NCBI RefSeq assembly: GCF_017311415.1
Contig: NZ_JAEKIS010000001.1
Coordinates: forward strand, 434,001-498,000
Length of the DNA stretch: 64,000 bases
DNA from: Salipiger abyssi
GTDB lineage: Bacteria > Pseudomonadota > Alphaproteobacteria > Rhodobacterales > Rhodobacteraceae
Direction of reading: 5' to 3'
In this document: positions 1-64,000 of the stretch, one piece after another
How positions within the stretch are numbered: position 1 is the first letter of the stretch
Layout of the letters: every line of letters begins with the position of its first letter
Made by a program: the position numbers and the translations under genes
The notes under the pieces: model-generated
Databases searched by the model: none
What the model saw: only the letters and a program-made list of their open reading frames with translations
What the model was told of the DNA's origin: nothing

Positions 1-253
1 GCACGATCAGCGTATCGGCCCGCGCAAGGCGCGTGTCATAGGTGGCCGACAGACCGCCTTCGATGATCCAGCTTTCCTGCGCCTCGGCGCTGCGGATCAG
101 CGGCAGCTTCTGCGGCATGGCGCGCTCGACCCAGCCCGGGCTCCAGTGGATGCGGTCGATATGCACCACCGGCAGCCCGGTGCGGGCCCCCAGCCGCCGT
201 GCGAGGGTGGATTTCCCCGCGCCGGGCTGGCCGAGGATCATCACACGTTTCAC
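1..253 (-). CDS. P-loop NTPase, FlaR / adenylate-kinase-like (3' end cut off)
   Basis: The gene starts inside the window and runs off its left edge, so only about 84 residues are visible. A Walker A loop (GQPGAGKST, residues 8-16) is followed by a VHIDRIHW stretch near residue 30, the pattern of small kinase-like ATPases annotated as DNA topology modulation protein FlaR or adenylate-kinase-related. The GTG start at 253 overlaps the TGA of the upstream ABC transporter gene (GTGA); an ATG four codons in (241) is the alternative. The substrate is unknown, and family-level assignment is all the fragment supports. It is the last visible gene of a long minus-strand run. Confidence 0.7.
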   Translation of the reverse strand, partial: MKRVMILGQPGAGKSTLARRLGARTGLPVVHIDRIHWSPGWVERAMPQKLPLIRSAEAQESWIIEGGLSATYDTRLARADTLIV

Positions 254-2088
254 TCGGCGGCCTCCTCGGCCTCGGGGTTCACGAACCCGCCCGACTGCCG
301 GTTCCAGTAGCGCGCATAAAGCCCGTCCTGCGCCAGCAGCACGTCATGGGTGCCCTGTTCGACAATATGACCGTGATCGAGCACGATGATCCGATCCATC
401 TCGGAGAGGGTCGACAGCCGGTGCGCCACGGCCAGCACCGTCTTGCCCGCCATCACCCGCTCCAGCGCCGACTGGATGGACGCCTCGACCTCGGAATCGA
501 GCGCACTGGTGGCCTCGTCCAGCACCAGGATCGGCGCGTCCTTGAGGATGGCGCGGGCCAGCGCGATGCGCTGGCGCTGACCGCCGGAGAGTTTCACGCC
601 GCGCTCGCCCAGATGCGCCTCATAGCCCTCGCGGCCCATATGGTCCTGAAGGCCCAGAATGAACTCATGCGCCTCGGCCTTCTCCGCCGCCGCGATCACG
701 TCCTCCATGGTGGCGTCAGGCCGGCCATAGCGGATATTGTCGAGCGCCGAGCGGTTGAACATCGCGGTTTCCTGCGTGACCATGCCGATCTGCCGCCGCA
801 GGCTTTCCTGCGTGACCTCGGAGACGTTCTGCCCGTCGATGAAGATCCCGCCCTTTTCGGCGTCATAGAGCCGCAACAGCAGCGCCACCATGGTAGATTT
901 CCCCGCCCCGGAGGCGCCGACGATGCCGACCTTTTCGCCGGGCCGGATATCCAGCGCGATATGCTCCACCCCGCCGGATTCACGGCCATAGGCAAAGCCC
1001 ACATCGCGGAACTCGATCCGGCCCTCGCTGACCTCCAGCGGCGCTGCGCCGGGCGCATCGAGCAGCGTATGGGCGGGGGTGATGGTGCGGATCCCGTCCT
1101 CGATCTCGCCGACATTGGCGTAGATCCCCATCAGCGTGAAACTGACCCAGCCGGTCATCTGGCTCAGCCGGATTGCCACCGCACCGGTGGCGGCGATGTC
1201 GCCGGCGCTGACGAACCCCTGGCTCCAGAACGCCAGCGCGGTGCCGATCAGCACCACGGGAAGCGTGCCCGCCAGCGTCATCAGCCAGAAGCGGAAGGCC
1301 GAGGCGACATGGCCGAAGGAAATGAACCGGTCGCGATAGGTCGACATCGCCTCGAGCGCGGCGCGGTCCTCGAACTCGTCATGGGCAAAGAGCTTGACCG
1401 TCTTGATATTGGTCACCGTATCCACAAGCTGCCCGGTCACCATGGCCCGGGCCGAGGCGCGCGCCTGCGACCGTTTGCGGATACGCGGCATGAAATAGCG
1501 CAGCAGCAGCGCATAGGCGCCGACCCAGAGCACCAGCCCGATGGCGATACGCCAGTCGATGGAGCCCACCAGCAACAGCGAGCCAGCGACCGAGGCCAGC
1601 GCGAAGAGGATCGCCTGCACCACCTCGGAAATCACGTCGTTCAGCGCCCGCGCCGTCTGCATCTCCTTCTGCGAGATGCGCCCGGCGAAATCGTTGTCGA
1701 AGAAGGTGACGGAATGGCCCAGCGTGTAGCGGTGCACACGGCTGAGGATCAGGTTGAACACGTTGGGCTGCATGATGACCGACTGCACAAAGGCCGACAG
1801 CCCCGCCGTTATCGGGCGCACCAGCACAAAGAACGCCGCCGCGAAAAGCAGGAACGGCCAGTGATCGGTAAAAACGCTCTGCGCGTCGCTGGACAGCGCC
1901 TTGTCGATGACGTCGCCAAGAAGTTTGGCAGTGATCACCTCGAAGGCGCCGCCCAATGTGGAAAGCAGAGCCGCCGGGATCAGCACCGGCCAGGCGCCCT
2001 TGAGCGCCCAGAGCACAAAACGGCCGAGGGTACGGGGCGGCGGTGTCTGCGCGCGGGAAAACGGGTCGATAATGTCGGAGAGAGTCAT
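250..2088 (-). CDS. ABC exporter, fused permease-ATPase (MsbA-like), second of a pair
   Basis: A 612-residue half-transporter: a membrane domain with about six helices (residues ~25-320), then a nucleotide-binding domain. Walker A (GASGAGKST, ~390), the LSGGQRQR signature (~500), Walker B with catalytic Glu (ILVLDEATSALD, ~520) and the H-loop (AVAHRLST, ~554) are all present, so the ATP site looks competent. The family exports lipids, drugs or peptides from the cytoplasmic side; the substrate here cannot be read from sequence. It starts 29 bases after the stop of a paralogue of nearly equal length, which suggests a heterodimer, although both partners have complete motifs and homodimers are possible. 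Confidence 0.9.
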   Translation of the reverse strand: MTLSDIIDPFSRAQTPPPRTLGRFVLWALKGAWPVLIPAALLSTLGGAFEVITAKLLGDVIDKALSSDAQSVFTDHWPFLLFAAAFFVLVRPITAGLSAFVQSVIMQPNVFNLILSRVHRYTLGHSVTFFDNDFAGRISQKEMQTARALNDVISEVVQAILFALASVAGSLLLVGSIDWRIAIGLVLWVGAYALLLRYFMPRIRKRSQARASARAMVTGQLVDTVTNIKTVKLFAHDEFEDRAALEAMSTYRDRFISFGHVASAFRFWLMTLAGTLPVVLIGTALAFWSQGFVSAGDIAATGAVAIRLSQMTGWVSFTLMGIYANVGEIEDGIRTITPAHTLLDAPGAAPLEVSEGRIEFRDVGFAYGRESGGVEHIALDIRPGEKVGIVGASGAGKSTMVALLLRLYDAEKGGIFIDGQNVSEVTQESLRRQIGMVTQETAMFNRSALDNIRYGRPDATMEDVIAAAEKAEAHEFILGLQDHMGREGYEAHLGERGVKLSGGQRQRIALARAILKDAPILVLDEATSALDSEVEASIQSALERVMAGKTVLAVAHRLSTLSEMDRIIVLDHGHIVEQGTHDVLLAQDGLYARYWNRQSGGFVNPEAEEAAE

Positions 2089-2117
2089 TCCGATGCCTTG
2101 TCGTCTGGCCTGTGGTT

Positions 2118-3971
2118 TCAGGTATCTTCCGGATCGGCAGGCAGGTCGGGGTCGAGAAACCCTCCCGATTGCCGGGCCCAGAATTTTGCATATAGGCCGG
2201 CTTGCGACAAAAGCACGTCGTGGCTGCCTTCTTCGACGATGCGGCCACCGTCGAGCACGAGAATACGGTCCATCTGCGCGATGGTCGAGAGGCGGTGTGC
2301 AATGGCGATCACCGTCTTGCCCTGCATCATGCCGTAAAGCGTATCCTGGATCGCCGCTTCGACCTCGGAATCGAGCGCGCTGGTGGCCTCGTCGAGCAGA
2401 AGGATCGGCGCATCCTTGAGGATCACCCGCGCCAGCGCGATCCGCTGCCGCTGACCGCCGGAAAGCTTCACGCCGCGCTCACCCACATGGGCATCATAGC
2501 CGGTGCGGCCTTCCGGGTCTTGCAGGCTCAGGATGAACTCATGCGCCTGCGCCTGTTTGGCGGCGGCAATCACCTGCGCCTCGCTGGCATCCGGGCGCCC
2601 GTAGAGCAGGTTTTCGCGCACCGAGCGGTGCAGCAAGGCGCTGTCCTGCTGCACCATGCCGATCTGCCGGCGCAGGCTGTCCTGCGTGACCTTTGAAATA
2701 TCCTGACCGTCGATCAGGATGCGACCCTTCTCAGCGTCGTAAAACCGCAAAAGCAGCTTTACGAGGGTCGATTTCCCCGCGCCCGAGCGCCCGACCAGCC
2801 CGATCTTTTCCCCCGGTTCGATGGTCAGCGAAATATCGTCGAGCCCGCCGCTCTCGCGCCCGTAATGATGGCTGAGACGGTCGAGCACGATCTCGCCCTT
2901 CTCAAAGCGCAGCGGTTTCGCATCGGGCGCATCGACCAGCGCGATGGGTTGGGCGATGGTCTCCATCCCCTCGGCCACCACGCCGAGCTGGCGGAAAAAC
3001 GTCGTCAGCGCCCACATGATCCAGCCGGTCATGGCGTTGAGCCGCAGCGTCAGCGCGGTTGCTGCCGCGACCACGCCGACACTCGCCGCGCCCTGCATCC
3101 AGAGCAGCAGCGCCCAGCCCACGACGCCGACGATCAGCAGCCCGTTGAGCGCGACCAGAGCCACATCCATGATGGTATAGAGCCGCATTTCCGCCTGGAA
3201 CGTCTCGCGCGAGCGGTCGATTGCCACCTTGGCGTAATCCAGCTCCTGCGCGTCCTGCGCGAACATCTTGACCGAATGGATATTGGTATAGGCATCCACC
3301 ACGCGCCCGTTGACAAAGCTACGCGCGTCCGACGCCGCCTTGGACGCCGCGCCCACGCGCTTGACCGTCCAGCGCATCAGCCAGGCGTAGAGCCCCAGCC
3401 ACAGGATCAGCGGCAGCATCAGCCTCGGGTCGGCGTCGCCCAGCAGCACCGCGGCGCCCAGCACATAGGCCAGCGAAAAGGTGATCGCGTCGAAGACGTG
3501 AAACACCGCCTCGCCCGCCGCCGGGGGCGTCTGCATGATGCGGTTGGCGATGCGCCCGGCGAAATCGTTCTCGAACCAGCCGACCGACTGGCGCAGCACC
3601 TGCGCATGCGAGCGCCAGCGGATCAGCGTGCCGAAATTCGGCATGATCCCGTTGTTCAGCACCAGCACATCCAGCGCCTGCAAGAGCGGGCGCAGGAACA
3701 GGATGAAGAGCCCCAGCGCGATCAGCTTGCCGCCATGCGCCTCCCAGACCTGCGCCGGATCGCCGGTGAGGATGTCGACCACCCAGCCCATGGCCCAGAT
3801 CAGCCCGATCTCGACCGCCGCCACCGCCACCGAAAGCAGCGCCGCCCAGACGAAAACGCGGCGGAACGGGCGCGCGTAGTCCATCAGGAACGCAAACAGC
3901 CGCGTCGGCGGGTGATCCGTCGGCGGGTAGGGGGTGTAAGGGTCTACAAGGTTTTCGAAAAACCGGAACAT
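2118..3971 (-). CDS. ABC exporter, fused permease-ATPase (MsbA-like), first of a pair
   Basis: A 617-residue half-transporter with an N-terminal membrane region (helices from about residue 35 to 330) and a C-terminal ATPase domain: GRSGAGKST near 392, LSGGQRQR near 503, ILLLDEATSALD near 525 and IAHRLST near 558. It resembles its downstream neighbour throughout, which suggests an old tandem duplication. In many Rhodobacterales such pairs are annotated as multidrug or lipid exporters; nothing here fixes the substrate. It begins 42 bases beyond the stop of the LysE-type gene and may share its transcript. Confidence 0.9.
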   Translation of the reverse strand: MFRFFENLVDPYTPYPPTDHPPTRLFAFLMDYARPFRRVFVWAALLSVAVAAVEIGLIWAMGWVVDILTGDPAQVWEAHGGKLIALGLFILFLRPLLQALDVLVLNNGIMPNFGTLIRWRSHAQVLRQSVGWFENDFAGRIANRIMQTPPAAGEAVFHVFDAITFSLAYVLGAAVLLGDADPRLMLPLILWLGLYAWLMRWTVKRVGAASKAASDARSFVNGRVVDAYTNIHSVKMFAQDAQELDYAKVAIDRSRETFQAEMRLYTIMDVALVALNGLLIVGVVGWALLLWMQGAASVGVVAAATALTLRLNAMTGWIMWALTTFFRQLGVVAEGMETIAQPIALVDAPDAKPLRFEKGEIVLDRLSHHYGRESGGLDDISLTIEPGEKIGLVGRSGAGKSTLVKLLLRFYDAEKGRILIDGQDISKVTQDSLRRQIGMVQQDSALLHRSVRENLLYGRPDASEAQVIAAAKQAQAHEFILSLQDPEGRTGYDAHVGERGVKLSGGQRQRIALARVILKDAPILLLDEATSALDSEVEAAIQDTLYGMMQGKTVIAIAHRLSTIAQMDRILVLDGGRIVEEGSHDVLLSQAGLYAKFWARQSGGFLDPDLPADPEDT

Positions 3972-4013
3972 GTCGGACGTCCTGCCGCTCGGGCGCGCAG
4001 TCTCTCCGATTCC

Positions 4014-4598
4014 TTACAGGAAGACCATGACGGAAAAACTGCCCAGCGCGACGGCCATGATCCGGGTGAAAATCCGCCAGGCGGCGGGGGTGGTGAGCAG
4101 GTAGGTGAGCAGCGCGCCGGCGCTGGTCCAGAACAGGCAGACGCCGAGGTTCAGGCCGGAAAACGCCGATCCCAGCCTCAACGCCTCGGCCCAGGCGCCG
4201 CCGGTGCCGGGATAGGCGGAGGCCGCGGCCAGCGCCACCGCCCAGACCTTGGGGTTCACCCATTGGAACAGCGCCGCCTCGATCAGCGTCATCGGCCGCT
4301 CGCGCTCGGCCTTGCGCTTGCGCCGGTCGGCGGTCCAGAGCCCCCAAGCCATGTAGAGCATCCAGAGACTCGCCGCGATCTTGAGCGCCAGCTCCAGCAT
4401 CGGGGCGCGGGCCAGCAGCGTGGCGATGCCAAGGCCGGTGAGCCCGGCGGTCACCCCCACCCCCAGCACCACGCCGAAGAGATGCGGCAGGGTCGGACGA
4501 AAGCCGAACCGCGCGCCGGAAGCGGTGAGCAGGATCACGTTCGGCCCGGGCGAGAACAGGCCGAAGAAGACAAAGCCGTAAAGTGGATCGAGCGTCAT
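4014..4598 (-). CDS. LysE/RhtB family amino-acid exporter
   Basis: A 194-residue inner-membrane protein with about six hydrophobic helices. It has the family hallmarks near the N-terminus (FSPGPNVILLTASGARFG) and a central FQWVNPKVWAVALAA segment. LysE/RhtB proteins export amino acids or small metabolites by proton antiport; the substrate is not predictable. The ATG at 4598 is preferred because it overlaps the stop of the upstream cca gene (ATGA) and the family begins just before the SPGPN motif; an in-frame ATG 15 codons further up would add an unrelated polar extension. Confidence 0.87.
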   Translation of the reverse strand: MTLDPLYGFVFFGLFSPGPNVILLTASGARFGFRPTLPHLFGVVLGVGVTAGLTGLGIATLLARAPMLELALKIAASLWMLYMAWGLWTADRRKRKAERERPMTLIEAALFQWVNPKVWAVALAAASAYPGTGGAWAEALRLGSAFSGLNLGVCLFWTSAGALLTYLLTTPAAWRIFTRIMAVALGSFSVMVFL

Positions 4599-5743
4599 GC
4601 AAGCAGCTCGGCGCGGCTGAGCGTAAAGCCCGAGGCGATCCACCGCGCCTCGAGCCGGCGCAGCGCCTCGCCCAGCGCCGGACCCTGAAGATCCGGCATC
4701 AGATCGCGGGGTTTCACGGGAAACACCGCCCCCAGCCCCTTGGCGATCTCGGCGCCGGTGTCGGGCGCGACCGGCATATAGATGCTCGCGGCGCGCAGGG
4801 CGGCAATGTCCCAGGCCATGTCCCTGCCGTGGCGATAAGCGATCTCCGCCGGGCCCGCATTGGCGGAAATCAGGCTCTGATAAAGCTCAAGTTGCCGCTG
4901 ACGCGCTCGCGACAGGCGCAGCACCTTACCGTCGAAATAGCCCAGAACCGCCAGCCGCCGCATCGGATCGGCGACAAGGCCCAGCGCCTCCTCGACGGTG
5001 ATCAGCGGCGCCAGCGCCTGGATCGTGGCATTGGGCAGCACCCGGTGCAGAACGCCCACCTGTTCCATCACGCCAACCGAGGGCGCCGGATCGGCCGCGG
5101 AGAGCAGCCGCGTCACCTCCTGCCCCACCCGCTCGCGCGACAGGGTTTCGAGACCGTCGAGATTGGCGGCAATTCCCGCCAGCGCCTCGGCATCGACCCC
5201 GGCTTCGGGGTCGCCATACCAGGCGCTGAAACGGAAAAAGCGCAGGATGCGCAGATAGTCCTCGCGGATGCGCTCGCCGGCATCGCGGATGAAGCGCACG
5301 CGCCGCGCCTCCAGATCCGGCAGCCCGCCCAGAGGATCGAACAGCGTGCCGTGCGCATCGGCGTAAAGCGCATTCATGGTGAAATCGCGCCGCGCTGCGT
5401 CCTCGGCGATATCGTCGGAATAGCGCACCACCGCGCGGCGCCCGTCGGTCTCGACATCGGCGCGAAAGGTGGTGACCTCGTGCCCGATCCCTTCGGACAC
5501 CACGGTGACCGTGCCATGGTCGATCCCGGTCGGCACCGGTTTCAGCCCTGCCGCCTGCGCCAGCTCTACCACCCGCTCGGGCCGAGCATCGGTGGCGATA
5601 TCGACATCGGCCACCGGCACCCCCATCAGCGCGTTGCGCACGCAGCCTCCAACGGCATAGGCGACATGGCCGCCGGCTTCGAGCATCGCCAGCACTTCCT
5701 GCGTGGAATCGCAGGTCAGCCAGTCTCCGCTCACCCGTGTCAC
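4595..5743 (-). CDS. cca: CCA tRNA nucleotidyltransferase
   Basis: Adds or repairs the 3'-terminal CCA of tRNAs. The 382-residue protein shows the class II nucleotidyltransferase head: VGGCVRN near residue 31 and the metal-binding DVDIAT near 46. The conserved RRDFTMNAL and GGLPDL segments and the ERIREDYLRILRFFRF motif follow, all typical of the poly(A) polymerase/CCA family. The GTG at 5743 overlaps the TGA of the upstream Nudix gene; a second GTG three codons later is possible. A longer reading to an upstream ATG would overlap the neighbour by almost 100 bases. A parS-like sequence lies inside the gene at 4710. Confidence 0.92.
   Translation of the reverse strand: MTRVSGDWLTCDSTQEVLAMLEAGGHVAYAVGGCVRNALMGVPVADVDIATDARPERVVELAQAAGLKPVPTGIDHGTVTVVSEGIGHEVTTFRADVETDGRRAVVRYSDDIAEDAARRDFTMNALYADAHGTLFDPLGGLPDLEARRVRFIRDAGERIREDYLRILRFFRFSAWYGDPEAGVDAEALAGIAANLDGLETLSRERVGQEVTRLLSAADPAPSVGVMEQVGVLHRVLPNATIQALAPLITVEEALGLVADPMRRLAVLGYFDGKVLRLSRARQRQLELYQSLISANAGPAEIAYRHGRDMAWDIAALRAASIYMPVAPDTGAEIAKGLGAVFPVKPRDLMPDLQGPALGEALRRLEARWIASGFTLSRAELLA
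4710..4725. other. parS-like sequence inside cca (14 of 16)
   Basis: GGTTTCACGGGAAACA differs from parS at two positions. It is coding sequence (FPVKP in cca) about 24 kb from parAB, so it may be chance. Confidence 0.25.
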
Positions 5744-6345
5744 GCCGCCATCCGTTTGCTCAGCGCCCAGAGGACCCGCGCGGTGGCGCCCCAGATGTAA
5801 TAGGGCCCGAAAGGCACGGTGTAATAGCGCCGCCACTGCCCGCGCCAGCGCCGCTGCTGCACAATAAAGCGCGCCGGATCGGTGACATGGGCAAAGGGCA
5901 CACGAAAGATCTCGGCCACTTCACCGGGCTCGGGAATTTCGGTGAAATCGTCTCTGACAAGGCCCAGAACCGGCGTCATTTCGAAACCGGTCACCGTCTC
6001 ATGCGGCGGCAGGGTGCCCAGCAGCTCGACGCTCTCCGGCGGCAGCCCGACCTCTTCGCGCGCCTCGCGTAGCGCCGCACCCACCGGGCCGTCATCGCCC
6101 GGATCGACCTTGCCGCCGGGAAAGGCGATCTGGCCGGGATGGTGTTTGAGCCGCGGCGAGCGTTTCGTCAGCAGCAGCTCAAGCCCGTTCTCACCGGGCA
6201 GAAAGGTCACAAGCACCCCCGCCGGGCGCAGAATGCGCCCCGCAGGCAGCAGCGTTTCCGGGTTCAGATCGAAATCGGACGATGGCGCGCCGTCCGAGGC
6301 CATCGCCCGGCGCAGCGCCGCAATCTGATCCCCGGTCGCGCTCAC
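5740..6345 (-). CDS. Nudix hydrolase, CoA pyrophosphatase (NudL) type
   Basis: A 201-residue Nudix protein. The Nudix box runs from about residue 76 to 100 (GGKVDPGDDG through REAREEVGL) and is preceded by KRSPRLKHHPGQIAFPGG, the signature of the CoA-diphosphatase subgroup that cleaves CoA and its derivatives to phosphopantetheine and 3',5'-ADP. The GTG start at 6345 overlaps the TGA of hslO as GTGA, the same junction used by the next gene downstream, so translation of the three genes is probably coupled. Subgroup assignment is from motif; enzyme activity is inferred. Confidence 0.88.
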   Translation of the reverse strand: MSATGDQIAALRRAMASDGAPSSDFDLNPETLLPAGRILRPAGVLVTFLPGENGLELLLTKRSPRLKHHPGQIAFPGGKVDPGDDGPVGAALREAREEVGLPPESVELLGTLPPHETVTGFEMTPVLGLVRDDFTEIPEPGEVAEIFRVPFAHVTDPARFIVQQRRWRGQWRRYYTVPFGPYYIWGATARVLWALSKRMAA

Positions 6346-7319
6346 TTCTTGGCCTCGAACCCCACCGTCTCGGGATCGAGCACGTAATGCGCGCCGCAGA
6401 ACTGGCAATCGGCGGTAACCGTGCCCTCCTCGGTGGTCATCTTCTCAATATCCCGCGCCGAATAGATCGACAGCGAATTGCGCACACGCTCCTCGGAGCA
6501 AGTGCAGCCGAAACGCACCGGCTGGGCGTCGAAGACCCGCGGCTGTTCCTCGTGAAACAGCCGGACCAAAAGGTCGGTCGGCGGCAGATCGGGGCCGATC
6601 AGCTCCAGCTCGTCCACCGTGTCGACGTGGAAATTCACCCGCCGCCAGTTCTCTTCCTCGTCGCCCTGCACCAGATCCTCGGGCCGCAGCAGCCCGTCCT
6701 CACCCGAGCCGCCGCCCTGCGCAAAAGGCGAGGCCTTGGGCATGGTCTGGATCATCAGCCCGCCGGCGCGCCATTCGCCCTGGCCGTCCGCGCCGATCAC
6801 CTTGCCGAAATTCAGCGCAAACCGCGTCGGAAGCTGCTCGGACTGGGCGAAATAGGCCTCGGCACAGGCCGCGAGCGAACCGCCGGCCAGCGGCGTGATG
6901 CCCTGATAGGGAGTCGTGCCCTTGCCCTGGTCGATCAGGATCGCGAAATAACCCTCTTCGAGCTGGTCGAAGGCCGGATCACTGGTCACCTTCTCGGCGT
7001 CGAAACTGGCATAGGCGCGGATGCGCGCCGGCTGCCCGTCTTTCTCGGGGCCGAAATAATCGGTGGCGATCATCCGCACCGCGCCGCGCGTCTGAACCTG
7101 AAGCGAGAGCTTCCAGCGCAGCTTGATCGTCTGCCCGATCAGCGCGGTGAGCAGCGCCATCTCGGCCACCAGCGCCTCGACCGGTTCGGGGTAGTCGTGC
7201 TGTCTCAGGACGCCGTTGAGCACCCCGTCGAGCCGCGCCACGCGGCCACGGATGTCCGAAACGTCGAGTTGGAACGGAAGGACGGTGTCGTCCCAGGCGA
7301 GCTTGCTGCCGATGGTCAT
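6342..7319 (-). CDS. hslO: Hsp33 redox-regulated chaperone
   Basis: A cytosolic holdase chaperone switched on by oxidation. The 325-residue protein has the Hsp33 core, and its zinc-binding redox switch is visible at the C-terminus: CTC near residue 270 and CQFC near 304, the CxC plus CxxC arrangement whose four cysteines release zinc under oxidative stress. It is the first gene of the minus-strand series leading through the Nudix hydrolase to cca, and is divergent from the Nudix gene at 7396 with a 76-base gap that must hold both promoters. Confidence 0.94.
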   Translation of the reverse strand: MTIGSKLAWDDTVLPFQLDVSDIRGRVARLDGVLNGVLRQHDYPEPVEALVAEMALLTALIGQTIKLRWKLSLQVQTRGAVRMIATDYFGPEKDGQPARIRAYASFDAEKVTSDPAFDQLEEGYFAILIDQGKGTTPYQGITPLAGGSLAACAEAYFAQSEQLPTRFALNFGKVIGADGQGEWRAGGLMIQTMPKASPFAQGGGSGEDGLLRPEDLVQGDEEENWRRVNFHVDTVDELELIGPDLPPTDLLVRLFHEEQPRVFDAQPVRFGCTCSEERVRNSLSIYSARDIEKMTTEEGTVTADCQFCGAHYVLDPETVGFEAKK

Positions 7320-7395
7320 GGGGTTTCCTTATCTGCCGCGCGTTGGCATACCGGCGCATATAAGGCAGGACGGCGCAGGAACCAAGGGGAACCGC

Positions 7396-7833
7396 ATGAT
7401 CGCTCGTTACGGAGAACCGCCCGAGGCCGGGCGCCGCTACACGCTGCGGCCCGGTGCCTACGCGATCCTGCCGCGCGGCGGCGCACTGCTGGTGACCCAT
7501 CAGGAAGAGCCCTGGCCGGAATTCCAGCTGCCGGGCGGTGGCATCGACGCGGGCGAATCACCCCTCGCCGCGCTGCATCGCGAGGTGTTCGAGGAAACCG
7601 GCTGGCGCATCGCCCGACCGCTGCGGCTTGGGGCGTTCCGGCGCTTTACCTATATGCCGGAATACGACCTCTGGGCGGAAAAGCTCTGCATCATCTATCG
7701 CGCCGATCCGGTCTATCCGCTGGGCGCGCCCTTGGAGGCCGGGCACAGCGCGCACTGGATGGCGCCGGATCTGGCGGCAGAGCTGCTGGGCAACCCCGGC
7801 GACCGGGATTTCGTGCGGCGCCACATACTCTGA
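7396..7833 (+). CDS. Nudix hydrolase
   Basis: A 145-residue single-domain Nudix protein. The box begins near residue 48 (GGGIDAGESPLAALHREVFEETGW), with the REVFEETG catalytic helix intact. These enzymes hydrolyse nucleoside diphosphates linked to another group; the substrate is not predictable. The ATG at 7396 follows an AGGGGAACC sequence and gives the family's usual length, whereas an upstream start would run antisense into hslO. The gene ends one base before the convergent phosphatase gene, with no room for a separate terminator. Confidence 0.85.
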   Translation: MIARYGEPPEAGRRYTLRPGAYAILPRGGALLVTHQEEPWPEFQLPGGGIDAGESPLAALHREVFEETGWRIARPLRLGAFRRFTYMPEYDLWAEKLCIIYRADPVYPLGAPLEAGHSAHWMAPDLAAELLGNPGDRDFVRRHIL

Positions 7834-7834
7834 C

Positions 7835-9085
7835 CTAGCCAATACCCCGGTATTCGACCAGCGCGGCGGAGACGTCATCCTCCGGGCTGGTGCCCGTTCG
7901 GGTGATCTGGCTGAGGCGCCAATAGAGATCGTCGAGAAACTCCGTCCCCCGCGCGGCACGGCAGAGGCCCGCGAGTTGCTGCAAGCCGTCCTGATCCAGC
8001 ATCTGCCCGTCCTTCAGCAGCGCCTCGGTGAAGCCATCGGAATAGAGCAGCAGCCGATCCCCCGGCTCCAGCTCCAGCGTGATCCGGTCATAGCACACAT
8101 CACTGATCAGGCCGATGGGCAGCCCGCCCTCGCCGACAAAGCGCATGCTTCCATCGGCGCGGATGAGCAGCGGCGGCGGATGACCGGCCTGCACGATCCG
8201 CGCGACGCCGCTGGCCAGATCCAGCGTCACATAGGCCATGGTGAGATAATCCAGCACCCCGGGATCGGCAGAGAGCCGGTTGTTGAGCCGCATCGCCACC
8301 TCCTCCGGCGGGCGGAAGACGGGGTCGCCGCCGCGCCGCTCCAGCGCGATGTTCTGGTCGGGGAAATCGCCGCCGAGATAGCCCGACACCCGCGCCGTCA
8401 TCAGCGCCGAGGTGATGCCGTGCCCCGAGACGTCGATGCTGTAGACGCCGAGCCCCGCCGCATCGGGGCTGAACATGCCGACCAGATCGCCACCGACATG
8501 GCCGCAGGGTTTCAGCAGCAGGCTGACAGACGCGGCGCCGTAGTCGCGGCTACGCTCGGGCACCAGCGCCTCCTGAATGGTGCGGGCCTGGCGCAGATCG
8601 CGATCGATGGCATCGGCGGCGGCGCGCAGCTGGTCAAGCGTATCGCTCAACTGCCGCTGCATCGACAGGATGCGGGCGCCGGCATTGATACGGGCGCGCA
8701 GCTCATCGGCATTGACCGGCTTGGTCAGGAAATCATCGGCCCCGGCATCGAGGCCGCGCGCAATCTCGCCCTTTTCGCTCTTCGAGGTGAGCAGGATGAA
8801 ATAGCCGTAGCTGTAGCTGTCATGCTCCAGCGCGCGGAACCGCCGGCAGAATTCCAGCCCGTCCATCCCCGGCATCATCCAGTCCGAAAGCACCGCGTCG
8901 GGCGCCCCCGTCTCGCACAGCGCCAGCGCCTCCTCGCCGCTTTGCGCCTGCCAGACCTCAAACCCCCAGCGCGTCAGCATGGCGCTCAGGATCTTGAGCT
9001 GCACAAGGCTGTCATCCACCACGAGCACGCGCTGGACCAGAGCCGCGGCAGAGGCGGCAGAGATATCGACGCTTTCGGGATGCAA
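7835..9085 (-). CDS. Response regulator with PP2C-type phosphatase output (RsbU/SpoIIE-like)
   Basis: A 416-residue two-domain regulator. Residues ~18-135 form a receiver domain (VLVVDDS at the N-terminus, probable phosphoacceptor Asp near 67 in VLSDWMMPGMDG, Lys in FLTKPV). A coiled linker leads to a PP2C/SpoIIE phosphatase domain (~190-413) with GGDLVG, DVSGHG and YSDGFTEA metal-site motifs. Such proteins dephosphorylate anti-sigma-factor antagonists in partner-switching pathways; RbaY of Rhodobacter capsulatus is a known protein of this architecture. No STAS or anti-sigma kinase gene is adjacent. The divergent neighbour encodes an Hpt protein that may phosphorylate the receiver domain (inference). 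Confidence 0.88.
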   Translation of the reverse strand: MHPESVDISAASAAALVQRVLVVDDSLVQLKILSAMLTRWGFEVWQAQSGEEALALCETGAPDAVLSDWMMPGMDGLEFCRRFRALEHDSYSYGYFILLTSKSEKGEIARGLDAGADDFLTKPVNADELRARINAGARILSMQRQLSDTLDQLRAAADAIDRDLRQARTIQEALVPERSRDYGAASVSLLLKPCGHVGGDLVGMFSPDAAGLGVYSIDVSGHGITSALMTARVSGYLGGDFPDQNIALERRGGDPVFRPPEEVAMRLNNRLSADPGVLDYLTMAYVTLDLASGVARIVQAGHPPPLLIRADGSMRFVGEGGLPIGLISDVCYDRITLELEPGDRLLLYSDGFTEALLKDGQMLDQDGLQQLAGLCRAARGTEFLDDLYWRLSQITRTGTSPEDDVSAALVEYRGIG

Positions 9086-9132
9086 GCTGGCTCCTACAGG
9101 CGGACGGATGCGCCGGGTTTACCGGGCCTGCG

Positions 9133-9147
9133 TTAACGGAGCCTTTA
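9133..9147. promoter_or_regulatory. CtrA-like site between phosphatase and Hpt genes
   Basis: TTAACGGAGCCTTTA fits TTAA-N7-TTAA with one mismatch. It lies in the 144-base divergent gap, about 83 bases before the Hpt start and 48 before the phosphatase start. Binding by CtrA is inference; TTAA is uncommon in DNA of this composition. Confidence 0.35.
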
Positions 9148-9229
9148 GCCTAAAATTGTCGGCACCTCGCCCGGGCGGAAAGAGAATTTTCATCTTTCCC
9201 GCCTAGCTCTGGAGAGCAGGAGGTGCCCG

Positions 9230-9565
9230 ATGATCGACTGGAGTCAGGTGTCAGAACTGCATGACGAAATCGGCGCGGTGGATTTCGACGAGGTCGTGGC
9301 GCTGTTCCTGCAAGAGGTCGAGGGCGCGCTCGCAGACCTGCCCGATCAGGCGAGAGAGCCCGCAGCGCTTGAGGCCGCGCTGCATTTCCTCAAGGGCAGC
9401 GCGCTCAATCTCGGTTTCGACACGCTCGCACACGCCTGCCAGGAGGGCGAATATGCTGCCCGCGCCGGCACGCCGGAGGCGGTGGATCTCGGCGCCATCG
9501 CCCGACTCTACGAAGACAGCCGCGCCGCCTTCCTGCGCGAGCTGCCGGAGCGGCTGGCCGCCTGA
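9230..9565 (+). CDS. Hpt-domain phosphotransfer protein
   Basis: A 111-residue all-helical protein whose core matches histidine phosphotransfer domains: the phosphorylatable His52 lies in LHFLKGSALNLG, the H-x-L-K-G-S pattern. It has no other domain, so it should shuttle phosphate between a hybrid sensor kinase and a receiver. It is divergent from a receiver-phosphatase protein, an obvious candidate partner. Start ATG at 9230 follows GGAGGTGCCCG, a strong ribosome binding site. It ends one base before ilvA on the other strand. Confidence 0.85.
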   Translation: MIDWSQVSELHDEIGAVDFDEVVALFLQEVEGALADLPDQAREPAALEAALHFLKGSALNLGFDTLAHACQEGEYAARAGTPEAVDLGAIARLYEDSRAAFLRELPERLAA

Positions 9566-9566
9566 C

Positions 9567-10811
9567 TCAGATCAGGAACTGCGCCAGAAGCTCGTCATCG
9601 GTGATATCGCGCAGCGTGTAGCCATGGCTGTCCAGCCGTGCGAGCAGCGTTTCGAAATTCGCCGGATCGACCGTTTCGATCCCAAGCAGCACAGAACCGA
9701 AATTGCGCGCCGATTTCTTCAGATATTCGAACCGGGTGATGTCGTCCTCGGGGCCCAGGAAGTTCAGGAAATCCTTCAGCGCGCCGGGACGCTGCGGCAG
9801 GCGCAGGATGAAGTATTTCTTCACTCCGGAATAGCGCTGCGCCCGTTCCTTCACCTCGGGCAGCCGCTCGAAATCGAAATTGCCGCCGGAGGTGACGCAC
9901 ACCACCGTGCGACCGCGAATCGACTGGCCGAGATCCTTGAGCGCATCCACCGAAAGCGCCCCCGCGGGCTCCAGCACCACCCCCTCGACATTCAGCATCT
10001 CGAGCATGGTGGTGCAGAGCCGGTCCTCGCTCACCGTCAGCGTATTGGCGAGGCCCACACCCTTCAGCCGCTCGAAGGTGCGCGCGCCGATCCGCGCCAC
10101 CGCCGCGCCATCGGCAAAGGTGTTGACCGTGTCGAGCGTCACCGGCCGCCCCGCCGCCAGCGCCGCGCGCAGGCAGGCGCCACCCGTGGGCTCGACAAAG
10201 GTATATTGGCAGTCATTGCCGAAATAGCTCAGCACACCGGAGCCGAGCCCGCCGCCGCCCACCGGGATCACCATGTGATCGGGGGCATGACCGAGCTGCT
10301 GCTCGATCTCCACCGCGACGCTGGCCTGCCCCTCGATCACGTCCTCATCGTCGAAGGGCGACAGGAAATGCCCGCCCTTCTCCGCACAAAACGCCTGCGC
10401 AGCGGCCAGCGTGTCGTCGAAATAATCGCCGGTCAGCACGATCTCGACCGCATCGCCACCGAACATCCGGGTCTTCTGGATCTTCTGGTCCGGCGTGGTC
10501 ACCGGCATGAAGATCACGCCTTTCTTGCCGAACTCCCGGCACATATAGGCAACGCCCTGCGCGTGGTTGCCGGCGCTCGCCGCAACAAAAAGCTCCGCCT
10601 CGGGGCGCTTGCGCATGGCGTTGAAGGCGCCGCGCAGCTTGTAGCTGCGCACCGGGCTGAGATCCTCGCGCTTGAGCCAGACATCGGCGCCGAAGCGGTC
10701 GCTCAGATGGGCGTTGCGCAAAAGCGGTGTCTCGGGAAAGACACCGCGCATCGCCACCGCCGCGGCGCGGGCCTTGTCGTGAAAGCTGTCCATCCGCGAC
10801 AGTTGGCGCAT
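9567..10811 (-). CDS. ilvA: Threonine ammonia-lyase
   Basis: Converts threonine to 2-oxobutanoate and ammonia, the committed step toward isoleucine. The PLP lysine is in SYKLRGAFNA, the phosphate-binding glycine loop is GGGGLGSG, and the SAGNHAQG substrate loop is present. A C-terminal ACT-like regulatory domain starts near YFILRLPQRPGALKDF. At 414 residues it is the short, single-ACT form. Start choice is uncertain: ATG 10811 is used here, ATG 10793 is possible, and a start further up would overlap the preceding membrane-protein gene. Neither ATG has a clear Shine-Dalgarno sequence. Confidence 0.92.
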   Translation of the reverse strand: MRQLSRMDSFHDKARAAAVAMRGVFPETPLLRNAHLSDRFGADVWLKREDLSPVRSYKLRGAFNAMRKRPEAELFVAASAGNHAQGVAYMCREFGKKGVIFMPVTTPDQKIQKTRMFGGDAVEIVLTGDYFDDTLAAAQAFCAEKGGHFLSPFDDEDVIEGQASVAVEIEQQLGHAPDHMVIPVGGGGLGSGVLSYFGNDCQYTFVEPTGGACLRAALAAGRPVTLDTVNTFADGAAVARIGARTFERLKGVGLANTLTVSEDRLCTTMLEMLNVEGVVLEPAGALSVDALKDLGQSIRGRTVVCVTSGGNFDFERLPEVKERAQRYSGVKKYFILRLPQRPGALKDFLNFLGPEDDITRFEYLKKSARNFGSVLLGIETVDPANFETLLARLDSHGYTLRDITDDELLAQFLI

Positions 10812-10830
10812 CGCTACGGACAAGGCAAGC

Positions 10831-11571
10831 CTAGTCGATGCGCCGGCGCTCGATGAAATACCCATAAAGCGTGGTCAGCAGCGAGATTCCGAACATCATG
10901 ACGAACCAGTCCACGACGACACGGTAGATCAGGCTGATCAAAGAGCTGGTGTCGCCATCGATCATCGCCGGCAGCCCGATCACGATCTGCGCTGCCATCG
11001 AGATCAGCGCCAGCACCAGGATCGCCTTGTCGTCCTGTTTCGTCGCCTCCCAGGCGTCGCGCATTTGCAGACTCTGGCCTAGCGCCGCCGCCGGCAGGAT
11101 CAGACCGATGCGGAAAAACACATAGGAAACCAGCCCCGCCATGCCGAAGATCAGCAATCGGGCCAGGCCCGGGATCCCCATGACCAGCATCCCGAGGACA
11201 GCACCGATCGTCACCAGCGCCAGCCCGATCACCAGTCCGATCATGATCGAACGCCAGAGATAAGAGCCGAGCTCGGCCCCGTGCCAGCGCGGCAGCCAAC
11301 CAGCGGGCATCTCTCCGGTCAGCACATAGCGATGCCAGCCGACCGCGATCCAGAGGCTTGCCAGTACCGCGAACACCAGCATGATCAGGAGATTGCCGGC
11401 GGCTGCCGGGGTCGCCGCGATCTCCTGCGGGTCGACAGAACCGCCGCTCCCGGAGAAGATCATGACCTGAAGCGCCACCTGCACCAGATAAAGCAGAAGC
11501 GAGATGCGCAGCGCCGCCTGGAGGTTGTCCAGTACCATCCGCACCGAGTGCATAAAGATCTTCCAGCCCAT
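10831..11571 (-). CDS. Multi-pass inner-membrane protein of unknown function
   Basis: A 246-residue hydrophobic protein with about five or six membrane segments: [17 protein letters not shown] near residue 85, a long [19 protein letters not shown] segment near 125, and more toward the C-terminus. It ends with a short basic tail (ERRRID). I do not recognise a functional motif; the pattern resembles general bacterial membrane proteins annotated only as DUFs. The start at ATG 11571 gives a plausible N-terminal amphipathic segment. The reading frame stays open upstream as far as 13248, but that part is antisense to argG and is not coding. It ends 19 bases before ilvA and may be co-transcribed with it. 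Confidence 0.75.
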
Positions 11572-11703
11572 CGTCCCGCCCGTCTTTACAGCAATGCTTT
11601 CGGCAGGGCTAGCACACAGCGCCCGGCGGTCAACGGGCGATCCTTGCTCCTGACGCCAAAACGCTATAACCCGCCTGCCAGATTTCACGTGAGGAAATGC
11701 CCG

Positions 11704-12924
11704 ATGTCCGCGCCCAAGAAAGTTGTCCTGGCCTATTCCGGTGGCCTCGATACCTCGATCATCCTGAAGTGGCTGCAAACCGAGTATGGTTGCGAGGTGG
11801 TCACCTTCACCGCCGATCTCGGCCAGGGGGAGGAGCTGGAGCCCGCCCGAAAGAAAGCCGAGATGCTGGGCGTGTCGGAGATCTATATCGAAGATCTGCG
11901 CGAGGAATTCGTGCGCGATTTCGTCTTCCCGATGTTCCGCGCCAACGCGCTTTACGAGGGGCTCTATCTGCTCGGCACCTCCATCGCCCGCCCGCTGATC
12001 TCCAAGCGGCTGGTCGAGATCGCCGCGGCGACCGGCGCCGACGCGGTGGCCCATGGCGCGACGGGCAAGGGCAACGATCAGGTGCGGTTCGAACTGGCAG
12101 CCTATGCGCTCAACCCCGACATCAAGGTGATCGCGCCCTGGCGGCTCTGGGATCTGACCTCGCGCACCAAGCTCATCGACTTTGCCGAGAAAAACCAGAT
12201 CCCCATCGCCAAGGACAAGCGCGGCGAGGCGCCCTTCTCGGTCGATGCCAACCTGCTGCACACCTCGTCTGAGGGCAAGGTTCTGGAAAACCCCGCCGAG
12301 CAGGCCCCCGATTACGTGCTGCAACGCACCGTGCCGGTGGAGCAGGCGCCGAACGAACCCGAATTCATCGAGATCGGCTTCGAAAAGGGCGACGCGGTGT
12401 CGATCAACGGCGAGGCCATGTCGCCCGCAACGATCCTCACCAAGCTCAACGAGCTGGGCGGCAAGCACGGCATCGGCGTGCTGGATCTGGTGGAGAACCG
12501 CTTCGTCGGCATGAAATCTCGCGGCATCTACGAGACGCCCGGCGGCACCGTCCTGCTCGAAGCGCATCGCGGCATCGAACAGATCACGCTCGACAGCGGC
12601 GCCGGCCACCTCAAGGATTCGATCATGCCGCGTTACGCGGAGCTGATCTATAACGGCTTCTGGTTCTCGCCCGAGCGCGAGATGCTCCAGGCGCTGATCG
12701 ACAAATCGCAGGAACATGTCACCGGCACCGTGCGTCTGAAGCTCTACAAGGGTTCGGCCCGCACCGTCGCCCGCTGGTCGGATCATTCGCTCTATTCCGA
12801 AGCGCATGTGACCTTCGAGGAAGATGCCGGCGCCTACGACCAGCAGGACGCCAAGGGCTTCATCCAGCTCAACGCGCTGCGCCTGAAGCTGCTGGCCGCG
12901 CGGAACCGTCGCCTGAAGGGCTGA
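11704..12924 (+). CDS. argG: Argininosuccinate synthase
   Basis: Joins citrulline and aspartate with ATP in arginine synthesis. The 406-residue protein carries the N-type ATP pyrophosphatase loop AYSGGLDTS (residues ~10-18), the [13 protein letters not shown] citrulline/aspartate-site segment near 120, and APWRLWDL after it. Length matches the family. Start ATG 11704 follows GTGAGGAAATGCCCG, with GAGGA as ribosome binding site. The gene stands alone, preceded by a divergent membrane-protein gene and followed by a strong terminator. Confidence 0.97.
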
Positions 12925-12946
12925 GCCTCCAGCCTTGTGAATGCGT

Positions 12947-12981
12947 CCCCGTCGGATTTGCCTCCGGCGGGGATATTTTTT
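12947..12981 (+). terminator. Rho-independent terminator of argG
   Basis: A nine-pair stem (CCCCGTCGG with CCGGCGGGG, one G-T pair, eight-base loop) is followed by ATATTTTTT. It sits 22 bases after the argG stop. Confidence 0.85.
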
Positions 12982-13036
12982 GCCAATGGAAGAGCCGGGC
13001 GCTTTCCCGTGTTTCCATTGGCCCCAAATATCCCGG
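12968..13036. repeat. Inverted pair of a GGGATATTT..GCCAATGGAA element
   Basis: The 24-base arms at 12968-12991 and 13013-13036 are inverted copies differing at about four positions; the inner ten bases (GCCAATGGAA / TTCCATTGGC) pair perfectly. The left arm overlaps the right half of the argG terminator stem and its T-run, so the two structures are mutually exclusive. A related GCCTCCGGC...TATTTTC sequence occurs at the terminator near 17430. Confidence 0.6.
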
Positions 13037-13090
13037 GGAGTCCGCGCATCGCGCGGGCGGGGCAGCGCCCCATAATCTCGGGAGGCCAAC

Positions 13091-13504
13091 ATGGCAGAGC
13101 CACAGGATTTCATCGACGCCCAGAACCAGCACTGGCCGCAGATCCTCGCCGAGCTGCGCGACGGGCGGAAGGTCACCCACTGGATTTGGTACGTTTTCCC
13201 GCAACTGAAGATCCTCGGCCGGTCGGGCATGGCGCGACATTTCGGCATCTCCGATCTGGACGAGGCCAGCCGCTATCTCGCCCATCCGGTGCTTGGGGCG
13301 CGGTTGCAGGAAGTGGCACAACTGCTACTCAGCCATGCGGGCAGCGATCCGGAGGACATTCTGGGGCCGGTCGATGCGCTGAAAGTCCGGTCTTGCATGA
13401 CGCTGTTCGAGGCGGTGCCCGATGCGCCAAGCGTGTTCTCGGAGGTTCTCGACAGTCTCTATGCCGGCGCAAGATGCCCCGTCACCCGCGACACGCTGGC
13501 ATGA
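13091..13504 (+). CDS. DUF1810 family protein
   Basis: A 137-residue soluble protein matching the DUF1810 family (calpastatin-like in some annotations): an early RDGRKVTHWIWYVFPQL segment, then GISDLDEASRYLAHPVLGARL and a central DALKVRSCMTLFE. The family is common in proteobacteria and has no established biochemical role. Start ATG 13091 follows GGGAGGCCAAC, a good ribosome binding site. It is a single-gene unit between the argG terminator and a hairpin at 13542. Confidence 0.85.
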   Translation: MAEPQDFIDAQNQHWPQILAELRDGRKVTHWIWYVFPQLKILGRSGMARHFGISDLDEASRYLAHPVLGARLQEVAQLLLSHAGSDPEDILGPVDALKVRSCMTLFEAVPDAPSVFSEVLDSLYAGARCPVTRDTLA

Positions 13505-13541
13505 ATGTGCCGCCCCCCGCACGATACACGAGGGGCGGCGC

Positions 13542-13575
13542 GGAGACCGCGGTAAGGGTTGGAAAGACGGTCTCC
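13542..13575. terminator. Hairpin between convergent genes (possible terminator)
   Basis: A perfect eight-base inverted repeat, GGAGACCG with CGGTCTCC, spaced by 18 bases and without a T-run. It lies between the DUF1810 gene and the convergent secreted-protein gene; a terminator role is only inferred. Confidence 0.4.
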
Positions 13576-13617
13576 GATCCCGTTTACGCGAAATGAAACG
13601 CTCGCGATGAGCGAAGC

Positions 13618-14028
13618 TTATTGCGCGGTAATCGTCGCCATGACGAGGTTGCCGTCGACGCGGATCGGGCCGTCTTCCTTGGCGCCCAGCGTGTATTCGA
13701 AACCGCCGGTGGTCATGCCGCCCTCTTCGCCGTGGATCATCAGCATGAGCATGTCGCCCGGTGCAACCTCTTCGGTCAGGATCGCGGCCACATCCATGGT
13801 TTCGCCGGCGCGCAGCGGCGCATAGCCCACCACGGGGCCGGGCTTCATCTCGGCATCGGTGCGGTGCACGACCAGCCAGCCATTCGCAGTCGTGGTGACC
13901 TTCTCCGCGCTGACCACGCCATTGGCGACGCTCTGGTCCATGGCCTCGACCATCGGTGCCATGTGATCGTCAGCAAAGGCGGCGCTGGCGGTGAGGGCGG
14001 CGGCGGTGGCGATCATAAGGGTCTTCAT
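13618..14028 (-). CDS. Small secreted protein, DUF7282-like
   Basis: A 136-residue protein with a clear Sec signal peptide (MKTLMIATAAALTASAAFA, cleavage near residue 19-20). The mature part is a small beta-rich domain with GWLVVHRTDAEMKPGPVVGYAPL, DVAAILTEEVAPGDMLMLMIHGE and a final GNLVMATITAQ, a layout I associate with the DUF7282 group; that assignment is tentative. It is Met- and acid-rich, so periplasmic or exported. The start follows AGGAGAGACATT, the same leader seen before secB. Function unknown. Confidence 0.75.
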   Translation of the reverse strand: MKTLMIATAAALTASAAFADDHMAPMVEAMDQSVANGVVSAEKVTTTANGWLVVHRTDAEMKPGPVVGYAPLRAGETMDVAAILTEEVAPGDMLMLMIHGEEGGMTTGGFEYTLGAKEDGPIRVDGNLVMATITAQ

Positions 14029-14133
14029 AATGTCTCTCCTGTTGCTCAGTATGCAGGCGGGCGGCCCCTTGCCACCCGCGACACTTGAAGACACGCAGAC
14101 CGGAGAGAAAGAGTTTCAAAAAAATTTTTCCTT

Positions 14134-14850
14134 TTAAATCAATGTACTGAAGCGCATTTTCTCATAATGCGGCAGCGCTTCGTTTGCCAGATCCGCCGCC
14201 ACGCCGCTCAACTCCGGCAAATCGCCCTCGGGCCCGGCAAAGCCGGTGGAGCGATGCACGGAGCCATACCAATGCGGCGCCCAGGCGCCATCCTGCGCGT
14301 GCCCGCCCGCTGGCCAGGACAGCATGGCCGGGTCGAAATCCAGCCCGATCGCCTCGCAAAGCGCGCGCAGTTTGCCCTCCGGATCACGGCGGATATCGGC
14401 GCTGTCGATCACATGGGGCGTCAGCCCCAGCGACAGCACGTAATCGTAAAGCTCCGCCTGCGCTGCAAAACCGATATCGGCGGCGGTGGGGTTTTCGTAG
14501 CCCTTGGAAAAGCTCGCCACGACGCGCGCGGGGTGGCGCAGAAGGAAGACATTCACACAGTCTTTCATGAACGCGCGCGGCATGCCGTCGATCATGTGCT
14601 GACACATATGCTTGTGATAGACGTGCGGCTTACCCTCCGGGATCGGACCCAGCAGTTGAGCCTGCACCGCCTCGGCGCTTTCGGGACGGCTGGCCATGAT
14701 CTCCCCGGCCATCGGATGCGGCAGGCCGGTCATGCGCAGATAGGGGCCATAGAACGGCTCATCCACCATATGAAAATCCGCCCGGTTGCCGAAGGCATAC
14801 ATCATCGCGGTGGAGAGATTCCGCGGCCCCGACCACATGGCAATCCTCAT
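14134..14850 (-). CDS. Sulfotransferase-fold protein
   Basis: A 238-residue protein whose N-terminus (MRIAMWSGPRNLSTAMMYAFG) resembles the PAPS-binding loop of sulfotransferase-like P-loop proteins. A second motif, VFLLRHPARVVASFSKGYE near residue 100, matches the 3'-phosphate-binding RxPxxxxxS region. The acceptor is unknown, and many members of this group have no demonstrated sulfotransferase activity. The ATG at 14850 overlaps the stop of the class IV aminotransferase (ATGA), so the two are translationally coupled and probably act on related substrates. Confidence 0.75.
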   Translation of the reverse strand: MRIAMWSGPRNLSTAMMYAFGNRADFHMVDEPFYGPYLRMTGLPHPMAGEIMASRPESAEAVQAQLLGPIPEGKPHVYHKHMCQHMIDGMPRAFMKDCVNVFLLRHPARVVASFSKGYENPTAADIGFAAQAELYDYVLSLGLTPHVIDSADIRRDPEGKLRALCEAIGLDFDPAMLSWPAGGHAQDGAWAPHWYGSVHRSTGFAGPEGDLPELSGVAADLANEALPHYEKMRFSTLI

Positions 14851-15743
14851 TCTGTCACCAGCTCCTTGTAAAGCGCCCGGAGGCGCTGCGTCACCGGCCC
14901 CATCTCCCCTGTGCCGATCACGCGCCCGTCGATCTCGCCCACCGGGGTCTGGGCGCCGAAAGTGCCGGTCAGGAACGCCTCGTCGGCGCCATAGGTATCG
15001 ACCAGCGAATAATTGCGCTCGTAAACCGGGATGTCGTTGGCGCGGCAAAGGTCGATCACCTTCTGCCGGGTGATGCCGTTCATGCAGTAATCGCCGGTCG
15101 AGGTCCAAACCTCCCCCTTGCGTACGATAAAGAAATTGCAGGCATTGGTGGTGTTCACGAACCCATGCACATCCAGCATTAGCGCCTCGTCCGCTCCTGC
15201 CTTTTCGGCAGCGATGCAGGCGAGGATGCAGTTCAGCTTGGAATGCGAGTTGAGCTTCGGATCCTGCGTCATCGGCAGCCCGCGCTGATGCGGCACGGTG
15301 GCAAGCCGGATCGGGCGCGGGATCGAGGGCCTGGAATGCTCCATCAGGATGACCACGGTCGGCCCCTGCACCGAAAGGCCGGGGTGCTGGAACGGCCGGG
15401 TCTTCACCCCCCGCGTCACCATCAGCCGGCAATGGGCGTCGGTGGCCATGCCATTGGCCTGTTGCGTCTCTGTTATGGCGGAGATGAGCTCTTCGCGGCT
15501 CATGCCGATATCGAGGTCGATGGCCAGCGCCGCCTCGAACAGCCGGTCGAGATGCGCGTCGATGAAGGACCAGCGCCCGTTATAGAGCCGCAACCCCTCC
15601 CAGATCCCGTCGCCCAGCATGAAGCCGGAATCGTAGACCGAAACCAGCGCCTCCGCCTTGGGCTTCAGCGCGCCATTGACCCAGATGAGGATCTCTTCGT
15701 TGCGGGCATCTTCCGCCGCCTGATGTGTCGTGACCTTGTCCAT
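14847..15743 (-). CDS. Class IV aminotransferase (branched-chain / D-amino-acid type)
   Basis: A 298-residue PLP enzyme of fold type IV. Visible hallmarks are SVYDSGFMLGDGIWEGLRLYNG near the N-terminus, the probable PLP lysine in LNSHSKLNCILA (~170), DEALMLDVHGFVNTTNACNFFIV and ITRQKVIDLCRAN. Family members use branched-chain amino acids, D-alanine or aminodeoxychorismate; the sequence does not decide which. It is first in a two-gene unit with the sulfotransferase-fold gene. The gap upstream, toward msrA, contains a parS-like palindrome. Confidence 0.85.
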   Translation of the reverse strand: MDKVTTHQAAEDARNEEILIWVNGALKPKAEALVSVYDSGFMLGDGIWEGLRLYNGRWSFIDAHLDRLFEAALAIDLDIGMSREELISAITETQQANGMATDAHCRLMVTRGVKTRPFQHPGLSVQGPTVVILMEHSRPSIPRPIRLATVPHQRGLPMTQDPKLNSHSKLNCILACIAAEKAGADEALMLDVHGFVNTTNACNFFIVRKGEVWTSTGDYCMNGITRQKVIDLCRANDIPVYERNYSLVDTYGADEAFLTGTFGAQTPVGEIDGRVIGTGEMGPVTQRLRALYKELVTE

Positions 15744-15760
15744 AGCCGGCAGGCTAGGAA

Positions 15761-15776
15761 TGTTTCACGGGAAACG
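15761..15776. other. parS-like palindrome (14 of 16)
   Basis: TGTTTCACGGGAAACG differs from the parS consensus TGTTTCACGTGAAACA at two positions. It lies in the intergenic gap upstream of the aminotransferase gene, about 13 kb from the parAB locus. Function unproven. Confidence 0.35.
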
Positions 15777-15874
15777 GAAGGGGTCACGCGGGCTCACCAT
15801 GCGGTGACATCGCGTTGCAGCGGATTGATCGGGGGGCCGCTTGGGCGCAGCCTTGCGCAAAAGGGAGGTGCGTC

Positions 15875-16522
15875 ATGATCCGCAGCGTTTTGCTATCCGT
15901 TCTGATCCTCATCGGCCTGGCCGTGCAGGCCCACCGCGCCGAGGCTGGCGAGCGCCGCGATATCGTCGTTGCCGGCGGCTGTTTCTGGTGCGTCGAGGCC
16001 GATTTCGAGAAAGTGCCCGGGGTGATCTCGGCGGTCTCGGGCTATACCGGCGGCTCGCTGAAAAACCCCAGCTACAAGCAGGTGAGCCGCGGCGGCACCG
16101 GCCATTACGAGGCGGTCAAGATCACCTATGACAGCGCCCGCGTCAGCCGCGACCAGCTTTATGCGATGTTCTTCCGCTCGGTCGATCCAACCGATGCCGG
16201 CGGGCAGTTCTGCGACCGGGGCGAGAGCTATCGCACCGCGATTTTCGTCTCTGATCCGGCGGAAAAGGCCGCCGCCGACAAGGCAAAAGCCGAGGCGCAG
16301 GCGGCGCTGGGGCAGAGGATCGTCACCCCGATCCTGAAGGCGGGCGCGTTCTGGAACGCCGAGGACGATCACCAGGATTACTACAAGGGCGACAATATCG
16401 TGCTGACCCGCTTCGGCCCGATCAAACAGGCGAAAGCCTACAAGCGCTATCGCGACGCCTGCGGCCGAGACCAGCGGGTGCGTCAGCTCTGGGGCGGCGC
16501 GGCGCCCTTTGCCGGCGGCTGA
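15875..16522 (+). CDS. msrA: Peptide methionine sulfoxide reductase A, exported form
   Basis: Reduces methionine-S-sulfoxide in damaged proteins. The catalytic Cys36 is in GGCFWC, followed by the GGTGHYEAV substrate-site motif and YRTAIFV; a further Cys near the C-terminus (DACGRD) is a possible resolving residue. Unlike cytosolic MsrA it begins with a hydrophobic signal segment (MIRSVLLSVLILIGLAVQ, likely cleavage after AEA near 24), so it probably repairs periplasmic proteins. Start ATG 15875 follows GGGAGGTGCGTC. No msrB is adjacent. Confidence 0.92.
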   Translation: MIRSVLLSVLILIGLAVQAHRAEAGERRDIVVAGGCFWCVEADFEKVPGVISAVSGYTGGSLKNPSYKQVSRGGTGHYEAVKITYDSARVSRDQLYAMFFRSVDPTDAGGQFCDRGESYRTAIFVSDPAEKAAADKAKAEAQAALGQRIVTPILKAGAFWNAEDDHQDYYKGDNIVLTRFGPIKQAKAYKRYRDACGRDQRVRQLWGGAAPFAGG

Positions 16523-16525
16523 GTC

Positions 16526-17404
16526 TCAGCCGAACCGCGCGGCCTGTACCTCTTTCAGATCGGGGATCACATCGGCGGTGCCGTGGCGGGTGACCATCAG
16601 CGCGCCCGCCCGGCTCGCCAGCTCTACCGCCTGGCGCAGCGGCATGCCCCGGTCGAGCCCAGCGAGCAGATAGCCGGTGAAGCTATCCCCCGCCCCGGTC
16701 GTGTCCACCGGGGTGACCTTCGGCGTTTCGAACCGCTCCGCCTGCCAGTCATTCGCGGCCAGATGCAACCGCCCGCCGCGTCCGCCTTCGGTCACGATGA
16801 CGGTCTCCACCCCCATCCCGGCCAACCCCAGCCCGGAGGCGGCCTGAAGCTGCTCCATTTCGATGGCGTTCAGCACCAGAATATCGCAAAGCCCGAGAAC
16901 CGCGCGCGCCGCCTCCGCCTCGAAGGGCGCGGCCGCATAGGCCACGCGCAGCCCAAGCTCGCGCGCCATGCGCGCCGCCTCGGGCTGCAACAGGGTCTCG
17001 TTCTGCATCAGCAGCAGATCGCCGGTTTCCGCCTCGGACAGCGCCCGGCCCAGCAGGTCTTCGGGAATCGCATGGTTGGCGCCGTGGTGAATGACGATGG
17101 AATTCTCGCCCTGCCCGTCCACGAGAATGATCGCATGGCCCGTCGCCTCATCGACCTCGACGATGTGCCGCGTATCCACCCCGTATTCCATCAACCGCCC
17201 GACAGCCCAGGCGCCATCCGCACCGACGGCGCCCAGATGCACCACCCGCGCCGCCGCCCGCGCGGCGGCCACGGACATGTTCGCCCCCTTGCCGCCCAGC
17301 CCTCGGTTCATCGACGCCGCCGCCAGCGTCTCGCCCGGCGCGGGCAGATGCGGCACGGAATAGGACAGGTCGGCATTGATGGACCCGAGATTCCAGATCG
17401 TCAT
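16526..17404 (-). CDS. PfkB-family carbohydrate kinase, ribokinase type
   Basis: A 292-residue sugar kinase. The N-terminal GGKGANMSVAAAR motif (PfkB signature 1, ~37-49) and the C-terminal DTTGAGDSFTGYLLAGL motif (signature 2, ~230, with catalytic Asp in GAGD) are intact. The arrangement is closest to ribokinase, but no ribose transport genes are nearby, so the sugar or nucleoside is uncertain. It ends three bases from convergent msrA and begins just beyond the maeB terminator. Confidence 0.85.
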   Translation of the reverse strand: MTIWNLGSINADLSYSVPHLPAPGETLAAASMNRGLGGKGANMSVAAARAAARVVHLGAVGADGAWAVGRLMEYGVDTRHIVEVDEATGHAIILVDGQGENSIVIHHGANHAIPEDLLGRALSEAETGDLLLMQNETLLQPEAARMARELGLRVAYAAAPFEAEAARAVLGLCDILVLNAIEMEQLQAASGLGLAGMGVETVIVTEGGRGGRLHLAANDWQAERFETPKVTPVDTTGAGDSFTGYLLAGLDRGMPLRQAVELASRAGALMVTRHGTADVIPDLKEVQAARFG

Positions 17405-17425
17405 GCGCCCCGCCCTTTCATCTTT

Positions 17426-17468
17426 CCGAAAATACCTCTGGCCGGAGGCATCCGCCCCCGGCCAGAGG
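17426..17468 (-). terminator. Rho-independent terminator of maeB
   Basis: A perfect 11-pair stem, CCTCTGGCCGG (17435-17445) with CCGGCCAGAGG (17458-17468), is followed on the minus strand by TATTTTCGG. It begins nine bases past the maeB stop. Confidence 0.85.
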
Positions 17469-17476
17469 CGCCACCG

Positions 17477-19732
17477 TCAGCCCACTTTGCAGGCCGCCAG
17501 CACCGCCATATTGAGGATATCGTTCGCCGTCATATTGGTCGAGCAGATCTGGATCGACTTGTCGACGCCCGCGAGGATCGGCCCGATCACCGTGGCGCCC
17601 GCCATCTCCTGCATCAGCTTGACCGAGATCGAGGCCGAATGCCGCGCCGGCACCACGAGGATATTCGCCGGCCCCGAGAGGCGCTGGAACGGATAGGCCT
17701 CCTGCGCCTTCGGGTTCAGCGCCACATCGACGGTCATCTCGCCCTCGTACTCGAAATCCACACCGCGCGCGTCGAGCACCTGCGGCGCCAGATGCATCTT
17801 CTGCGCCCGCTCCGACACCGGATACCCGAAGGTCGAGAAGGAGACGAAGGCCACGCGCGGCTCCATCCCCAGATGCCGCGCCACACCCGCCGCGCGTTCG
17901 GCGATATTGGCAAGGTCGTTCTCCACCGGCCATTCATGCACCAGCGTGTCGGAGATCAGCACAATCCGCCCGTTGAGCAGCAGCGCCGTGACCCCTACCG
18001 CGCCGTGATGCGCGTCGGCATCGAAGACATGATTGATCAGCTCCATCACATGCGCCGATTTCCGCGTTGCGCCGGTGATAAGCCCGTCGCCATGGCCATG
18101 CGCCAGCATGAGCGAGGCAAAGACATGCCGGTCGCGGGCCGCCAGCCGGTGGATGTCCTGCCGGTCGTGACCCTTGCGCTGCAACCGCTCGTAAAGGAAC
18201 CCTTTATAGGTCTCCAGATGCCGCGTATTGGCGGCGTTCACCACCTCCAGCTCGCGCACCGCATCGCCAAGACCCGATTCCTCGAGCTTCTTGCGCACAT
18301 CGTCCTCGCGCCCGACCACCAGCGCCTTGCCCAGCCCGTTGCGCTGGTACATGACGGCGGCACGCAGCACGCGCGGGTCGTCGCCCTCGGCAAAGATCAT
18401 CCTTGCCTGCGCCTGACGCGCCCGGTTGTTGATGCTGCGCAGGATCGGCGCGGTGGAATCCATCCGGCCCTTGAGCGTTTCGCGATAGGCCTCCATGTCG
18501 ACGATGGGGCGCCGAGCAGCGCCGGTCGCCATCCCCGCCTTGGCCACGGCGGGCGGGATGCGGTGGATCAGGCGCGGATCGAAGGGCGTGGGGATGATGT
18601 AATCGCGTCCGAAGCTGAGCTGCTTGCCATAGGCCAGCCCCACCTCGTCGGGCACGTCTTCGCGCGCGATCTCGGCCAGTGCCTCGGCACAGGCGATCTT
18701 CATCTCGTCATTGATCGCGCGGGCGTGGATATCCAGCGCGCCGCGGAAGAGATAGGGAAAGCCCAGAACGTTGTTGACCTGGTTGGGGTAATCCGAGCGG
18801 CCGGTGGCGACGATCGCGTCGGGGCGCACCTGATGGGCCTCTTCCGGCGTGATCTCGGGATCGGGGTTCGCCATGGCAAAGATCACCGGGTTCTCGGCCA
18901 TGCTGGCCACCATGTCCTGGGTCACCGCGCCCTTGGCCGAAACGCCGAGGAACACATCCGCCCCCTTCATCGCCTCTTCCAGCGTACGCAGATCGGTGGC
19001 GGCGGCATGGGCCGATTTCCACTGGTTCATGCCCTCGGTGCGGCCCTGATAGATCACGCCCTTGGTGTCGCACATGATGCAATTGTCGTGCTTGGCGCCC
19101 ATCGCCTTGACCAGCTCAAGACAGGCGATCCCCGCCGCGCCGGCACCGTTCAGCACGATGCGGCAATCCTCGATCTTCTTGCCAGAGAGATGCAGCGCGT
19201 TGATCAGGCCGGCGGCACAGATCACCGCCGTGCCGTGCTGGTCGTCATGGAAGACCGGGATATCCATCTCTTCCTTCAGGCGCTGCTCAATGATGAAGCA
19301 CTCGGGCGCCTTGATGTCCTCAAGGTTGATGCCGCCAAAGGTCGGCCCCATCAGCCGCACGGCCTGGATGAATTCTTCCGGATCCTCGGTGTCGAGCTCG
19401 ATATCGATGGAGTTCACATCGGCAAAGCGCTTGAAGAGCACGGATTTGCCCTCCATCACCGGTTTGCTCCCGAGCGCACCGAGATTGCCGAGCCCCAGCA
19501 CCGCCGTGCCGTTGGAGATCACCGCGACGAGGTTGCCCTTGTTGGTGTAATCATAGGCCAGCTCGGGGTTTTCGGCGATTTCCTCGCAGGGCACCGCGAC
19601 GCCGGGCGAATAGGCCAGCGACAGGTCGCGCTGCGTGGTCATCGGAACCGTGGCCTGCACTTCCCACTTGCCGGGGACGGGTTCGAGATGGAAGGCCAGC
19701 GCCTCCTCCCGGGTGATTTTCATCTTGGCCAT
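17477..19732 (-). CDS. maeB: NADP-dependent malic enzyme with C-terminal phosphotransacetylase-like domain
   Basis: Decarboxylates malate to pyruvate, yielding NADPH. The 751-residue protein is a two-domain fusion. Residues 1 to ~430 are malic enzyme (RDLSLAYSPGVA, NKGNLVAVISNGTAVLGLG, VFHDDQHGT, and a GAGAAGIACLEL nucleotide loop near 200). The remainder resembles phosphate acetyltransferase (ARMIFAEGDDPRVLRAA, DGLITGATRKSAHVM, ARHSASISVKLMQEMA), which in MaeB proteins is thought to be regulatory rather than catalytic. ATG 19732 is chosen because GGAGGAG lies just upstream. Length is normal for alphaproteobacterial MaeB. Confidence 0.95.
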   Translation of the reverse strand: MAKMKITREEALAFHLEPVPGKWEVQATVPMTTQRDLSLAYSPGVAVPCEEIAENPELAYDYTNKGNLVAVISNGTAVLGLGNLGALGSKPVMEGKSVLFKRFADVNSIDIELDTEDPEEFIQAVRLMGPTFGGINLEDIKAPECFIIEQRLKEEMDIPVFHDDQHGTAVICAAGLINALHLSGKKIEDCRIVLNGAGAAGIACLELVKAMGAKHDNCIMCDTKGVIYQGRTEGMNQWKSAHAAATDLRTLEEAMKGADVFLGVSAKGAVTQDMVASMAENPVIFAMANPDPEITPEEAHQVRPDAIVATGRSDYPNQVNNVLGFPYLFRGALDIHARAINDEMKIACAEALAEIAREDVPDEVGLAYGKQLSFGRDYIIPTPFDPRLIHRIPPAVAKAGMATGAARRPIVDMEAYRETLKGRMDSTAPILRSINNRARQAQARMIFAEGDDPRVLRAAVMYQRNGLGKALVVGREDDVRKKLEESGLGDAVRELEVVNAANTRHLETYKGFLYERLQRKGHDRQDIHRLAARDRHVFASLMLAHGHGDGLITGATRKSAHVMELINHVFDADAHHGAVGVTALLLNGRIVLISDTLVHEWPVENDLANIAERAAGVARHLGMEPRVAFVSFSTFGYPVSERAQKMHLAPQVLDARGVDFEYEGEMTVDVALNPKAQEAYPFQRLSGPANILVVPARHSASISVKLMQEMAGATVIGPILAGVDKSIQICSTNMTANDILNMAVLAACKVG

Positions 19733-19866
19733 GGCGCAACACTCCTCCGCTTCGGCGAAGTTGCTCTTAGCGCAGCGGAAAGCCCGGCTCAACCGCGCGG
19801 TTTTCGCCTTTCGCCCCGGGCGCGGGCTTTGTTATGTCAGACCGAACAGGCATTCCGGGGGCAAGC

Positions 19867-22515
19867 ATGACGGCAGTCACGCCAATGATGGCGCAATATC
19901 TGGAGATCAAGGCGGATCACCCCGATGCGCTGCTGTTCTACCGGATGGGCGATTTCTACGAACTGTTCTTTGACGACGCGGCGGCGGCGGCCGAGGCGCT
20001 GGACATCGCGCTGACCAAGCGCGGCAAGCATGCGGGCGAGGATATCCCGATGTGCGGCGTGCCGGTGCATGCTGCCGAGGGATATCTGCTGACGCTGATC
20101 CGCAAGGGATTCCGGGTCGCGGTCTGCGAGCAGCTCGAGAGCCCGGCGGAGGCCAAGAAGCGCGGCGGCAAATCCGTGGTCAAGCGCGGGGTGGTGCGGC
20201 TGGTCACCCCCGGCACGCTGATCGAGGATTCGCTGCTGGAGGCGCGGCGGCACAATTACCTGGCCGCGTTGGCACGGGTTCGGGACGAATGGGCGCTGGC
20301 CTGGGCCGATATCTCCACCGGCGCGTTTCACGTGATGCCGCTGGGACAGGCGCGGATCGGCGCGGAGCTGGCGCGGCTGGCGCCGTCGGAACTGCTGGTC
20401 TCCGAAGATGTCGGCGAGACCCTGCGCGAGGTTCTGGGCGATCTCGGGATTCTTCCGACGGTGCTGGGCCGGGCCTCCTTCGATTCCAGCGGCGCCGAGG
20501 CGCGGCTCTGCACGCTTTACGGGGTGCAGACGCTGGCCGGCTTCGGCAGTTTCGCGCGCTGCGAGCTGGCGGCGATGGGCGCGCTGGTCGACTATCTCGA
20601 CATCACCCAGAAAGGCCGGCTGCCGCTGCTGCGCGCACCGCAGCGCGACGCGGTTTCGCGCATGTTGCAGATCGACGCGGCGACGCGGCGCAATCTGGAG
20701 CTGACCCAGTCGATGAACGGCGGGCGGCAGGGCTCGCTGCTCTCGGTGATCGACCGCACGGTGACACCGGGCGGCGCGCGGCTGCTGGAGCGGCGCGTGT
20801 CGTCGCCCTCGCGCGAGCTGGACGTGATCGCGCGGCGGCTGGCAGCGCTGGACTGGGCGATCGAGAGCCCGCAGTGCACGGCGCTGCGCGACGCCCTGCG
20901 CAAGGTGCCCGATCTCGACCGCGCCCTGTCGCGGCTTGGACTCGACCGTGGCGGCCCGCGCGATCTGGCAGCGGTGCGCAACGCGCTGGAACAGGCCGAG
21001 GAGATCGCGCAAGCGCTCGACGAGGCCGCCCTGCCCGAGCTGCTGGAAGAGGCGCGCGCGGCCCTGCGCGGACATGACGACCTGCTCGCCCTGCTAGACG
21101 CGGCACTGGTCGCCGAACCGCCGCTGCTGGCGCGCGATGGCGGCTTCATCGCGCCGGGCTACGATGCCGATCTCGACGAGGCCCGCACCCTGCGCGACGA
21201 AGGCCGCAGCGTGATCGCCCGCATGCAGGGAGAGTATGCCGAGCGTGCCGGGGTTTCCTCGCTGAAGATCAAGCACAACAACGTGCTGGGCTATTTCATC
21301 GAAACCACCGCGACCCATGCGGAAAAGATGATGTCGCCGCCGCTGAACGAGACCTTCATCCACCGCCAGACCACCGCCAATCAGGTGCGCTTTACCACGG
21401 TCGAGCTGACCGAGCTGGAAACCCGCATCCTGAACGCGGGAAACGAGGCGCTGGAAATCGAAAAGCGCCTCTTCGCCCAGCTGCGCGAGGCTATTCTCGA
21501 CGAGGCACCGGCGCTTTCGGAGACCGGGCTCGCGCTGTCGGAATTCGACCTGGCGCTGGGGCTGGCGGATCTCTCCAGCGCGCAGGGCTGGGCGCGGCCG
21601 CAGGTCGATGACAGCCGCGCCTTCGAGATCGAGGCGGGCCGCCACCCGGTGGTGGAGCGCGCCTTGCAGACCCAGGGCGCGGGGCCGTTCATCGCCAATG
21701 ATTGCGGGCTCAACGCCGAAGGCGAAAGCGCCGCGGTGACGCTGCTCACCGGTCCGAACATGGCCGGTAAATCCACCTATCTGCGGCAGAACGCGCTGAT
21801 CGCGCTGCTGGCGCAAATGGGCTGCTACGTGCCCGCGCGGCGCGCCCATATCGGGCTGGTGAGCCAGATCTTCAGCCGCGTCGGCGCCTCGGACGATCTG
21901 GCGCGCGGGCGCTCGACCTTCATGGTCGAGATGGTCGAGACCGCCGCGATCCTCAACCTCGCCGACGACCGGGCGCTGGTCATCCTCGACGAGATCGGGC
22001 GCGGCACCGCCACCTATGACGGGCTCTCCATCGCCTGGGCAACGCTGGAACATCTGCACGGCGTCAACCGGGTGCGCGGGCTTTTCGCCACCCATTACCA
22101 CGAGCTGACGGTGCTGGCGGGCAAGCTCGACGGCGTCACCAATGCCACGGTGGCGGTGAAGGAATGGGACGGCGAGGTAATCTTCCTGCACGAGGTGCGC
22201 GAAGGCGCGGCGGATCGCTCCTATGGCGTGCAGGTGGCGCAGCTTGCCGGGTTGCCGAAAGCGGTGATCGACCGGGCGCGGACGGTACTGGACGCGCTGG
22301 AACAGGGCGAACGCGAGCGGGCCGCGCCCAAGGCGCTGATCGACGATCTGCCGCTGTTCTCCGCCGCCGCCGTGGCGCCACCGCCGCAGGCCGCCCCTGC
22401 CGGCCCGTCGCCTGTCGAGGAAAAGCTCGCCACGCTGCTTCCCGACGACATGTCGCCGCGCGAGGCCTTGCAGGCAATCTATGAGCTGAAGGGGCTGCTG
22501 GACGGCGACGGCTGA
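19867..22515 (+). CDS. mutS: DNA mismatch repair protein MutS
   Basis: Recognises mismatches and starts repair. The 882-residue protein has the N-terminal mismatch-binding motif [15 protein letters not shown], with the Phe-x-Glu reader, near residue 27. The C-terminal ATPase has Walker A ([14 protein letters not shown], ~630), the FMVEMVETA segment, Walker B ([14 protein letters not shown]) and [12 protein letters not shown] 19867, preceded by CGGGGGCAAGC, matches related MutS N-termini; an in-frame ATG at 19834 would add 11 residues. mutL is not in the window. A stem-T-run terminator follows. Confidence 0.96.
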
Positions 22516-22526
22516 GCCAGCGGGTG

Positions 22527-22542
22527 CGTTTCACATGAAACG
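22527..22542. other. parS-like palindrome (13 of 16)
   Basis: CGTTTCACATGAAACG is self-complementary but differs from parS at three positions, including the central CG. It lies just after mutS, before the terminator stem. Confidence 0.25.
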
Positions 22543-22554
22543 GAAAACGCTGAG

Positions 22555-22584
22555 GCCCCGGATCAAGTCCGGGGCATGTGTTTT
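22555..22584 (+). terminator. Rho-independent terminator of mutS
   Basis: GCCCCGGA and TCCGGGGC form a perfect eight-pair stem with a five-base loop, followed by ATGTGTTTT. It lies 39 bases past the mutS stop and could also act on the convergent grpE transcript. Confidence 0.75.
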
Positions 22585-22601
22585 CGACCTCTATCCGGGT
22601 C

Positions 22602-23159
22602 TCAGCTTGCGGGCATCGAGCTGACGCCGACCTGCGCCGGGCGCAGCAGCCGGTCGTAGAGCATGAAGCCCTCGGCGGAGACCTGGATGATCTCGCCCGC
22701 CTTGGTGCCGGGCACCGGCGCTTCGAACATCGCCTCGTGATGCTGCGGGTCGAACTTGTCGCCGACCTCGGGGGTGATCGCACTCATGCCATGCTTGGAG
22801 AACACGTTGAGCAGCTCGCGCAGGGTCAGCTCGACCCCTTCGATCAGCGCGGCGGCGGCGTTTTCCTCGCGCGCGGCGTTCAGGGCCCGTTGCAGGTTGT
22901 CATAGACCGGCAGCAGATCGCGGGCGAGGCGCGAGCCGCCGTATTGCTGCGCTTCGCGACGATCCTTGTCGGCGCGCTTGCGGGCGTTTTCCGCATCGGC
23001 CAACGCGCGCATGAAGCGGTCCTTCAGCTCGTCGCGTTCGGCGCGCAGCGCGTCCAGCTCGACCGCTTCGGGGTCCAGCTCGTCCGCATCCTCTGCGTAG
23101 GCCTCGGCCTCGGCGGCTTCGATGTCATCGAGAAACTCGTCGTTCTTCGGGTCTGCCAT
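22602..23159 (-). CDS. grpE: GrpE nucleotide exchange factor
   Basis: Promotes ADP release from the DnaK chaperone. The 185-residue protein has a long acidic, coiled-coil N-terminal half (EAAEAEAYAEDADELDPEAV) and the conserved RADKDRREAQQYGGSRLARDLLPVYDNLQRAL region. It ends with the beta-domain typical of GrpE (FDPQHHEAMFEAPVPG...GEIIQVSAEGFMLYDRLLRPAQVGV). It lies nine bases downstream of hrcA and surely shares its transcript. dnaK and dnaJ are not in the window. Confidence 0.95.
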   Translation of the reverse strand: MADPKNDEFLDDIEAAEAEAYAEDADELDPEAVELDALRAERDELKDRFMRALADAENARKRADKDRREAQQYGGSRLARDLLPVYDNLQRALNAAREENAAAALIEGVELTLRELLNVFSKHGMSAITPEVGDKFDPQHHEAMFEAPVPGTKAGEIIQVSAEGFMLYDRLLRPAQVGVSSMPAS

Positions 23160-23168
23160 TCTTCACCT

Positions 23169-24233
23169 CTAGCTCCGCTCGGCAATCAGCTTGCCGACCA
23201 GCTGTGCCGTGTAATCCACGATGGGGACGATACGGCCATAGTTGAGACGCGTGGGGCCGATGACGCCCACCGCGCCGATGATCTTACGATCCGCGTTCAT
23301 ATAGGGAGAGACCACCAGAGAGGAACCCGAAAGTGAGAAAAGTTTGTTCTCGGAGCCGATAAAAATGCGCACACCGTCGCCGGTTTCGGCCAGTTCCAGG
23401 AACTCCGCGATGTCACGCTTGCGCTCGAGATCGTCGAAGAGGTTGCGGATGCGGTCGAGCTCTTCGGTTTCCGCCTCGGTGCCGAGGAGATTCGCGCGCC
23501 CGCGCACAATCAACCGCGCCGACGTGTCGCCCTGATCCTCCCAGCTCGCCAGCCCCGCCTCGATCAGATCGGCGGCGAGCGTGTCGATCTCCTGCCGGCG
23601 GCGGGCGATTTCCTCGGCCATGATGTTGCGCAGCTCGGCAAGCGTGCGGCCTCCGATCAGCGCGTTGAGGAAATTCGCCGCCTCGCGCATCGAGCTCGGT
23701 GTCTGACCGGGCGGCGGCGTGAACAGGCGGTTTTCCACATGGCCGTCGGCAAAGACCAGCACCACCAGCGCGCGGTCATGACCGAGGCTGACGAATTCGA
23801 TATGCTTGATCGGCGCCTCGTGTTTCGGGGTCAGCACCAGTGAGGCGCCATGGGTGACACCGGAAAGCGCCGCGCCCACCCGGTCGAGCACGCCGCCGAC
23901 ATCGTCGCCGCCCGAACCCAGCGTGGCGTCGAGCTTTTCGCGGTCGGTGTGATCGAGATCGCGCACCTCCAGCAGACCGTCGACGAACATGCGCAGGCCG
24001 AGCTGCGTGGGGATCCGCCCGGCGCTCACATGCGGGCTGTCGAGCAGGCCGAGGAATTCGAGATCCTGCATCACATTGCGGATCGTCGCAGCGGAGACTT
24101 TTTCGCTGAGCGTACGCGTGAGCGTGCGCGAGCCCACCGGCTCGCCCAGTTCGAGATAGGTTTCCACGACCTTGCGAAACACTTCGCGCGAGCGGTCGTT
24201 CATTTCATCGAACAGTCGGTTTCGCTCTTTCAT
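23169..24233 (-). CDS. hrcA: Heat-inducible transcription repressor HrcA
   Basis: A 354-residue winged-helix repressor of class I heat-shock operons that normally binds CIRCE. The DNA-binding region is visible at [20 protein letters not shown] continuing to [15 protein letters not shown] (residues ~35-80). The GAF-like effector domain and the C-terminal [24 protein letters not shown] motif follow. It is divergent from rph. I looked for a CIRCE palindrome (TTAGCACTC-N9-GAGTGCTAA) in the 114-base gap and saw none, so hrcA is probably not autoregulated from here. Confidence 0.95.
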
Positions 24234-24347
24234 CCCGTCTCTCTCCGCCTCTTGCGGTCATTAAAGGCCGGTATCCGGCGCCGTCAATCGGGGTTGCGGG
24301 GATTGCAAGGCATCAGTATCCCGGTCGCAATCGAGAAAGGGGCGCCG

Positions 24348-25061
24348 ATGAGACCGTCAGGACGAGATTTAAGCGAAATGCGGACCGTTTCAATCGAAAC
24401 GGGTGTGACAAAACACGCGGAGGGGTCCTGCCTGATCAAGGTCGGCGACACCCATGTGATCTGCACCGCCTCGATCGAGGAGCGGGTGCCGCCCTTCATC
24501 AAGGGGTCCGGTCTGGGCTGGGTCACCGCCGAATACGGCATGCTCCCGCGCTCGACCGGGTCGCGCATGCGGCGCGAGGCGGCGAGCGGCAAACAGGGCG
24601 GCCGCACTGTGGAAATTCAGCGGCTGATCGGGCGCTCGCTGCGCGCCGGCGTCGACCGGGTGGCACTCGGGGAACGGCAGATCACCGTGGATTGCGACGT
24701 GATTCAGGCCGATGGCGGCACGCGCTGCGCGGCGATCACCGGCGGCTGGGTTGCGCTGAAACTGGCGGTGAACAAGCTGATGAAAGCCGGACTCGTGGTC
24801 AGCGATCCGCTGGTCTCGCCGGTGGCGGCGGTGAGCTGCGGGATCTATGCCGGGCAGCCGGTGCTGGATCTGGACTACCCAGAGGACAGCGAGGCCGGCG
24901 TCGACGGGAATTTCATCCTGCGCGGCGACGGGCAGCTGATCGAAGTGCAGATGTCGGCAGAGGGCGCGACCTTTTCGCGCGCGCAGATGGGCCAGCTCAT
25001 GGATCTGGCGGAAGCCGGGGTTTCGGAACTGGTCGCCGCGCAGAAGGCAGCCGTGGCATGA
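24348..25061 (+). CDS. rph: Ribonuclease PH
   Basis: A phosphorolytic 3'-to-5' exonuclease that trims tRNA 3' ends. The 237-residue protein has the RNase PH signatures: [32 protein letters not shown], the [15 protein letters not shown] phosphate-binding region, and [20 protein letters not shown] 24348 follows GAAAGGGGCGCCG. An upstream extension of the frame is antisense to hrcA and unsupported. It overlaps the next gene as ATGA, starting a three-gene operon with rdgB and hemW, a common alphaproteobacterial order. Confidence 0.96.
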
Positions 25062-25669
25062 CCCGGCGCTTCGAGGGGAAGCGGCTGCTGGTTGCGACCC
25101 ACAACAAGGGCAAGCTGGTGGAGATCACTGACCTTCTGACGCCATTTGGCGTCAGTGTGGTCGGTGCCGCCGAGATGGGGCTGCCGGAGCCGGAAGAGAC
25201 CGGCACCACATTTGTGGAAAATGCGCGGATCAAGGCGCATGCCGCGGCCAAGGCGACGGGGCTGCCCGCGCTCTCGGATGACAGCGGTATCGAGATCGAC
25301 GCTCTGGGCGGCGCGCCGGGCGTCTATACGGCGGATTGGGCTGAGACAGAGACGGGCCGCGACTTCGTCATGGCGATGGAGCGCGCGCATCGGGAGCTTC
25401 TAGCCTCCGGCGCGTCGCAGCCCTGGACGGCGCGGTTTTGCTGCACGCTGGTTCTCGCCTGGCCCGATGACCATGACGAGGTGTTCCCCGGTGTGATGGA
25501 GGGACAGGTGGTCTGGCCGATGCGTGGCGATCAAGGGCACGGCTACGATCCCGTGTTCCAACCGCAGGGCTATGACATCACCTTCGGCGAGATGGACCGT
25601 TGGGAAAAGAACCGCATCAGCCATCGCGCAGATGCGTTCAAGAAATTCGTGTCGGGCTGTTTTGGCTGA
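25058..25669 (+). CDS. rdgB: XTP/dITP diphosphatase (RdgB/HAM1)
   Basis: Removes deaminated purine triphosphates (XTP, dITP, ITP) from the nucleotide pool. The 203-residue protein shows [35 protein letters not shown] with the metal-binding acidic residues, [10 protein letters not shown], and the terminal [10 protein letters not shown] motif. All are diagnostic for the family and the length is standard. It is translationally coupled to rph (ATGA) and overlaps hemW by eight bases. Confidence 0.95.
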
Positions 25670-26819
25670 GACTTGGCGCCCGGGCGGTTTCGCCCTCTAT
25701 GTGCATTGGCCGTTCTGCGAGGCCAAATGCCCCTATTGCGATTTCAATAGTCATGTCGTGCGCCATGTGGACCAGACCCGCTGGGCCGAGGCGCTGGTCC
25801 GCGAACTGGCGCGTTATGGGCGGCAGACCGAGGGGCGCGTGCTTTCGTCGATCTATTTCGGCGGCGGCACACCGTCTCTGATGCTGCCTGAAACCGTCGG
25901 TGCGGTGCTGCGCGCGTCGCGCGATCACTGGGCCTGGGCCAACGATATCGAGATCACGCTGGAGGCGAATCCGGGCTCGGTCGAAGCCGAGAAATTCGAG
26001 GGTTTTGCCGCTGCCGGCGTGAACCGTGTGTCGCTCGGTGTGCAGGCGTTGCGGCCGGACGATCTGCGCAAACTCGGGCGGCTGCACAATGTGGATGAGG
26101 CGCTTGCGGCGCTGGATATTGCAAAGTCGGTATTTTCGCGCGTGAGTTTCGATCTCATCTATGCGCGGCAAGGGCAGAGCCTTGCCGACTGGGAGCCGGA
26201 GCTGCGCGAGGCGCTGGATCTGGCCGGCGATCACCTGTCGCTCTACCAGCTCACAATCGAGGAAGGCACCGCCTTCTGGGACCGGGCGCAGGCGGGTAAA
26301 CTGCGCGGCTTGCCCGGAGAGGATCTGGGCGCGGATCTATATATCGCGACGCAGGAGATTTGCGAGGCAGCGGGGTTTCCGGCCTATGAAGTCTCGAACC
26401 ATGCGGCACCGGAGGCGATGTCGCGGCACAACCTGGTTTACTGGCGTGGCGGCGACTACGTGGGGATCGGGCCGGGCGCCCATGGGCGAGTCAGTTTGAA
26501 CGGGCAACGATTTGCGACCGTGGCGCGGCGGGCGCCGGGCGACTGGCTTGTGGCTGCGGAAGCGGGAAACGGCGATCTGGAAGCCGAGCCGCTGAGCGAC
26601 GCGGATATCTGGAACGAATATCTGATGATGGGGCTGCGGCTTTCCGAAGGGATTTGCCGTGAGCGGGCCGCAGCGCTTGGAACCAGACGGATTTCCGAGG
26701 AGACGCTGGCGCGCTTTGAGGATCTGGGGTTGATCTGGCGAACGCGCGATCGCTTTGGCGCAACGCGCGAAGGCCGGATGGTGCTAAACGCACTAACCGC
26801 CGAGCTTCTGACGGACTGA
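25662..26819 (+). CDS. hemW: Heme chaperone HemW (radical-SAM, coproporphyrinogen-oxidase-like)
   Basis: A 385-residue radical-SAM protein. The iron-sulfur cysteines are C19, C23 and C26 in CEAKCPYC, followed by [10 protein letters not shown] and the [20 protein letters not shown] segment that marks HemW rather than true HemN. HemW is proposed to insert heme into respiratory proteins. The probable start is the TTG at 25662, inside the end of rdgB; no ATG or GTG lies near the required N-terminus, and the first in-frame ATG upstream (about 25632) would add ten residues. A 12-pair stem follows. Confidence 0.92.
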
Positions 26820-26870
26820 GCTTTTCCGGACTTGTTTGAAACTCTATCCCCACTGTGAATTGCGTACGGT

Positions 26871-26903
26871 CTGGGAAAGGCGTTTAACGGCCGCCTTTCC
26901 CAG
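26871..26903. terminator. Stem-loop between convergent hemW and parB
   Basis: CTGGGAAAGGCG and CGCCTTTCCCAG pair perfectly (12 pairs, nine-base loop) midway between the two convergent genes. Neither side has a strong T-run, so it may be a bidirectional terminator or a transcript-end protecting hairpin. Confidence 0.6.
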
Positions 26904-26912
26904 GATCTGCAT

Positions 26913-27818
26913 TCAGCGTGTGGCGCTCAGGATCATGCAGAGCGAATCCAGCTGCTCGAAGGACTCGTAGGAAATCGTCAGCTTGCCCGATTCCTTTCCC
27001 GGAGCATGCGCAATCGTGACCTTCATACCCAGAGCTGCCGAAATATCGCCTTCGAGCGCCTTGGTGTCGGCATCCTTGTCCATCTCGTAGGACGCCGCTG
27101 GCGCCTTGCGTTGCGGCGGCTGGGTTTCGGCGCGTAGCAGCGCCTCGGCCTGACGCACCGAGAGCTTCTTGCGCATGATCTCCTCCGCCATGCGATCGGG
27201 ATCGCGGGAGGTGACGAGGGTCCGCGCGTGGCCGGCACTCAACTCACCATTGCGCACATGTTCCTGCACACCTTCCGGCAGGTTAAGCAGACGCAGAAGG
27301 TTGGCGATATGGCTGCGGCTTTTGCCCAAGGCCTCGGCGATCTTTTCCTGGGTATGGCCAAAGCGATACATGAGCTGCTTGTAACCCGCCGCTTCTTCGA
27401 TGGCGTTCAGGTCGGCGCGCTGGATGTTCTCGATGATCGCGATTTCGAGCGTTTCCTGATCGCTGAGGTCGCGGATCAGGACCGGTACCTCATGCAGCTG
27501 TGCAAGCTGCGCCGCGCGCCAGCGGCGTTCGCCGGCGACGATTTCATATTGCCCGTCCTCGCCCGGCGCCGGGCGAACGATGATCGGCTGAATGATGCCC
27601 TTCGTCCGGATGGAGTCGGAAAGCTCCTGAAGCTGTTCCGGCGTAAAGCTGCGGCGCGGCTGATCCTTGTTCGGCACCAGCTTTTCGATTGGAACAAGAC
27701 GATCCGGGGTCTTTGGCGTGGCCTCCTCTGCGCTCTGCGTGGGCTGAATATCGACATCGGACATCAGCGCCGAGAGGCCGCGACCCAATCCGCGGCGGGG
27801 TTCCTTTTTATCTGACAT
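26913..27818 (-). CDS. parB: Chromosome partitioning protein ParB
   Basis: A 301-residue CTP-dependent clamp that loads at parS and spreads to segregate the origin. It has the N-terminal [12 protein letters not shown] motif that contacts ParA, the CTP-binding GERRWRAA box near residue 97, [14 protein letters not shown], a helix-turn-helix ([20 protein letters not shown]) and a C-terminal dimerisation domain. The ATG at 27818 is chosen because the ParA-interacting basic segment follows directly. It is 22 bases downstream of parA; two perfect parS sites lie 1.4 and 3.3 kb upstream. Confidence 0.97.
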
Positions 27819-27840
27819 GTCTGCTCTTTCTGTTCTGTGG

Positions 27841-28650
27841 TCAGGCGGCAAGGCGGGCGTTCTTGCGCAGCAATTCGTCGGCGAGAGCACGATAGGCCGT
27901 CGCACCCTTGGACTGCCCGTCATAGGTCAGCACGGGCATGGCGAAGGACGGCGCCTCGCTGACGCGGACATTCCGCGGAATCACAGTGGCGAAGACGAGA
28001 TCGCCGAGATTCTCCCGCGCATCGTCCTCGACCTGGCGGGACAGGTTGTTGCGCGCGTCGTACATCGTCAGAAGTACGCCCTCGATGCGTAGGTCGGGAT
28101 TGGCGGTTTGCCGGACTTCCCGGATCGTCAGCATCAGTTGAGACAGGCCCTCAAGCGCAAAGAATTCGCTTTGCAGAGGCACAAGGACAGAATGCGCCGC
28201 GACCATCGCATTGACCGTCAAGAGGTTGAGAGAGGGCGGGCAATCGATCAGGACGTAGTCGTAGCCAAAGCGATCCATTCCCGTCTGACGAAGCGCATCG
28301 TGCAGGAGAAAGCTGCGCTTTTCATTGGCCACCAGCTCGATATCGGCGGAGCTGAGATCGACCGTCGCAGGAATCAGATCGAGCTGCGGTTGATCGGTTT
28401 TCTGAATCACCTGGTCGAGCTCGATATCCTCGAGCAGAAGTTCATAGGTGGTGTATTCGCGCTCGTCAGGTTCAATACCCAGGCCGGTGGAGGAGTTCCC
28501 CTGCGGATCGAGATCGACCACGAGAATCCGCAAGCCACGCTCGGCCAGTGCCGCACCCAGATTGATTGTGGTTGTGGTTTTACCCACCCCCCCTTTTTGG
28601 TTTGCGATTGCAATGATTTTGGGGCCGCTGGGCCGCGACGGATCAGACAT
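27841..28650 (-). CDS. parA: Chromosome partitioning ATPase ParA
   Basis: A 269-residue Walker-type ATPase that moves ParB-parS complexes toward the pole. The deviant Walker A (NQKGGVGKTTTTINL, residues 17-31) has both lysines. DLDPQGNSSTGLG and the Walker B region DYVLIDCPPSLNLLT follow. The short N-terminus, with no HTH extension, is the chromosomal rather than plasmid type I form. The start overlaps the end of rsmG by eight bases, so parA is expressed from the mnmG-rsmG transcript. Confidence 0.97.
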   Translation of the reverse strand: MSDPSRPSGPKIIAIANQKGGVGKTTTTINLGAALAERGLRILVVDLDPQGNSSTGLGIEPDEREYTTYELLLEDIELDQVIQKTDQPQLDLIPATVDLSSADIELVANEKRSFLLHDALRQTGMDRFGYDYVLIDCPPSLNLLTVNAMVAAHSVLVPLQSEFFALEGLSQLMLTIREVRQTANPDLRIEGVLLTMYDARNNLSRQVEDDARENLGDLVFATVIPRNVRVSEAPSFAMPVLTYDGQSKGATAYRALADELLRKNARLAA

Positions 28651-29266
28651 GTGTCAGAGCTCCGATGGTCAGGACGACTGCGTTGGGATCAGTGATACTT
28701 GTACGACGCTCACAGGAGAACTTCCACGATTCCCCTGCGGCGGCGACTTCTTTTTTCCAATTGGCGCCTTTGAGGAAGAGCGCCTGCCCGCTCGGGCTGA
28801 GATGCCGATCCGTGAAGGACAGCAAGGTCGGCAGATCCGCAAGCGCGCGAGCGCTCAGGATATTCGCCTTGAGAGGCGGGATCTCCTCGATCCGTCCAAC
28901 AAGCACCCTCCCACTGACGCCGGTTTCACGCAAAGCCGTGCGCAGGAAAACCGCCTTCCGCTGGTCGCTCTCCACCAACGTCACATCGAGTTCCGGCGCA
29001 AGCTCCTCTGCCAAAATCGCGATAACCAGACCGGGAAACCCGCCGCCGGAACCAAGATCTGCCCAGAGACCGGTGTGGTGCCTCGGGCTCTGGAAGATCT
29101 GCGCGGAATCGACAATGTGACGGGTCCAGAGATCCTCCAGTGTGGCGCGGGAGACGAGGTTGATCTTCGACGACCACTTTTCCAGGAGTGCGGAAAGATG
29201 GGTCAGCCGATCCAGTGTTTCACGTGAAACATCCAGATCAGGGAGCCGCGAATCCAGTAGCGTCAT
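28643..29266 (-). CDS. rsmG: 16S rRNA (guanine527-N7)-methyltransferase
   Basis: A 207-residue SAM-dependent methyltransferase (formerly GidB) modifying G527 of 16S rRNA; its loss gives low-level streptomycin resistance in other bacteria. The SAM loop [17 protein letters not shown] lies at about residues 69-85, preceded by [21 protein letters not shown]. It overlaps mnmG by four bases (ATGA) and parA by eight. The codons for DVSRET near the N-terminus are a perfect parS palindrome (29216-29231), so protein and partition site share sequence. Confidence 0.96.
29216..29231. other. parS centromere-like site (perfect 16-base palindrome)
   Basis: TGTTTCACGTGAAACA matches the conserved bacterial parS consensus at every position. 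It is within the first part of rsmG, 1.4 kb from parB. ParB binding is predicted from the consensus, not shown. Confidence 0.9.
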
Positions 29267-31140
29267 GCAGATTTCGCCTGGCCGGAACGCCGCAACCGAA
29301 GAAGAAGCAACGAAAGTGCCGCCGGAGTCATTCCATCGACCTTCGCCGCTTGAGCCAGGTTTTCCGGCCGCGCGAGCGCGAGCTTATGCTTCAACTCATT
29401 CGACAGCCCTTCCACACCGGCAAAATCGAACCCGTTCGGTATGATCATGGATTCATCGCGGCGCAGCGCCTCGACATCGCGCTGCTGACGCGTAATGTAG
29501 TTCGCATAAAGTGCATCGCGTTCCAGCTGCTGAGAGATCTCCGGTTCGATGGCAGTGAAGGCCGGTTCTCCACTTTGGAGGAGCGACATCGTTACATCCG
29601 GAAACGCCAAGAGCTGGAAGCCGTTCCGCTTCTGCCCATCCGGCGCAACCGAGATACCCATTTCGCCAAGGGCTTTAGGACCAAAGGCATGCTCTTCCAA
29701 AAGCGCCCTACCCCGTTCAAGCTTCTCACGCTTTTCCTCAAAGACTGCGCGCCGCGCGTCCGAGATACATCCCAGCGCGATTGCCTTCGGGGTCAGTCGT
29801 TGGTCCGCGTTATCCGCGCGCAACGACAGCCGGAACTCTGCCCGCGATGTAAACATGCGATAGGGCTCGCTCACTCCGCGCGAGGTCAGATCATCTACCA
29901 TCACGCCGATATAGGATTCCGAGCGTCCGAACTGGACCGGCTCGTCGCCCATCGCCTCCCGCGCGGCGTTGAGGCCTGCAACAAGACCTTGCGCCGCTGC
30001 CTCTTCATATCCCGTCGTTCCATTGATCTGCCCAGCCAGGTACAAGCCTCGCACAGCACGGACAGCGAGACGAAGATCCAGCGAGCGGGGATCGACGAAA
30101 TCGTATTCGATCGCATAACCCGGCTGGAGGATCTCTGCCTTTTCAAGCCCGGCAATCGACCGGACATAATCGGTCTGCACCTCCTCGGGCAAGGAGGTCG
30201 AAATCCCGTTCGGGTAGATCGTCGGATCGTCCAGACCTTCGGGTTCTAGGAAAATCTGGTGAGAGCTCTTATCCGCAAAACGCACGATCTTGTCCTCGAT
30301 GGACGGACAGTATCGCGGTCCAATCCCCTCGATATGCCCGCCATACATTGCCGAGCGGTCAAGATTGTCACGAATGATCTCGTGCGTACGTTCATTAGTG
30401 TGGGTAATCCCGCAGCTCACCTGACGCACCGCCGGACCCTTTGACAGGAACGAAAACATCACCGGCGCGTCGTCGCCGGGCTGATCCTCAAGTTTCAACC
30501 AGTCAATGGTTCTTCCGTCCAGGCGTGGCGGCGTACCGGTTTTCAGACGCCCAAGCTCAAGCCCGAGATCGTCGATCCGCTCTGCCAGCCGAACCGACGG
30601 TCGGTCGCCCATACGTCCGCCCGGGCGCGACTGATCTCCGATATGGATAACACCCCGCAGAAATGTCCCTGTCGTCAACACGACTGCCGCCGCAACCAGC
30701 TTTGTACCATCCGCGAGAACGACGCCCTGTACGAGCTCACCAGACTGAATCAGATCGACGGCCTCACCCTCGACAATGCTCAGGTTCGGTGTGTTGTGCA
30801 TCTCGCTTCGCATCGCTTGCCGATAGAGCTTGCGATCCGCCTGTGCGCGCGGCCCCTGAACCGCCGGCCCCTTGCGTCGGTTGAGCAGCCGGAACTGAAT
30901 CCCTGCCTGATCCGCGACACGCCCCATCACCCCGTCCATCGCATCGATCTCACGCACAAGGTGACCCTTGCCCAGACCTCCAATCGCCGGGTTACAGGAC
31001 ATCACGCCGATGCCAGCTTCGGTCAACGTCACAAGCGCTGTGCGCGCACCCTGGCGCGCGGCCGCAGCCGCGGCCTCGGCGCCGGCATGGCCGCCACCGA
31101 CGACCACTACATCGAAGTCGCGTTGTTTCACGTGAAACAC
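29263..31140 (-). CDS. mnmG: tRNA uridine-5-carboxymethylaminomethyl synthesis enzyme MnmG
   Basis: With MnmE it installs the cmnm5 group on U34 of certain tRNAs. The 625-residue FAD protein begins with a Rossmann loop ([21 protein letters not shown]). It has [46 protein letters not shown] and the C-terminal [16 protein letters not shown] region. The start codon is GTG at 31140, and the first six codons form a perfect parS site. It is three bases downstream of mnmE. Confidence 0.97.
31124..31139. other. parS centromere-like site at the mnmG start
   Basis: A second perfect TGTTTCACGTGAAACA. It covers codons 1-6 of mnmG, so ParB binding here would sit exactly over the translation start region of the gene. 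Confidence 0.9.
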
Positions 31141-31143
31141 TCC

Positions 31144-32427
31144 TTACTTCCCGAGGCAGAAACTCGAGAAAATCTCGTCCAAAAGATTTTCCACATCAAC
31201 CCGACCGATCAGTAGTTCTAGGCTTCGAATCGCGGTACGGATTTCTTCCGCTGCAAGATCATACCAGTCTGGCCCCCGTCTTAGCATCTCGCTCGCAGCT
31301 TCCAGCGCGGATTTTCCCTGGATAAAGGCAACACGATGCCGTTCCCGCGTTGCCAGCCCAGCGGCCTGAACCTTATCCGACAGCCGAGCACCGATCTCTG
31401 CTATCAACAGATCGACACCCTGCCCGCTAAATGCGGAAATTCCCCCGGAATCGCCAGTCAGATCCGCCTTGGATCGCAGCACGATATCTTCAGCGCCCAG
31501 CTCCATCTCCGGCACGCCGCGCTCATCCACCAAAACGACTCTCAGATCGGAGGCCTTCGCCCGTTCTCTCGCGCGCGCAATCCCGATCTTTTCAACCGGA
31601 TCCTGAGTCTCGCGCAAGCCCGCCGTATCGAGCAAGGTTACCGGGAGTCCTGAGATATCCATGCGCACCTCGATAACATCCCGAGTCGTCCCGGCAATCT
31701 CCGACGTGATTGCGGCCTCGCGCCCCGCCAGCGCATTCAGCAAGCTGGACTTCCCGACGTTCGGCGCCCCCAGAATGGCCACCTCAAACCCCATCCGGAT
31801 CCGCTCCGCCGCGTCGATTCCGGAAAGCTCACGATCCAGCGATCCGGAGACCAAAGCGATCAGTTCCGCCACCCGATCCGACACATCCACCGGAACCTCT
31901 TCATCCGCGAAATCAATGGTGACCTCTAGCAGGGATGCCGCCTCGATCAGATCCCGCCGCCAGACCTCAACCGTTTTTCCGAGCGCACCACCAAAAACGC
32001 GTAGCGCCTGCACCCTTTGGGTTTCAGTCTCGGATTCGATCAGATCCGCCAAAGCCTCGACCTGCGTCAGATCAAGGCGATCGTTTTCAAGCGCTCGGCG
32101 GGTAAATTCTCCCGCCTCCGCAAGCCGCAGCCCATCCATCTCCTCAAGCGCACGCAGCACCGCCCGCTGGATCGCCGCGCTTCCATGCAAATGAAACTCG
32201 GCAACTGCCTCACCGGTAAAGCTGGCTCCCTCCTCGAACAACAGCAGCAGCGCCTCGTCGAGAACCTGCCCCTCCGTATCCCGCAACCGCCGCAGCACAG
32301 CCTGGCGCGAAGCAGGCAAGGTTCCGGCAAGACGTGACGCAGCGTCCCAGGCTTTTGTCCCGGAAACGCGGATCACTGCCACGCCGGCCTTTCCCGGCGC
32401 GCTCGCAAGGGCAAAGATGGTGTCCAA
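31144..32427 (-). CDS. mnmE: tRNA modification GTPase MnmE
   Basis: The GTPase partner of MnmG. The 427-residue protein has the N-terminal formyl-folate-type domain ([20 protein letters not shown]). It has a G domain with P-loop [14 protein letters not shown] near residue 220, GTTRDV, and DTAGLRE, and it ends in the invariant FCxGK motif (here FCLGK), whose cysteine is required for modification. Residue composition and length are normal. It lies 19 bases downstream of rho and leads the mnmE-mnmG-rsmG-parA-parB series. Confidence 0.97.
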
Positions 32428-32446
32428 ACCTGCCTCCCGGCCGGTC

Positions 32447-33718
<1,272 letters not shown>

Positions 33719-34248
33719 CGTGAATCCTTCCGGGCCGGTCATACGGCCCCGTATCTGTCGGTCTCTGGGAAAATCACACCCGGACGGGTATCGCAAAGGG
33801 AGGTAATGCTCCCCGCCCCTCGAGTCAATCTCTCTCGCACACAGTCCCGGATCGGGTCTCGAAACTGTATTTTAAGAAAGAAGAGAAAAGATGATTTTGA
33901 GATTAGGGGTCTATCGCGCCGGTGGATTATTCGCTTATGCGCATCTTGTCCCAAGCTGGCAGAGCTGTGGGCAATTCTGTGCGCAACGGCCCATAGCACC
34001 GGCTTGAATATTAAATTAATGTTTTAAATTCAATATCTTGAACATTATTATTGTCCACTGAATAACCTTGGGACAGTTGACCTTCACCGAAACTCATCCT
34101 CAGTGCGAAGTTATCCTTCCTCACAGCGGAACGACTCGGCTCGGCGCATCGTGAGCTGTGCCGGTTGTCCCCCGGCTTGCATGTCAGAGCAATTTTCCCC
34201 AGAACGCTCCCCTGACAAGACCCCTTAGATTTCGACAGGTTTTTCCAC
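33719..34248. other. Putative chromosomal replication origin (oriC)
   Basis: This 530-base gap between divergent rho and maf is the largest non-coding stretch in the window. It holds an AT-rich core (about 34005-34064) in otherwise GC-rich DNA and several 9-mers near the DnaA box TTATCCACA: TTTTCCACA at 34241 (8 of 9), and weaker ones at 33935, 33966 (complement), 34051 and 34193. Genes on both sides point away from it, and its neighbours match the Caulobacter-type origin region (rho side, maf-aroE-coaE-dnaQ side, parAB nearby). Initiation here is inferred. Confidence 0.75.
34005..34064. other. AT-rich candidate DNA-unwinding element
   Basis: A run of nearly pure A/T sequence with overlapping TTAA motifs (for example ATATTAAATTAATG) lies in the centre of the rho-maf gap. 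The contrast with surrounding DNA fits a duplex-unwinding region; the three TTAA motifs do not have the seven-base spacing of a CtrA site. Confidence 0.6.
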
Positions 34249-34848
34249 ATGGCCCCGCCGTTCATTCTGGCGTCCGGCTCGCAGATCCGGGCAGAGATGC
34301 TGCAAAACGCCGCTGTGCCCTTCCGAATCGAGAGGCCGCGCATCGACGAATCCGCGCTTCGCGACTCGCTGGCCCAGGAAGGTGCCGGGCCGCGCGACAT
34401 GGCCGATGCTCTGGCCGAATTCAAAGCCCGTCGCGTCTCGCAGCGCCATCCGGAGGCGTTCGTTCTTGGCTGTGACCAGATCCTCGCGCTCGGCACCGAG
34501 ATATTTATCAAGCCTGAAACACCGGAGGATGCCCGCGCGCAGCTGTTGCGCCTGCGCGGTCAGCGGCATCAGCTGTTTTCCGGCGCGGTGATCTATCAGG
34601 CCGGCGAACCGCTCTGGCGCCATGTCGGCACGGCGCGGCTGGTTATGCGGGAGTTCTCGGACGCCTATCTCGACGATTATCTCGCGCGGAATTGGGAGAG
34701 CGTCCGTCACTCCGTCGGCGGCTATAAGCTCGAGGAAGAGGGGGTCCGCCTCTTTGCGCGTATCGAGGGCGATCACTTCACCATTCTCGGGTTGCCGCTG
34801 CTCGAACTGCTTGCCTTTCTTTCGGTCCGGGGGATCATCGCCGCATGA
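34249..34848 (+). CDS. maf: Maf-family nucleotide pyrophosphatase
   Basis: A 199-residue Maf/HAM1-fold protein, a nucleoside triphosphate pyrophosphatase acting on non-canonical or pyrimidine nucleotides. It has [14 protein letters not shown] at the N-terminus, LGCDQIL (catalytic acidic residue of the family's GaDT/gcDq motif) and the [23 protein letters not shown] segment. The start codon overlaps the last base of a DnaA-box-like 9-mer. It is the first rightward gene from the presumed origin and overlaps aroE as ATGA. Confidence 0.92.
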
Positions 34849-35678
34849 CTGTTGCACGTATACCGCTCGCCGGCGTGATCGGATCGCCGGTTGCACATTC
34901 CCGCTCGCCGCTGCTGCATGGCCACTGGCTGCGCAGATACGGGCTGCCGGGTCACTACATCCCCATGGAGATCGCGCCGGACAAGCTCGAAGCCGCCATG
35001 CGTATGTTGCCGGATCTGGGCTTTGTCGGCGTCAACGTGACCATTCCCTATAAGGAAAAGATGATGGAGATCGCCGATCTGGTCTCCGACCGCGCCACGC
35101 TGATCGGCGCGGCCAATACCATCATTTTCCGCCAGGACGGGCGCATTCACGCCGACAACACCGACGGTTACGGCTTCATCGAAAACCTGCGCCAGGGCGC
35201 GCCCGGCTGGGATCCGAAAGCCGGTCCTGCCATGCTCTTTGGTGCCGGTGGCGCGGCGCGGGCGGTGATCGCCTCGTTGCTCGAGGTCGGCGTGCCGGAA
35301 ATCCGCATCAGCAACCGCACGCGGCTGCGCGCGGAAAAGCTGCGCGAGGATTTCGGCTCGCGGATCACCGTGGTGGAATGGGTGCAGGCGGGCAATGCGC
35401 TGGAAGAAGCGGCACTGGTGGTGAATTCGACCTCGCTCGGCATGACCGGCAAGCCGGAACTGCGCGTGCCGCTCGACGGGCTCCGACCCGGCACGGTTGT
35501 GACCGATCTGGTCTATGTGCCGCTGCAAACCCGGCTGCTGCGTGTTGCGGCGGAGCGGGGCTGCACCTGCGTCGATGGGCTGGGCATGCTGATCCACCAG
35601 GCTGTGCCCGGGTTCGAACGCTGGTTCGGGCAGCGCCCCGAGGTCGATGACGAGACCCGCGCCGCGATCCTGTCATGA
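34845..35678 (+). CDS. aroE: Shikimate dehydrogenase (NADP+)
   Basis: Reduces 3-dehydroshikimate in the aromatic amino acid pathway. The 277-residue protein has the substrate-binding [15 protein letters not shown], the catalytic lysine in [12 protein letters not shown] (near residue 70), NTDGYGF, and the NADP-binding [15 protein letters not shown] loop. It is translationally coupled on both sides (ATGA with maf, ATGA with coaE), an operon order conserved beside origins in alphaproteobacteria. Confidence 0.96.
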
Positions 35679-36265
35679 GCTTCCGTCTCGGCCTCACCGG
35701 TTCCATTGGCATGGGCAAATCCACCACCGCCGCGATGTTTGCCGAACGCGGCTGCGCAATCTGGGACGCGGATGCGGCAGTGCATCGGCTGTATTCTAGG
35801 GACGGCGCGGCGGTTGCCCCTTTACAGGCCGCGTTTCCACAGGCCATCGAGGACGGTGCGGTCTCGCGCGACCGGCTGCGCGAGATCATCGCCGCCGATG
35901 CCGACGCCTTGTCCCGGATCGAGGCCATCGTGCATCCGCTGGTGCGCCAGGACCGAGAGACATTTGCCGGCAACCATGCCGACAGGATCGTCGTCTTCGA
36001 CATCCCGTTGCTGTTCGAAACCGGTGGAGATGCGGAGATGGACGCGGTCGCATGTGTCACGATTCCCGCCCAATTGCAGCGTGAGCGGGTGCTTGCGCGC
36101 GGCACGATGAGCGCGGAGGATCTCGACCGTATCCTGGCCCGGCAGATGCCGAGTGACGAAAAATGCGCCCGCGCCGATTATGTCATCGTCACCGATACGC
36201 TTGAGCATGCCGGCGCGCAGGTGCAGTTTGTTCTGGAAGATATCGAAAGGCGGCGCCATGCGTGA
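35675..36265 (+). CDS. coaE: Dephospho-CoA kinase
   Basis: Catalyses the last step of coenzyme A synthesis. The 196-residue P-loop kinase shows GLTGSIGMGKSTTAAMF at the N-terminus, WDADAAVHRLY (dephospho-CoA site), VFDIPLLFETG and the RERVLARGTMSAEDLDRILARQM lid region. It is coupled to aroE by ATGA and overlaps dnaQ by eight bases. Confidence 0.96.
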   Translation: MSFRLGLTGSIGMGKSTTAAMFAERGCAIWDADAAVHRLYSRDGAAVAPLQAAFPQAIEDGAVSRDRLREIIAADADALSRIEAIVHPLVRQDRETFAGNHADRIVVFDIPLLFETGGDAEMDAVACVTIPAQLQRERVLARGTMSAEDLDRILARQMPSDEKCARADYVIVTDTLEHAGAQVQFVLEDIERRRHA

Positions 36266-36947
36266 GATCGTGCTCGACACCGAAACCACCGGCTTCGAAC
36301 CGGAACAGGGCGACCGGATTGTCGAGATCGGCGCGGTCGAACTTTTTAATCACGTTCCCACCGGCAACACCTATCACCAGTATATCAACCCCGAACGCTC
36401 GATGCCGCAGGAGGCCTTCGAGGTGCACGGTCTGGGCGACGATTTCCTGCGCGACAAGCCGGTCTTTGCCAAGATCGTCGACGAGTTCCGCAGCTTCATC
36501 GGCGATGCCAAGCTGGTGATCCACAACGCCGCCTTCGATGTGAAATTTCTCAATGCCGAGCTGCGCTGGTCGGGTCGGCCGCTCCTGCCGCGCGACTGCG
36601 CCATCGACACGCTGGACATCGCCCGGCGCAAATTCCCCGGCTCTCCCGCCTCGCTGGATGCGCTTTGCCGCCGCTTCGGCATCGACAACTCGTCGCGGAC
36701 GCTGCACGGCGCGCTTCTCGACAGTGAAATCCTGGCGGAAGTCTATCTTGAGCTGATCGGCGGCAAGCAGCCCGATCTCGTCCTGACGCCGCAGCGGCAG
36801 AATAGCGGCGGCGCGGATATGTCCGACGACTGGCGCCCGAGCCGTCGCCCGGTGCCGCTGCCGCCCCGGATCACCGAAGAAGAAAAGGCGGCTCACGCCG
36901 CCTTTGTCGAAAAACTCGGGGAAAACGCGCTCTGGACGCGCGGCTGA
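36258..36947 (+). CDS. dnaQ: DNA polymerase III epsilon subunit (proofreading exonuclease)
   Basis: The 229-residue 3'-5' exonuclease of the replicase. ExoI is DTETTGF (metal-binding D7 and E9), ExoII is HNAAFDVKFLNAEL, and ExoIII is HGALLDSEIL. A proline-rich tail of about 45 residues follows the nuclease domain, and its end (FVEKLGENALW) is the likely contact with the polymerase subunit. ATG 36258 overlaps the end of coaE. It converges on secB with four bases between stops. Confidence 0.96.
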   Translation: MREIVLDTETTGFEPEQGDRIVEIGAVELFNHVPTGNTYHQYINPERSMPQEAFEVHGLGDDFLRDKPVFAKIVDEFRSFIGDAKLVIHNAAFDVKFLNAELRWSGRPLLPRDCAIDTLDIARRKFPGSPASLDALCRRFGIDNSSRTLHGALLDSEILAEVYLELIGGKQPDLVLTPQRQNSGGADMSDDWRPSRRPVPLPPRITEEEKAAHAAFVEKLGENALWTRG

Positions 36948-36951
36948 GCCC

Positions 36952-37455
36952 TCAGGCGTCGAGCTTCTGTTCGCCGCTTGCCGCCGCCTGCTGCCGACGC
37001 GCCAGCTCGTTGCGGTAAAGCGCAACGAAGTCGATCATTTCCAGATTCAGCGGCGGGAAACCACCGTCACGGGTGATGTCGGAGATGATGCGGCGCGCGA
37101 AAGGGAAGATCATCCGCGGGCATTCGATCAGCAGGAACGGATGCATCTGCTCGTCCGGCACGTTCTCGATATGGAACACCCCGGCATAGTCCATTTCGAG
37201 CAGGAAAAGCGTTACGTCGCTGTCCTTACCCTTGGACACCACCTTGAGCTTCATCACCACTTCGTACTGATGTTCGGTGCTGCGCTTCTTGGCGTCGAGA
37301 TTGACCTGAACCTGAACGTCGGGCTGAACCTCGCCCGCGCTGCCCTTCTGGGCCAGGATGTTTTCAAAGGACAGATCGCGCACGAATTGTGCGAGAACGT
37401 TCATCTTCACGGGCGCCGGCGCCTCGCTCGCGCCGTTCTGAGGGGTCTCTGCCAT
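36952..37455 (-). CDS. secB: Protein-export chaperone SecB
   Basis: A cytosolic tetrameric chaperone that delivers unfolded precursors to SecA. The 167-residue protein shows KMNVLAQFVRDLSFENILA, the VFHIENVPDEQMHPFLLIECPRMIFPFARRIISD core and GGFPPLNLEMIDFVALY, all diagnostic. ATG 37455 follows AGGAGAGACATT, the same leader as the secreted protein at 14028. It lies 54 bases downstream of fxsA on the same strand. Confidence 0.95.
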   Translation of the reverse strand: MAETPQNGASEAPAPVKMNVLAQFVRDLSFENILAQKGSAGEVQPDVQVQVNLDAKKRSTEHQYEVVMKLKVVSKGKDSDVTLFLLEMDYAGVFHIENVPDEQMHPFLLIECPRMIFPFARRIISDITRDGGFPPLNLEMIDFVALYRNELARRQQAAASGEQKLDA

Positions 37456-37509
37456 AATGTCTCTCCTGAAACGAGGTTTGCACTGCAATAGCAGGCGGGG
37501 CTGTGCGCC

Positions 37510-38016
37510 TCAATGCCTCGTCCAGCCGGAACCGGGATGGTTGGGCCGTTTGTCTTGGGGAATTTCCGTATATTCGCCCTCGATCACGTCGCCGGGCTGA
37601 GATCCGCGCGGATCGCGCCTCATGTCGGGTCGCGGCTGCGGGCCGCGGCTGCCCATCTCGAACCGCGCCACGGTGACGCGGCGCGACAAATAGCGCATCA
37701 CCGCCACGCGCACCGGCGGCGAGAGCAGCGCAAAGCCGACCGCATCGGTGAAAAACCCCGGTGTCAGCAACAGCGCGCCCGCCAGCAGGATCATCGCGCC
37801 ATGCGCAAGCGGTGCGCTCGGGTCTTCCAGACGGGAAAAAGAGCCCTGTAAATCGCTCATCGCCCGCAGCCCCTGCGATCGCACCAGCCAGGTGCCGAGC
37901 ATCGCCGTCAGCACCACGATGGCCAGCGTCGGCCACAGCCCGATCAGCCCGCCGACCTGGATGAACAGCGCGATTTCAACGATTGGCACCAGCAGGAATG
38001 CCAGAAAAAGCCACAT
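37510..38016 (-). CDS. FxsA-family inner-membrane protein
   Basis: A 168-residue membrane protein. MWLFLAFLLVPIVEIALFIQVGGLIGLWPTL opens with the paired helices typical of FxsA, and GAMILLAGALLLTPGFFTDAVGFALLSPPVR is the family signature. A basic, disordered cytoplasmic tail of about 50 residues follows. FxsA was named for suppressing F-plasmid exclusion of phage T7 in E. coli; its normal role is unknown. Start ATG 38016 is chosen because an earlier in-frame ATG adds a polar stretch before the first helix. Confidence 0.88.
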   Translation of the reverse strand: MWLFLAFLLVPIVEIALFIQVGGLIGLWPTLAIVVLTAMLGTWLVRSQGLRAMSDLQGSFSRLEDPSAPLAHGAMILLAGALLLTPGFFTDAVGFALLSPPVRVAVMRYLSRRVTVARFEMGSRGPQPRPDMRRDPRGSQPGDVIEGEYTEIPQDKRPNHPGSGWTRH

Positions 38017-38119
38017 GATGGGTCTCCCTTGCGTCCGGGCGCCGGTAGACTTGCCGGAACCCAGCACTTACATAGGGATGCAACGAGAGAACTTCCACGT
38101 TTCTGCGCATGAGGTGCCG

Positions 38120-38779
38120 ATGAACACGCCGATCGTCCAGCTGCTGGTCCTTGCCGGGATCGCGATTTTCCTGATCCTGCGGTTGCGCAGCGTTCTGGGG
38201 ACGCGCGACGGGTTCGAGAAACCGCCGGTTCCCGCGCCGGGCAAGCGTGAGGAGGCCAAGCGCGAATTCGAGGTCATCGAAGGCGGCCCGGATCGCGATA
38301 TCGTCGACCATGTGCCTGAGGGCAGCGATGCCGCCGAAGCGCTGGCGAAGATGAAGCGGGCCGAGCCCTCTTTCAATGTCGGGGAGTTCCTCTCCGGTGC
38401 GCGCGGCGCGTATGAAATGATCCTCATGGGGTTCGACAATGGCGAGATCGAGGATCTCAAGCCCTTCCTGTCGAATGAGATCTACGAGACCTTTGCGCAG
38501 GTCATCCAGGCTCGCGCCGATCAGGGCCTGACCATCGAGGCGGAATTTGTCGGCGTGCGCGAGATGACCTTGGCCGATGCAAGCTTTGACGATGACAGCA
38601 AGCTGGCCGAGATCACGGTGAAATATGTTGGCGAGCTGACCTCGGTGGTGAAGAATGCCGAGGGCGAGATCGTCGAGGGCAGCGCCACTGCGGTCAAGCG
38701 CCAGAAGGACGTCTGGACCTATGCCCGCAACATGGGCAGCGACGATCCGAACTGGCAGCTGGTCGCGACCGACGAATAA
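38120..38779 (+). CDS. Tim44-domain inner-membrane-anchored protein
   Basis: A 219-residue protein with one N-terminal helix (IVQLLVLAGIAIFLILRLRSVLG), a charged linker and a Tim44-like C-terminal domain beginning near FNVGEFLSGARGAYEMILMGF. The domain contains EDLKPFLSNEIYETFAQVI and VWTYARNMGSDDPNWQLVAT. Alphaproteobacterial members (TimA) are relatives of the mitochondrial import motor anchor, but the bacterial role is not settled. ATG 38120 is preceded by GAGGTGCCG. It abuts mltA, sharing one base (TAATG). Confidence 0.88.
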   Translation: MNTPIVQLLVLAGIAIFLILRLRSVLGTRDGFEKPPVPAPGKREEAKREFEVIEGGPDRDIVDHVPEGSDAAEALAKMKRAEPSFNVGEFLSGARGAYEMILMGFDNGEIEDLKPFLSNEIYETFAQVIQARADQGLTIEAEFVGVREMTLADASFDDDSKLAEITVKYVGELTSVVKNAEGEIVEGSATAVKRQKDVWTYARNMGSDDPNWQLVATDE

Positions 38780-39822
38780 TGCGACGGGCGATCCGTGCCG
38801 CGCTTGTGGCGGGCATGGCACTGGCAGGCACCATGAGCGCGGCGGACACCGAAACCACCTACGAGATCCTCGACTTCGCCGATCTGGACGGCTGGGCCGA
38901 GGACGATCACGCCGCCGCTCTGTCGGTGTTTCTCGAGACCTGCGGCGATCTGCGCGAACCGGATTGGGTCAGCCTCTGCGCCGTTGCACGTGAAACATCG
39001 GATGCCCGTGATTTCTTCGAGCTTTTCTTTCGCCCGGTGCAGATCGGCGATGGCGGCGAAGGCCTGTTCACCGGCTATTTCGAGCCCGAGCTCGACGGCG
39101 CGCTGAACCCCGGGCCGCGCTACCGTTATCCGATCTACAGCATGCCGCCCGAAGCGCAGGGCACCGGCCCCTGGCTCAGCCGGCGTGATATTCTGAACTC
39201 CGGGGTGATGTCGGGGCGCGGTCTGGAAATTGCCTGGGTCGATGACCCGGTAGAACTGTTCTTTCTGCAAATCCAGGGTTCGGGGCGTATCCGCCTGCCT
39301 GACGGGCGGCATATCCGCGTCGGCTATGGCGGTGCCAACGGCCATCCTTACCGTTCCGTCGGGCAGGAGCTGGTGCGGCGCGGCACGTTCAACGCGCATC
39401 AGGTCTCGGCGCAGCGCATCAAGTCCTGGGTCCGGAGCAACCCGTTCGACGGGCAGGAGCTGCTCTATCACAACCCGTCCTACGTGTTCTTTCGCGAAGT
39501 AAGCGAGGTTCCCGCCGAAAAAGGTCCGCTCGGCGCGATGAACCGCTCGATCACCGCCATGCGGTCTATTGCCGTCGATCCGGCTTTCACTCCGCTTGGC
39601 GCGCCGGTCTGGATCGAGAAGGATGGTAGCTCGCCTCTGCGGCGGCTGATGATCGCGCAGGATACCGGCTCGGCAATCAAGGGGGCGCAGCGGGCCGATA
39701 TCTTTTTCGGCACTGGCGACACCGCCGGTCAGCTGGCCGGTCAGCTGAAGGATCCGGGCCGGCTGGTGGTGTTCCTGCCAATCCAGCGTGCCTATGCGCT
39801 GCTACCGGAATCGGTGCTATGA
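38779..39822 (+). CDS. mltA: Membrane-bound lytic murein transglycosylase A
   Basis: Cleaves peptidoglycan glycan strands with formation of 1,6-anhydro ends. The 347-residue protein has a signal peptide (residues 1-21). It has the MltA-fold motifs GLFTGYFEPELDGA, ELFFLQIQGSGRIRLPDG and YRSVGQELVRRG, with the catalytic aspartate in the C-terminal RADIFFGTGD. No lipobox cysteine is visible in the leader, so it is probably soluble in the periplasm. The start overlaps the Tim44-protein stop by one base, and the end overlaps smr by four. Confidence 0.94.
   Translation: MRRAIRAALVAGMALAGTMSAADTETTYEILDFADLDGWAEDDHAAALSVFLETCGDLREPDWVSLCAVARETSDARDFFELFFRPVQIGDGGEGLFTGYFEPELDGALNPGPRYRYPIYSMPPEAQGTGPWLSRRDILNSGVMSGRGLEIAWVDDPVELFFLQIQGSGRIRLPDGRHIRVGYGGANGHPYRSVGQELVRRGTFNAHQVSAQRIKSWVRSNPFDGQELLYHNPSYVFFREVSEVPAEKGPLGAMNRSITAMRSIAVDPAFTPLGAPVWIEKDGSSPLRRLMIAQDTGSAIKGAQRADIFFGTGDTAGQLAGQLKDPGRLVVFLPIQRAYALLPESVL
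38982..38997. other. parS-like sequence inside mltA (14 of 16)
   Basis: CGTTGCACGTGAAACA keeps the central CACGTGAAACA half but has two mismatches in the left arm. It is about 8 kb from the nearest perfect parS, on the other side of the presumed origin. Confidence 0.35.
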
Positions 39823-40421
39823 GCCGGCGCCGTCTGCGCCCCGAAGAGCTGGAGCTGTGGCAGCAGGTGGCAAAGACCGCCGAGCGCCTGCCGGGCAAAC
39901 CTCGTGAGCGGATCGCTCCCGCGGCACCGAAAGCGCCGGAAAACGGCCCGCGCAAACCGTCCCCTGCCCTGCCCGATCCGTTTCCCACGTTCGGTCTCGG
40001 CAGCGGGGCCAAGCCGCCACCGGAATCGCATGATTTTCTCGGCACCACTTCCGACCGGCTCTCGCGGGAGCCGGTGCGCATGGATTCCAAGGCCTTTACC
40101 CGGATGAAACGCGGCAAGCTGGTCCCTGAGGCGCGGCTCGACCTGCATGGGATGACGCTGGATCGCGCACATCCGGAACTGGTCCGCTTTATACTTACGT
40201 CGCAGACGCGCGGGCTCCGTCTGGTGCTGGTGATCACCGGCAAGGGCCTGCGCGAAGATCCGCACGATCCGATGCCGCGCCGCCGGGGTGTGCTGAAAAC
40301 CCAGGTGCCGCAATGGCTGCGCATGCCGCCGGTGGCGCAGGCGGTGCTTCAGATTTCGGAGGCGCATGGCAAGCATGGCGGGTCCGGTGCCTATTACGTC
40401 TATCTCCGCCGCCGCCGCTGA
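39819..40421 (+). CDS. Smr-domain protein
   Basis: A 200-residue protein with a disordered, proline-rich N-terminal half and a C-terminal Smr domain: ARLDLHGMTLDRAHPELVRFI (the LDLHG motif) then RLVLVITGKGLREDP (the TGKG motif). Smr domains are nucleases or nucleic-acid-binding modules related to the MutS2 C-terminus; bacterial stand-alone members have been linked to ribosome rescue. Overlap with mltA (ATGA) indicates coupled translation. Confidence 0.9.
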   Translation: MSRRRLRPEELELWQQVAKTAERLPGKPRERIAPAAPKAPENGPRKPSPALPDPFPTFGLGSGAKPPPESHDFLGTTSDRLSREPVRMDSKAFTRMKRGKLVPEARLDLHGMTLDRAHPELVRFILTSQTRGLRLVLVITGKGLREDPHDPMPRRRGVLKTQVPQWLRMPPVAQAVLQISEAHGKHGGSGAYYVYLRRRR

Positions 40422-40430
40422 GATGTGTAG

Positions 40431-40449
40431 GGTGGGCAATCTGCCCACC
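40431..40449. terminator. Hairpin between convergent smr-type gene and idi
   Basis: GGTGGGCA and TGCCCACC form a perfect eight-pair stem with a three-base loop, ten bases after one stop and eleven before the other. No T-run is present, so terminator function is probable but not certain. Confidence 0.5.
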
Positions 40450-40460
40450 GCCCGTTGGGA

Positions 40461-40979
40461 TTACCGCGCTAGAATCTGATCTGCGTGTTTGCGCAAATAA
40501 ATCCGTAGCCATGGCGTGAAACGCTCGGGGCTCTCGTCCGTCTGCCGCGCCAGAACCTCCAGATCGACCCAGGCGAATTCCATGACTTCCGCTGGATTAG
40601 GGTCGATTTTCATCCCCTCCGGTGCCTCGCCGACAAACAGATCGACGAGCTCGTGCTCGATCATGCCACCGCCCACCCCGGCGCGGTATTCCACCTGCCC
40701 GCGCGGGCTCAGCGCGAGGCCGGTAATCCCCAGCTCCTCGGCAAGCCGCCGTGCGGCGCAATCGGCGGGGAGCTCGTTCCAATGTGGGTGTGTGCAGCAG
40801 GTGTTCGCCCAGAGACCGGGCGTATGATATTTTTCGAGCGCCCGGCGCTGGATCAGCAACCTGTCGCCGCGCAGGACAAAGACCGACACGGCCTTGTGGC
40901 GCAGGCCGCGCAGATGCACCTCAATCTTGTCGACCGGTGTCAGGGTTCCGTCAACCCAGGCGGGAATGGTGTTGTCCAT
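40461..40979 (-). CDS. idi: Isopentenyl-diphosphate delta-isomerase, type I
   Basis: Interconverts IPP and DMAPP for isoprenoid synthesis. The 172-residue protein has the Nudix-like fold of type I Idi: the catalytic cysteine region WANTCCTHPHW, AARRLAEELGI, the EYRAGVGGGMIEHELVDLF segment and the metal/catalytic Glu in EVMEFAWVDLE. ATG 40979 gives the usual length; an earlier in-frame ATG adds a cysteine-rich unrelated stretch. No carotenoid or photosynthesis genes are nearby, although in phototrophic Rhodobacterales idi often sits among them. Confidence 0.93.
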   Translation of the reverse strand: MDNTIPAWVDGTLTPVDKIEVHLRGLRHKAVSVFVLRGDRLLIQRRALEKYHTPGLWANTCCTHPHWNELPADCAARRLAEELGITGLALSPRGQVEYRAGVGGGMIEHELVDLFVGEAPEGMKIDPNPAEVMEFAWVDLEVLARQTDESPERFTPWLRIYLRKHADQILAR

Positions 40980-41116
40980 GCCGCCTGTTTCCTCTCGCGG
41001 CGCGCAGGCGTCAAGCACCCTTGGCATATGGTCGCATATACAGGCACGGCCTATTGTTGATTTCATTTCCCTTGAGCTAGGTTCCGGATCGGATACGCGT
41101 CACGGGAGACAAAACC

Positions 41117-41539
41117 ATGAAATTCAAGATAGCCACGGCCATCGCCGCAGTGACTCTTGCCACCTCGGCTCATGCGCAGGACGCGGCCGAGGGCGAAGAG
41201 ATCTTTATGAAGCGCTGCCGCTCCTGCCACACGATCACCGACGACGCCGGCGAGACCATCGTCAAAGGTGGCCGCACCGGTCCGAACCTTTATGGCGTCA
41301 TCGGCCGTCCGGCCGGTTCGGTCGAGGATTTCCGCTACCGCGATTCCATTGAGGCGGCGAATGCCAAAGGCCTCGTCTGGGACGAGGCGACGTTCGAGGA
41401 ATATGTTCAGGATCCTACGGCCTTCCTGAAATCCTATCTCGATGATGCCGGCGCGCGCTCGGGGATGACCTTCAAACTCAGAGAAGGTGCCGCCGACGTT
41501 TACGCTTATCTCGCGTCGATGAGTCCGGCTGCCGAGTAA
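41117..41539 (+). CDS. Periplasmic c-type cytochrome (cytochrome c2/c550-like)
   Basis: A 140-residue class I cytochrome with a cleavable signal peptide (residues 1-20, ending SAHA). The heme-attachment site is CRSCH at 34-38, the GRTGPNLYGVIGR segment is conserved, and the probable axial methionine is in RSGMTF near residue 120. Such proteins carry electrons between the bc1 complex and terminal oxidases or reductases. The gene is monocistronic, divergent from idi, and followed by a strong terminator. Confidence 0.9.
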   Translation: MKFKIATAIAAVTLATSAHAQDAAEGEEIFMKRCRSCHTITDDAGETIVKGGRTGPNLYGVIGRPAGSVEDFRYRDSIEAANAKGLVWDEATFEEYVQDPTAFLKSYLDDAGARSGMTFKLREGAADVYAYLASMSPAAE

Positions 41540-41577
41540 CGGCCCGCGCCACCAAAGGCATCTGAAGGATCATACAG

Positions 41578-41610
41578 AAAGGGGCGCCCGGTTCGGACGC
41601 CCCTTTTTCT
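41578..41610 (+). terminator. Rho-independent terminator of the cytochrome gene
   Basis: AAAGGGGCG and CGCCCCTTT form a nine-pair stem around an 11-base loop, followed by TTCTTG; the stem's A and T flanks also let it act on the convergent polysaccharide-export gene. Confidence 0.85.
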
Positions 41611-41632
41611 TGTACGACCAGAGGCCGCGCAA

Positions 41633-42751
41633 TCAGTTCGCCACCGTCGTGATCTGACGCGTGAGGCCGAAGACCGAGCCGACCAGGTTAAACACGGTCT
41701 GCGTGCTGCTCAGCGGAGATTCCGTTGCAAGCACCGAGTCTCCCGGGTTGATCTGGAATTTCTTTGCCGCGAAGAGCCCGTCCGCCGAGGTCAGGTCGAA
41801 GCTGAAGACAACCTGCTGCATGCGAGGCGCGCTGCCATCGGAACGCAGATGCTTCACATTGTATTCCCGAAGCACCAGAACCCCCTTGGGGTTGGCGCGA
41901 TTGTCAGACAGCCCGCCCATCAGCGAAATTGCCTCCATCGCGGTCAGATCGTCCTTGGGGAAATAGATCAGGTCTTCGCGGCCGGAAGCGCCGAGCGCGG
42001 TAAAGCTTTGGTCGCCCTGCTCGACGACAATCGTATCGCCGGGTCGCAGCAGCGTGTTGCGAGCACCGCTTTCGAGAAGTTTCGAGGCCGAAATCTCATA
42101 GGTGGCACTGCCGCGAATCAGCCTGACGCGCGGGTTGCGCATGGTGGGGCTGATGCCACCGCCATCCGCGATTAGACCGAGCACCTTATAGTTGCGCGAC
42201 GGCATTTGATAGGCGCCGGGCTGGGCCACGCCGCCGACGAGCTCCACCGAATTCACCCGGCCCTGTGTCAGGCTGAGCTGCACCTGCGCCGAGGGCGCAA
42301 TCTGGATCAGTTTCTCCTGCACGCGGCTCCGTGCCGCAAATGGAGTGAGACCTCGGATGTAGACCTCGTTGACATAGGGCAGAAAGATCGAGCCGTCCGG
42401 GCCGACTTCGACCTTCGGCAGTACTGTCGACTTCTCGGAAGCGTTGGTCAGAAGGGAGTTTTCCTGGCCGTCCCAGATGACGATATCCACCTTGTCGCCG
42501 GTATTGATTACATTGGAATTCGCGCCGGTCGAGGTGCTTGGCCAACCGTATTCGTTGCCGAGCCCGGTCTGCGGCCATGATGCGATCGCCGGCATGTTCG
42601 CACGGGTTACCGCAACGACCTGGAATGTGGGGTTTTCGGCCGAGGATTCGTTGAGCACCTCGGATTGCAACGCCGCGCCACGCGGCAGGCTACAGCTTGC
42701 AATGAGCAACAGTGCTGCGCAGGCGGCGAAGAAATTGCGTAGTACGAGCAA
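41633..42751 (-). CDS. Outer-membrane polysaccharide export lipoprotein (Wza/BexD family)
   Basis: A 372-residue lipoprotein with lipobox IASC (Cys20), a Poly_export domain (GDKVDIVIWDGQENSLL, then VGPDGSIFLPYVNEVYIRGLT) and SLBB-type repeats (VELVGGVAQPGAYQMPSRNYKVLGLIADGGG). The family forms the outer-membrane exit channel for exopolysaccharide. The start is uncertain: TTG 42751, six bases after GGGGGGA, gives a clean signal peptide; another TTG at 42766 adds five residues. It is divergent from a sugar transferase gene, which supports a role in polymer secretion. Confidence 0.88.
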   Translation of the reverse strand: MLVLRNFFAACAALLLIASCSLPRGAALQSEVLNESSAENPTFQVVAVTRANMPAIASWPQTGLGNEYGWPSTSTGANSNVINTGDKVDIVIWDGQENSLLTNASEKSTVLPKVEVGPDGSIFLPYVNEVYIRGLTPFAARSRVQEKLIQIAPSAQVQLSLTQGRVNSVELVGGVAQPGAYQMPSRNYKVLGLIADGGGISPTMRNPRVRLIRGSATYEISASKLLESGARNTLLRPGDTIVVEQGDQSFTALGASGREDLIYFPKDDLTAMEAISLMGGLSDNRANPKGVLVLREYNVKHLRSDGSAPRMQQVVFSFDLTSADGLFAAKKFQINPGDSVLATESPLSSTQTVFNLVGSVFGLTRQITTVAN

Positions 42752-42937
42752 TGCAGGTCCCCCCAAGGAAAATCATCCGCAGTATCTTGGGCTTTCTTAG
42801 CGGTTGTCGCTGGTGATAGACAGCCTCTTGTCGTCGTAAATCTCATATGGACGATTCCGCGTGACCCTGACACCTCGCAACGCGGAGAATGAGCGGGAAA
42901 TGGCCGTCCCACGGCGGCGAGAATTGGATGACGACGG

Positions 42938-43549
42938 ATGACCACGGGCAAGCGCGTGTTCGATATTCTGGCTTCTCTGGTCCTGATAATTCTGTTGGCT
43001 CCGCTGATCGCGATTGTCGCGCTGGCGATCCTGCTGCGCGACGGTGGGCCGGTGCTTTACCTTTCTGAGCGGATGAAGACGCCGGAACAGGGCTTTTTGC
43101 TGTGGAAATTCCGCTCGATGCGCCCGGACGATGCCGACAGAGGCGTTTCCGGGGGCGACAAGACCAGCCGGATCACCGCCACGGGCGGCTTTCTGCGTCG
43201 CTACCGGCTCGACGAGCTACCGCAGCTGTGGAACATCCTGCGCGGGGATATCAGCTTTGTCGGTCCGCGCCCGCCGCTGCGCCGCTATACCGACATGTTT
43301 CCCGAGATCTACGGCGATGTGCTGAAGGCGCGGCCGGGCGTCACCGGTCTTGCCACCCTGGCCTATCACCGAACCGAGGAACGTCTTCTTGCCGAGTGCC
43401 TGAGCAAGGACGAGACCGAGGCGGTCTATTGCCGTCGCTGCGTGCCCCGAAAGGCGCGGCTCGATCTGATCTATTTGCGGAAGCGGAGCCTTTGCTACGA
43501 TATCAAGCTGATGGCCGCGACCGTACTGCGCCGGATCCCGCTGCACTGA
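42938..43549 (+). CDS. Bacterial sugar transferase (initiating glycosyl-1-phosphate transferase, short form)
   Basis: A 203-residue membrane-associated enzyme: one reentrant hydrophobic segment (RVFDILASLVLIILLAPLIA), then the catalytic domain with LLWKFRSMR, RRYRLDELPQLWNILRGD and FVGPRPPLRRY. It lacks the four-helix N-terminal part of WbaP-type proteins, so it is the minimal PglC-like form that moves a sugar phosphate onto undecaprenyl phosphate to start a repeat unit. The sugar is unknown. It converges on the YjbF gene with six bases between. Confidence 0.9.
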   Translation: MTTGKRVFDILASLVLIILLAPLIAIVALAILLRDGGPVLYLSERMKTPEQGFLLWKFRSMRPDDADRGVSGGDKTSRITATGGFLRRYRLDELPQLWNILRGDISFVGPRPPLRRYTDMFPEIYGDVLKARPGVTGLATLAYHRTEERLLAECLSKDETEAVYCRRCVPRKARLDLIYLRKRSLCYDIKLMAATVLRRIPLH

Positions 43550-43555
43550 CCGCAA

Positions 43556-44227
43556 TCAGCGCTGGAGCATATGCATCGCCACATACCCGGTGAGCCCGCC
43601 CAGCCATTGCCGCGACGCAAGAATCTCGCCGCCCGCATCCACGACGTAGTAATCGACGAAGGGCGGGCCGTCCGGGCTTTCGCATGCGGCGATCATTTCC
43701 TGACCGTTGGTCCGGATCCGCCCCATGGCGACCTCGACGGGCTTGTCGGGCTCGACACCGCAGCGATAGGTGACTGTCTCGGTGACGCCCTCGGATGTCA
43801 GGAAACGCTGGACATAGCTGACCTGCCCGGTCCGACGTGCGCGCACCGTGTCGAGCAGCGCCTCTTCTTCCGTCGACATGAGATCTCCGCCGAGTCCGCG
43901 CGTTCCGGTGATCATGCCGTGATTCATCACGATCGACTGCCGGGTGACCGTTGCAAAGGTCTTGTACGGTCCGTTCTCTTCGATCTGGATAAGCAGCGTC
44001 TGAGAATTGCGCTCGTCGACATTGAAAAACGCCACGGGTAGCTCGGTGGCTGAAAGCGTCTGTAGGATCTGCTGCTGGGTGACGGCGGACGGAGCCTTGT
44101 CGCCGCTGAACATCAGCGAATAGATATTGGTCACCGGGTTGGTGAAATAAGGATCGTTGCTGCACCCGGCCACCGCCGCGCCGAGCCCGAGCAGGGCAGC
44201 CAGTCTGAGCATCGCGCGGGTCTTCAT
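43556..44227 (-). CDS. YjbF-family lipoprotein
   Basis: A 223-residue lipoprotein with lipobox VAGC (Cys22) matching the YjbF/GfcB-like group: NVDERNSQTLLIQIEENGPYKTFATVTRQSIVMNHGMITGTRGLGGDLMS is the recognisable core. In E. coli, yjbEFGH is an operon for an extracellular polysaccharide. It overlaps the YjbH gene by four bases, so the two are translated together. No YjbG-like gene is adjacent. Confidence 0.82.
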   Translation of the reverse strand: MKTRAMLRLAALLGLGAAVAGCSNDPYFTNPVTNIYSLMFSGDKAPSAVTQQQILQTLSATELPVAFFNVDERNSQTLLIQIEENGPYKTFATVTRQSIVMNHGMITGTRGLGGDLMSTEEEALLDTVRARRTGQVSYVQRFLTSEGVTETVTYRCGVEPDKPVEVAMGRIRTNGQEMIAACESPDGPPFVDYYVVDAGGEILASRQWLGGLTGYVAMHMLQR

Positions 44228-46371
44228 CGCCAGAACCTTCCCCAGGATTTCGCGACATCCGGCTCGTGCCAGGTGCGCACCTGCTCATAAAGCCGGTTCG
44301 ACACGTAAAGCCGTGCGCCGCCGTCTCGCTGCACCGACCGGAGTATGGTTGTATTGGTCTGGCGCGACGGCGTGCCGAGGCCGACCGACAGCGGAACCGT
44401 CAGCAGAATGCCTTTGTCGAAGGAGCCTTCGCCGAAATCGTCCTCGGAGACATCGGTGAATGTGGCAAAGGCACCGATGCGCCAGCCATTTGCAAACTCA
44501 CGATGCAGCGTGAAGGTCGCACCGTAATCGCCGGCCAGATAGCGGCCGACATCGACCTGCCCGTGAAATCCGTTGCCGAAGGCATAGTAGGCAGAGACAT
44601 GGCCGTTCACATCCGGAATCTCGCGTTCGACACCCGAGACCGGATCGACGGTCACGTTCTCCTGAAGCCCGAACATCACATCATAATCGCGCCGCCGCAC
44701 ATAGTTGAGCTCGGCGCCCAGGGCCAGACGGCTGTCCGCCGGCTTCCACAGCACTTCCGCCGAGACCCCGGCATACATTTGTTCCAGATAGCCCATGGTC
44801 AGGCGGCTGTAGAGGTTGCGGCCCGGACGCCCGTACAGATCGAGCGTCAGCGAGTCGATCGCCGGATCGCCCTCGCGGGCGTATTCGCCGTAATCGGTGC
44901 GCACGCGCGGCAGCTTCGATTCATCGACGCGGCTGATGTCGTCGAGATTGCCGACTACCTTTTTCTTGATCGAGCCCGAAAGCACGATGTTCGGCGTGAT
45001 CTCCAGTGTGCCGCTCAGTCGTGCGCCAAGGTCGATGCGCAGCGGGCTCTCGGGGTCGAAGGTCGAGTAGGCGTAGTAGGGCGCCAGCGACCAGATGAAT
45101 TTCGGATAGTCGGAGAGATCCGCCTCAGGTGCCGTGCCGAACGCGTCGGTGATCCGTGTACGGGCCAGCATCTCGACGGCCGCGTCGTTTTCAAGCGCTT
45201 CGAGATCGGAGCGGCGCAGGGTGACGGCCGACATCGCCATGCCGTTCTCTGACGGGACGATGACAAACTCTTCGACAGAGGCGGGCAACACCCGCGTCAT
45301 CACCCGCGCGGCGCGGCCGATGGCTTGCGCCGGTGCACCATAGGTCGGGTTGCGCAGCCGCAGCGTGGCTTTGCGCGGCTGGAGATCGAAACCTTCCACC
45401 TCCAGTTTTTCGCGTTCCAGGCTGGTGATCAGCCGTTGCCGCGAATTGGCTTCCGCGTTGTCGAGTGCGGCAGTCCAGCCCAGATCGCCGGCATCGCCCG
45501 GCGCGCGTACCTTGACCGGCAGACCGGCGCTTTCGTTGCCGCCCGGCGTGCCCTGGGTTTTGGGATTGATCGGAAAGGTGATCTGTGCACCGAGCGTGTT
45601 GCCATAGGCATAGTATAGCGACAGCTGAGCGTCGTTCTTGAGCCGGTAATCGACGCCGAAATTGATCGGAGAGTCATGTTCGAAGCCGCCGGAGGCACGC
45701 TCTTCGTCATAGGCGTCGGAGGAATATTCCAGCGTGAAGGTCAGCCGGTCGTTGGGTGAATAGCTGATCCCGCCGAACGGCGCGACATCGCCGCGGAACC
45801 ATCGGTCATAGGTGGGCACGCCACCGGTGCCCAGGATCGTGTCGGACCGGGCGCTGATCGTGGCCACGGAATTGTAGCTGCCCAGACGGCCCCAGCCGAG
45901 ACCGCCGGTCACCTTGAGCCCCGGTGTCAGCGTCTTGGTCGCGACGATATATTCGCCGCTATAGATGCCGGTGCCGATGAAATCCTGAAGTCCGACTGCG
46001 ACCGCCGGCCGAATTTTCGTTTCGGTGAGAAGCAGATAGCGGATATCGAAGCTGCGGTCGTAATACACGCCGTCGACACTGGACGGGTGATCGAAATTCT
46101 CGATCCCGGTATAGCGGAACGTGCCGATCAGCCGCGGGGTGATCTGAAAGCTCAGAGAGCCGCGATTGGCGTCATCCATCCGGCCATAGGTCAGACCGAG
46201 CGTGGCGTCGGGTGCTATTTCGGCGGTGGGCATGTCGATGAGGCCGGGTTGGCCATAGAGGTTGTAGCTCGGAACGCCTTCCGCGACGGCCATGCCGGGC
46301 ATGAGGCAAAGCCCCGCCATCGCGGCATAAACTCTGATCCGTCCTGCGCAAAATGCTGCCCCGGGGGTCAT
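44224..46371 (-). CDS. YjbH-family outer-membrane beta-barrel protein
   Basis: A 715-residue exported protein. The signal peptide ends near residue 30 (PGMAVAEG), and the mature start PSYNLYGQPGLIDMPTAEIAPDATLGLTYG is the hallmark of YjbH/GfcD proteins. The rest is rich in alternating beta-strands ending in aromatic residues (for example LGAELNYVRRRDYDVMFGLQ), as expected for an outer-membrane barrel. It probably helps secrete exopolysaccharide with the adjacent YjbF lipoprotein and the Wza-like channel; the exact role is unproven. Confidence 0.85.
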   Translation of the reverse strand: MTPGAAFCAGRIRVYAAMAGLCLMPGMAVAEGVPSYNLYGQPGLIDMPTAEIAPDATLGLTYGRMDDANRGSLSFQITPRLIGTFRYTGIENFDHPSSVDGVYYDRSFDIRYLLLTETKIRPAVAVGLQDFIGTGIYSGEYIVATKTLTPGLKVTGGLGWGRLGSYNSVATISARSDTILGTGGVPTYDRWFRGDVAPFGGISYSPNDRLTFTLEYSSDAYDEERASGGFEHDSPINFGVDYRLKNDAQLSLYYAYGNTLGAQITFPINPKTQGTPGGNESAGLPVKVRAPGDAGDLGWTAALDNAEANSRQRLITSLEREKLEVEGFDLQPRKATLRLRNPTYGAPAQAIGRAARVMTRVLPASVEEFVIVPSENGMAMSAVTLRRSDLEALENDAAVEMLARTRITDAFGTAPEADLSDYPKFIWSLAPYYAYSTFDPESPLRIDLGARLSGTLEITPNIVLSGSIKKKVVGNLDDISRVDESKLPRVRTDYGEYAREGDPAIDSLTLDLYGRPGRNLYSRLTMGYLEQMYAGVSAEVLWKPADSRLALGAELNYVRRRDYDVMFGLQENVTVDPVSGVEREIPDVNGHVSAYYAFGNGFHGQVDVGRYLAGDYGATFTLHREFANGWRIGAFATFTDVSEDDFGEGSFDKGILLTVPLSVGLGTPSRQTNTTILRSVQRDGGARLYVSNRLYEQVRTWHEPDVAKSWGRFWR

Positions 46372-46517
46372 CCAACCTGCCTCGTGATAAGAAAAGCTCT
46401 TCCGCCTAGAGCTAGTCGGATTTTGCGCTCCTGTCTATTCGTGTGGACAGAGCGACACGGCGCCTGTGGGATAATCGGCACGACTTCGCCGCCGCGTTAA
46501 GTCGACATTTTGAATTG

Positions 46518-46532
46518 TTAAGCCGGCGGTAA
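46518..46532. promoter_or_regulatory. CtrA-like site upstream of motB
   Basis: TTAAGCCGGCGGTAA fits TTAA-N7-TTAA with one mismatch and lies 50 bases before the motB start. CtrA controls flagellar genes in several Rhodobacterales, so the position is suggestive; binding is inference. Confidence 0.4.
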
Positions 46533-46581
46533 GGGCTGCGCCCGTAGAACCTTGCCCGGGGTGTAATAAGAGGTGGTGGAA

Positions 46582-47409
46582 ATGGCGGTCGACAGCAATG
46601 TCGCGCCGGTCATCATCAAGAGGAAAAAGGTCTCTGGCGGGGACGGGCACCATGGCGGTGCCTGGAAGGTCGCCTATGCCGACTTCGTGACGGCGATGAT
46701 GGCCTTTTTCATGTTGATGTGGCTGCTGAACGCGACGACCGAAAAGCAGCGCAAGGGGCTTGCGGATTACTTCAGTCCGACCGTGGCGATCAGCCGGGTG
46801 TCCGGCGGCGGCGATGGCAGCCTGGGCGGCGAAAGCGTGTTCTCCGAAAACACCCTGCCCCGCGTGGGCACCGGCGCCACCAGCCTGCGCCCGACCTCCG
46901 AGGCGGCAGAAAGCCGAAGCATGCAGCCCGACGAGGCGCGTGCCGGTGCCGAAGAGCTCCAGCAGGTCGAGGATCTTCTGATGGGCCGCAACGGCGAAAG
47001 CATGGTCGATAACGGCTTGCTGCGCCACATCGTGACCCGCGTCACCGACGAAGGTCTGGTGGTCGAGCTGTTCGAGACCGCTGATGCGCGGCTTTTCGAC
47101 GAGGACGGGCGCCCCACCGAGCTGCTGCGCGCCTTGTCGGGTGTGATCGTGCGGGTTTCGGGCCTGGTGACCAACCCGGTCGCGGTCGAAGGCCATGTCA
47201 GCGCCTATCCCGTAGTGCTTGCCCACGATCCGTCCTGGGAAGTGTCCAGCGGTCACGCCGACCGGTTTCGGGAACTGCTGATCACAGGCGGGCTAAACAA
47301 GCGCCGGGTCGACCGGGTGACCGCACATGCCGACCGCGAACCGACCGAGCGCAATCCGATGGATCCGCGCAACAACCGGATCGAGGTCATTTTCCTGAGA
47401 CAGCGCTGA
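46582..47409 (+). CDS. motB: Flagellar stator protein MotB
   Basis: The peptidoglycan-anchored stator subunit. The 275-residue protein has one membrane helix (WKVAYADFVTAMMAFFMLMWLLNA) with the essential proton-binding Asp34 in AYADFVTAMM, a periplasmic linker, and an OmpA-like C-terminal domain (VAVEGHVSAYPVV, DRFRELLITGGLNKRRVDRV, NPMDPRNNRIEVIF). ATG 46582 follows AAGAGGTGGTGGAA; two GTG codons just upstream are less likely. It is separated from motA by the hook genes, about 5 kb away, rather than being adjacent as in enterics. Confidence 0.93.
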   Translation: MAVDSNVAPVIIKRKKVSGGDGHHGGAWKVAYADFVTAMMAFFMLMWLLNATTEKQRKGLADYFSPTVAISRVSGGGDGSLGGESVFSENTLPRVGTGATSLRPTSEAAESRSMQPDEARAGAEELQQVEDLLMGRNGESMVDNGLLRHIVTRVTDEGLVVELFETADARLFDEDGRPTELLRALSGVIVRVSGLVTNPVAVEGHVSAYPVVLAHDPSWEVSSGHADRFRELLITGGLNKRRVDRVTAHADREPTERNPMDPRNNRIEVIFLRQR

Positions 47410-47434
47410 GTGCTTTTGGTTCGCATTTTACCTG

Positions 47435-47449
47435 TTAGCGCCGCGTTAA
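47435..47449. promoter_or_regulatory. CtrA-like site upstream of flgE
   Basis: TTAGCGCCGCGTTAA matches TTAA-N7-TTAA except for one base, 59 bases before the flgE start. It is the likely control point for the flgE-flgK-flgL-flgI run if CtrA regulates motility here. Confidence 0.45.
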
Positions 47450-47507
47450 GCCGCGACCCGTAACTGTTGTCCCGAGCTTCTGACAGAGACAGCAGAAAGG
47501 CGTGTCC

Positions 47508-48803
47508 ATGACCATTTCCTCGTCCCTCAATGCCGGGGTTTCCGGGCTCTCCGCGAATGCGAGCCGCCTCGCCGCGATTTCCGACAATATCGCCAACGCC
47601 TCGACCTACGGCTATCGCCGGGTCGAGACCGATTTCAATTCGCTGGTGATGACCAATGGCGGGCGCAGCTACACCGCGGGCGGGGTACAATCCTCCAATA
47701 TCCGTGTCGTCGATAAGGGCGGGTCGATCGTATCGACCACCAACGCCACCGATCTCGCGGTGCGCGGCCGCGGCATGCTGCCGGTGGTTTCCGCCTCGCA
47801 GTTCCAGGCCACCGGCGAACCCGAGCTTCTGCTCACCTCCACCGGGTCGTTCCGCCTCGACGAAGAGGGCTATCTCGCCAACGAGGCGGGGTATTATCTC
47901 CTGGGCTGGCCCGCCAATCTCGATGGATCGATTCCCTCCTTTCCCCGAGATACCACTGCCGGGCTCGAACCGGTGCAATTCAGCCTCAGTTTGACAGGTG
48001 ACCCGACCACATCCGTTTCGATGGCGCTGAACCTGCCTGCCACCGAAACCGAAACCGGATCGTCAGGGGATTCCCACAATCTTTCGGTGGAATATTTCGA
48101 CAATCTCGGCGTGTCGCAGAGTATCTCGGTGACCTTCACGCCCACGGTTCCGGCCACGGGTATGTCCAACGAATGGACCATGGTGATGACCGATTCCGCG
48201 CAGGACGATGCGGTGATCGGCGAATACACCATCGTGTTCGACGACAGTCGCACGGGCGGTGGCCGCATCGCCTCGGTCACCCCGGTCTCCGGCGGCCCCT
48301 ATGACGATGTGACCGGGCTGCTGACCGTCGATGTGGCGGGCGGGCCGATCGAATTCGACATCGGCGCGGTCGGTGCCAATAGCGGTCTGTCGCAGCTCTC
48401 CGACAGTTTCGCTCCGATCTCGATCACCAAGGACGGGTCTCCCGTCGGCAACATGGTCTCGGTCGAAATCGACGAAAACGGGTATGTCAGCGCGAACTAC
48501 GACACTGGCGTGAGCAGCGTGCTATATCAGGTTCCGCTGGCCGATCTCCCCAATCCCAACGGCATGCTCGCCATGGACAGCCAGACTTTCCGGCCCTCGC
48601 CCGAGAGCGGCGCCTATTTCCTGTGGAACGCGGGGGATGGTCCGACCGGCGATATCAAGTCCTTTGCGCGTGAGGAATCGGCCACCGATGTGGCCAAGGA
48701 GCTGACGGACATGATCCAGACCCAGCGCGCCTATTCCTCGAACGCCAAGGTCATCCAGACCGTGGACGAGATGCTTCAGGAAACCACCAATATCAAGCGC
48801 TGA
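47508..48803 (+). CDS. flgE: Flagellar hook protein FlgE
   Basis: The 431-residue structural subunit of the hook. The N-terminal rod/hook signature (LNAGVSGLSANASRLAAISDNIANASTYGY) and the C-terminal helix (DVAKELTDMIQTQRAYSSNAKVIQTVDEMLQETTNI) bracket a variable beta-rich centre. ATG 47508 follows AGAAAGGCGTGTCC; a GTG two codons earlier is possible. The gene leads a tight run with flgK, flgL and flgI. Confidence 0.93.
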   Translation: MTISSSLNAGVSGLSANASRLAAISDNIANASTYGYRRVETDFNSLVMTNGGRSYTAGGVQSSNIRVVDKGGSIVSTTNATDLAVRGRGMLPVVSASQFQATGEPELLLTSTGSFRLDEEGYLANEAGYYLLGWPANLDGSIPSFPRDTTAGLEPVQFSLSLTGDPTTSVSMALNLPATETETGSSGDSHNLSVEYFDNLGVSQSISVTFTPTVPATGMSNEWTMVMTDSAQDDAVIGEYTIVFDDSRTGGGRIASVTPVSGGPYDDVTGLLTVDVAGGPIEFDIGAVGANSGLSQLSDSFAPISITKDGSPVGNMVSVEIDENGYVSANYDTGVSSVLYQVPLADLPNPNGMLAMDSQTFRPSPESGAYFLWNAGDGPTGDIKSFAREESATDVAKELTDMIQTQRAYSSNAKVIQTVDEMLQETTNIKR

Positions 48804-48839
48804 TCCCTTTCGGGATCGGCCCCGAACGGAGGCCGCTGA

Positions 48840-50300
48840 ATGTCACTGACCGGAGCCCTTTCAAATGCCCTGAGCGGCCTCACCGCCAACAGCCGTGCCG
48901 CCGCGCTGGTGGCCTCGAACATCGCCAATGCCACAACGGAAAGCTACGGGCGGCGGTCTCTCGATCTCTCCTCGCGCCCCGCCGGCACACTGGGCGGCGT
49001 GGCGATCGACGGGGTGCGGCGCAATGTCGATGCCGCGGTGCTGTCCGACCGGCGCCTTTCGGATGCGCAATCCGGTTTCGCCGACAACATGCAGAGTTTT
49101 GCCAGCGGAATCGAGACCTTGCTGGGTGCCAGCGACGAGGCGGGCTCGCTCACAAGCCTCTACTCCGCCTTTGAAAACGCTTTGCTCTCGGCGGCCTCCG
49201 ATCCCTCCTCGGATCAGCGCCTTGCCTCTGTGGCGCTGGCGGCGGAGGATTTCACCGAGAAACTGAACGGCATTTCCGACGAGATCCAGTTGCAACGTAC
49301 CGCGGCGGACCGCGCCATTGCCGCCGATGTCGAGTCGCTCAACACGGCGCTTGGCCGGGTCAAGGCACTGAACACCGCGATCACCGAAAGTCTCAATAGC
49401 AGCGGCGACCCGTCGGCGTTGATGGACGAACGGCAGCGGGTGATCGACGAGGTCTCCGCCATCCTGCCCCTGCGCAGCGTGGCGCGTGAAAACGGCACCG
49501 TGGCGCTTTACGCGGCCTCGGGCACCGTGTTGCTTGACCAGACCATCCACAGCGACCCGGTGACAATCGGCTTCGCCCCACAGAATCCGGTGACTGCGCA
49601 TATGACGCTCGACAACGGGTCGCTTTCGGGGCTGGAGATCGACGGGTTTGCCATCGACAGCAGCAATGACGGCCCGCTAGGGGGCGGCAGGCTGGGCGCG
49701 CGATTGCAGATCCGCGACACTGTTGCGGTCGATATGCAGTCGGTTGTCGACGGTATCGCCCGCGATCTGGTCGAACGGTTTGCCCCCGGAGGCCCGGACA
49801 CGACGCTTGCCACGGGCGATCCTGGGCTTTTCACAGATGGCGGCGCGGCATTTGACCCGCTGAACGAAACCGGCCTCGCCGGGCGTATATCGCTCAACGC
49901 GCTGGTCTCTCCAGATGGCAGCGGCGCCTGGCGCCTGCGCGACGGGCTGGGTGCTGCTACACGCGGCGATGTGGGTGACGCGCAGCTGCTTCAGGCCTAT
50001 TCCAGCACGCTCGATGCCTTGCAGACGCCCGGGTCGGCCAGCCTCGGCAGCGGCACCAGCAGCTTTAGCGAGCATGTCGCCGATTTTCACTCCGCCATTG
50101 CTGCCGCGCGTGTCCGCGCCGATGGCGAACAAAGCTTCAGCAGCGCCCAGAACACCGCGTTGAAAGAGCTGGAGCTTGCCAAGGGCGTGGATACCGATGC
50201 CGAGCTTCAGGACCTGCTCCGCATCGAGCAGCACTACGCCGCAAATGCCAGGGTGTTCAGCACGGTGGACGAGCTGATGCAGACCCTGATGAATATGTAA
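48840..50300 (+). CDS. flgK: Flagellar hook-associated protein 1, FlgK
   Basis: The first hook-filament junction protein. The 486-residue protein starts with the axial-family motif (LTGALSNALSGLTANSRAAALVASNIANATTESYGRR) and ends with a helical segment (LLRIEQHYAANARVFSTVDELMQTLMNM). The long helical region after residue 100 (SAFENALLSAASDPSSDQRL) is typical of FlgK and distinguishes it from FlgE. It is 36 bases after flgE and 10 before flgL. Confidence 0.93.
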   Translation: MSLTGALSNALSGLTANSRAAALVASNIANATTESYGRRSLDLSSRPAGTLGGVAIDGVRRNVDAAVLSDRRLSDAQSGFADNMQSFASGIETLLGASDEAGSLTSLYSAFENALLSAASDPSSDQRLASVALAAEDFTEKLNGISDEIQLQRTAADRAIAADVESLNTALGRVKALNTAITESLNSSGDPSALMDERQRVIDEVSAILPLRSVARENGTVALYAASGTVLLDQTIHSDPVTIGFAPQNPVTAHMTLDNGSLSGLEIDGFAIDSSNDGPLGGGRLGARLQIRDTVAVDMQSVVDGIARDLVERFAPGGPDTTLATGDPGLFTDGGAAFDPLNETGLAGRISLNALVSPDGSGAWRLRDGLGAATRGDVGDAQLLQAYSSTLDALQTPGSASLGSGTSSFSEHVADFHSAIAAARVRADGEQSFSSAQNTALKELELAKGVDTDAELQDLLRIEQHYAANARVFSTVDELMQTLMNM

Positions 50301-50310
50301 GGAGCCTTCC

Positions 50311-51315
50311 ATGGACACTGTCGGCGATCTTGCCCGGACGCTGGTGCTGCGCACGCATCAGACCCGGCTCAACCGCGAACTCGACACGCTGGGAATCGAA
50401 ATCGCCACTGGTTTCGTCCGCGATCCGGCGGCGCATCTGGGTGGCGACGTCACCGGGCTTGTCGCCATCGACCGGACACTGTCGCAGCTCGAAACCTACC
50501 GCGTCAACACAGCCGAGGCGGCGCTATTGACCGGCACGATGCAGACCACGCTGGAGGAGATCCAGGATCGCACCGAAGCGCTTTCGCAGGTGCTGCTTTC
50601 CGTCGAGCTGACGCCCAATGACGAAATGTTCCAGACCCTCTCGGGCGAGGCGGAGGACACGCTGCAACAGATGCTCAACGGGCTGAACCGCTCGGTCGGT
50701 GGGCGATTTTTGTTTTCCGGCGCCGCCACCGACGGTCCGTCGGTGATCGACAGCGACACCATGCTGGCGGAACTGCGCGGCGCGCTTGCCGGCGAAACCA
50801 CCGCCGCGGGGATCGAGGCACAGCTCGACGACTGGTTCGACAGCACCGGCGGCGGGTTCGAAACCACTGGCTATACCGGCTCGGACACCGCGCTGGCGCC
50901 GCTGCGGCTCAGTCGGACAGAGAGCGTGACGCTCGACATCCGGGCGGATGAGACGGTGTTTCGCGATATGATGAAGGCGGTCGCCGGGGCCGTGCTTGCC
51001 AGCGACGAAACACTGGGCCTGTCCTCGGAGGTGAAGACCGAGCTGATTTCAACCTCTGCGCTGGCGCTGCAAAGCGCCCAGGCCAGCATCGTCGAGCTGC
51101 GCGCCGGTCTGGGCGGTGTCGAGGAAAGGATCGGGCGGACCACGGCGCGCAACTCAGCCGAGCGTACCGCGACCAGCCTGGCGCGACTGGAACTTGTCGG
51201 GACCGACGAATTCGAGACGGCGACACGCTACGAAAACACCCGCGTCCAACTGGAAAGCCTCTACGCGATCACCGCCCGCTCGTCACGCCTGTCGCTGACG
51301 GCGTTCCTGTCATGA
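50311..51315 (+). CDS. flgL: Flagellar hook-associated protein 3, FlgL
   Basis: The second junction protein, related to flagellin. The 334-residue protein has an N-terminal flagellin-like helix pair (DLARTLVLRTHQTRLNRELDTL), the GRFLFSGAATDGPS segment characteristic of FlgL, and a C-terminal helical region (ERTATSLARLELVGTDEFETATRYENTRVQLESLYAITAR). It is short but within range. Its stop overlaps the flgI start (ATGA). Confidence 0.9.
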   Translation: MDTVGDLARTLVLRTHQTRLNRELDTLGIEIATGFVRDPAAHLGGDVTGLVAIDRTLSQLETYRVNTAEAALLTGTMQTTLEEIQDRTEALSQVLLSVELTPNDEMFQTLSGEAEDTLQQMLNGLNRSVGGRFLFSGAATDGPSVIDSDTMLAELRGALAGETTAAGIEAQLDDWFDSTGGGFETTGYTGSDTALAPLRLSRTESVTLDIRADETVFRDMMKAVAGAVLASDETLGLSSEVKTELISTSALALQSAQASIVELRAGLGGVEERIGRTTARNSAERTATSLARLELVGTDEFETATRYENTRVQLESLYAITARSSRLSLTAFLS

Positions 51316-52415
51316 TCCGCCTTGCGGTCTCTCTCTGCATCGCGCTGATGCTTGCCGGCGCGGCAGAGGCGCAGGCGGTCCGGATAAAGGATCTGGTCGA
51401 GGTCGATGGCGTGCGTGCCAACGATCTTGTGGGCTATGGGCTTGTGGTCGGGCTCAACGGAACTGGCGACGGTCTGCGCAACGCACCCTTCACCGAGGAG
51501 ATCATGCAGAACATCCTCGAACGGCTCGGGGTGAATGTGACCGGTGAACAGTTTCGTCCGCGCAACGTGGCGGCGGTGTTCGTCACCGGTCGCCTGCCGC
51601 CCTTCGCCCGCTCGGGCAGTCAGATCGACGTCACTGTATCGGCGATTGGCGATGCCAACAGCTTGCTGGGCGGCACGCTGATCATGACGCCGCTGAATGC
51701 CGCCGACGGGCAGATCTATGCGGTGGCGCAAGGCACGGTCATCGCTGGCGGTGTCGATGCGGCGGGCGATGCGGCGCGAGTGGTCCAGGGGGTACCGACG
51801 TCCGGAGTGATTCCGGCAGGTGCCCGGATCGAGCGCGAGGTCGAGTTCGACTTCACCCAGCTTTCAACCCTGCGCTTAGCGCTGCGCGAGCCGGATTTCA
51901 CCACTGCCGCGCGTATCGAAAACGCGATCAACCGGCGCGTCGGGCAGCCCGCGGCACAGATGCTCGACGCCGGTACGATTTCGGTCGATCTGCGTCGAAC
52001 CGGTGCCGGCTCACCCGCTCGTGCGGTGGTGGCAATCGAAAACCTGCCGGTAGAGCCGGAACGGCGTGCCCGGGTGGTCGTCGATCAGCGCTCGGGCACC
52101 ATCGTGATGGGCGAGGATGTGCGCATTTCCCGGGTCGCGGTATCGCAGGGCAACCTGACCCTGCGGATCGAGGAAAACCCGATCACCGTGCAGCCAAACC
52201 CATTTGCCGAGGGCGAAACCGTCGTTGTCCCGCGCACCAATGCCGGGATTGTGGAAGAGCCGGGCATCGGTCTGGCGGAAATTCCGGGCGGGACCTCGCT
52301 ATCCGAAGTCATCGCCGGGCTGAATGCGTTGGGCGTGTCTCCGCGCGACATGATCGACATTCTCAAGAGCATTAAGGCCGCAGGCGCGCTGCATGCGGAA
52401 TTCGTGGTGATGTAG
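51312..52415 (+). CDS. flgI: Flagellar P-ring protein FlgI
   Basis: Forms the P ring in the peptidoglycan layer. The 367-residue exported protein has a signal peptide (residues 1-20). It has the highly conserved VRIKDLVEVDGVRANDLVGYGLVVGLNGTGD opening, LIMTPLNAADGQIYAVAQG, and the C-terminal GGTSLSEVIAGLNALGVSPRDMIDILKSIKAAGALHAE block. Its chaperone FlgA is encoded about 10 kb away on the other strand. Confidence 0.96.
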   Translation: MIRLAVSLCIALMLAGAAEAQAVRIKDLVEVDGVRANDLVGYGLVVGLNGTGDGLRNAPFTEEIMQNILERLGVNVTGEQFRPRNVAAVFVTGRLPPFARSGSQIDVTVSAIGDANSLLGGTLIMTPLNAADGQIYAVAQGTVIAGGVDAAGDAARVVQGVPTSGVIPAGARIEREVEFDFTQLSTLRLALREPDFTTAARIENAINRRVGQPAAQMLDAGTISVDLRRTGAGSPARAVVAIENLPVEPERRARVVVDQRSGTIVMGEDVRISRVAVSQGNLTLRIEENPITVQPNPFAEGETVVVPRTNAGIVEEPGIGLAEIPGGTSLSEVIAGLNALGVSPRDMIDILKSIKAAGALHAEFVVM

Positions 52416-52498
52416 CGGCATATAAGGCGGGCGCAGACCCTTTGTTAACCGCTGCCGCCCTACTCTCCCCCCTCAACGCTGACAAAGGAGCCATCCCA

Positions 52499-53368
52499 AT
52501 GCTGGGGATCATCGGTATCGTTGTGATTTTTGCCATGGTGTTTGGCGGTTACATACTCGCCGGTGGCAAGATGGCGATCATTTTAAAGGCACTGCCTTTC
52601 GAGATGATGATGATCGGCGGCGCCGCGGTGGGCTCGTTTCTGATCGGTAACGATTCCAGCGTGGTGAAACATACGCTCAAGGATGTCGGCAAGGTTTTCA
52701 AAGGTGCGAAGTGGAAGCCGGCCGATTATCGCGATCTGCTTTGCCTGCTGTTCGAACTGATCCGGCTGGCGCGGCAAAGCCCGGTCGCAATCGAGGAACA
52801 TGTGGAGTCGCCGGGCGAATCGGCGATCTTCACCAAATATTCCAAGATCCAGGGCGACAAGATCGCGGTGGAGCTGATCTGCGATACGATGCGCTCCATG
52901 TCGATGAACTACGACGACCCGCATCAGGTGGAGGAGGTGCTCGACAAGCGCATCGAGGCGCTGGAGCATCATCGCCTGCATTCCAGCCACGCGCTGCAAA
53001 GCCTGGCCGACGGCCTGCCGGCGCTGGGCATCGTCGCCGCCGTGCTGGGCGTGATCAAGACCATGGGCTCGATCGACCAGCCGCCCGAGGTGCTTGGAAA
53101 GCTCATCGGCGGTGCGCTCGTCGGCACGTTTCTGGGGGTTTTCCTCGCCTATGGTTTTGCCGGCCCCTTTGCGGTGAAGGTCAAAGCCGTGGTCGAAGAC
53201 GACCTTCATTTCTACCAGCTGATCCGAGAGGTCTTGGTGGCCAACTTGCACAACCACGCCACGAATATTTGCATCGAAGTTGGACGTCAAAACACGCCGG
53301 CACATTTCCGACCAAGCTTTGTGGATCTTGAGGAGGCGCTGAAATCGGTCAAGCAGGCCGCAGCATGA
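52499..53368 (+). CDS. motA: Flagellar stator protein MotA
   Basis: The ion-channel subunit of the stator. The 289-residue protein has four membrane helices (residues ~2-20, ~32-50, ~170-190 and ~200-225), the cytoplasmic region with the rotor-facing arginine-rich helix, and the key proline in LADGLPALGIVAAVLGVIKTMG. GALVGTFLGVFLAYGFAGP is the fourth helix. ATG 52499 follows AAAGGAGCCATCCCA. The stop overlaps the following 739-residue gene (ATGA), coupling their translation. Confidence 0.95.
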   Translation: MLGIIGIVVIFAMVFGGYILAGGKMAIILKALPFEMMMIGGAAVGSFLIGNDSSVVKHTLKDVGKVFKGAKWKPADYRDLLCLLFELIRLARQSPVAIEEHVESPGESAIFTKYSKIQGDKIAVELICDTMRSMSMNYDDPHQVEEVLDKRIEALEHHRLHSSHALQSLADGLPALGIVAAVLGVIKTMGSIDQPPEVLGKLIGGALVGTFLGVFLAYGFAGPFAVKVKAVVEDDLHFYQLIREVLVANLHNHATNICIEVGRQNTPAHFRPSFVDLEEALKSVKQAAA

Positions 53369-55584
53369 TCCGGCTGGTTGTGCTCATGGCGGTGTTCCTG
53401 CTCTGGAGTGTGTCGGCATTCGCGCAAGAGATCCGTGTGCGCTCTGGCGAGCATGGCGATTTCACCCGTCTGGTGCTCGATCTTCCGCAGGACATGCAAT
53501 GGCAACTGGCGCAGCCGGACGCGCGACAGGCGGAAATCCGGTTCGAAACTGGCGGATACGCGTTCGATCTTTCCGGCGTGTTCAGCCGCATCGATCGCGC
53601 GCGCGTCGCCGATTTGTCGATGCTGCCAGAGGGGGACGGCATGCGGATCGACCTCGCTTGCGCCTGCGTGGCTTCGGCATTTCTGCTGCGGGGGCGCATG
53701 CTCGTCGTCGATATCCGACCGGGTGAACCAGCGGTGTCAGAGCCGGCACTGCCGCGTCCCGCCCTCACCGCGCTTTCGGAACTTCGGGTTGGATCGGAGC
53801 CCGGTATCGGCCCGCGAAAGACTGAAAACGCGCTTATGCCCGCTTTCGCCCCTCCGACCGTTGCAGGCACCTCCGCCGTGCCGGAAAAGTCCGGCACTGA
53901 CCCGGACGCATTCGAGCGGATGCTGTCAGAACAGCTCGCGACCGCCGCCACCGAAGGGCTGCTGGATCCGGCGCTTCGGGGTCTTCTGCGCCCGAATGCG
54001 GCGCAAGACATGCCTGCGAATGCCCAAGAGCCATCAAGGCCCGCGCCGGATGATCCTGCATCAACCGCCCGCACCGCCATCGAGGCGGAGATTGCCAGTC
54101 AGGCTTCCTACGACCTGCAATCGCGCATTCGTATCGGCGGCACCGCCTGCGTGCCCGATTCCAAGCTGGATGTGGCTGCCTGGGGTGGAGAGCAAACGCT
54201 TGAGGCAACCATCCCGGATCTGCGCGCGCGGCTTTACGGCGAATTCGACCGGCTTGATCCCGAGGTGCTGACAGCGCTGGCCAGGGCATATCTCCATATC
54301 GGATTCGGCGCCGAAGCCCGGGCGCTTCTCGAACTGAATCCGGAGCTGCGTGATCCGGTCCTTGTTGCGCTCGCCGGCATCGTCGACGGTGAGGCCGATA
54401 GGGCCGGTGTTTTTGCCGGCCAGACCGATTGCGACGGATTTGCCTCGCTATGGGCGCTGGCGGGAGCATCGGCCCTGCCCGACGGCTCCACCATAGATGG
54501 CGACGCGATCCGGCGGGCCTTCGAAAAACTACCCCTGAATCTGCGCGCCTTGCTTGGGCCGCACCTTGCCACAAGGCTCGCAGAGGAGGGCCAGCCCGGT
54601 GTCGCGCGCAACTTACTCTCGCAGCTCGCCCGCGCCATGGGCGAAAGCAGCGAAGGCATGGTTTACAGCGCGGCAAAGATCGACCGTCTGGAGGGTGCGG
54701 TGGATGAGGCGCGCGGCGTTCTCGAGGCCTTTGCGACGCGTCCAGGGGCGCATGCGCCCGACGCTGTCGTCGCCGCGATCGAGATTGCGACAGAGAGGCG
54801 CGAACCGGTCGGTGCGCGCATGACAGAGCTTTCCGCGGCTTATGCGACAGAGCTGCGCGAGACGGAAAAGGGTCCGGAGCTTTGGCGCGCGCATCTGCGC
54901 GCGACGATCGCCAATGGCGCGTATGACACGGGTTTCGGCAGCTTCTGGGATGCTGACGATATTCCAGAGCCGACCCGCGCTGCCGCGGCGACCGAGGCGC
55001 TAACGCTCCTGGCGGAGCAGGCGCCGGACACGGCATTTCTGAAACAGACCGTAGCGCGCGCAAATCGCTTCGACGGGATCGCCGCGCCGGAGGCCGCGCT
55101 TGATGTGGCAGAGCGTCTGCTCGATCTTGGCCTCGCCGATGAGGCGGCGCGCTGGGCAGAACTGACGGGCGTCGACCGCGCCGCCCGGCGCACGCGCCTG
55201 CTCACCGCCCGCATTCATCTCGCACGATCCGAACCGGAGGCCGCAGAGATCGCGCTGATCGGCTTGCAAGGCGAGGATGTGCTGCGTCTGCGGGCGGAAG
55301 CGCGGCGCATGATGGGCGATTTCGATTATGCCAGTACCGCCTACGATACGCTGGGCGAGGCACAGCAAGCCCGCTCCGCCGCCTGGCTCGCCGGCGACTG
55401 GCCGGCGCTCGATGGCGCGCAGGACACGCTGGGGGTCACCGCTGCGCTCATCCGCTCCGATCTTCCCGAGGCCGAGGACCCCCTGCCGAGCCTAGCGCTT
55501 GCCGAACGGCTCGCCGGCACCGGGGCCGAAACACGTGATGCCTTGCGCGCTCTGCTCGAGGACACCCGCCTGCCGAGAGACTAA
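53365..55584 (+). CDS. Large secreted protein of unknown function coupled to motA
   Basis: A 739-residue protein with a Sec signal peptide (residues 1-20, ending SAFA). Residues ~21-115 look like a small beta-sandwich of AMIN type (IRVRSGEHGDFTRLVLDLP to LLRGRMLVVDIRPG). A proline/alanine-rich linker follows, then from ~270 to the end an alanine-rich all-helical region with helix pairs reminiscent of TPR or Sel1 repeats (VLTALARAYLHIGFGAEARALL; LLTARIHLARSEPEAAEIAL). I do not recognise a named family. Overlap with motA and its place before the transglycosylase and flhA suggest a periplasmic motor or stator-assembly factor, comparable in position to rhizobial MotC; this is inference. Confidence 0.8.
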   Translation: MIRLVVLMAVFLLWSVSAFAQEIRVRSGEHGDFTRLVLDLPQDMQWQLAQPDARQAEIRFETGGYAFDLSGVFSRIDRARVADLSMLPEGDGMRIDLACACVASAFLLRGRMLVVDIRPGEPAVSEPALPRPALTALSELRVGSEPGIGPRKTENALMPAFAPPTVAGTSAVPEKSGTDPDAFERMLSEQLATAATEGLLDPALRGLLRPNAAQDMPANAQEPSRPAPDDPASTARTAIEAEIASQASYDLQSRIRIGGTACVPDSKLDVAAWGGEQTLEATIPDLRARLYGEFDRLDPEVLTALARAYLHIGFGAEARALLELNPELRDPVLVALAGIVDGEADRAGVFAGQTDCDGFASLWALAGASALPDGSTIDGDAIRRAFEKLPLNLRALLGPHLATRLAEEGQPGVARNLLSQLARAMGESSEGMVYSAAKIDRLEGAVDEARGVLEAFATRPGAHAPDAVVAAIEIATERREPVGARMTELSAAYATELRETEKGPELWRAHLRATIANGAYDTGFGSFWDADDIPEPTRAAAATEALTLLAEQAPDTAFLKQTVARANRFDGIAAPEAALDVAERLLDLGLADEAARWAELTGVDRAARRTRLLTARIHLARSEPEAAEIALIGLQGEDVLRLRAEARRMMGDFDYASTAYDTLGEAQQARSAAWLAGDWPALDGAQDTLGVTAALIRSDLPEAEDPLPSLALAERLAGTGAETRDALRALLEDTRLPRD

Positions 55585-55660
55585 CCGGGCGCGGGCTTAC
55601 GAAAAATAAACCTCGCCGCGATAGCGGTTGGAAACGAACTCGGAAACCCGGTGGATCAGA

Positions 55661-56407
55661 ATGGTCTTTCCCGACAGCGACAGGACAGATGGCGACAGAT
55701 TTCGCAGGCGACCACGATGCGCTGCGCGGTGGCTGGCAAGGTTGATCTATCTGGTCCTGACGCTCAGCACGATCTGCATGTTCGCCCTCCCGGTGCCGGC
55801 GGCCCCGTCGGCGATTTGCGACCGCGCAGCACAGGAGGCATCGCGGCAGACGGGCGTTCCGATCGAGGTGCTGATGGCGATCACCCGGGCAGAGACAGGG
55901 CGGGCGCGGAACGGCCAGACCCGTCCCTGGCCCTGGACGATCAATGTGCAGGGCGAGGGGCATTGGTTTGGCACGCGGCATGCGGCACGGCAGCACGCGG
56001 TGGCCACCTTCGCAAAGGGCATCCGCAGCTTTGATCTGGGCTGTTTCCAGATCAATTATCGCTGGCACGGCGGCGCCTTTCGGTCGCTGGAGGAGATGCT
56101 CGACCCGACGGCGAATGCGCTCTACGCCGCGCGCTTCCTGCGCAGGCTTCATAAGGAAACCGGTAGCTGGACAGAGGCGGCAGGCGCCTATCATAGCCGC
56201 ACCCCGAAATATGCCGAGCGCTACAAGCGCCGCTACCGCGCCATGCATGCCAGCCTGTCGTCGGAGCACACAGATAACGAGTCTCCCGCGCGTGTCGCGC
56301 GTGTCAACCGCTTCCCGCTGCTGCGTCGCGAAGGCGTTGCTGCCCGTGCCTCACTCGCGCCGCTGGCCGAGGGCGCGAGTGCCTTTCTTCCCGGGTTGGG
56401 AGGCTGA
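55661..56407 (+). CDS. Lytic transglycosylase, SltF-like
   Basis: A 248-residue exported protein with an N-terminal hydrophobic segment (LARLIYLVLTLSTICMFALPVPAAP) and an SLT domain. The catalytic glutamate is probably in MAITRAETGRARNG, followed by GIRSFDLGCFQINYRWHGGAF and TGSWTEAAGAYHS. Rhodobacter SltF is a flagellum-dedicated enzyme that opens peptidoglycan for the rod; the setting between motA and flhA fits that role. The start is uncertain: ATG 55661 is used, TTG 55628 would add 11 residues. It ends two bases before flhA. Confidence 0.82.
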   Translation: MVFPDSDRTDGDRFRRRPRCAARWLARLIYLVLTLSTICMFALPVPAAPSAICDRAAQEASRQTGVPIEVLMAITRAETGRARNGQTRPWPWTINVQGEGHWFGTRHAARQHAVATFAKGIRSFDLGCFQINYRWHGGAFRSLEEMLDPTANALYAARFLRRLHKETGSWTEAAGAYHSRTPKYAERYKRRYRAMHASLSSEHTDNESPARVARVNRFPLLRREGVAARASLAPLAEGASAFLPGLGG

Positions 56408-56409
56408 GC

Positions 56410-58491
56410 ATGCCGGAGGCCCCTGCCCCGCTCTTCAAACCGACGGTGCTGCTCGCGGTCGCGCTGATGGCGGTCATCGTGATGATGATCCTGCCGGTGC
56501 CGGCCTGGGTGCTGGATGTCGGGCTTGCCGCCTCCTTCGGCCTGGCGATCCTGATCTTCACGGTCACGCTCTTCATCGAACGCCCGCTCGATTTCTCCGC
56601 CTTCCCGACCATCCTGCTCGCCTCGCTCATGCTGCGCCTCTCGCTCAATGTCAGCTCGACCAAGCTGATCATCGGCGAGGGCCATACCGGCACCTCCGCC
56701 GCCGGCGACGTGATCGAGGGGTTCGCCAATTTTGTTATGGGCGGCAGCGTCTTCCTCGGTCTCGTGGTCTTTGGCGTGCTGATGATCGTGAATTTCGCGG
56801 TGATCACCAAGGGCGCTGCCCGCATGGCCGAGGTCGGGGCGCGCTTCGCGCTCGACGGCATGCCGGGCAAGCAGCTCGCCATTGACAGCGACATGTCCGC
56901 CGGCGCCATCGACCACGCCGAGGCCAAGGCCCGCCGCGAACGTGAACAGCAGGAGACGACGTTTTTCGGCTCGCTCGACGGCGCGTCGAAATTCGTCAAG
57001 GGCGACGCTGTTGCCGGGCTGCTCATCACGCTGCTCAATCTTGTGATGGGCATGGTGATGGGGATTTTCGGCCATGGCATGGCGCTTTCCCATGCGTTCG
57101 AGACCTATGCGATCCTCACGGTGGGCGACGGGCTGGTGACGCAGATCCCCGCGGTGATCATCTCCATCGCCTCGGGGCTGCTGCTGGCACGCGGCGGCGC
57201 CACCGGCGCCACCGATGTCGCCATGGCCGGGCAACTTGCGCGGCACCCGGCGGCGCTCGGCACGGTCGGCGTGCTGATGGCGCTCTTTGCGCTGGTGCCC
57301 GGCATGCCCTTCCTGCCCTTCATCCTCGGTGCCGGTGTCCTGGGTGGGCTCGCCGTCTATATGGCGCGCAAACAGGCGGAGCCGCCAGCGCCGCCCGAAC
57401 CCGAAGCGGAGGAAGAGGCGCCGCGCGAGCGTCCGCTCGGAGATGTGCTGGATGTGGACGAGATCCATGTCGAATTCGCGCCGGATCTGGTGAACATGGT
57501 GCTCGACCCCGGCACGGGGCTCGATGTGCGGATCGACAATATGCGCCGCCATATCGCCTCGGGGTTCGGGCTCATCCTGCCCGAGATCCGGCTGACCGAT
57601 GCCGCCGCGCTGGAAACCGGCGCCTATGTCATCCGCATCCATGGGGTGGAGATCGCGCGGGGCGAGCTGAACCCGGATCTGGTGCTGGCGCTGATGCCCG
57701 AAGAGCATGGCCGCCTGCCCGACGGGCGCGATGTGACAGAGCCGGTCTATGGCGCCCCTGCGCGTTGGATCCGTCCTCAGGATCAGGACCGCGCGGCGAT
57801 CACTGGCGCCACCATCGTCACCCCGACCGAGGTGCTGGCCACCCACCTTCTGGAGGTGATCAAGCGCAATTTCGGCCGGTTGCTGACACTGAAAGCCCTG
57901 CGCCGGCTGCTCGACGAGATGGTTTCTCTCTCCAACGCCGCCCGGGCCGAAGCGAACCGCCGGCTGCTCGACGAGTTGATCCCCGACAAGGTGCCAATCG
58001 ACACGCTGCACCAAGTGCTGCGGCTGTTGCTGGAGGAGCAGGTCAGCATCCGCAACCTGCCGCTGATCCTCGAGGCGATCTCGGAGATGCGCGGCCAGCA
58101 GATCGGCCCCGAGGCGATCTGCGAACATGTGCGCCAGCGCCTTGGCTTCCAGCTCGTCGCCGGCATGCGCCGCAAGGACGGGACGATCCCTCTGATCCAG
58201 CTGGCGCCGGAATGGGAGGATACCTTCGCCACCTATCAGGTCGAGGGTGCGCGCGGCGGGCTCGACGTGGCGCTGCCGCCCGAGATGTTCGATACGCTCA
58301 CCGCCGGCGTTGCCGACGAGATCGGTGCGGCGGGCAATCGCGGCATTTTCCCGGCGCTGGTCACCAGCGCCCGCCGCCGCCGTTTCCTGCGCACGATCCT
58401 GTCTGCCAAAGGCATCGGCAACCCGGTGCTCTCCTTTGAGGAAATCGGGGTGGAGGCGCGGCCCTCGCTGGTCGGCGTGGTGGCGGCATGA
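56410..58491 (+). CDS. flhA: Flagellar type III export protein FlhA
   Basis: The nonameric export-gate component. The 693-residue protein has about eight N-terminal membrane helices with the FHIPEP-family signature (LRLSLNVSSTKLIIGEGHTG) and the FVMGGSVFLGLVVFGVLMIVNFAVITKGAARMAEVGARFALDGMPGKQ loop. A large cytosolic domain from about residue 340 receives chaperone-substrate complexes. Length is normal. It overlaps fliR by four bases. Confidence 0.97.
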   Translation: MPEAPAPLFKPTVLLAVALMAVIVMMILPVPAWVLDVGLAASFGLAILIFTVTLFIERPLDFSAFPTILLASLMLRLSLNVSSTKLIIGEGHTGTSAAGDVIEGFANFVMGGSVFLGLVVFGVLMIVNFAVITKGAARMAEVGARFALDGMPGKQLAIDSDMSAGAIDHAEAKARREREQQETTFFGSLDGASKFVKGDAVAGLLITLLNLVMGMVMGIFGHGMALSHAFETYAILTVGDGLVTQIPAVIISIASGLLLARGGATGATDVAMAGQLARHPAALGTVGVLMALFALVPGMPFLPFILGAGVLGGLAVYMARKQAEPPAPPEPEAEEEAPRERPLGDVLDVDEIHVEFAPDLVNMVLDPGTGLDVRIDNMRRHIASGFGLILPEIRLTDAAALETGAYVIRIHGVEIARGELNPDLVLALMPEEHGRLPDGRDVTEPVYGAPARWIRPQDQDRAAITGATIVTPTEVLATHLLEVIKRNFGRLLTLKALRRLLDEMVSLSNAARAEANRRLLDELIPDKVPIDTLHQVLRLLLEEQVSIRNLPLILEAISEMRGQQIGPEAICEHVRQRLGFQLVAGMRRKDGTIPLIQLAPEWEDTFATYQVEGARGGLDVALPPEMFDTLTAGVADEIGAAGNRGIFPALVTSARRRRFLRTILSAKGIGNPVLSFEEIGVEARPSLVGVVAA

Positions 58492-59255
58492 CCCTGCCCG
58501 AGGGGCTTCTGACGCTGCTTTCGGGCTGGCTCTGGGTCGGGCTGATCGTGTTTTTGCGCGTCGGCGCTGCGATGGCGGCGCTGCCCGTGCTCGGCGAGCA
58601 GACGGTTTCGGTGCGGGTGCGGCTGATGCTGAGCCTGATGCTCACCGTGGTGATCCTCCCGGCGGCCTCGGCACAGATCGCGGCACCTCCGCCCGGCCTG
58701 CCGGCGCTGGCCGTCGCGATCCTGAGCGAGAGCGTCAACGGGCTGCTGCTGGGTCTCTGGCTGCGGCTCTTTATCCATGCGCTCCAGACTGCCGGCAGCA
58801 TCGCCGCGCAATCGACCTCGCTGGCGCAGCTGCTCGGCAACAGCGCCGCCGATCCGATGCCCGCCATCGGCCATATCCTGACCGTCGCGGGACTGGCGCT
58901 GCTGATGACCACCGGCTTTCACGTCAAGGCGGCGGCGTTCTTCGTCCTGTCCTACGAACTGCTGCCGGCGCTGCATTTCCCCGATCCCGCCACCGTGGCC
59001 GAGGCCGGGCGCGACCGCGTCGCGCAATGCTTTGCCCTGGCCTTCACCCTGGCCGCGCCCTTCGTGATCCTCTCGGCGCTCTACAACCTGACGCTCGGCT
59101 TCATCAACAAGGCGATGCCGCAGCTCATGGTCGCCTTTGTCGGCGCCCCGGTGATCACCTTCGGCTCCATTGCGCTGCTGCTCCTCACCGCGCCGGTGAT
59201 GCTGTCGGTCTGGCTCTCGGCGGTCGATGCGTTTCTCTCCAGCCCGTTCCGGTAG
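58488..59255 (+). CDS. fliR: Flagellar biosynthetic protein FliR
   Basis: A 255-residue inner-membrane protein of the export gate core (FliP5Q4R1). Hydrophobic helices run throughout: LWVGLIVFLRVGAAMAALPVLGEQTVSVRVRLMLSLMLTVVILP at the start, LLLGLWLRLFIHALQTAGSIAAQSTSLAQ in the middle, and the conserved LTLGFINKAMPQLMVAFVGAPVITFGSI near the end. It lies between flhA and flhB, the usual order. fliP and fliQ are not in the window. Confidence 0.95.
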   Translation: MTLPEGLLTLLSGWLWVGLIVFLRVGAAMAALPVLGEQTVSVRVRLMLSLMLTVVILPAASAQIAAPPPGLPALAVAILSESVNGLLLGLWLRLFIHALQTAGSIAAQSTSLAQLLGNSAADPMPAIGHILTVAGLALLMTTGFHVKAAAFFVLSYELLPALHFPDPATVAEAGRDRVAQCFALAFTLAAPFVILSALYNLTLGFINKAMPQLMVAFVGAPVITFGSIALLLLTAPVMLSVWLSAVDAFLSSPFR

Positions 59256-59261
59256 GTGCTC

Positions 59262-60356
59262 ATGGCCGAAGACGACGGCGGCGACAAATCCCACGAGGCC
59301 TCGCAGCGCAAGCTCGACGAGGCCCGCAAGAAGGGCGAGATCCCGCGCTCGCCTGACATGCTCACCGCCGCGGCCTATCTCGGGATGCTGCTGACCGGGC
59401 TGGCGCTGGGCGGCGACGCCGTCATCCGCTTCGGCGACGCGCTGCTGCCGATGGTGGCCCAGCCCGACCGGCTGGCGCCGCTGTTTTTCGATGGCATGGC
59501 GAGCGCGCCCACCGGCGGGTTGCTGACGGCGGTGCTGAAACCGGTGCTGCCCTGGCTGGCGGTGCCGGCGCTGATGGTGCTGCTGACGCTTTTCGCCAGC
59601 CGGTCGCTGCTCTTCACCCCGTCAAAACTGGCCTTCAAATTCAACCGGCTGTCCCCCATCGAAAACGCCAAGAACAAGTTCGGCCGGCGCGGGCTGTTCG
59701 AATTCACCAAGAGCTTTGCCAAGCTGGTGCTTTATTCCGTGCTGCTCAGCCTGTTCCTGGCCTCAAGGCTCGACGAGATCGCCGGGATCGGTCGCGCCTC
59801 GGCGCGCGAGGCGGCTGCGCTGATGGGCACGCTGATGCTGCGGTTGCTGGGGATCGCCGCGCTGGTGGCCATTGCGCTCGGCGCCATCGATTACCTGTGG
59901 CAGCGGGCCGAGCATCTGCGCCGCAACCGCATGTCGCAGAAGGAACTGCGCGACGAATACAAGGAGGCGGAGGGCGATCCGATGTTCAAGCAGCACCGAC
60001 GTGCCCGCGCGCAGGAGATCGCGATGACCCAGATGATGGCCGATGTGCCCGAGGCGGATGTGGTGATCGTCAACCCGACCCATTACGCGGTCGCCCTGCG
60101 CTGGAGCCGCCTGCCCGGCGAGGCGCCGGTCTGTGTTGCCAAGGGGGTGGATGAGATTGCTCGTCGGATCCGCGAGATCGCCGAGGAGGCCGGGGTGCCG
60201 GTGCATTCCGATCCGCCCACCGCGCGGGCGCTGCACGCCACCACCGAGATCGGCGATCAGATCGCGCCGGAGCATTTCCGCCCGGTCGCCGCCGCGATCC
60301 GCTTTGCCGAAGAGATGCGCCGCAAGATGCGTGACCAGAAGGGGCTGTTTTCGTGA
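59262..60356 (+). CDS. flhB: Flagellar export switch protein FlhB
   Basis: Controls the hook-to-filament substrate switch. The 364-residue protein has a basic N-terminus (KSHEASQRKLDEARKKGEIPRS), four membrane helices and a cytosolic domain with the self-cleavage motif NPTH (VVIVNPTHYAVALRW, about residue 270). The KEAEGDPMFKQHRRARAQEI linker is typical. ATG 59262 is used; a GTG two codons earlier would also fit. It overlaps the next gene as GTGA. Confidence 0.96.
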   Translation: MAEDDGGDKSHEASQRKLDEARKKGEIPRSPDMLTAAAYLGMLLTGLALGGDAVIRFGDALLPMVAQPDRLAPLFFDGMASAPTGGLLTAVLKPVLPWLAVPALMVLLTLFASRSLLFTPSKLAFKFNRLSPIENAKNKFGRRGLFEFTKSFAKLVLYSVLLSLFLASRLDEIAGIGRASAREAAALMGTLMLRLLGIAALVAIALGAIDYLWQRAEHLRRNRMSQKELRDEYKEAEGDPMFKQHRRARAQEIAMTQMMADVPEADVVIVNPTHYAVALRWSRLPGEAPVCVAKGVDEIARRIREIAEEAGVPVHSDPPTARALHATTEIGDQIAPEHFRPVAAAIRFAEEMRRKMRDQKGLFS

Positions 60357-60778
60357 CGCAGAACATGGACGAATTGCTGCGTGTGACGGCGCTCTTGCGG
60401 GAACGCGCGCTCGAAAGCTATCGCCGCGATCTGGCGGAAGAGTCACGTTTGCAGGCGGAACAGGCTCGAATCGACGGGTTGCGTCAGGCGACCTTTGCCG
60501 AGGCGGATTCGCTGGATGCGCGCAGGTTGCTCGGGGCGGATACGCTCTGGCAGGGCTGGCTGGCGCAGCGCCGGGGTGAGATCAATCAGGGCATTGCCAT
60601 GGCGCGTGCGCGCCAGGCCCACAGCGCCGCTGCGGCCCGGCTGGCCTTTGCCCGCGACGAGGCGGCGAAAGAGGTCGCCCGGCATGAAGCAGCGGAGCGC
60701 CGCAGTGCCCTGCTGGCCGAAGAAGATAGTCGGCTCGACGCGCTTTCACGGCTTTCGTCCTACGATCCGGAACGCTGA
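60353..60778 (+). CDS. Small coiled-coil protein, FliJ-like
   Basis: A 141-residue, almost wholly helical, charged protein rich in Ala, Arg and Glu (LLRERALESYRRDLAEESRLQAEQARIDGL; ARQAHSAAAARLAFARDEAAKEVARHEAAERR). Heptad-like patterning predicts an antiparallel coiled coil of FliJ size, and FliJ is the export-ATPase stalk protein. Sequence alone does not prove homology. The GTG start overlaps the flhB stop (GTGA), so expression is tied to the export apparatus; an ATG four codons in is the alternative. Confidence 0.65.
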   Translation: MTQNMDELLRVTALLRERALESYRRDLAEESRLQAEQARIDGLRQATFAEADSLDARRLLGADTLWQGWLAQRRGEINQGIAMARARQAHSAAAARLAFARDEAAKEVARHEAAERRSALLAEEDSRLDALSRLSSYDPER

Positions 60779-60783
60779 CGGCC

Positions 60784-61305
60784 TCAGCTGTCCTGTCGCG
60801 CGATCTCGGTGATCAGCACGTCGAGCACGCTGGTGCCCAGGACATTGCGCGCCGCATCCATCAGCGCCCGCCGCAATACCTCCAGCCGCTGAATATCAGT
60901 GAAATTGCCCTCGAACCCGCCGATATTGGCATGATCGAACAGCACGCGGAGGAAGGCGTCGCGCAGCTTAGGCTCGCGATTGTAGACCAGTTCGGTGCCG
61001 CCGGCGGTCACCTCCAGGCTGAGCGACATCACGACAAGTGAGTCCACGCGGTCCTTGCCGATGACCGGAACGACGAACTGGTTGTTCATTTTGGCATATT
61101 CGTTGCCGCCGCCATGTCCGTCATCGTGACTTTCTTCCGGCGCCGCATGCGTATCGCCGCTGGCATCGTGGGCGTCCGCCGCCTCGCTGTGATCCGCCGC
61201 CGCCTCGTGTTCGGCAGGCTCTTGCGGTGCGGCGAGAAAGATCCCCGCACCGGTGCCGGCGGCGGTTCCGATCAGGGCGAGCAGGAGGGGGAGCAGTTTC
61301 TTCAT
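60784..61305 (-). CDS. fliL: Flagellar basal-body-associated protein FliL
   Basis: A 173-residue single-pass membrane protein that rings the stator and supports torque. After the N-terminal helix (KKLLPLLLALIGTAAGTGAGIFLA) comes an unusual periplasmic linker of about 40 residues rich in His, Asp, Glu and Ala. The FliL domain follows (MNNQFVVPVIGKDRVDSLVVMSLSLEVTAGG ... REPKLRDAFLRVLFDHANIGGFEG). It ends the leftward flgF-flgG-flgA-flgH-fliL operon, 10 bases after flgH. Confidence 0.88.
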   Translation of the reverse strand: MKKLLPLLLALIGTAAGTGAGIFLAAPQEPAEHEAAADHSEAADAHDASGDTHAAPEESHDDGHGGGNEYAKMNNQFVVPVIGKDRVDSLVVMSLSLEVTAGGTELVYNREPKLRDAFLRVLFDHANIGGFEGNFTDIQRLEVLRRALMDAARNVLGTSVLDVLITEIARQDS

Positions 61306-61315
61306 GGCGGCCTCG

Positions 61316-62044
61316 TCAGAACGGCAGGATCACGTCGAGCACCTGCTGCCCGAGCCGTGGCTGCTGCACATCGGTGATCTGCCCGCGCCCGCCATAGGAA
61401 ATGCGCGCCGAGGCGATCTTGTCATAGGTGATTTCGTTTTGCCGGGTGATATCCTCGGGTCGGACATAGCCCGAGACCAGCAATTCGCGCAGTTCGAAAT
61501 TCACCCGCACCTCCTGCGCGCCCTGGATTGCGAGCACGCCGTTCGGCATGACATCGAGGATGGTCGCGGCGACACGCAGGGTCAGCTGTTCCTGCCGGCT
61601 CACCTGGCCGTCACCGCCCGAAGCCGCCTGGCTGTTGAGATCCACCGCATTGGCCATGCTGGCGCCCGCCGGCAGCCGCTCGTCCTGCCGCTGGGGGATG
61701 CCGAAAAGCTGTGGGATGGCAAGGTTTTCCGAGCCTGAGCGCGAGCGCGACGTGCTGTTGGAGATATTCGCCTGCTCGTCGATCTCGATCACAACGGTGA
61801 GGATATCGCCCTTTTTCATCGCCCGGCGGTCGCCCAGGAGCGAGCTCTTCTCGCGGCTCCAGAGCGAGGCGTGATCGGTGGGTCTTTCGGGCAGGATCGG
61901 GACCGGCGTGCCGGTATAGGCCATGGCGACGCGCTCGGCGCTGTCGGCCTGCGGGGTAAAACTCGGCGGTTTGCCGATATGGTCCAGCCGGCTGCACGCG
62001 ATGGCGGGAAGCAGGCAGAGAAGGCAGAGAAATCGTGCTGTCAT
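61316..62044 (-). CDS. flgH: Flagellar L-ring lipoprotein FlgH
   Basis: Forms the outer-membrane L ring. The 242-residue lipoprotein has a signal with lipobox AIAC (Cys17). It has the conserved SLWSREKSSLLGDRRAMKKGDILTVVIEIDEQANISN block and the C-terminal ELRELLVSGYVRPEDITRQNEITYDKIASARISYGGRGQITDVQQPRLGQQVLD signature, which identifies the family without doubt. It lies three bases after the flgA stop. Confidence 0.96.
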   Translation of the reverse strand: MTARFLCLLCLLPAIACSRLDHIGKPPSFTPQADSAERVAMAYTGTPVPILPERPTDHASLWSREKSSLLGDRRAMKKGDILTVVIEIDEQANISNSTSRSRSGSENLAIPQLFGIPQRQDERLPAGASMANAVDLNSQAASGGDGQVSRQEQLTLRVAATILDVMPNGVLAIQGAQEVRVNFELRELLVSGYVRPEDITRQNEITYDKIASARISYGGRGQITDVQQPRLGQQVLDVILPF

Positions 62045-62047
62045 GGT

Positions 62048-62473
62048 TTACTCATTCGTCATGATCACCGTCCCCTGCGCGGTGACAGTGCCGAAAAGCG
62101 TGGTGCGCGAGGAGAGGTTCATCACGCGGATCCGTTCACCCGCGCCGGCCCGGTCGAGCGCCCTTCCCTCGGTGGCGATGCGCAGCCCGCCACGGGCAAA
62201 GATCAGCTCGACGATCTGGTTGCGCTCGATCAGCGCCGGCGCGCCGACCGCGCCCCGCATCACCGGCCGGCCGGGATAGAGCGTCACCCGCGCCTCCTGT
62301 CCGACGACCTGCCCGAGCGCCGCATGTGCTCCTGGGATTTGCGTGGGATCGAGCCGCACCGCGTCGGGCGCGACGATCTCCTGCGCGCGGATCGTGCGCG
62401 TTGCGACCACCGTTTCCGCCGGAGCCGGCGTGGCACAGGGCAGCGCGAGCAGGAGGAGGATCGCCAGCCGCAT
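62048..62473 (-). CDS. flgA: P-ring assembly chaperone FlgA
   Basis: A periplasmic chaperone for FlgI. The 141-residue protein, short for the family, has a signal peptide (residues 1-19) and a SAF/FlgA domain: VVATRTIRAQEIVAPDAVRLDPTQ, LYPGRPVMRGAVGAPALIERNQIVELIF and GRALDRAGAGERIRVMNLSSRTTLFG. The start shares a base with the flgG stop. Alphaproteobacterial FlgA proteins are often of this compact type. Confidence 0.9.
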   Translation of the reverse strand: MRLAILLLLALPCATPAPAETVVATRTIRAQEIVAPDAVRLDPTQIPGAHAALGQVVGQEARVTLYPGRPVMRGAVGAPALIERNQIVELIFARGGLRIATEGRALDRAGAGERIRVMNLSSRTTLFGTVTAQGTVIMTNE

Positions 62474-63258
62474 CAGCGCACCTGCACCGTGGCGCCCAGC
62501 ATCTGGTCGGCGGCGGAGATCACCTTGGAGTTCAGCTCGTAGCCGCGCTGTGCCTCGATCAGTTCGGTGATCTCATAGACCGGATCGACGGAGCTGTCCT
62601 CGAGATAGCCCTGCCGGAAGGTGCCCAACCCTTCTTGCCCTGCGGTGGTCTGCACCGGCGGGCCGGAAGCTTCGGTCTCGGTGAAGAGGTTGCTGCCGAT
62701 CGCCTCCAGCCCCTTGGGATTGGTAAAGCCGACCATCGTGAATTGCCCCAGAAGCTGTGCCTCGACCGTGTCGTCGAAATAGGCATAGACCTCGCCCTCG
62801 CGATTGATAGAGATGCTGGTCGCGTCCTCGGGGATGGTGATGTCGGGCGCCACCGCCAGCCCGTCCGAGGTGACGATCAGCCCGTCGCCGTCGCGTTTCA
62901 GCGCGCCGTCGCGGGTATATCCGGCCTCGCCCGTAGGCAGCGTCACCTCGAGATAGCCGCGCCCCTCGATGGCGATGTCGAGATCACCGCTGGTTTGCGA
63001 CAGAGCGCCCTGCGCCAGCTTCATCGTTACCGCGGCGGGCCGGGTGCCGAGCCCGAGCTGCACGCCGGTGGGCAGCATCGTGCCGTCGGAGGCATTGATC
63101 GTGCCGGCGCGGGCGAATTGCTGGTAATGCAGATCCGAGAACTCCGCGCGGCGGGCGTTGTAGCCGGTGGTGCTCATGTTCGACAGGTTGTTCGAGATCA
63201 CCTCGACCCGCATCTGCTGGGCGCTCATCCCGGTGGCTGCGATTTTCAGGGCACGCAT
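62473..63258 (-). CDS. flgG: Flagellar distal rod protein FlgG
   Basis: The 261-residue distal rod subunit. It has the N-terminal motif MRALKIAATGMSAQQMRVEVISNNLSNMSTTGY, the FlgG-specific DLHYQQFARAGT and TGVQLGLGTRPAAV segments, and the C-terminal SVDPVYEITELIEAQRGYELNSKVISAADQMLGATV. FlgG carries an insertion relative to FlgE that makes the rod rigid. It is 12 bases downstream of flgF. Confidence 0.96.
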   Translation of the reverse strand: MRALKIAATGMSAQQMRVEVISNNLSNMSTTGYNARRAEFSDLHYQQFARAGTINASDGTMLPTGVQLGLGTRPAAVTMKLAQGALSQTSGDLDIAIEGRGYLEVTLPTGEAGYTRDGALKRDGDGLIVTSDGLAVAPDITIPEDATSISINREGEVYAYFDDTVEAQLLGQFTMVGFTNPKGLEAIGSNLFTETEASGPPVQTTAGQEGLGTFRQGYLEDSSVDPVYEITELIEAQRGYELNSKVISAADQMLGATVQVR

Positions 63259-63270
63259 GCTCTGTTCTCC

Positions 63271-63984
63271 TTACTTGATAAAGGCCTTGATGGCGGCGCG
63301 GACACGCTCGTCCTCGCGTTGCAGGAAGTTCTGGCCCATCTCATAGGCGCGCTGGACCTCGATCATCCGGGCGATCTGAAGGATGGGATCGACATTGGAG
63401 CTTTCGACAAAGCCCTGCATCACCCTGGGGTTTTCCGCCGGACCGACACCGTCATCGGCGCGGAACATCACGCCGCCCTCGCGCACCAGGCCGAGCGGGT
63501 CGAGCGGCTGCACGATCCCCACCTGTCCCAGCGGGCGGCCATTGCTGCTGAGCGTTCCGTCCTGCGCCACCGCGAGATCGCTGGCATCGGGCGGGATGAA
63601 GACCGGTGCGCCGCCCGCATCCAGCACCGGATAGCCGTCCTGCGTGACCAGATCGCCCGCCGCGCTGACGGTGAAGGCGCCGTCGCGGGTCAGCCGTTCG
63701 CCCTGCGGCGACTGGATCAGGAAGAACCCGTCACCCTCGATGGCCAGATCGAACTGCCCGCCGGTGCGGGTCAGCGTGCCCTGCGCGAAAGAGCTGTTGC
63801 GCACATGCGCCGCCGACATCGAGACGCTGCCGGCGAGATCGGTGCTGCGCACATATTCCGAGAAGATCAGCCCCTGTTGGCGGTATCCGGTGGTGGCGCT
63901 GTTGGCGATATTGTTGGCGATCATCCGCATCTCGCGCATCAGCCCCTGCTGGCGCGAGAGCGTGGTGTAATCGGTGATGCCCAT
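63271..63984 (-). CDS. flgF: Flagellar proximal rod protein FlgF
   Basis: A 237-residue rod subunit. MGITDYTTLSRQQGLMREMRMIANNIANSATTGYRQQGLIFSEY opens the protein, FDLAIEGDGFFLIQSPQGERLTRDGAF is the central hook/rod signature, and SSNVDPILQIARMIEVQRAYEMGQNFLQRED is the C-terminal helix. It is the first complete gene of the leftward rod/ring operon. The 16 bases before it contain GGAGGCTGAGAG: a ribosome binding site and a TGA that may end another gene to the right. Confidence 0.95.
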   Translation of the reverse strand: MGITDYTTLSRQQGLMREMRMIANNIANSATTGYRQQGLIFSEYVRSTDLAGSVSMSAAHVRNSSFAQGTLTRTGGQFDLAIEGDGFFLIQSPQGERLTRDGAFTVSAAGDLVTQDGYPVLDAGGAPVFIPPDASDLAVAQDGTLSSNGRPLGQVGIVQPLDPLGLVREGGVMFRADDGVGPAENPRVMQGFVESSNVDPILQIARMIEVQRAYEMGQNFLQREDERVRAAIKAFIK

Positions 63985-64000
63985 CTCTCAGCCTCCGGTG

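Follow-up and report, generated by a model that had tools for sequence, protein, structure and literature searches.

MotK of Cereibacter sphaeroides (RSWS8N_12065, Q3IY86) was described in 2024 as a periplasmic protein that binds MotE and MotB2 (PMC10954123). Its interaction with MotB2 is weaker than that of MotE with MotB2, none was detected with FliL2, and its localisation needs MotA2/MotB2 (PMC10954123). Cells mutated in motK still bear filaments, with extracellular hook protein near normal, yet they are paralysed (PMC10954123). In Phaeobacter inhibens, where the gene order is CP2-CP3-motA-CP4-sltF-flhA, CP4 (PGA1_c35690) was presented in 2025 as a protein specific to the order, with no function assigned; its mutants are immotile and secrete a reduced set of flagellar proteins; the authors placed CP1-4 at different assembly stages and mention neither MotK nor MotE (PMC12363192). 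Our literature search found no paper that names both MotK and CP4.

The window analysed here is a 64,000-nucleotide stretch of Salipiger abyssi DNA, and it contains the gene order motA-motK-slt-flhA, matching motA-CP4-sltF-flhA. The gene motA (52499..53368, forward strand, 289 aa) shares the four nucleotides ATGA (53365-53368) with the start of motK (53365..55584, forward strand), which corresponds by position to CP4 and is open for 739 codons. Downstream, on the same strand, lie a gene for a flagellar lytic transglycosylase (slt, in the position of sltF; 55628..56407, start codon uncertain) and flhA (56410..58491, PF00771 match at G000:C1:490473-492452). The presumed partner gene, motB, is found at 46573..47409 (forward strand, PF13677 match at G000:C1:480621-480779). 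A reading of the locus from sequence only had proposed a 739-residue protein that starts within the motA stop and precedes a transglycosylase and flhA, and the coordinates bear this out. A chance open reading frame is ruled out, since 101 of the 149 family genomes, counting that of the window, encode a homologue.

The window protein matches the 652-aa open reading frame that follows motA in another family genome, G051, with an E-value of 1.6e-44 and 30% identity over residues 7-597 of 739. We infer that G051 is C. sphaeroides, its open reading frames of 652 and 185 aa having the published lengths of MotK and MotE. A further match (E 1.5e-30) is in a genome that we take to be D. shibae. The sequence-only reading recognised no named family, which does not hold: the family has been published as MotK and, judged by position, as CP4 elsewhere, and we therefore rejected a new, nameless family. 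Its proposal of a stator anchor or assembly factor fits the homologue, as C. sphaeroides MotK binds MotB2 and MotE and its mutant is paralysed (PMC10954123). Homology, domain anatomy, the motA overlap, co-occurrence with flhA and the MotE gene in the genome together make it very probable that the window gene is motK and its product the AMIN-TPR "spoke" of the vertically inherited Rhodobacterales flagellar motor. The protein is a further example of known MotK, not of a novel type.

The AlphaFold2 model of the mature protein (mean pLDDT 87.9) agrees with the domain order first proposed, namely a signal peptide, an AMIN-like domain, a linker and about 450 helical residues (about 460 in the model). 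The signal peptide (residues 1-20, 53365..53424) was recognised by eye from a hydrophobic, Sec-like N-terminus ending in SAFA/Q; A20 is shared by 87 of the 98 sequences, the window's among them. Conservation was read from an alignment of 98 sequences, with three contig-edge fragments left out. The AMIN domain (residues 21-120, 53425..53724) is modelled with nine strands between mature residues 2 and 99 and matches AmiC (4bin) in VIA-align (model residues 1-100, Z 11.5, rmsd 2.5 over 99 residues). Its R35 is kept in 98/98 sequences, and each cysteine of C99-x-C101 (53659..53667) in 90/98. The proline-rich, mostly disordered linker that follows (residues 121-249, 53725..54111) has many alignment gaps and is mostly of low confidence up to about mature residue 230. 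It contains a conserved helix (residues 180-202, 53902..53970, consensus LxxQLxRAAxQGLL; mature residues 160-176 in the model), with a mean of 2.7 bits per column at 191-200, whereas the remaining ten-residue blocks of the linker reach 0.3-1.6. The linker prolines look conserved as well, probably an alignment artefact, and a second match of a short linker profile to the window protein, at 414-425 (E 0.028), is probably spurious. Two further cysteines, C262 (54148..54150) and C356 (54430..54432), are present in 98/98 sequences and are candidate disulfide partners. Helices span 250 to 713 in the model, and the TPR-like solenoid (residues 270-733, 54172..55563; pLDDT mostly above 90) matches TPR and PPR chains at Z 10-13 (maximum 13.1, VIA-align), a level common for helical repeats. 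No Pfam or NCBIfam model reaches the window protein, which thus has neither a TPR nor an AMIN match of Pfam; among 17 MotK family members, TPR_19 is found in 5 and AMIN-like in 6 (E up to 0.1).

Homologues follow the flagellum. A single-sequence search found the gene in 101 of 122 genomes with flhA and in none of the 27 without it, and a profile search of the 21 flhA-positive genomes without a match yielded two more, one full and one to AMIN only. Among the 27 genomes without flhA, no homologue was found by sequence, nor in 20 of them by profile. The co-occurrence rejects a non-flagellar function, and orthologues in non-flagellated relatives, which would have spoken against the first reading, did not appear. 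Nor do orthologues sit away from flagellar genes: motA is directly upstream in 97/97 testable loci (of 100) and in 77/77 named loci of a second sample that has some genomes in common with the first. The motK start overlaps motA, and not slt, in nearly all loci, a count favoured by taking as each homologue's start the candidate codon nearest the motA stop. Sets A1 and A4 left out 14 of 101 and 7 of 77 proteins, respectively. On plasmids, the window protein found one record, from Paroceanicella profunda. A 625-aa secreted open reading frame in the genome's second flagellar set was considered as a MotK paralogue and not supported (hhalign probability 8.5%; no match to the AMIN, linker and TPR profiles at domain E 0.05).

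The genome also contains motE, whose product matches MgtE_N (1.4e-6) above the cut-off and the FlbB collar (6.6e-8) below it, so that a ring partner of the MotE/FlgY/FlbB type occurs alongside MotK. Of 100 homologous loci, 85 contain a MotE frame, and in 84 of these the frame lies between -130 and +300 nt relative to motA. In the Salipiger genome, about 154 kb separate motE from motK, and the usual motE-motA-motK linkage is therefore broken. Having motE next to motA is the usual arrangement but does not define the MotK protein.

Judged by gene position, CP4 may be the MotK of P. inhibens, and CP3 is apparently the E-ring protein MotE. The window differs from the CP2-CP3-motA order in that pflI and motE lie elsewhere in the genome. 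In Phaeobacter sp. L219 the upstream order is pflI-motE-motA-motK, with no slt or flhA recognised in the 5.8 kb downstream. The reduced secretion of CP4 mutants hints at an assembly defect absent from the C. sphaeroides motK mutant; polar effects are possible, because complementation used the whole CP4 operon. That phenotype, the staging of CP1-4 in assembly (PMC12363192) and the place of motK before slt and flhA could also point to a factor for assembly or export in the completion of rod, hook or filament, for example one that directs the neighbouring lytic transglycosylase; the loss of rotation would then be a secondary effect. We consider this unlikely. Of 100 loci, 6 of which offer little room before the stretch ends, only 50 have a slt match in the 3.5 kb that follow, against motA upstream in every testable locus, and the C. 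sphaeroides mutant is paralysed despite its filaments and near-normal extracellular hook protein (PMC10954123).

It is very unlikely that the protein belongs to the rhizobial MotC family instead of a separate one. According to the papers, MotC is periplasmic, MotE-dependent and needed for rotation, and it shares with MotK both its partner, MotE, and a TPR-based periplasmic build; a 2026 review calls the two homologues despite great divergence. The same review gives MotC no AMIN domain, unlike MotK, and a profile of 71 MotK sequences compared with one annotated Phyllobacterium MotC gave an hhalign probability of 0.4% (E 0.13), a weak test with a single sequence. The MotC analogy of the sequence-only reading is thus right in kind, going by the papers, and does not extend to similarity with this MotC sequence. 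Equally improbable is a peptidoglycan-remodelling adaptor, combining AMIN and TPR, that would clear the cell wall at the motor, or mark it, and act on the stators only indirectly. Such a role is compatible with the AMIN fold and with the transglycosylase gene near half of the loci. Against it, the start overlaps motA rather than slt in nearly all loci, and the homologue binds MotB2 and needs MotA2/MotB2 for its localisation (PMC10954123).

In other Alphaproteobacteria, the authors of MotK reported no BLAST similarity and used structure instead (PMC10954123). Our Rhodobacterales MotK profile reaches AMIN-TPR proteins in these bacteria, sited near motE. We scored up to four candidates per genome and inspected 20 loci picked from the best-scoring matches, which are therefore not a random sample. 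Of 18 inspected loci with both genes, 17 have motE as the first recognised upstream neighbour or close to it; in 17 of the 18, motA is absent from the interval between the relative and motE. These relatives are long (about 980-1350 aa), 10 of 19 have two AMIN matches, and, apart from L247, they lack the conserved cysteines and the linker helix. The proposal of a lineage-specific protein therefore stands for the form directly after motA, which is that of Rhodobacterales, and falls for the family as a whole. The MotK profile gives sequence searches a handle on a spoke-and-ring scaffold beyond Campylobacterota and spirochaetes, and the possible identity of CP4 with MotK would link two literatures.

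By homology, we expect MotK to function in Salipiger as in C. sphaeroides: it would be exported to the periplasm, with a presumed spoke geometry and peptidoglycan binding, and the assembly containing it would recruit or activate MotA/MotB stators, so that without MotK a flagellum would be built yet not turn. More tentatively, Rhodobacterales MotK may be a single-protein spoke that carries a binding motif of its own: its linker helix (180-202), braced by the two conserved cysteine pairs, would clamp MotB or MotE directly rather than wrap a PflB rim, and its translation would be coupled to that of MotA, which would keep the production of spoke and stator synchronous. The linker helix and the cysteine pairs offer two concrete targets for mutagenesis.

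A 2026 review has already likened MotK to PflA spokes. A Foldseek search of the PDB placed 9hmf_K, a chain of the Campylobacter jejuni motor scaffold, first (E 2.3e-8, against 7.1e-5 for the next match); from its 773 residues this chain should be PflA. The match is weak alone because its alignment is loose (TM 0.16, rmsd 39.6), as a long flexible solenoid would behave; 9hmf_K was not among the 50 matches listed by VIA-align. PflA is missing from the matches listed by a profile search against PDB sequences, in which PflB (9leq_B) reached a non-significant E of 1.3; coatomer epsilon, at 5.5e-5, owes its match to TPR repeats. With C. jejuni PflA (PDB 9HMF; PMC12222027, PMC11870540), the window protein shares an N-terminal beta-sandwich/AMIN domain, a flexible linker and a TPR solenoid, and with the PflA system a MotE/FlgY-type ring partner; the PflA linker wraps PflB (PMC12222027, PMC11870540). 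FssB of Caulobacter crescentus (CC_2058), a secreted TPR protein whose mutant is paralysed (PMC7885107), resembles MotK in these published traits. The window protein differs from C. sphaeroides MotK in length (739 versus 652 aa), in its 30% identity and in the distance of motE from motA, and shares with it sequence (through the G051 frame), the signal peptide, the AMIN-linker-TPR order and the place directly after motA.

The sequence-only reading had located the gene correctly: its frame (53365-55584, +) is open for 739 residues, and its start overlaps the motA stop in the tetranucleotide ATGA (53365-53368). The likeliest start of motA is the ATG at 52499, giving 289 aa, and slt and flhA follow 3' of the frame. 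The product (P0001) had no accepted match in Pfam or NCBIfam, and that reading recognized no named family. MotK, however, is already in print, and P0001 matches a 652-aa ORF after motA in genome G051 (E 1.6e-44; 30% identity over residues 7-597; start chosen nearest the motA stop), with no alignment of its last 140 residues to that ORF. G051 also encodes a 185-aa MotE ORF, and it is presumably Cereibacter sphaeroides, as both lengths equal the published ones. These are 652 aa for MotK and 185 aa for MotE in C. sphaeroides (PMC10954123). P0001 further matched a homologue in genome G035 (E 1.5e-30). This genome is presumably Dinoroseobacter shibae. The MotK authors proposed Dshi_3259 of D. shibae as a MotK homologue (PMC10954123). 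The closest named homologue, from Salipiger pentaromativorans, shares 61% identity in MotK, against 94% in MotA and 93% in FlhA; MotK is therefore diverging far faster than these neighbours, which may explain its absence from family models.

A MotK homologue occurs in 101 of the 149 family genomes (own included) and FlhA in 122. Comparison of the two lists placed all 101 homologue genomes among the FlhA-positive ones and none among the 27 lacking FlhA. When the 21 FlhA-positive, homologue-negative genomes and 20 of the 27 FlhA-negative ones were searched with a profile, G125 gave a full match and G039 an AMIN-only one; both genomes are FlhA-positive, and the 20 without FlhA gave no MotK match. 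The AMIN-only match (G039:C1:703350-703697, L236) lies in a 362-aa frame just 5' of the second flhA of that genome. In 13 of the 21, FlhA scored above 770 bits, nearer the second FlhA of the window genome (810.6) than the window FlhA (725.8); three others (G008, G028 and G098) are 82-86% complete.

motA lies directly 5' of motK in 97 of 100 homologue loci, the other three being contig ends or MotK frames that start at a contig edge. The junction in these 97 loci is an overlap of 4 nt (83) or 1 nt (13), or a 3-nt gap (1); in the 77 named loci it is an overlap of 4 nt (69) or 1 nt (5), or a gap of 1-3 nt (3). The 4-nt overlap suggests that translation of motK is coupled with that of MotA. A MotE ORF was found in 85 of 100 loci, 84 of them on the same strand as motA and between -130 and +300 nt from it. 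In nine loci (L033-L039, L041 and L118) and in the window alike, the first recognized gene 5' of motA is flgI; neither MotE nor FliF was found in these stretches. The 5.2-Mb window genome carries the fliP-fliH-fliF/fliL/pflI/motE block, usually 5' of motA, on the same contig at G000:C1:328178-333041, about 154 kb from motK (motA-motK, window 52499-55584).

AlphaFold2, given the mature protein and 70 named homologues, returned a model with mean pLDDT 87.9 and pTM 0.67. Its first 100 residues superpose on the AmiC AMIN domain (4bin; Z 11.5, rmsd 2.5, 99 residues); many TPR and PPR proteins align with the solenoid (Z 10-13), whose arrangement is common and unspecific. The top Foldseek match was chain K of 9HMF (E 2.3e-8), three orders of magnitude ahead of the next (7.1e-5). 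9HMF is a model of the Campylobacter jejuni periplasmic scaffold, and its chain K, at 773 residues, is probably PflA without signal peptide. PflA is described as an AMIN-like beta-sandwich, a flexible linker that wraps PflB, and 16-17 TPRs (PMC12222027, PMC11870540). With a TM-score of 0.16 and rmsd of 39.6, the match speaks for domain order, not superposition. MotE of the window genome matches MgtE_N above cut-off (1.4e-6) and the collar model of FlbB below cut-off (6.6e-8), in agreement with a 2026 review that likens MotK to PflA spokes (PMC13023049).

Across 98 aligned sequences, window included, mean conservation was 1.9 bits per column in AMIN, 1.5 in the TPR part, 0.8 and 1.0 in the two linker stretches, and 2.0 in the linker helix (2.7 at residues 191-200). 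R35, C262, E317 and C356 are each present in 98/98 sequences, C99 and C101 in 90/98; the paired cysteines of this exported protein suggest disulfides. As far as we searched, the linker helix and the cysteine pairs, both conserved in the Rhodobacterales form, are new.

The profile of Rhodobacterales homologues (A1) matched 114 of 240 alphaproteobacterial genomes, taken flagellated or not, at E <=0.001, and most of the matches listed are frames of about 1000-1400 aa. Among 20 loci picked from the best-scoring matches, 19 have a MotE-like gene (all but L256) and 19 proteins match the full profile (all but L258). In 17 of the 18 loci with both genes, motA is absent between motE and the MotK relative, L247 being the exception; the next recognized gene 5' is motE in these 17, bar a weak motB match in L254. 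Of the 19 proteins, ten have two AMIN matches (L260 in fragments), seven have one, and L247 and L248 have none at domain E 0.05. Eighteen relatives have no cysteine past residue 197 and no linker-helix match; L247 has both and looks like an intermediate form. Caulobacter genes are reported to lack BLAST similarity to motK (PMC10954123), and a mutant in CC_2058 (fssB) is paralysed (PMC7885107). The profile detects kinship of MotK with long alphaproteobacterial proteins like the 19 above; this sequence-level bridge is, as far as searched, new.

The window genome also holds a second flagellar set. Between its flgE and flgF lies a 625-aa ORF (G000:C4:126507-128384, -; L151:8508-10385) whose N-terminus looks like a signal peptide. 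By eye the protein appears helical, and it has no match in Pfam or NCBIfam; it may supply the second motor with its spoke. By place it resembles hypothetical protein WP_156876196.1 in the flgE-flgF interval of S. abyssi plasmid pPABY5. A second, divergent MotE-like ORF (G000:C4:109400-110047, -; L150) is 35% identical to the first over 120 residues, with a 117-aa ORF beside it at the pflI position. In the window, two ORFs precede motB (43556-46371, -), one lipoprotein-like, the other of 715 aa and secreted-looking; they resemble an exopolysaccharide outer-membrane pair.

Most likely MotK acts as a spoke in the periplasm, with a TPR rod that would bridge from the MotE ring at the MS-ring to MotB and an AMIN domain that would anchor it outward, to wall or scaffold; stators would then stay at the motor and open. 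This role fits the C. sphaeroides motK mutant, paralysed with filaments present (PMC10954123), and brings the stator factor guessed in the sequence-only reading close to MotK function. The Phaeobacter inhibens mutant in CP4, the protein encoded after motA, has a reduced secretome, and its complementation supplied the whole operon (PMC12363192); the secretome result counts against a role purely in rotation.

The P. inhibens order is fliF-fliL-CP2-CP3-motA-CP4 (PMC12363192). A Phaeobacter sp. locus (L219) has the block fliL, pflI-like, motE, motA, motK, with fliP/N/H/F on the other side; this parallel in gene order suggests that CP3 is MotE and that CP2 corresponds to the pflI-like gene. No slt or flhA match was found in the 5.8 kb downstream of motK in L219, which counts against a simple equation of CP4 with MotK. 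CP1-4 are stated to be exclusive to Rhodobacterales fla1 clusters (PMC12363192). Should CP3 be MotE, such exclusivity is at odds with the MotE annotated in Phyllobacterium, which is weakly similar to that of the window genome (E 6.6e-5 in a four-sequence set). The 2025 CP1-4 paper mentions neither MotK nor MotE (PMC12363192), and among the papers listed by a targeted search none names both MotK and 'conserved protein CP4'; as far as the literature searched shows, the proposed CP4-MotK and CP3-MotE links are new. In P. inhibens, CP4 lies between motA and sltF-flhA (PMC12363192), and the P0001 gene occupies the same place, with motA on one side and slt-flhA on the other.
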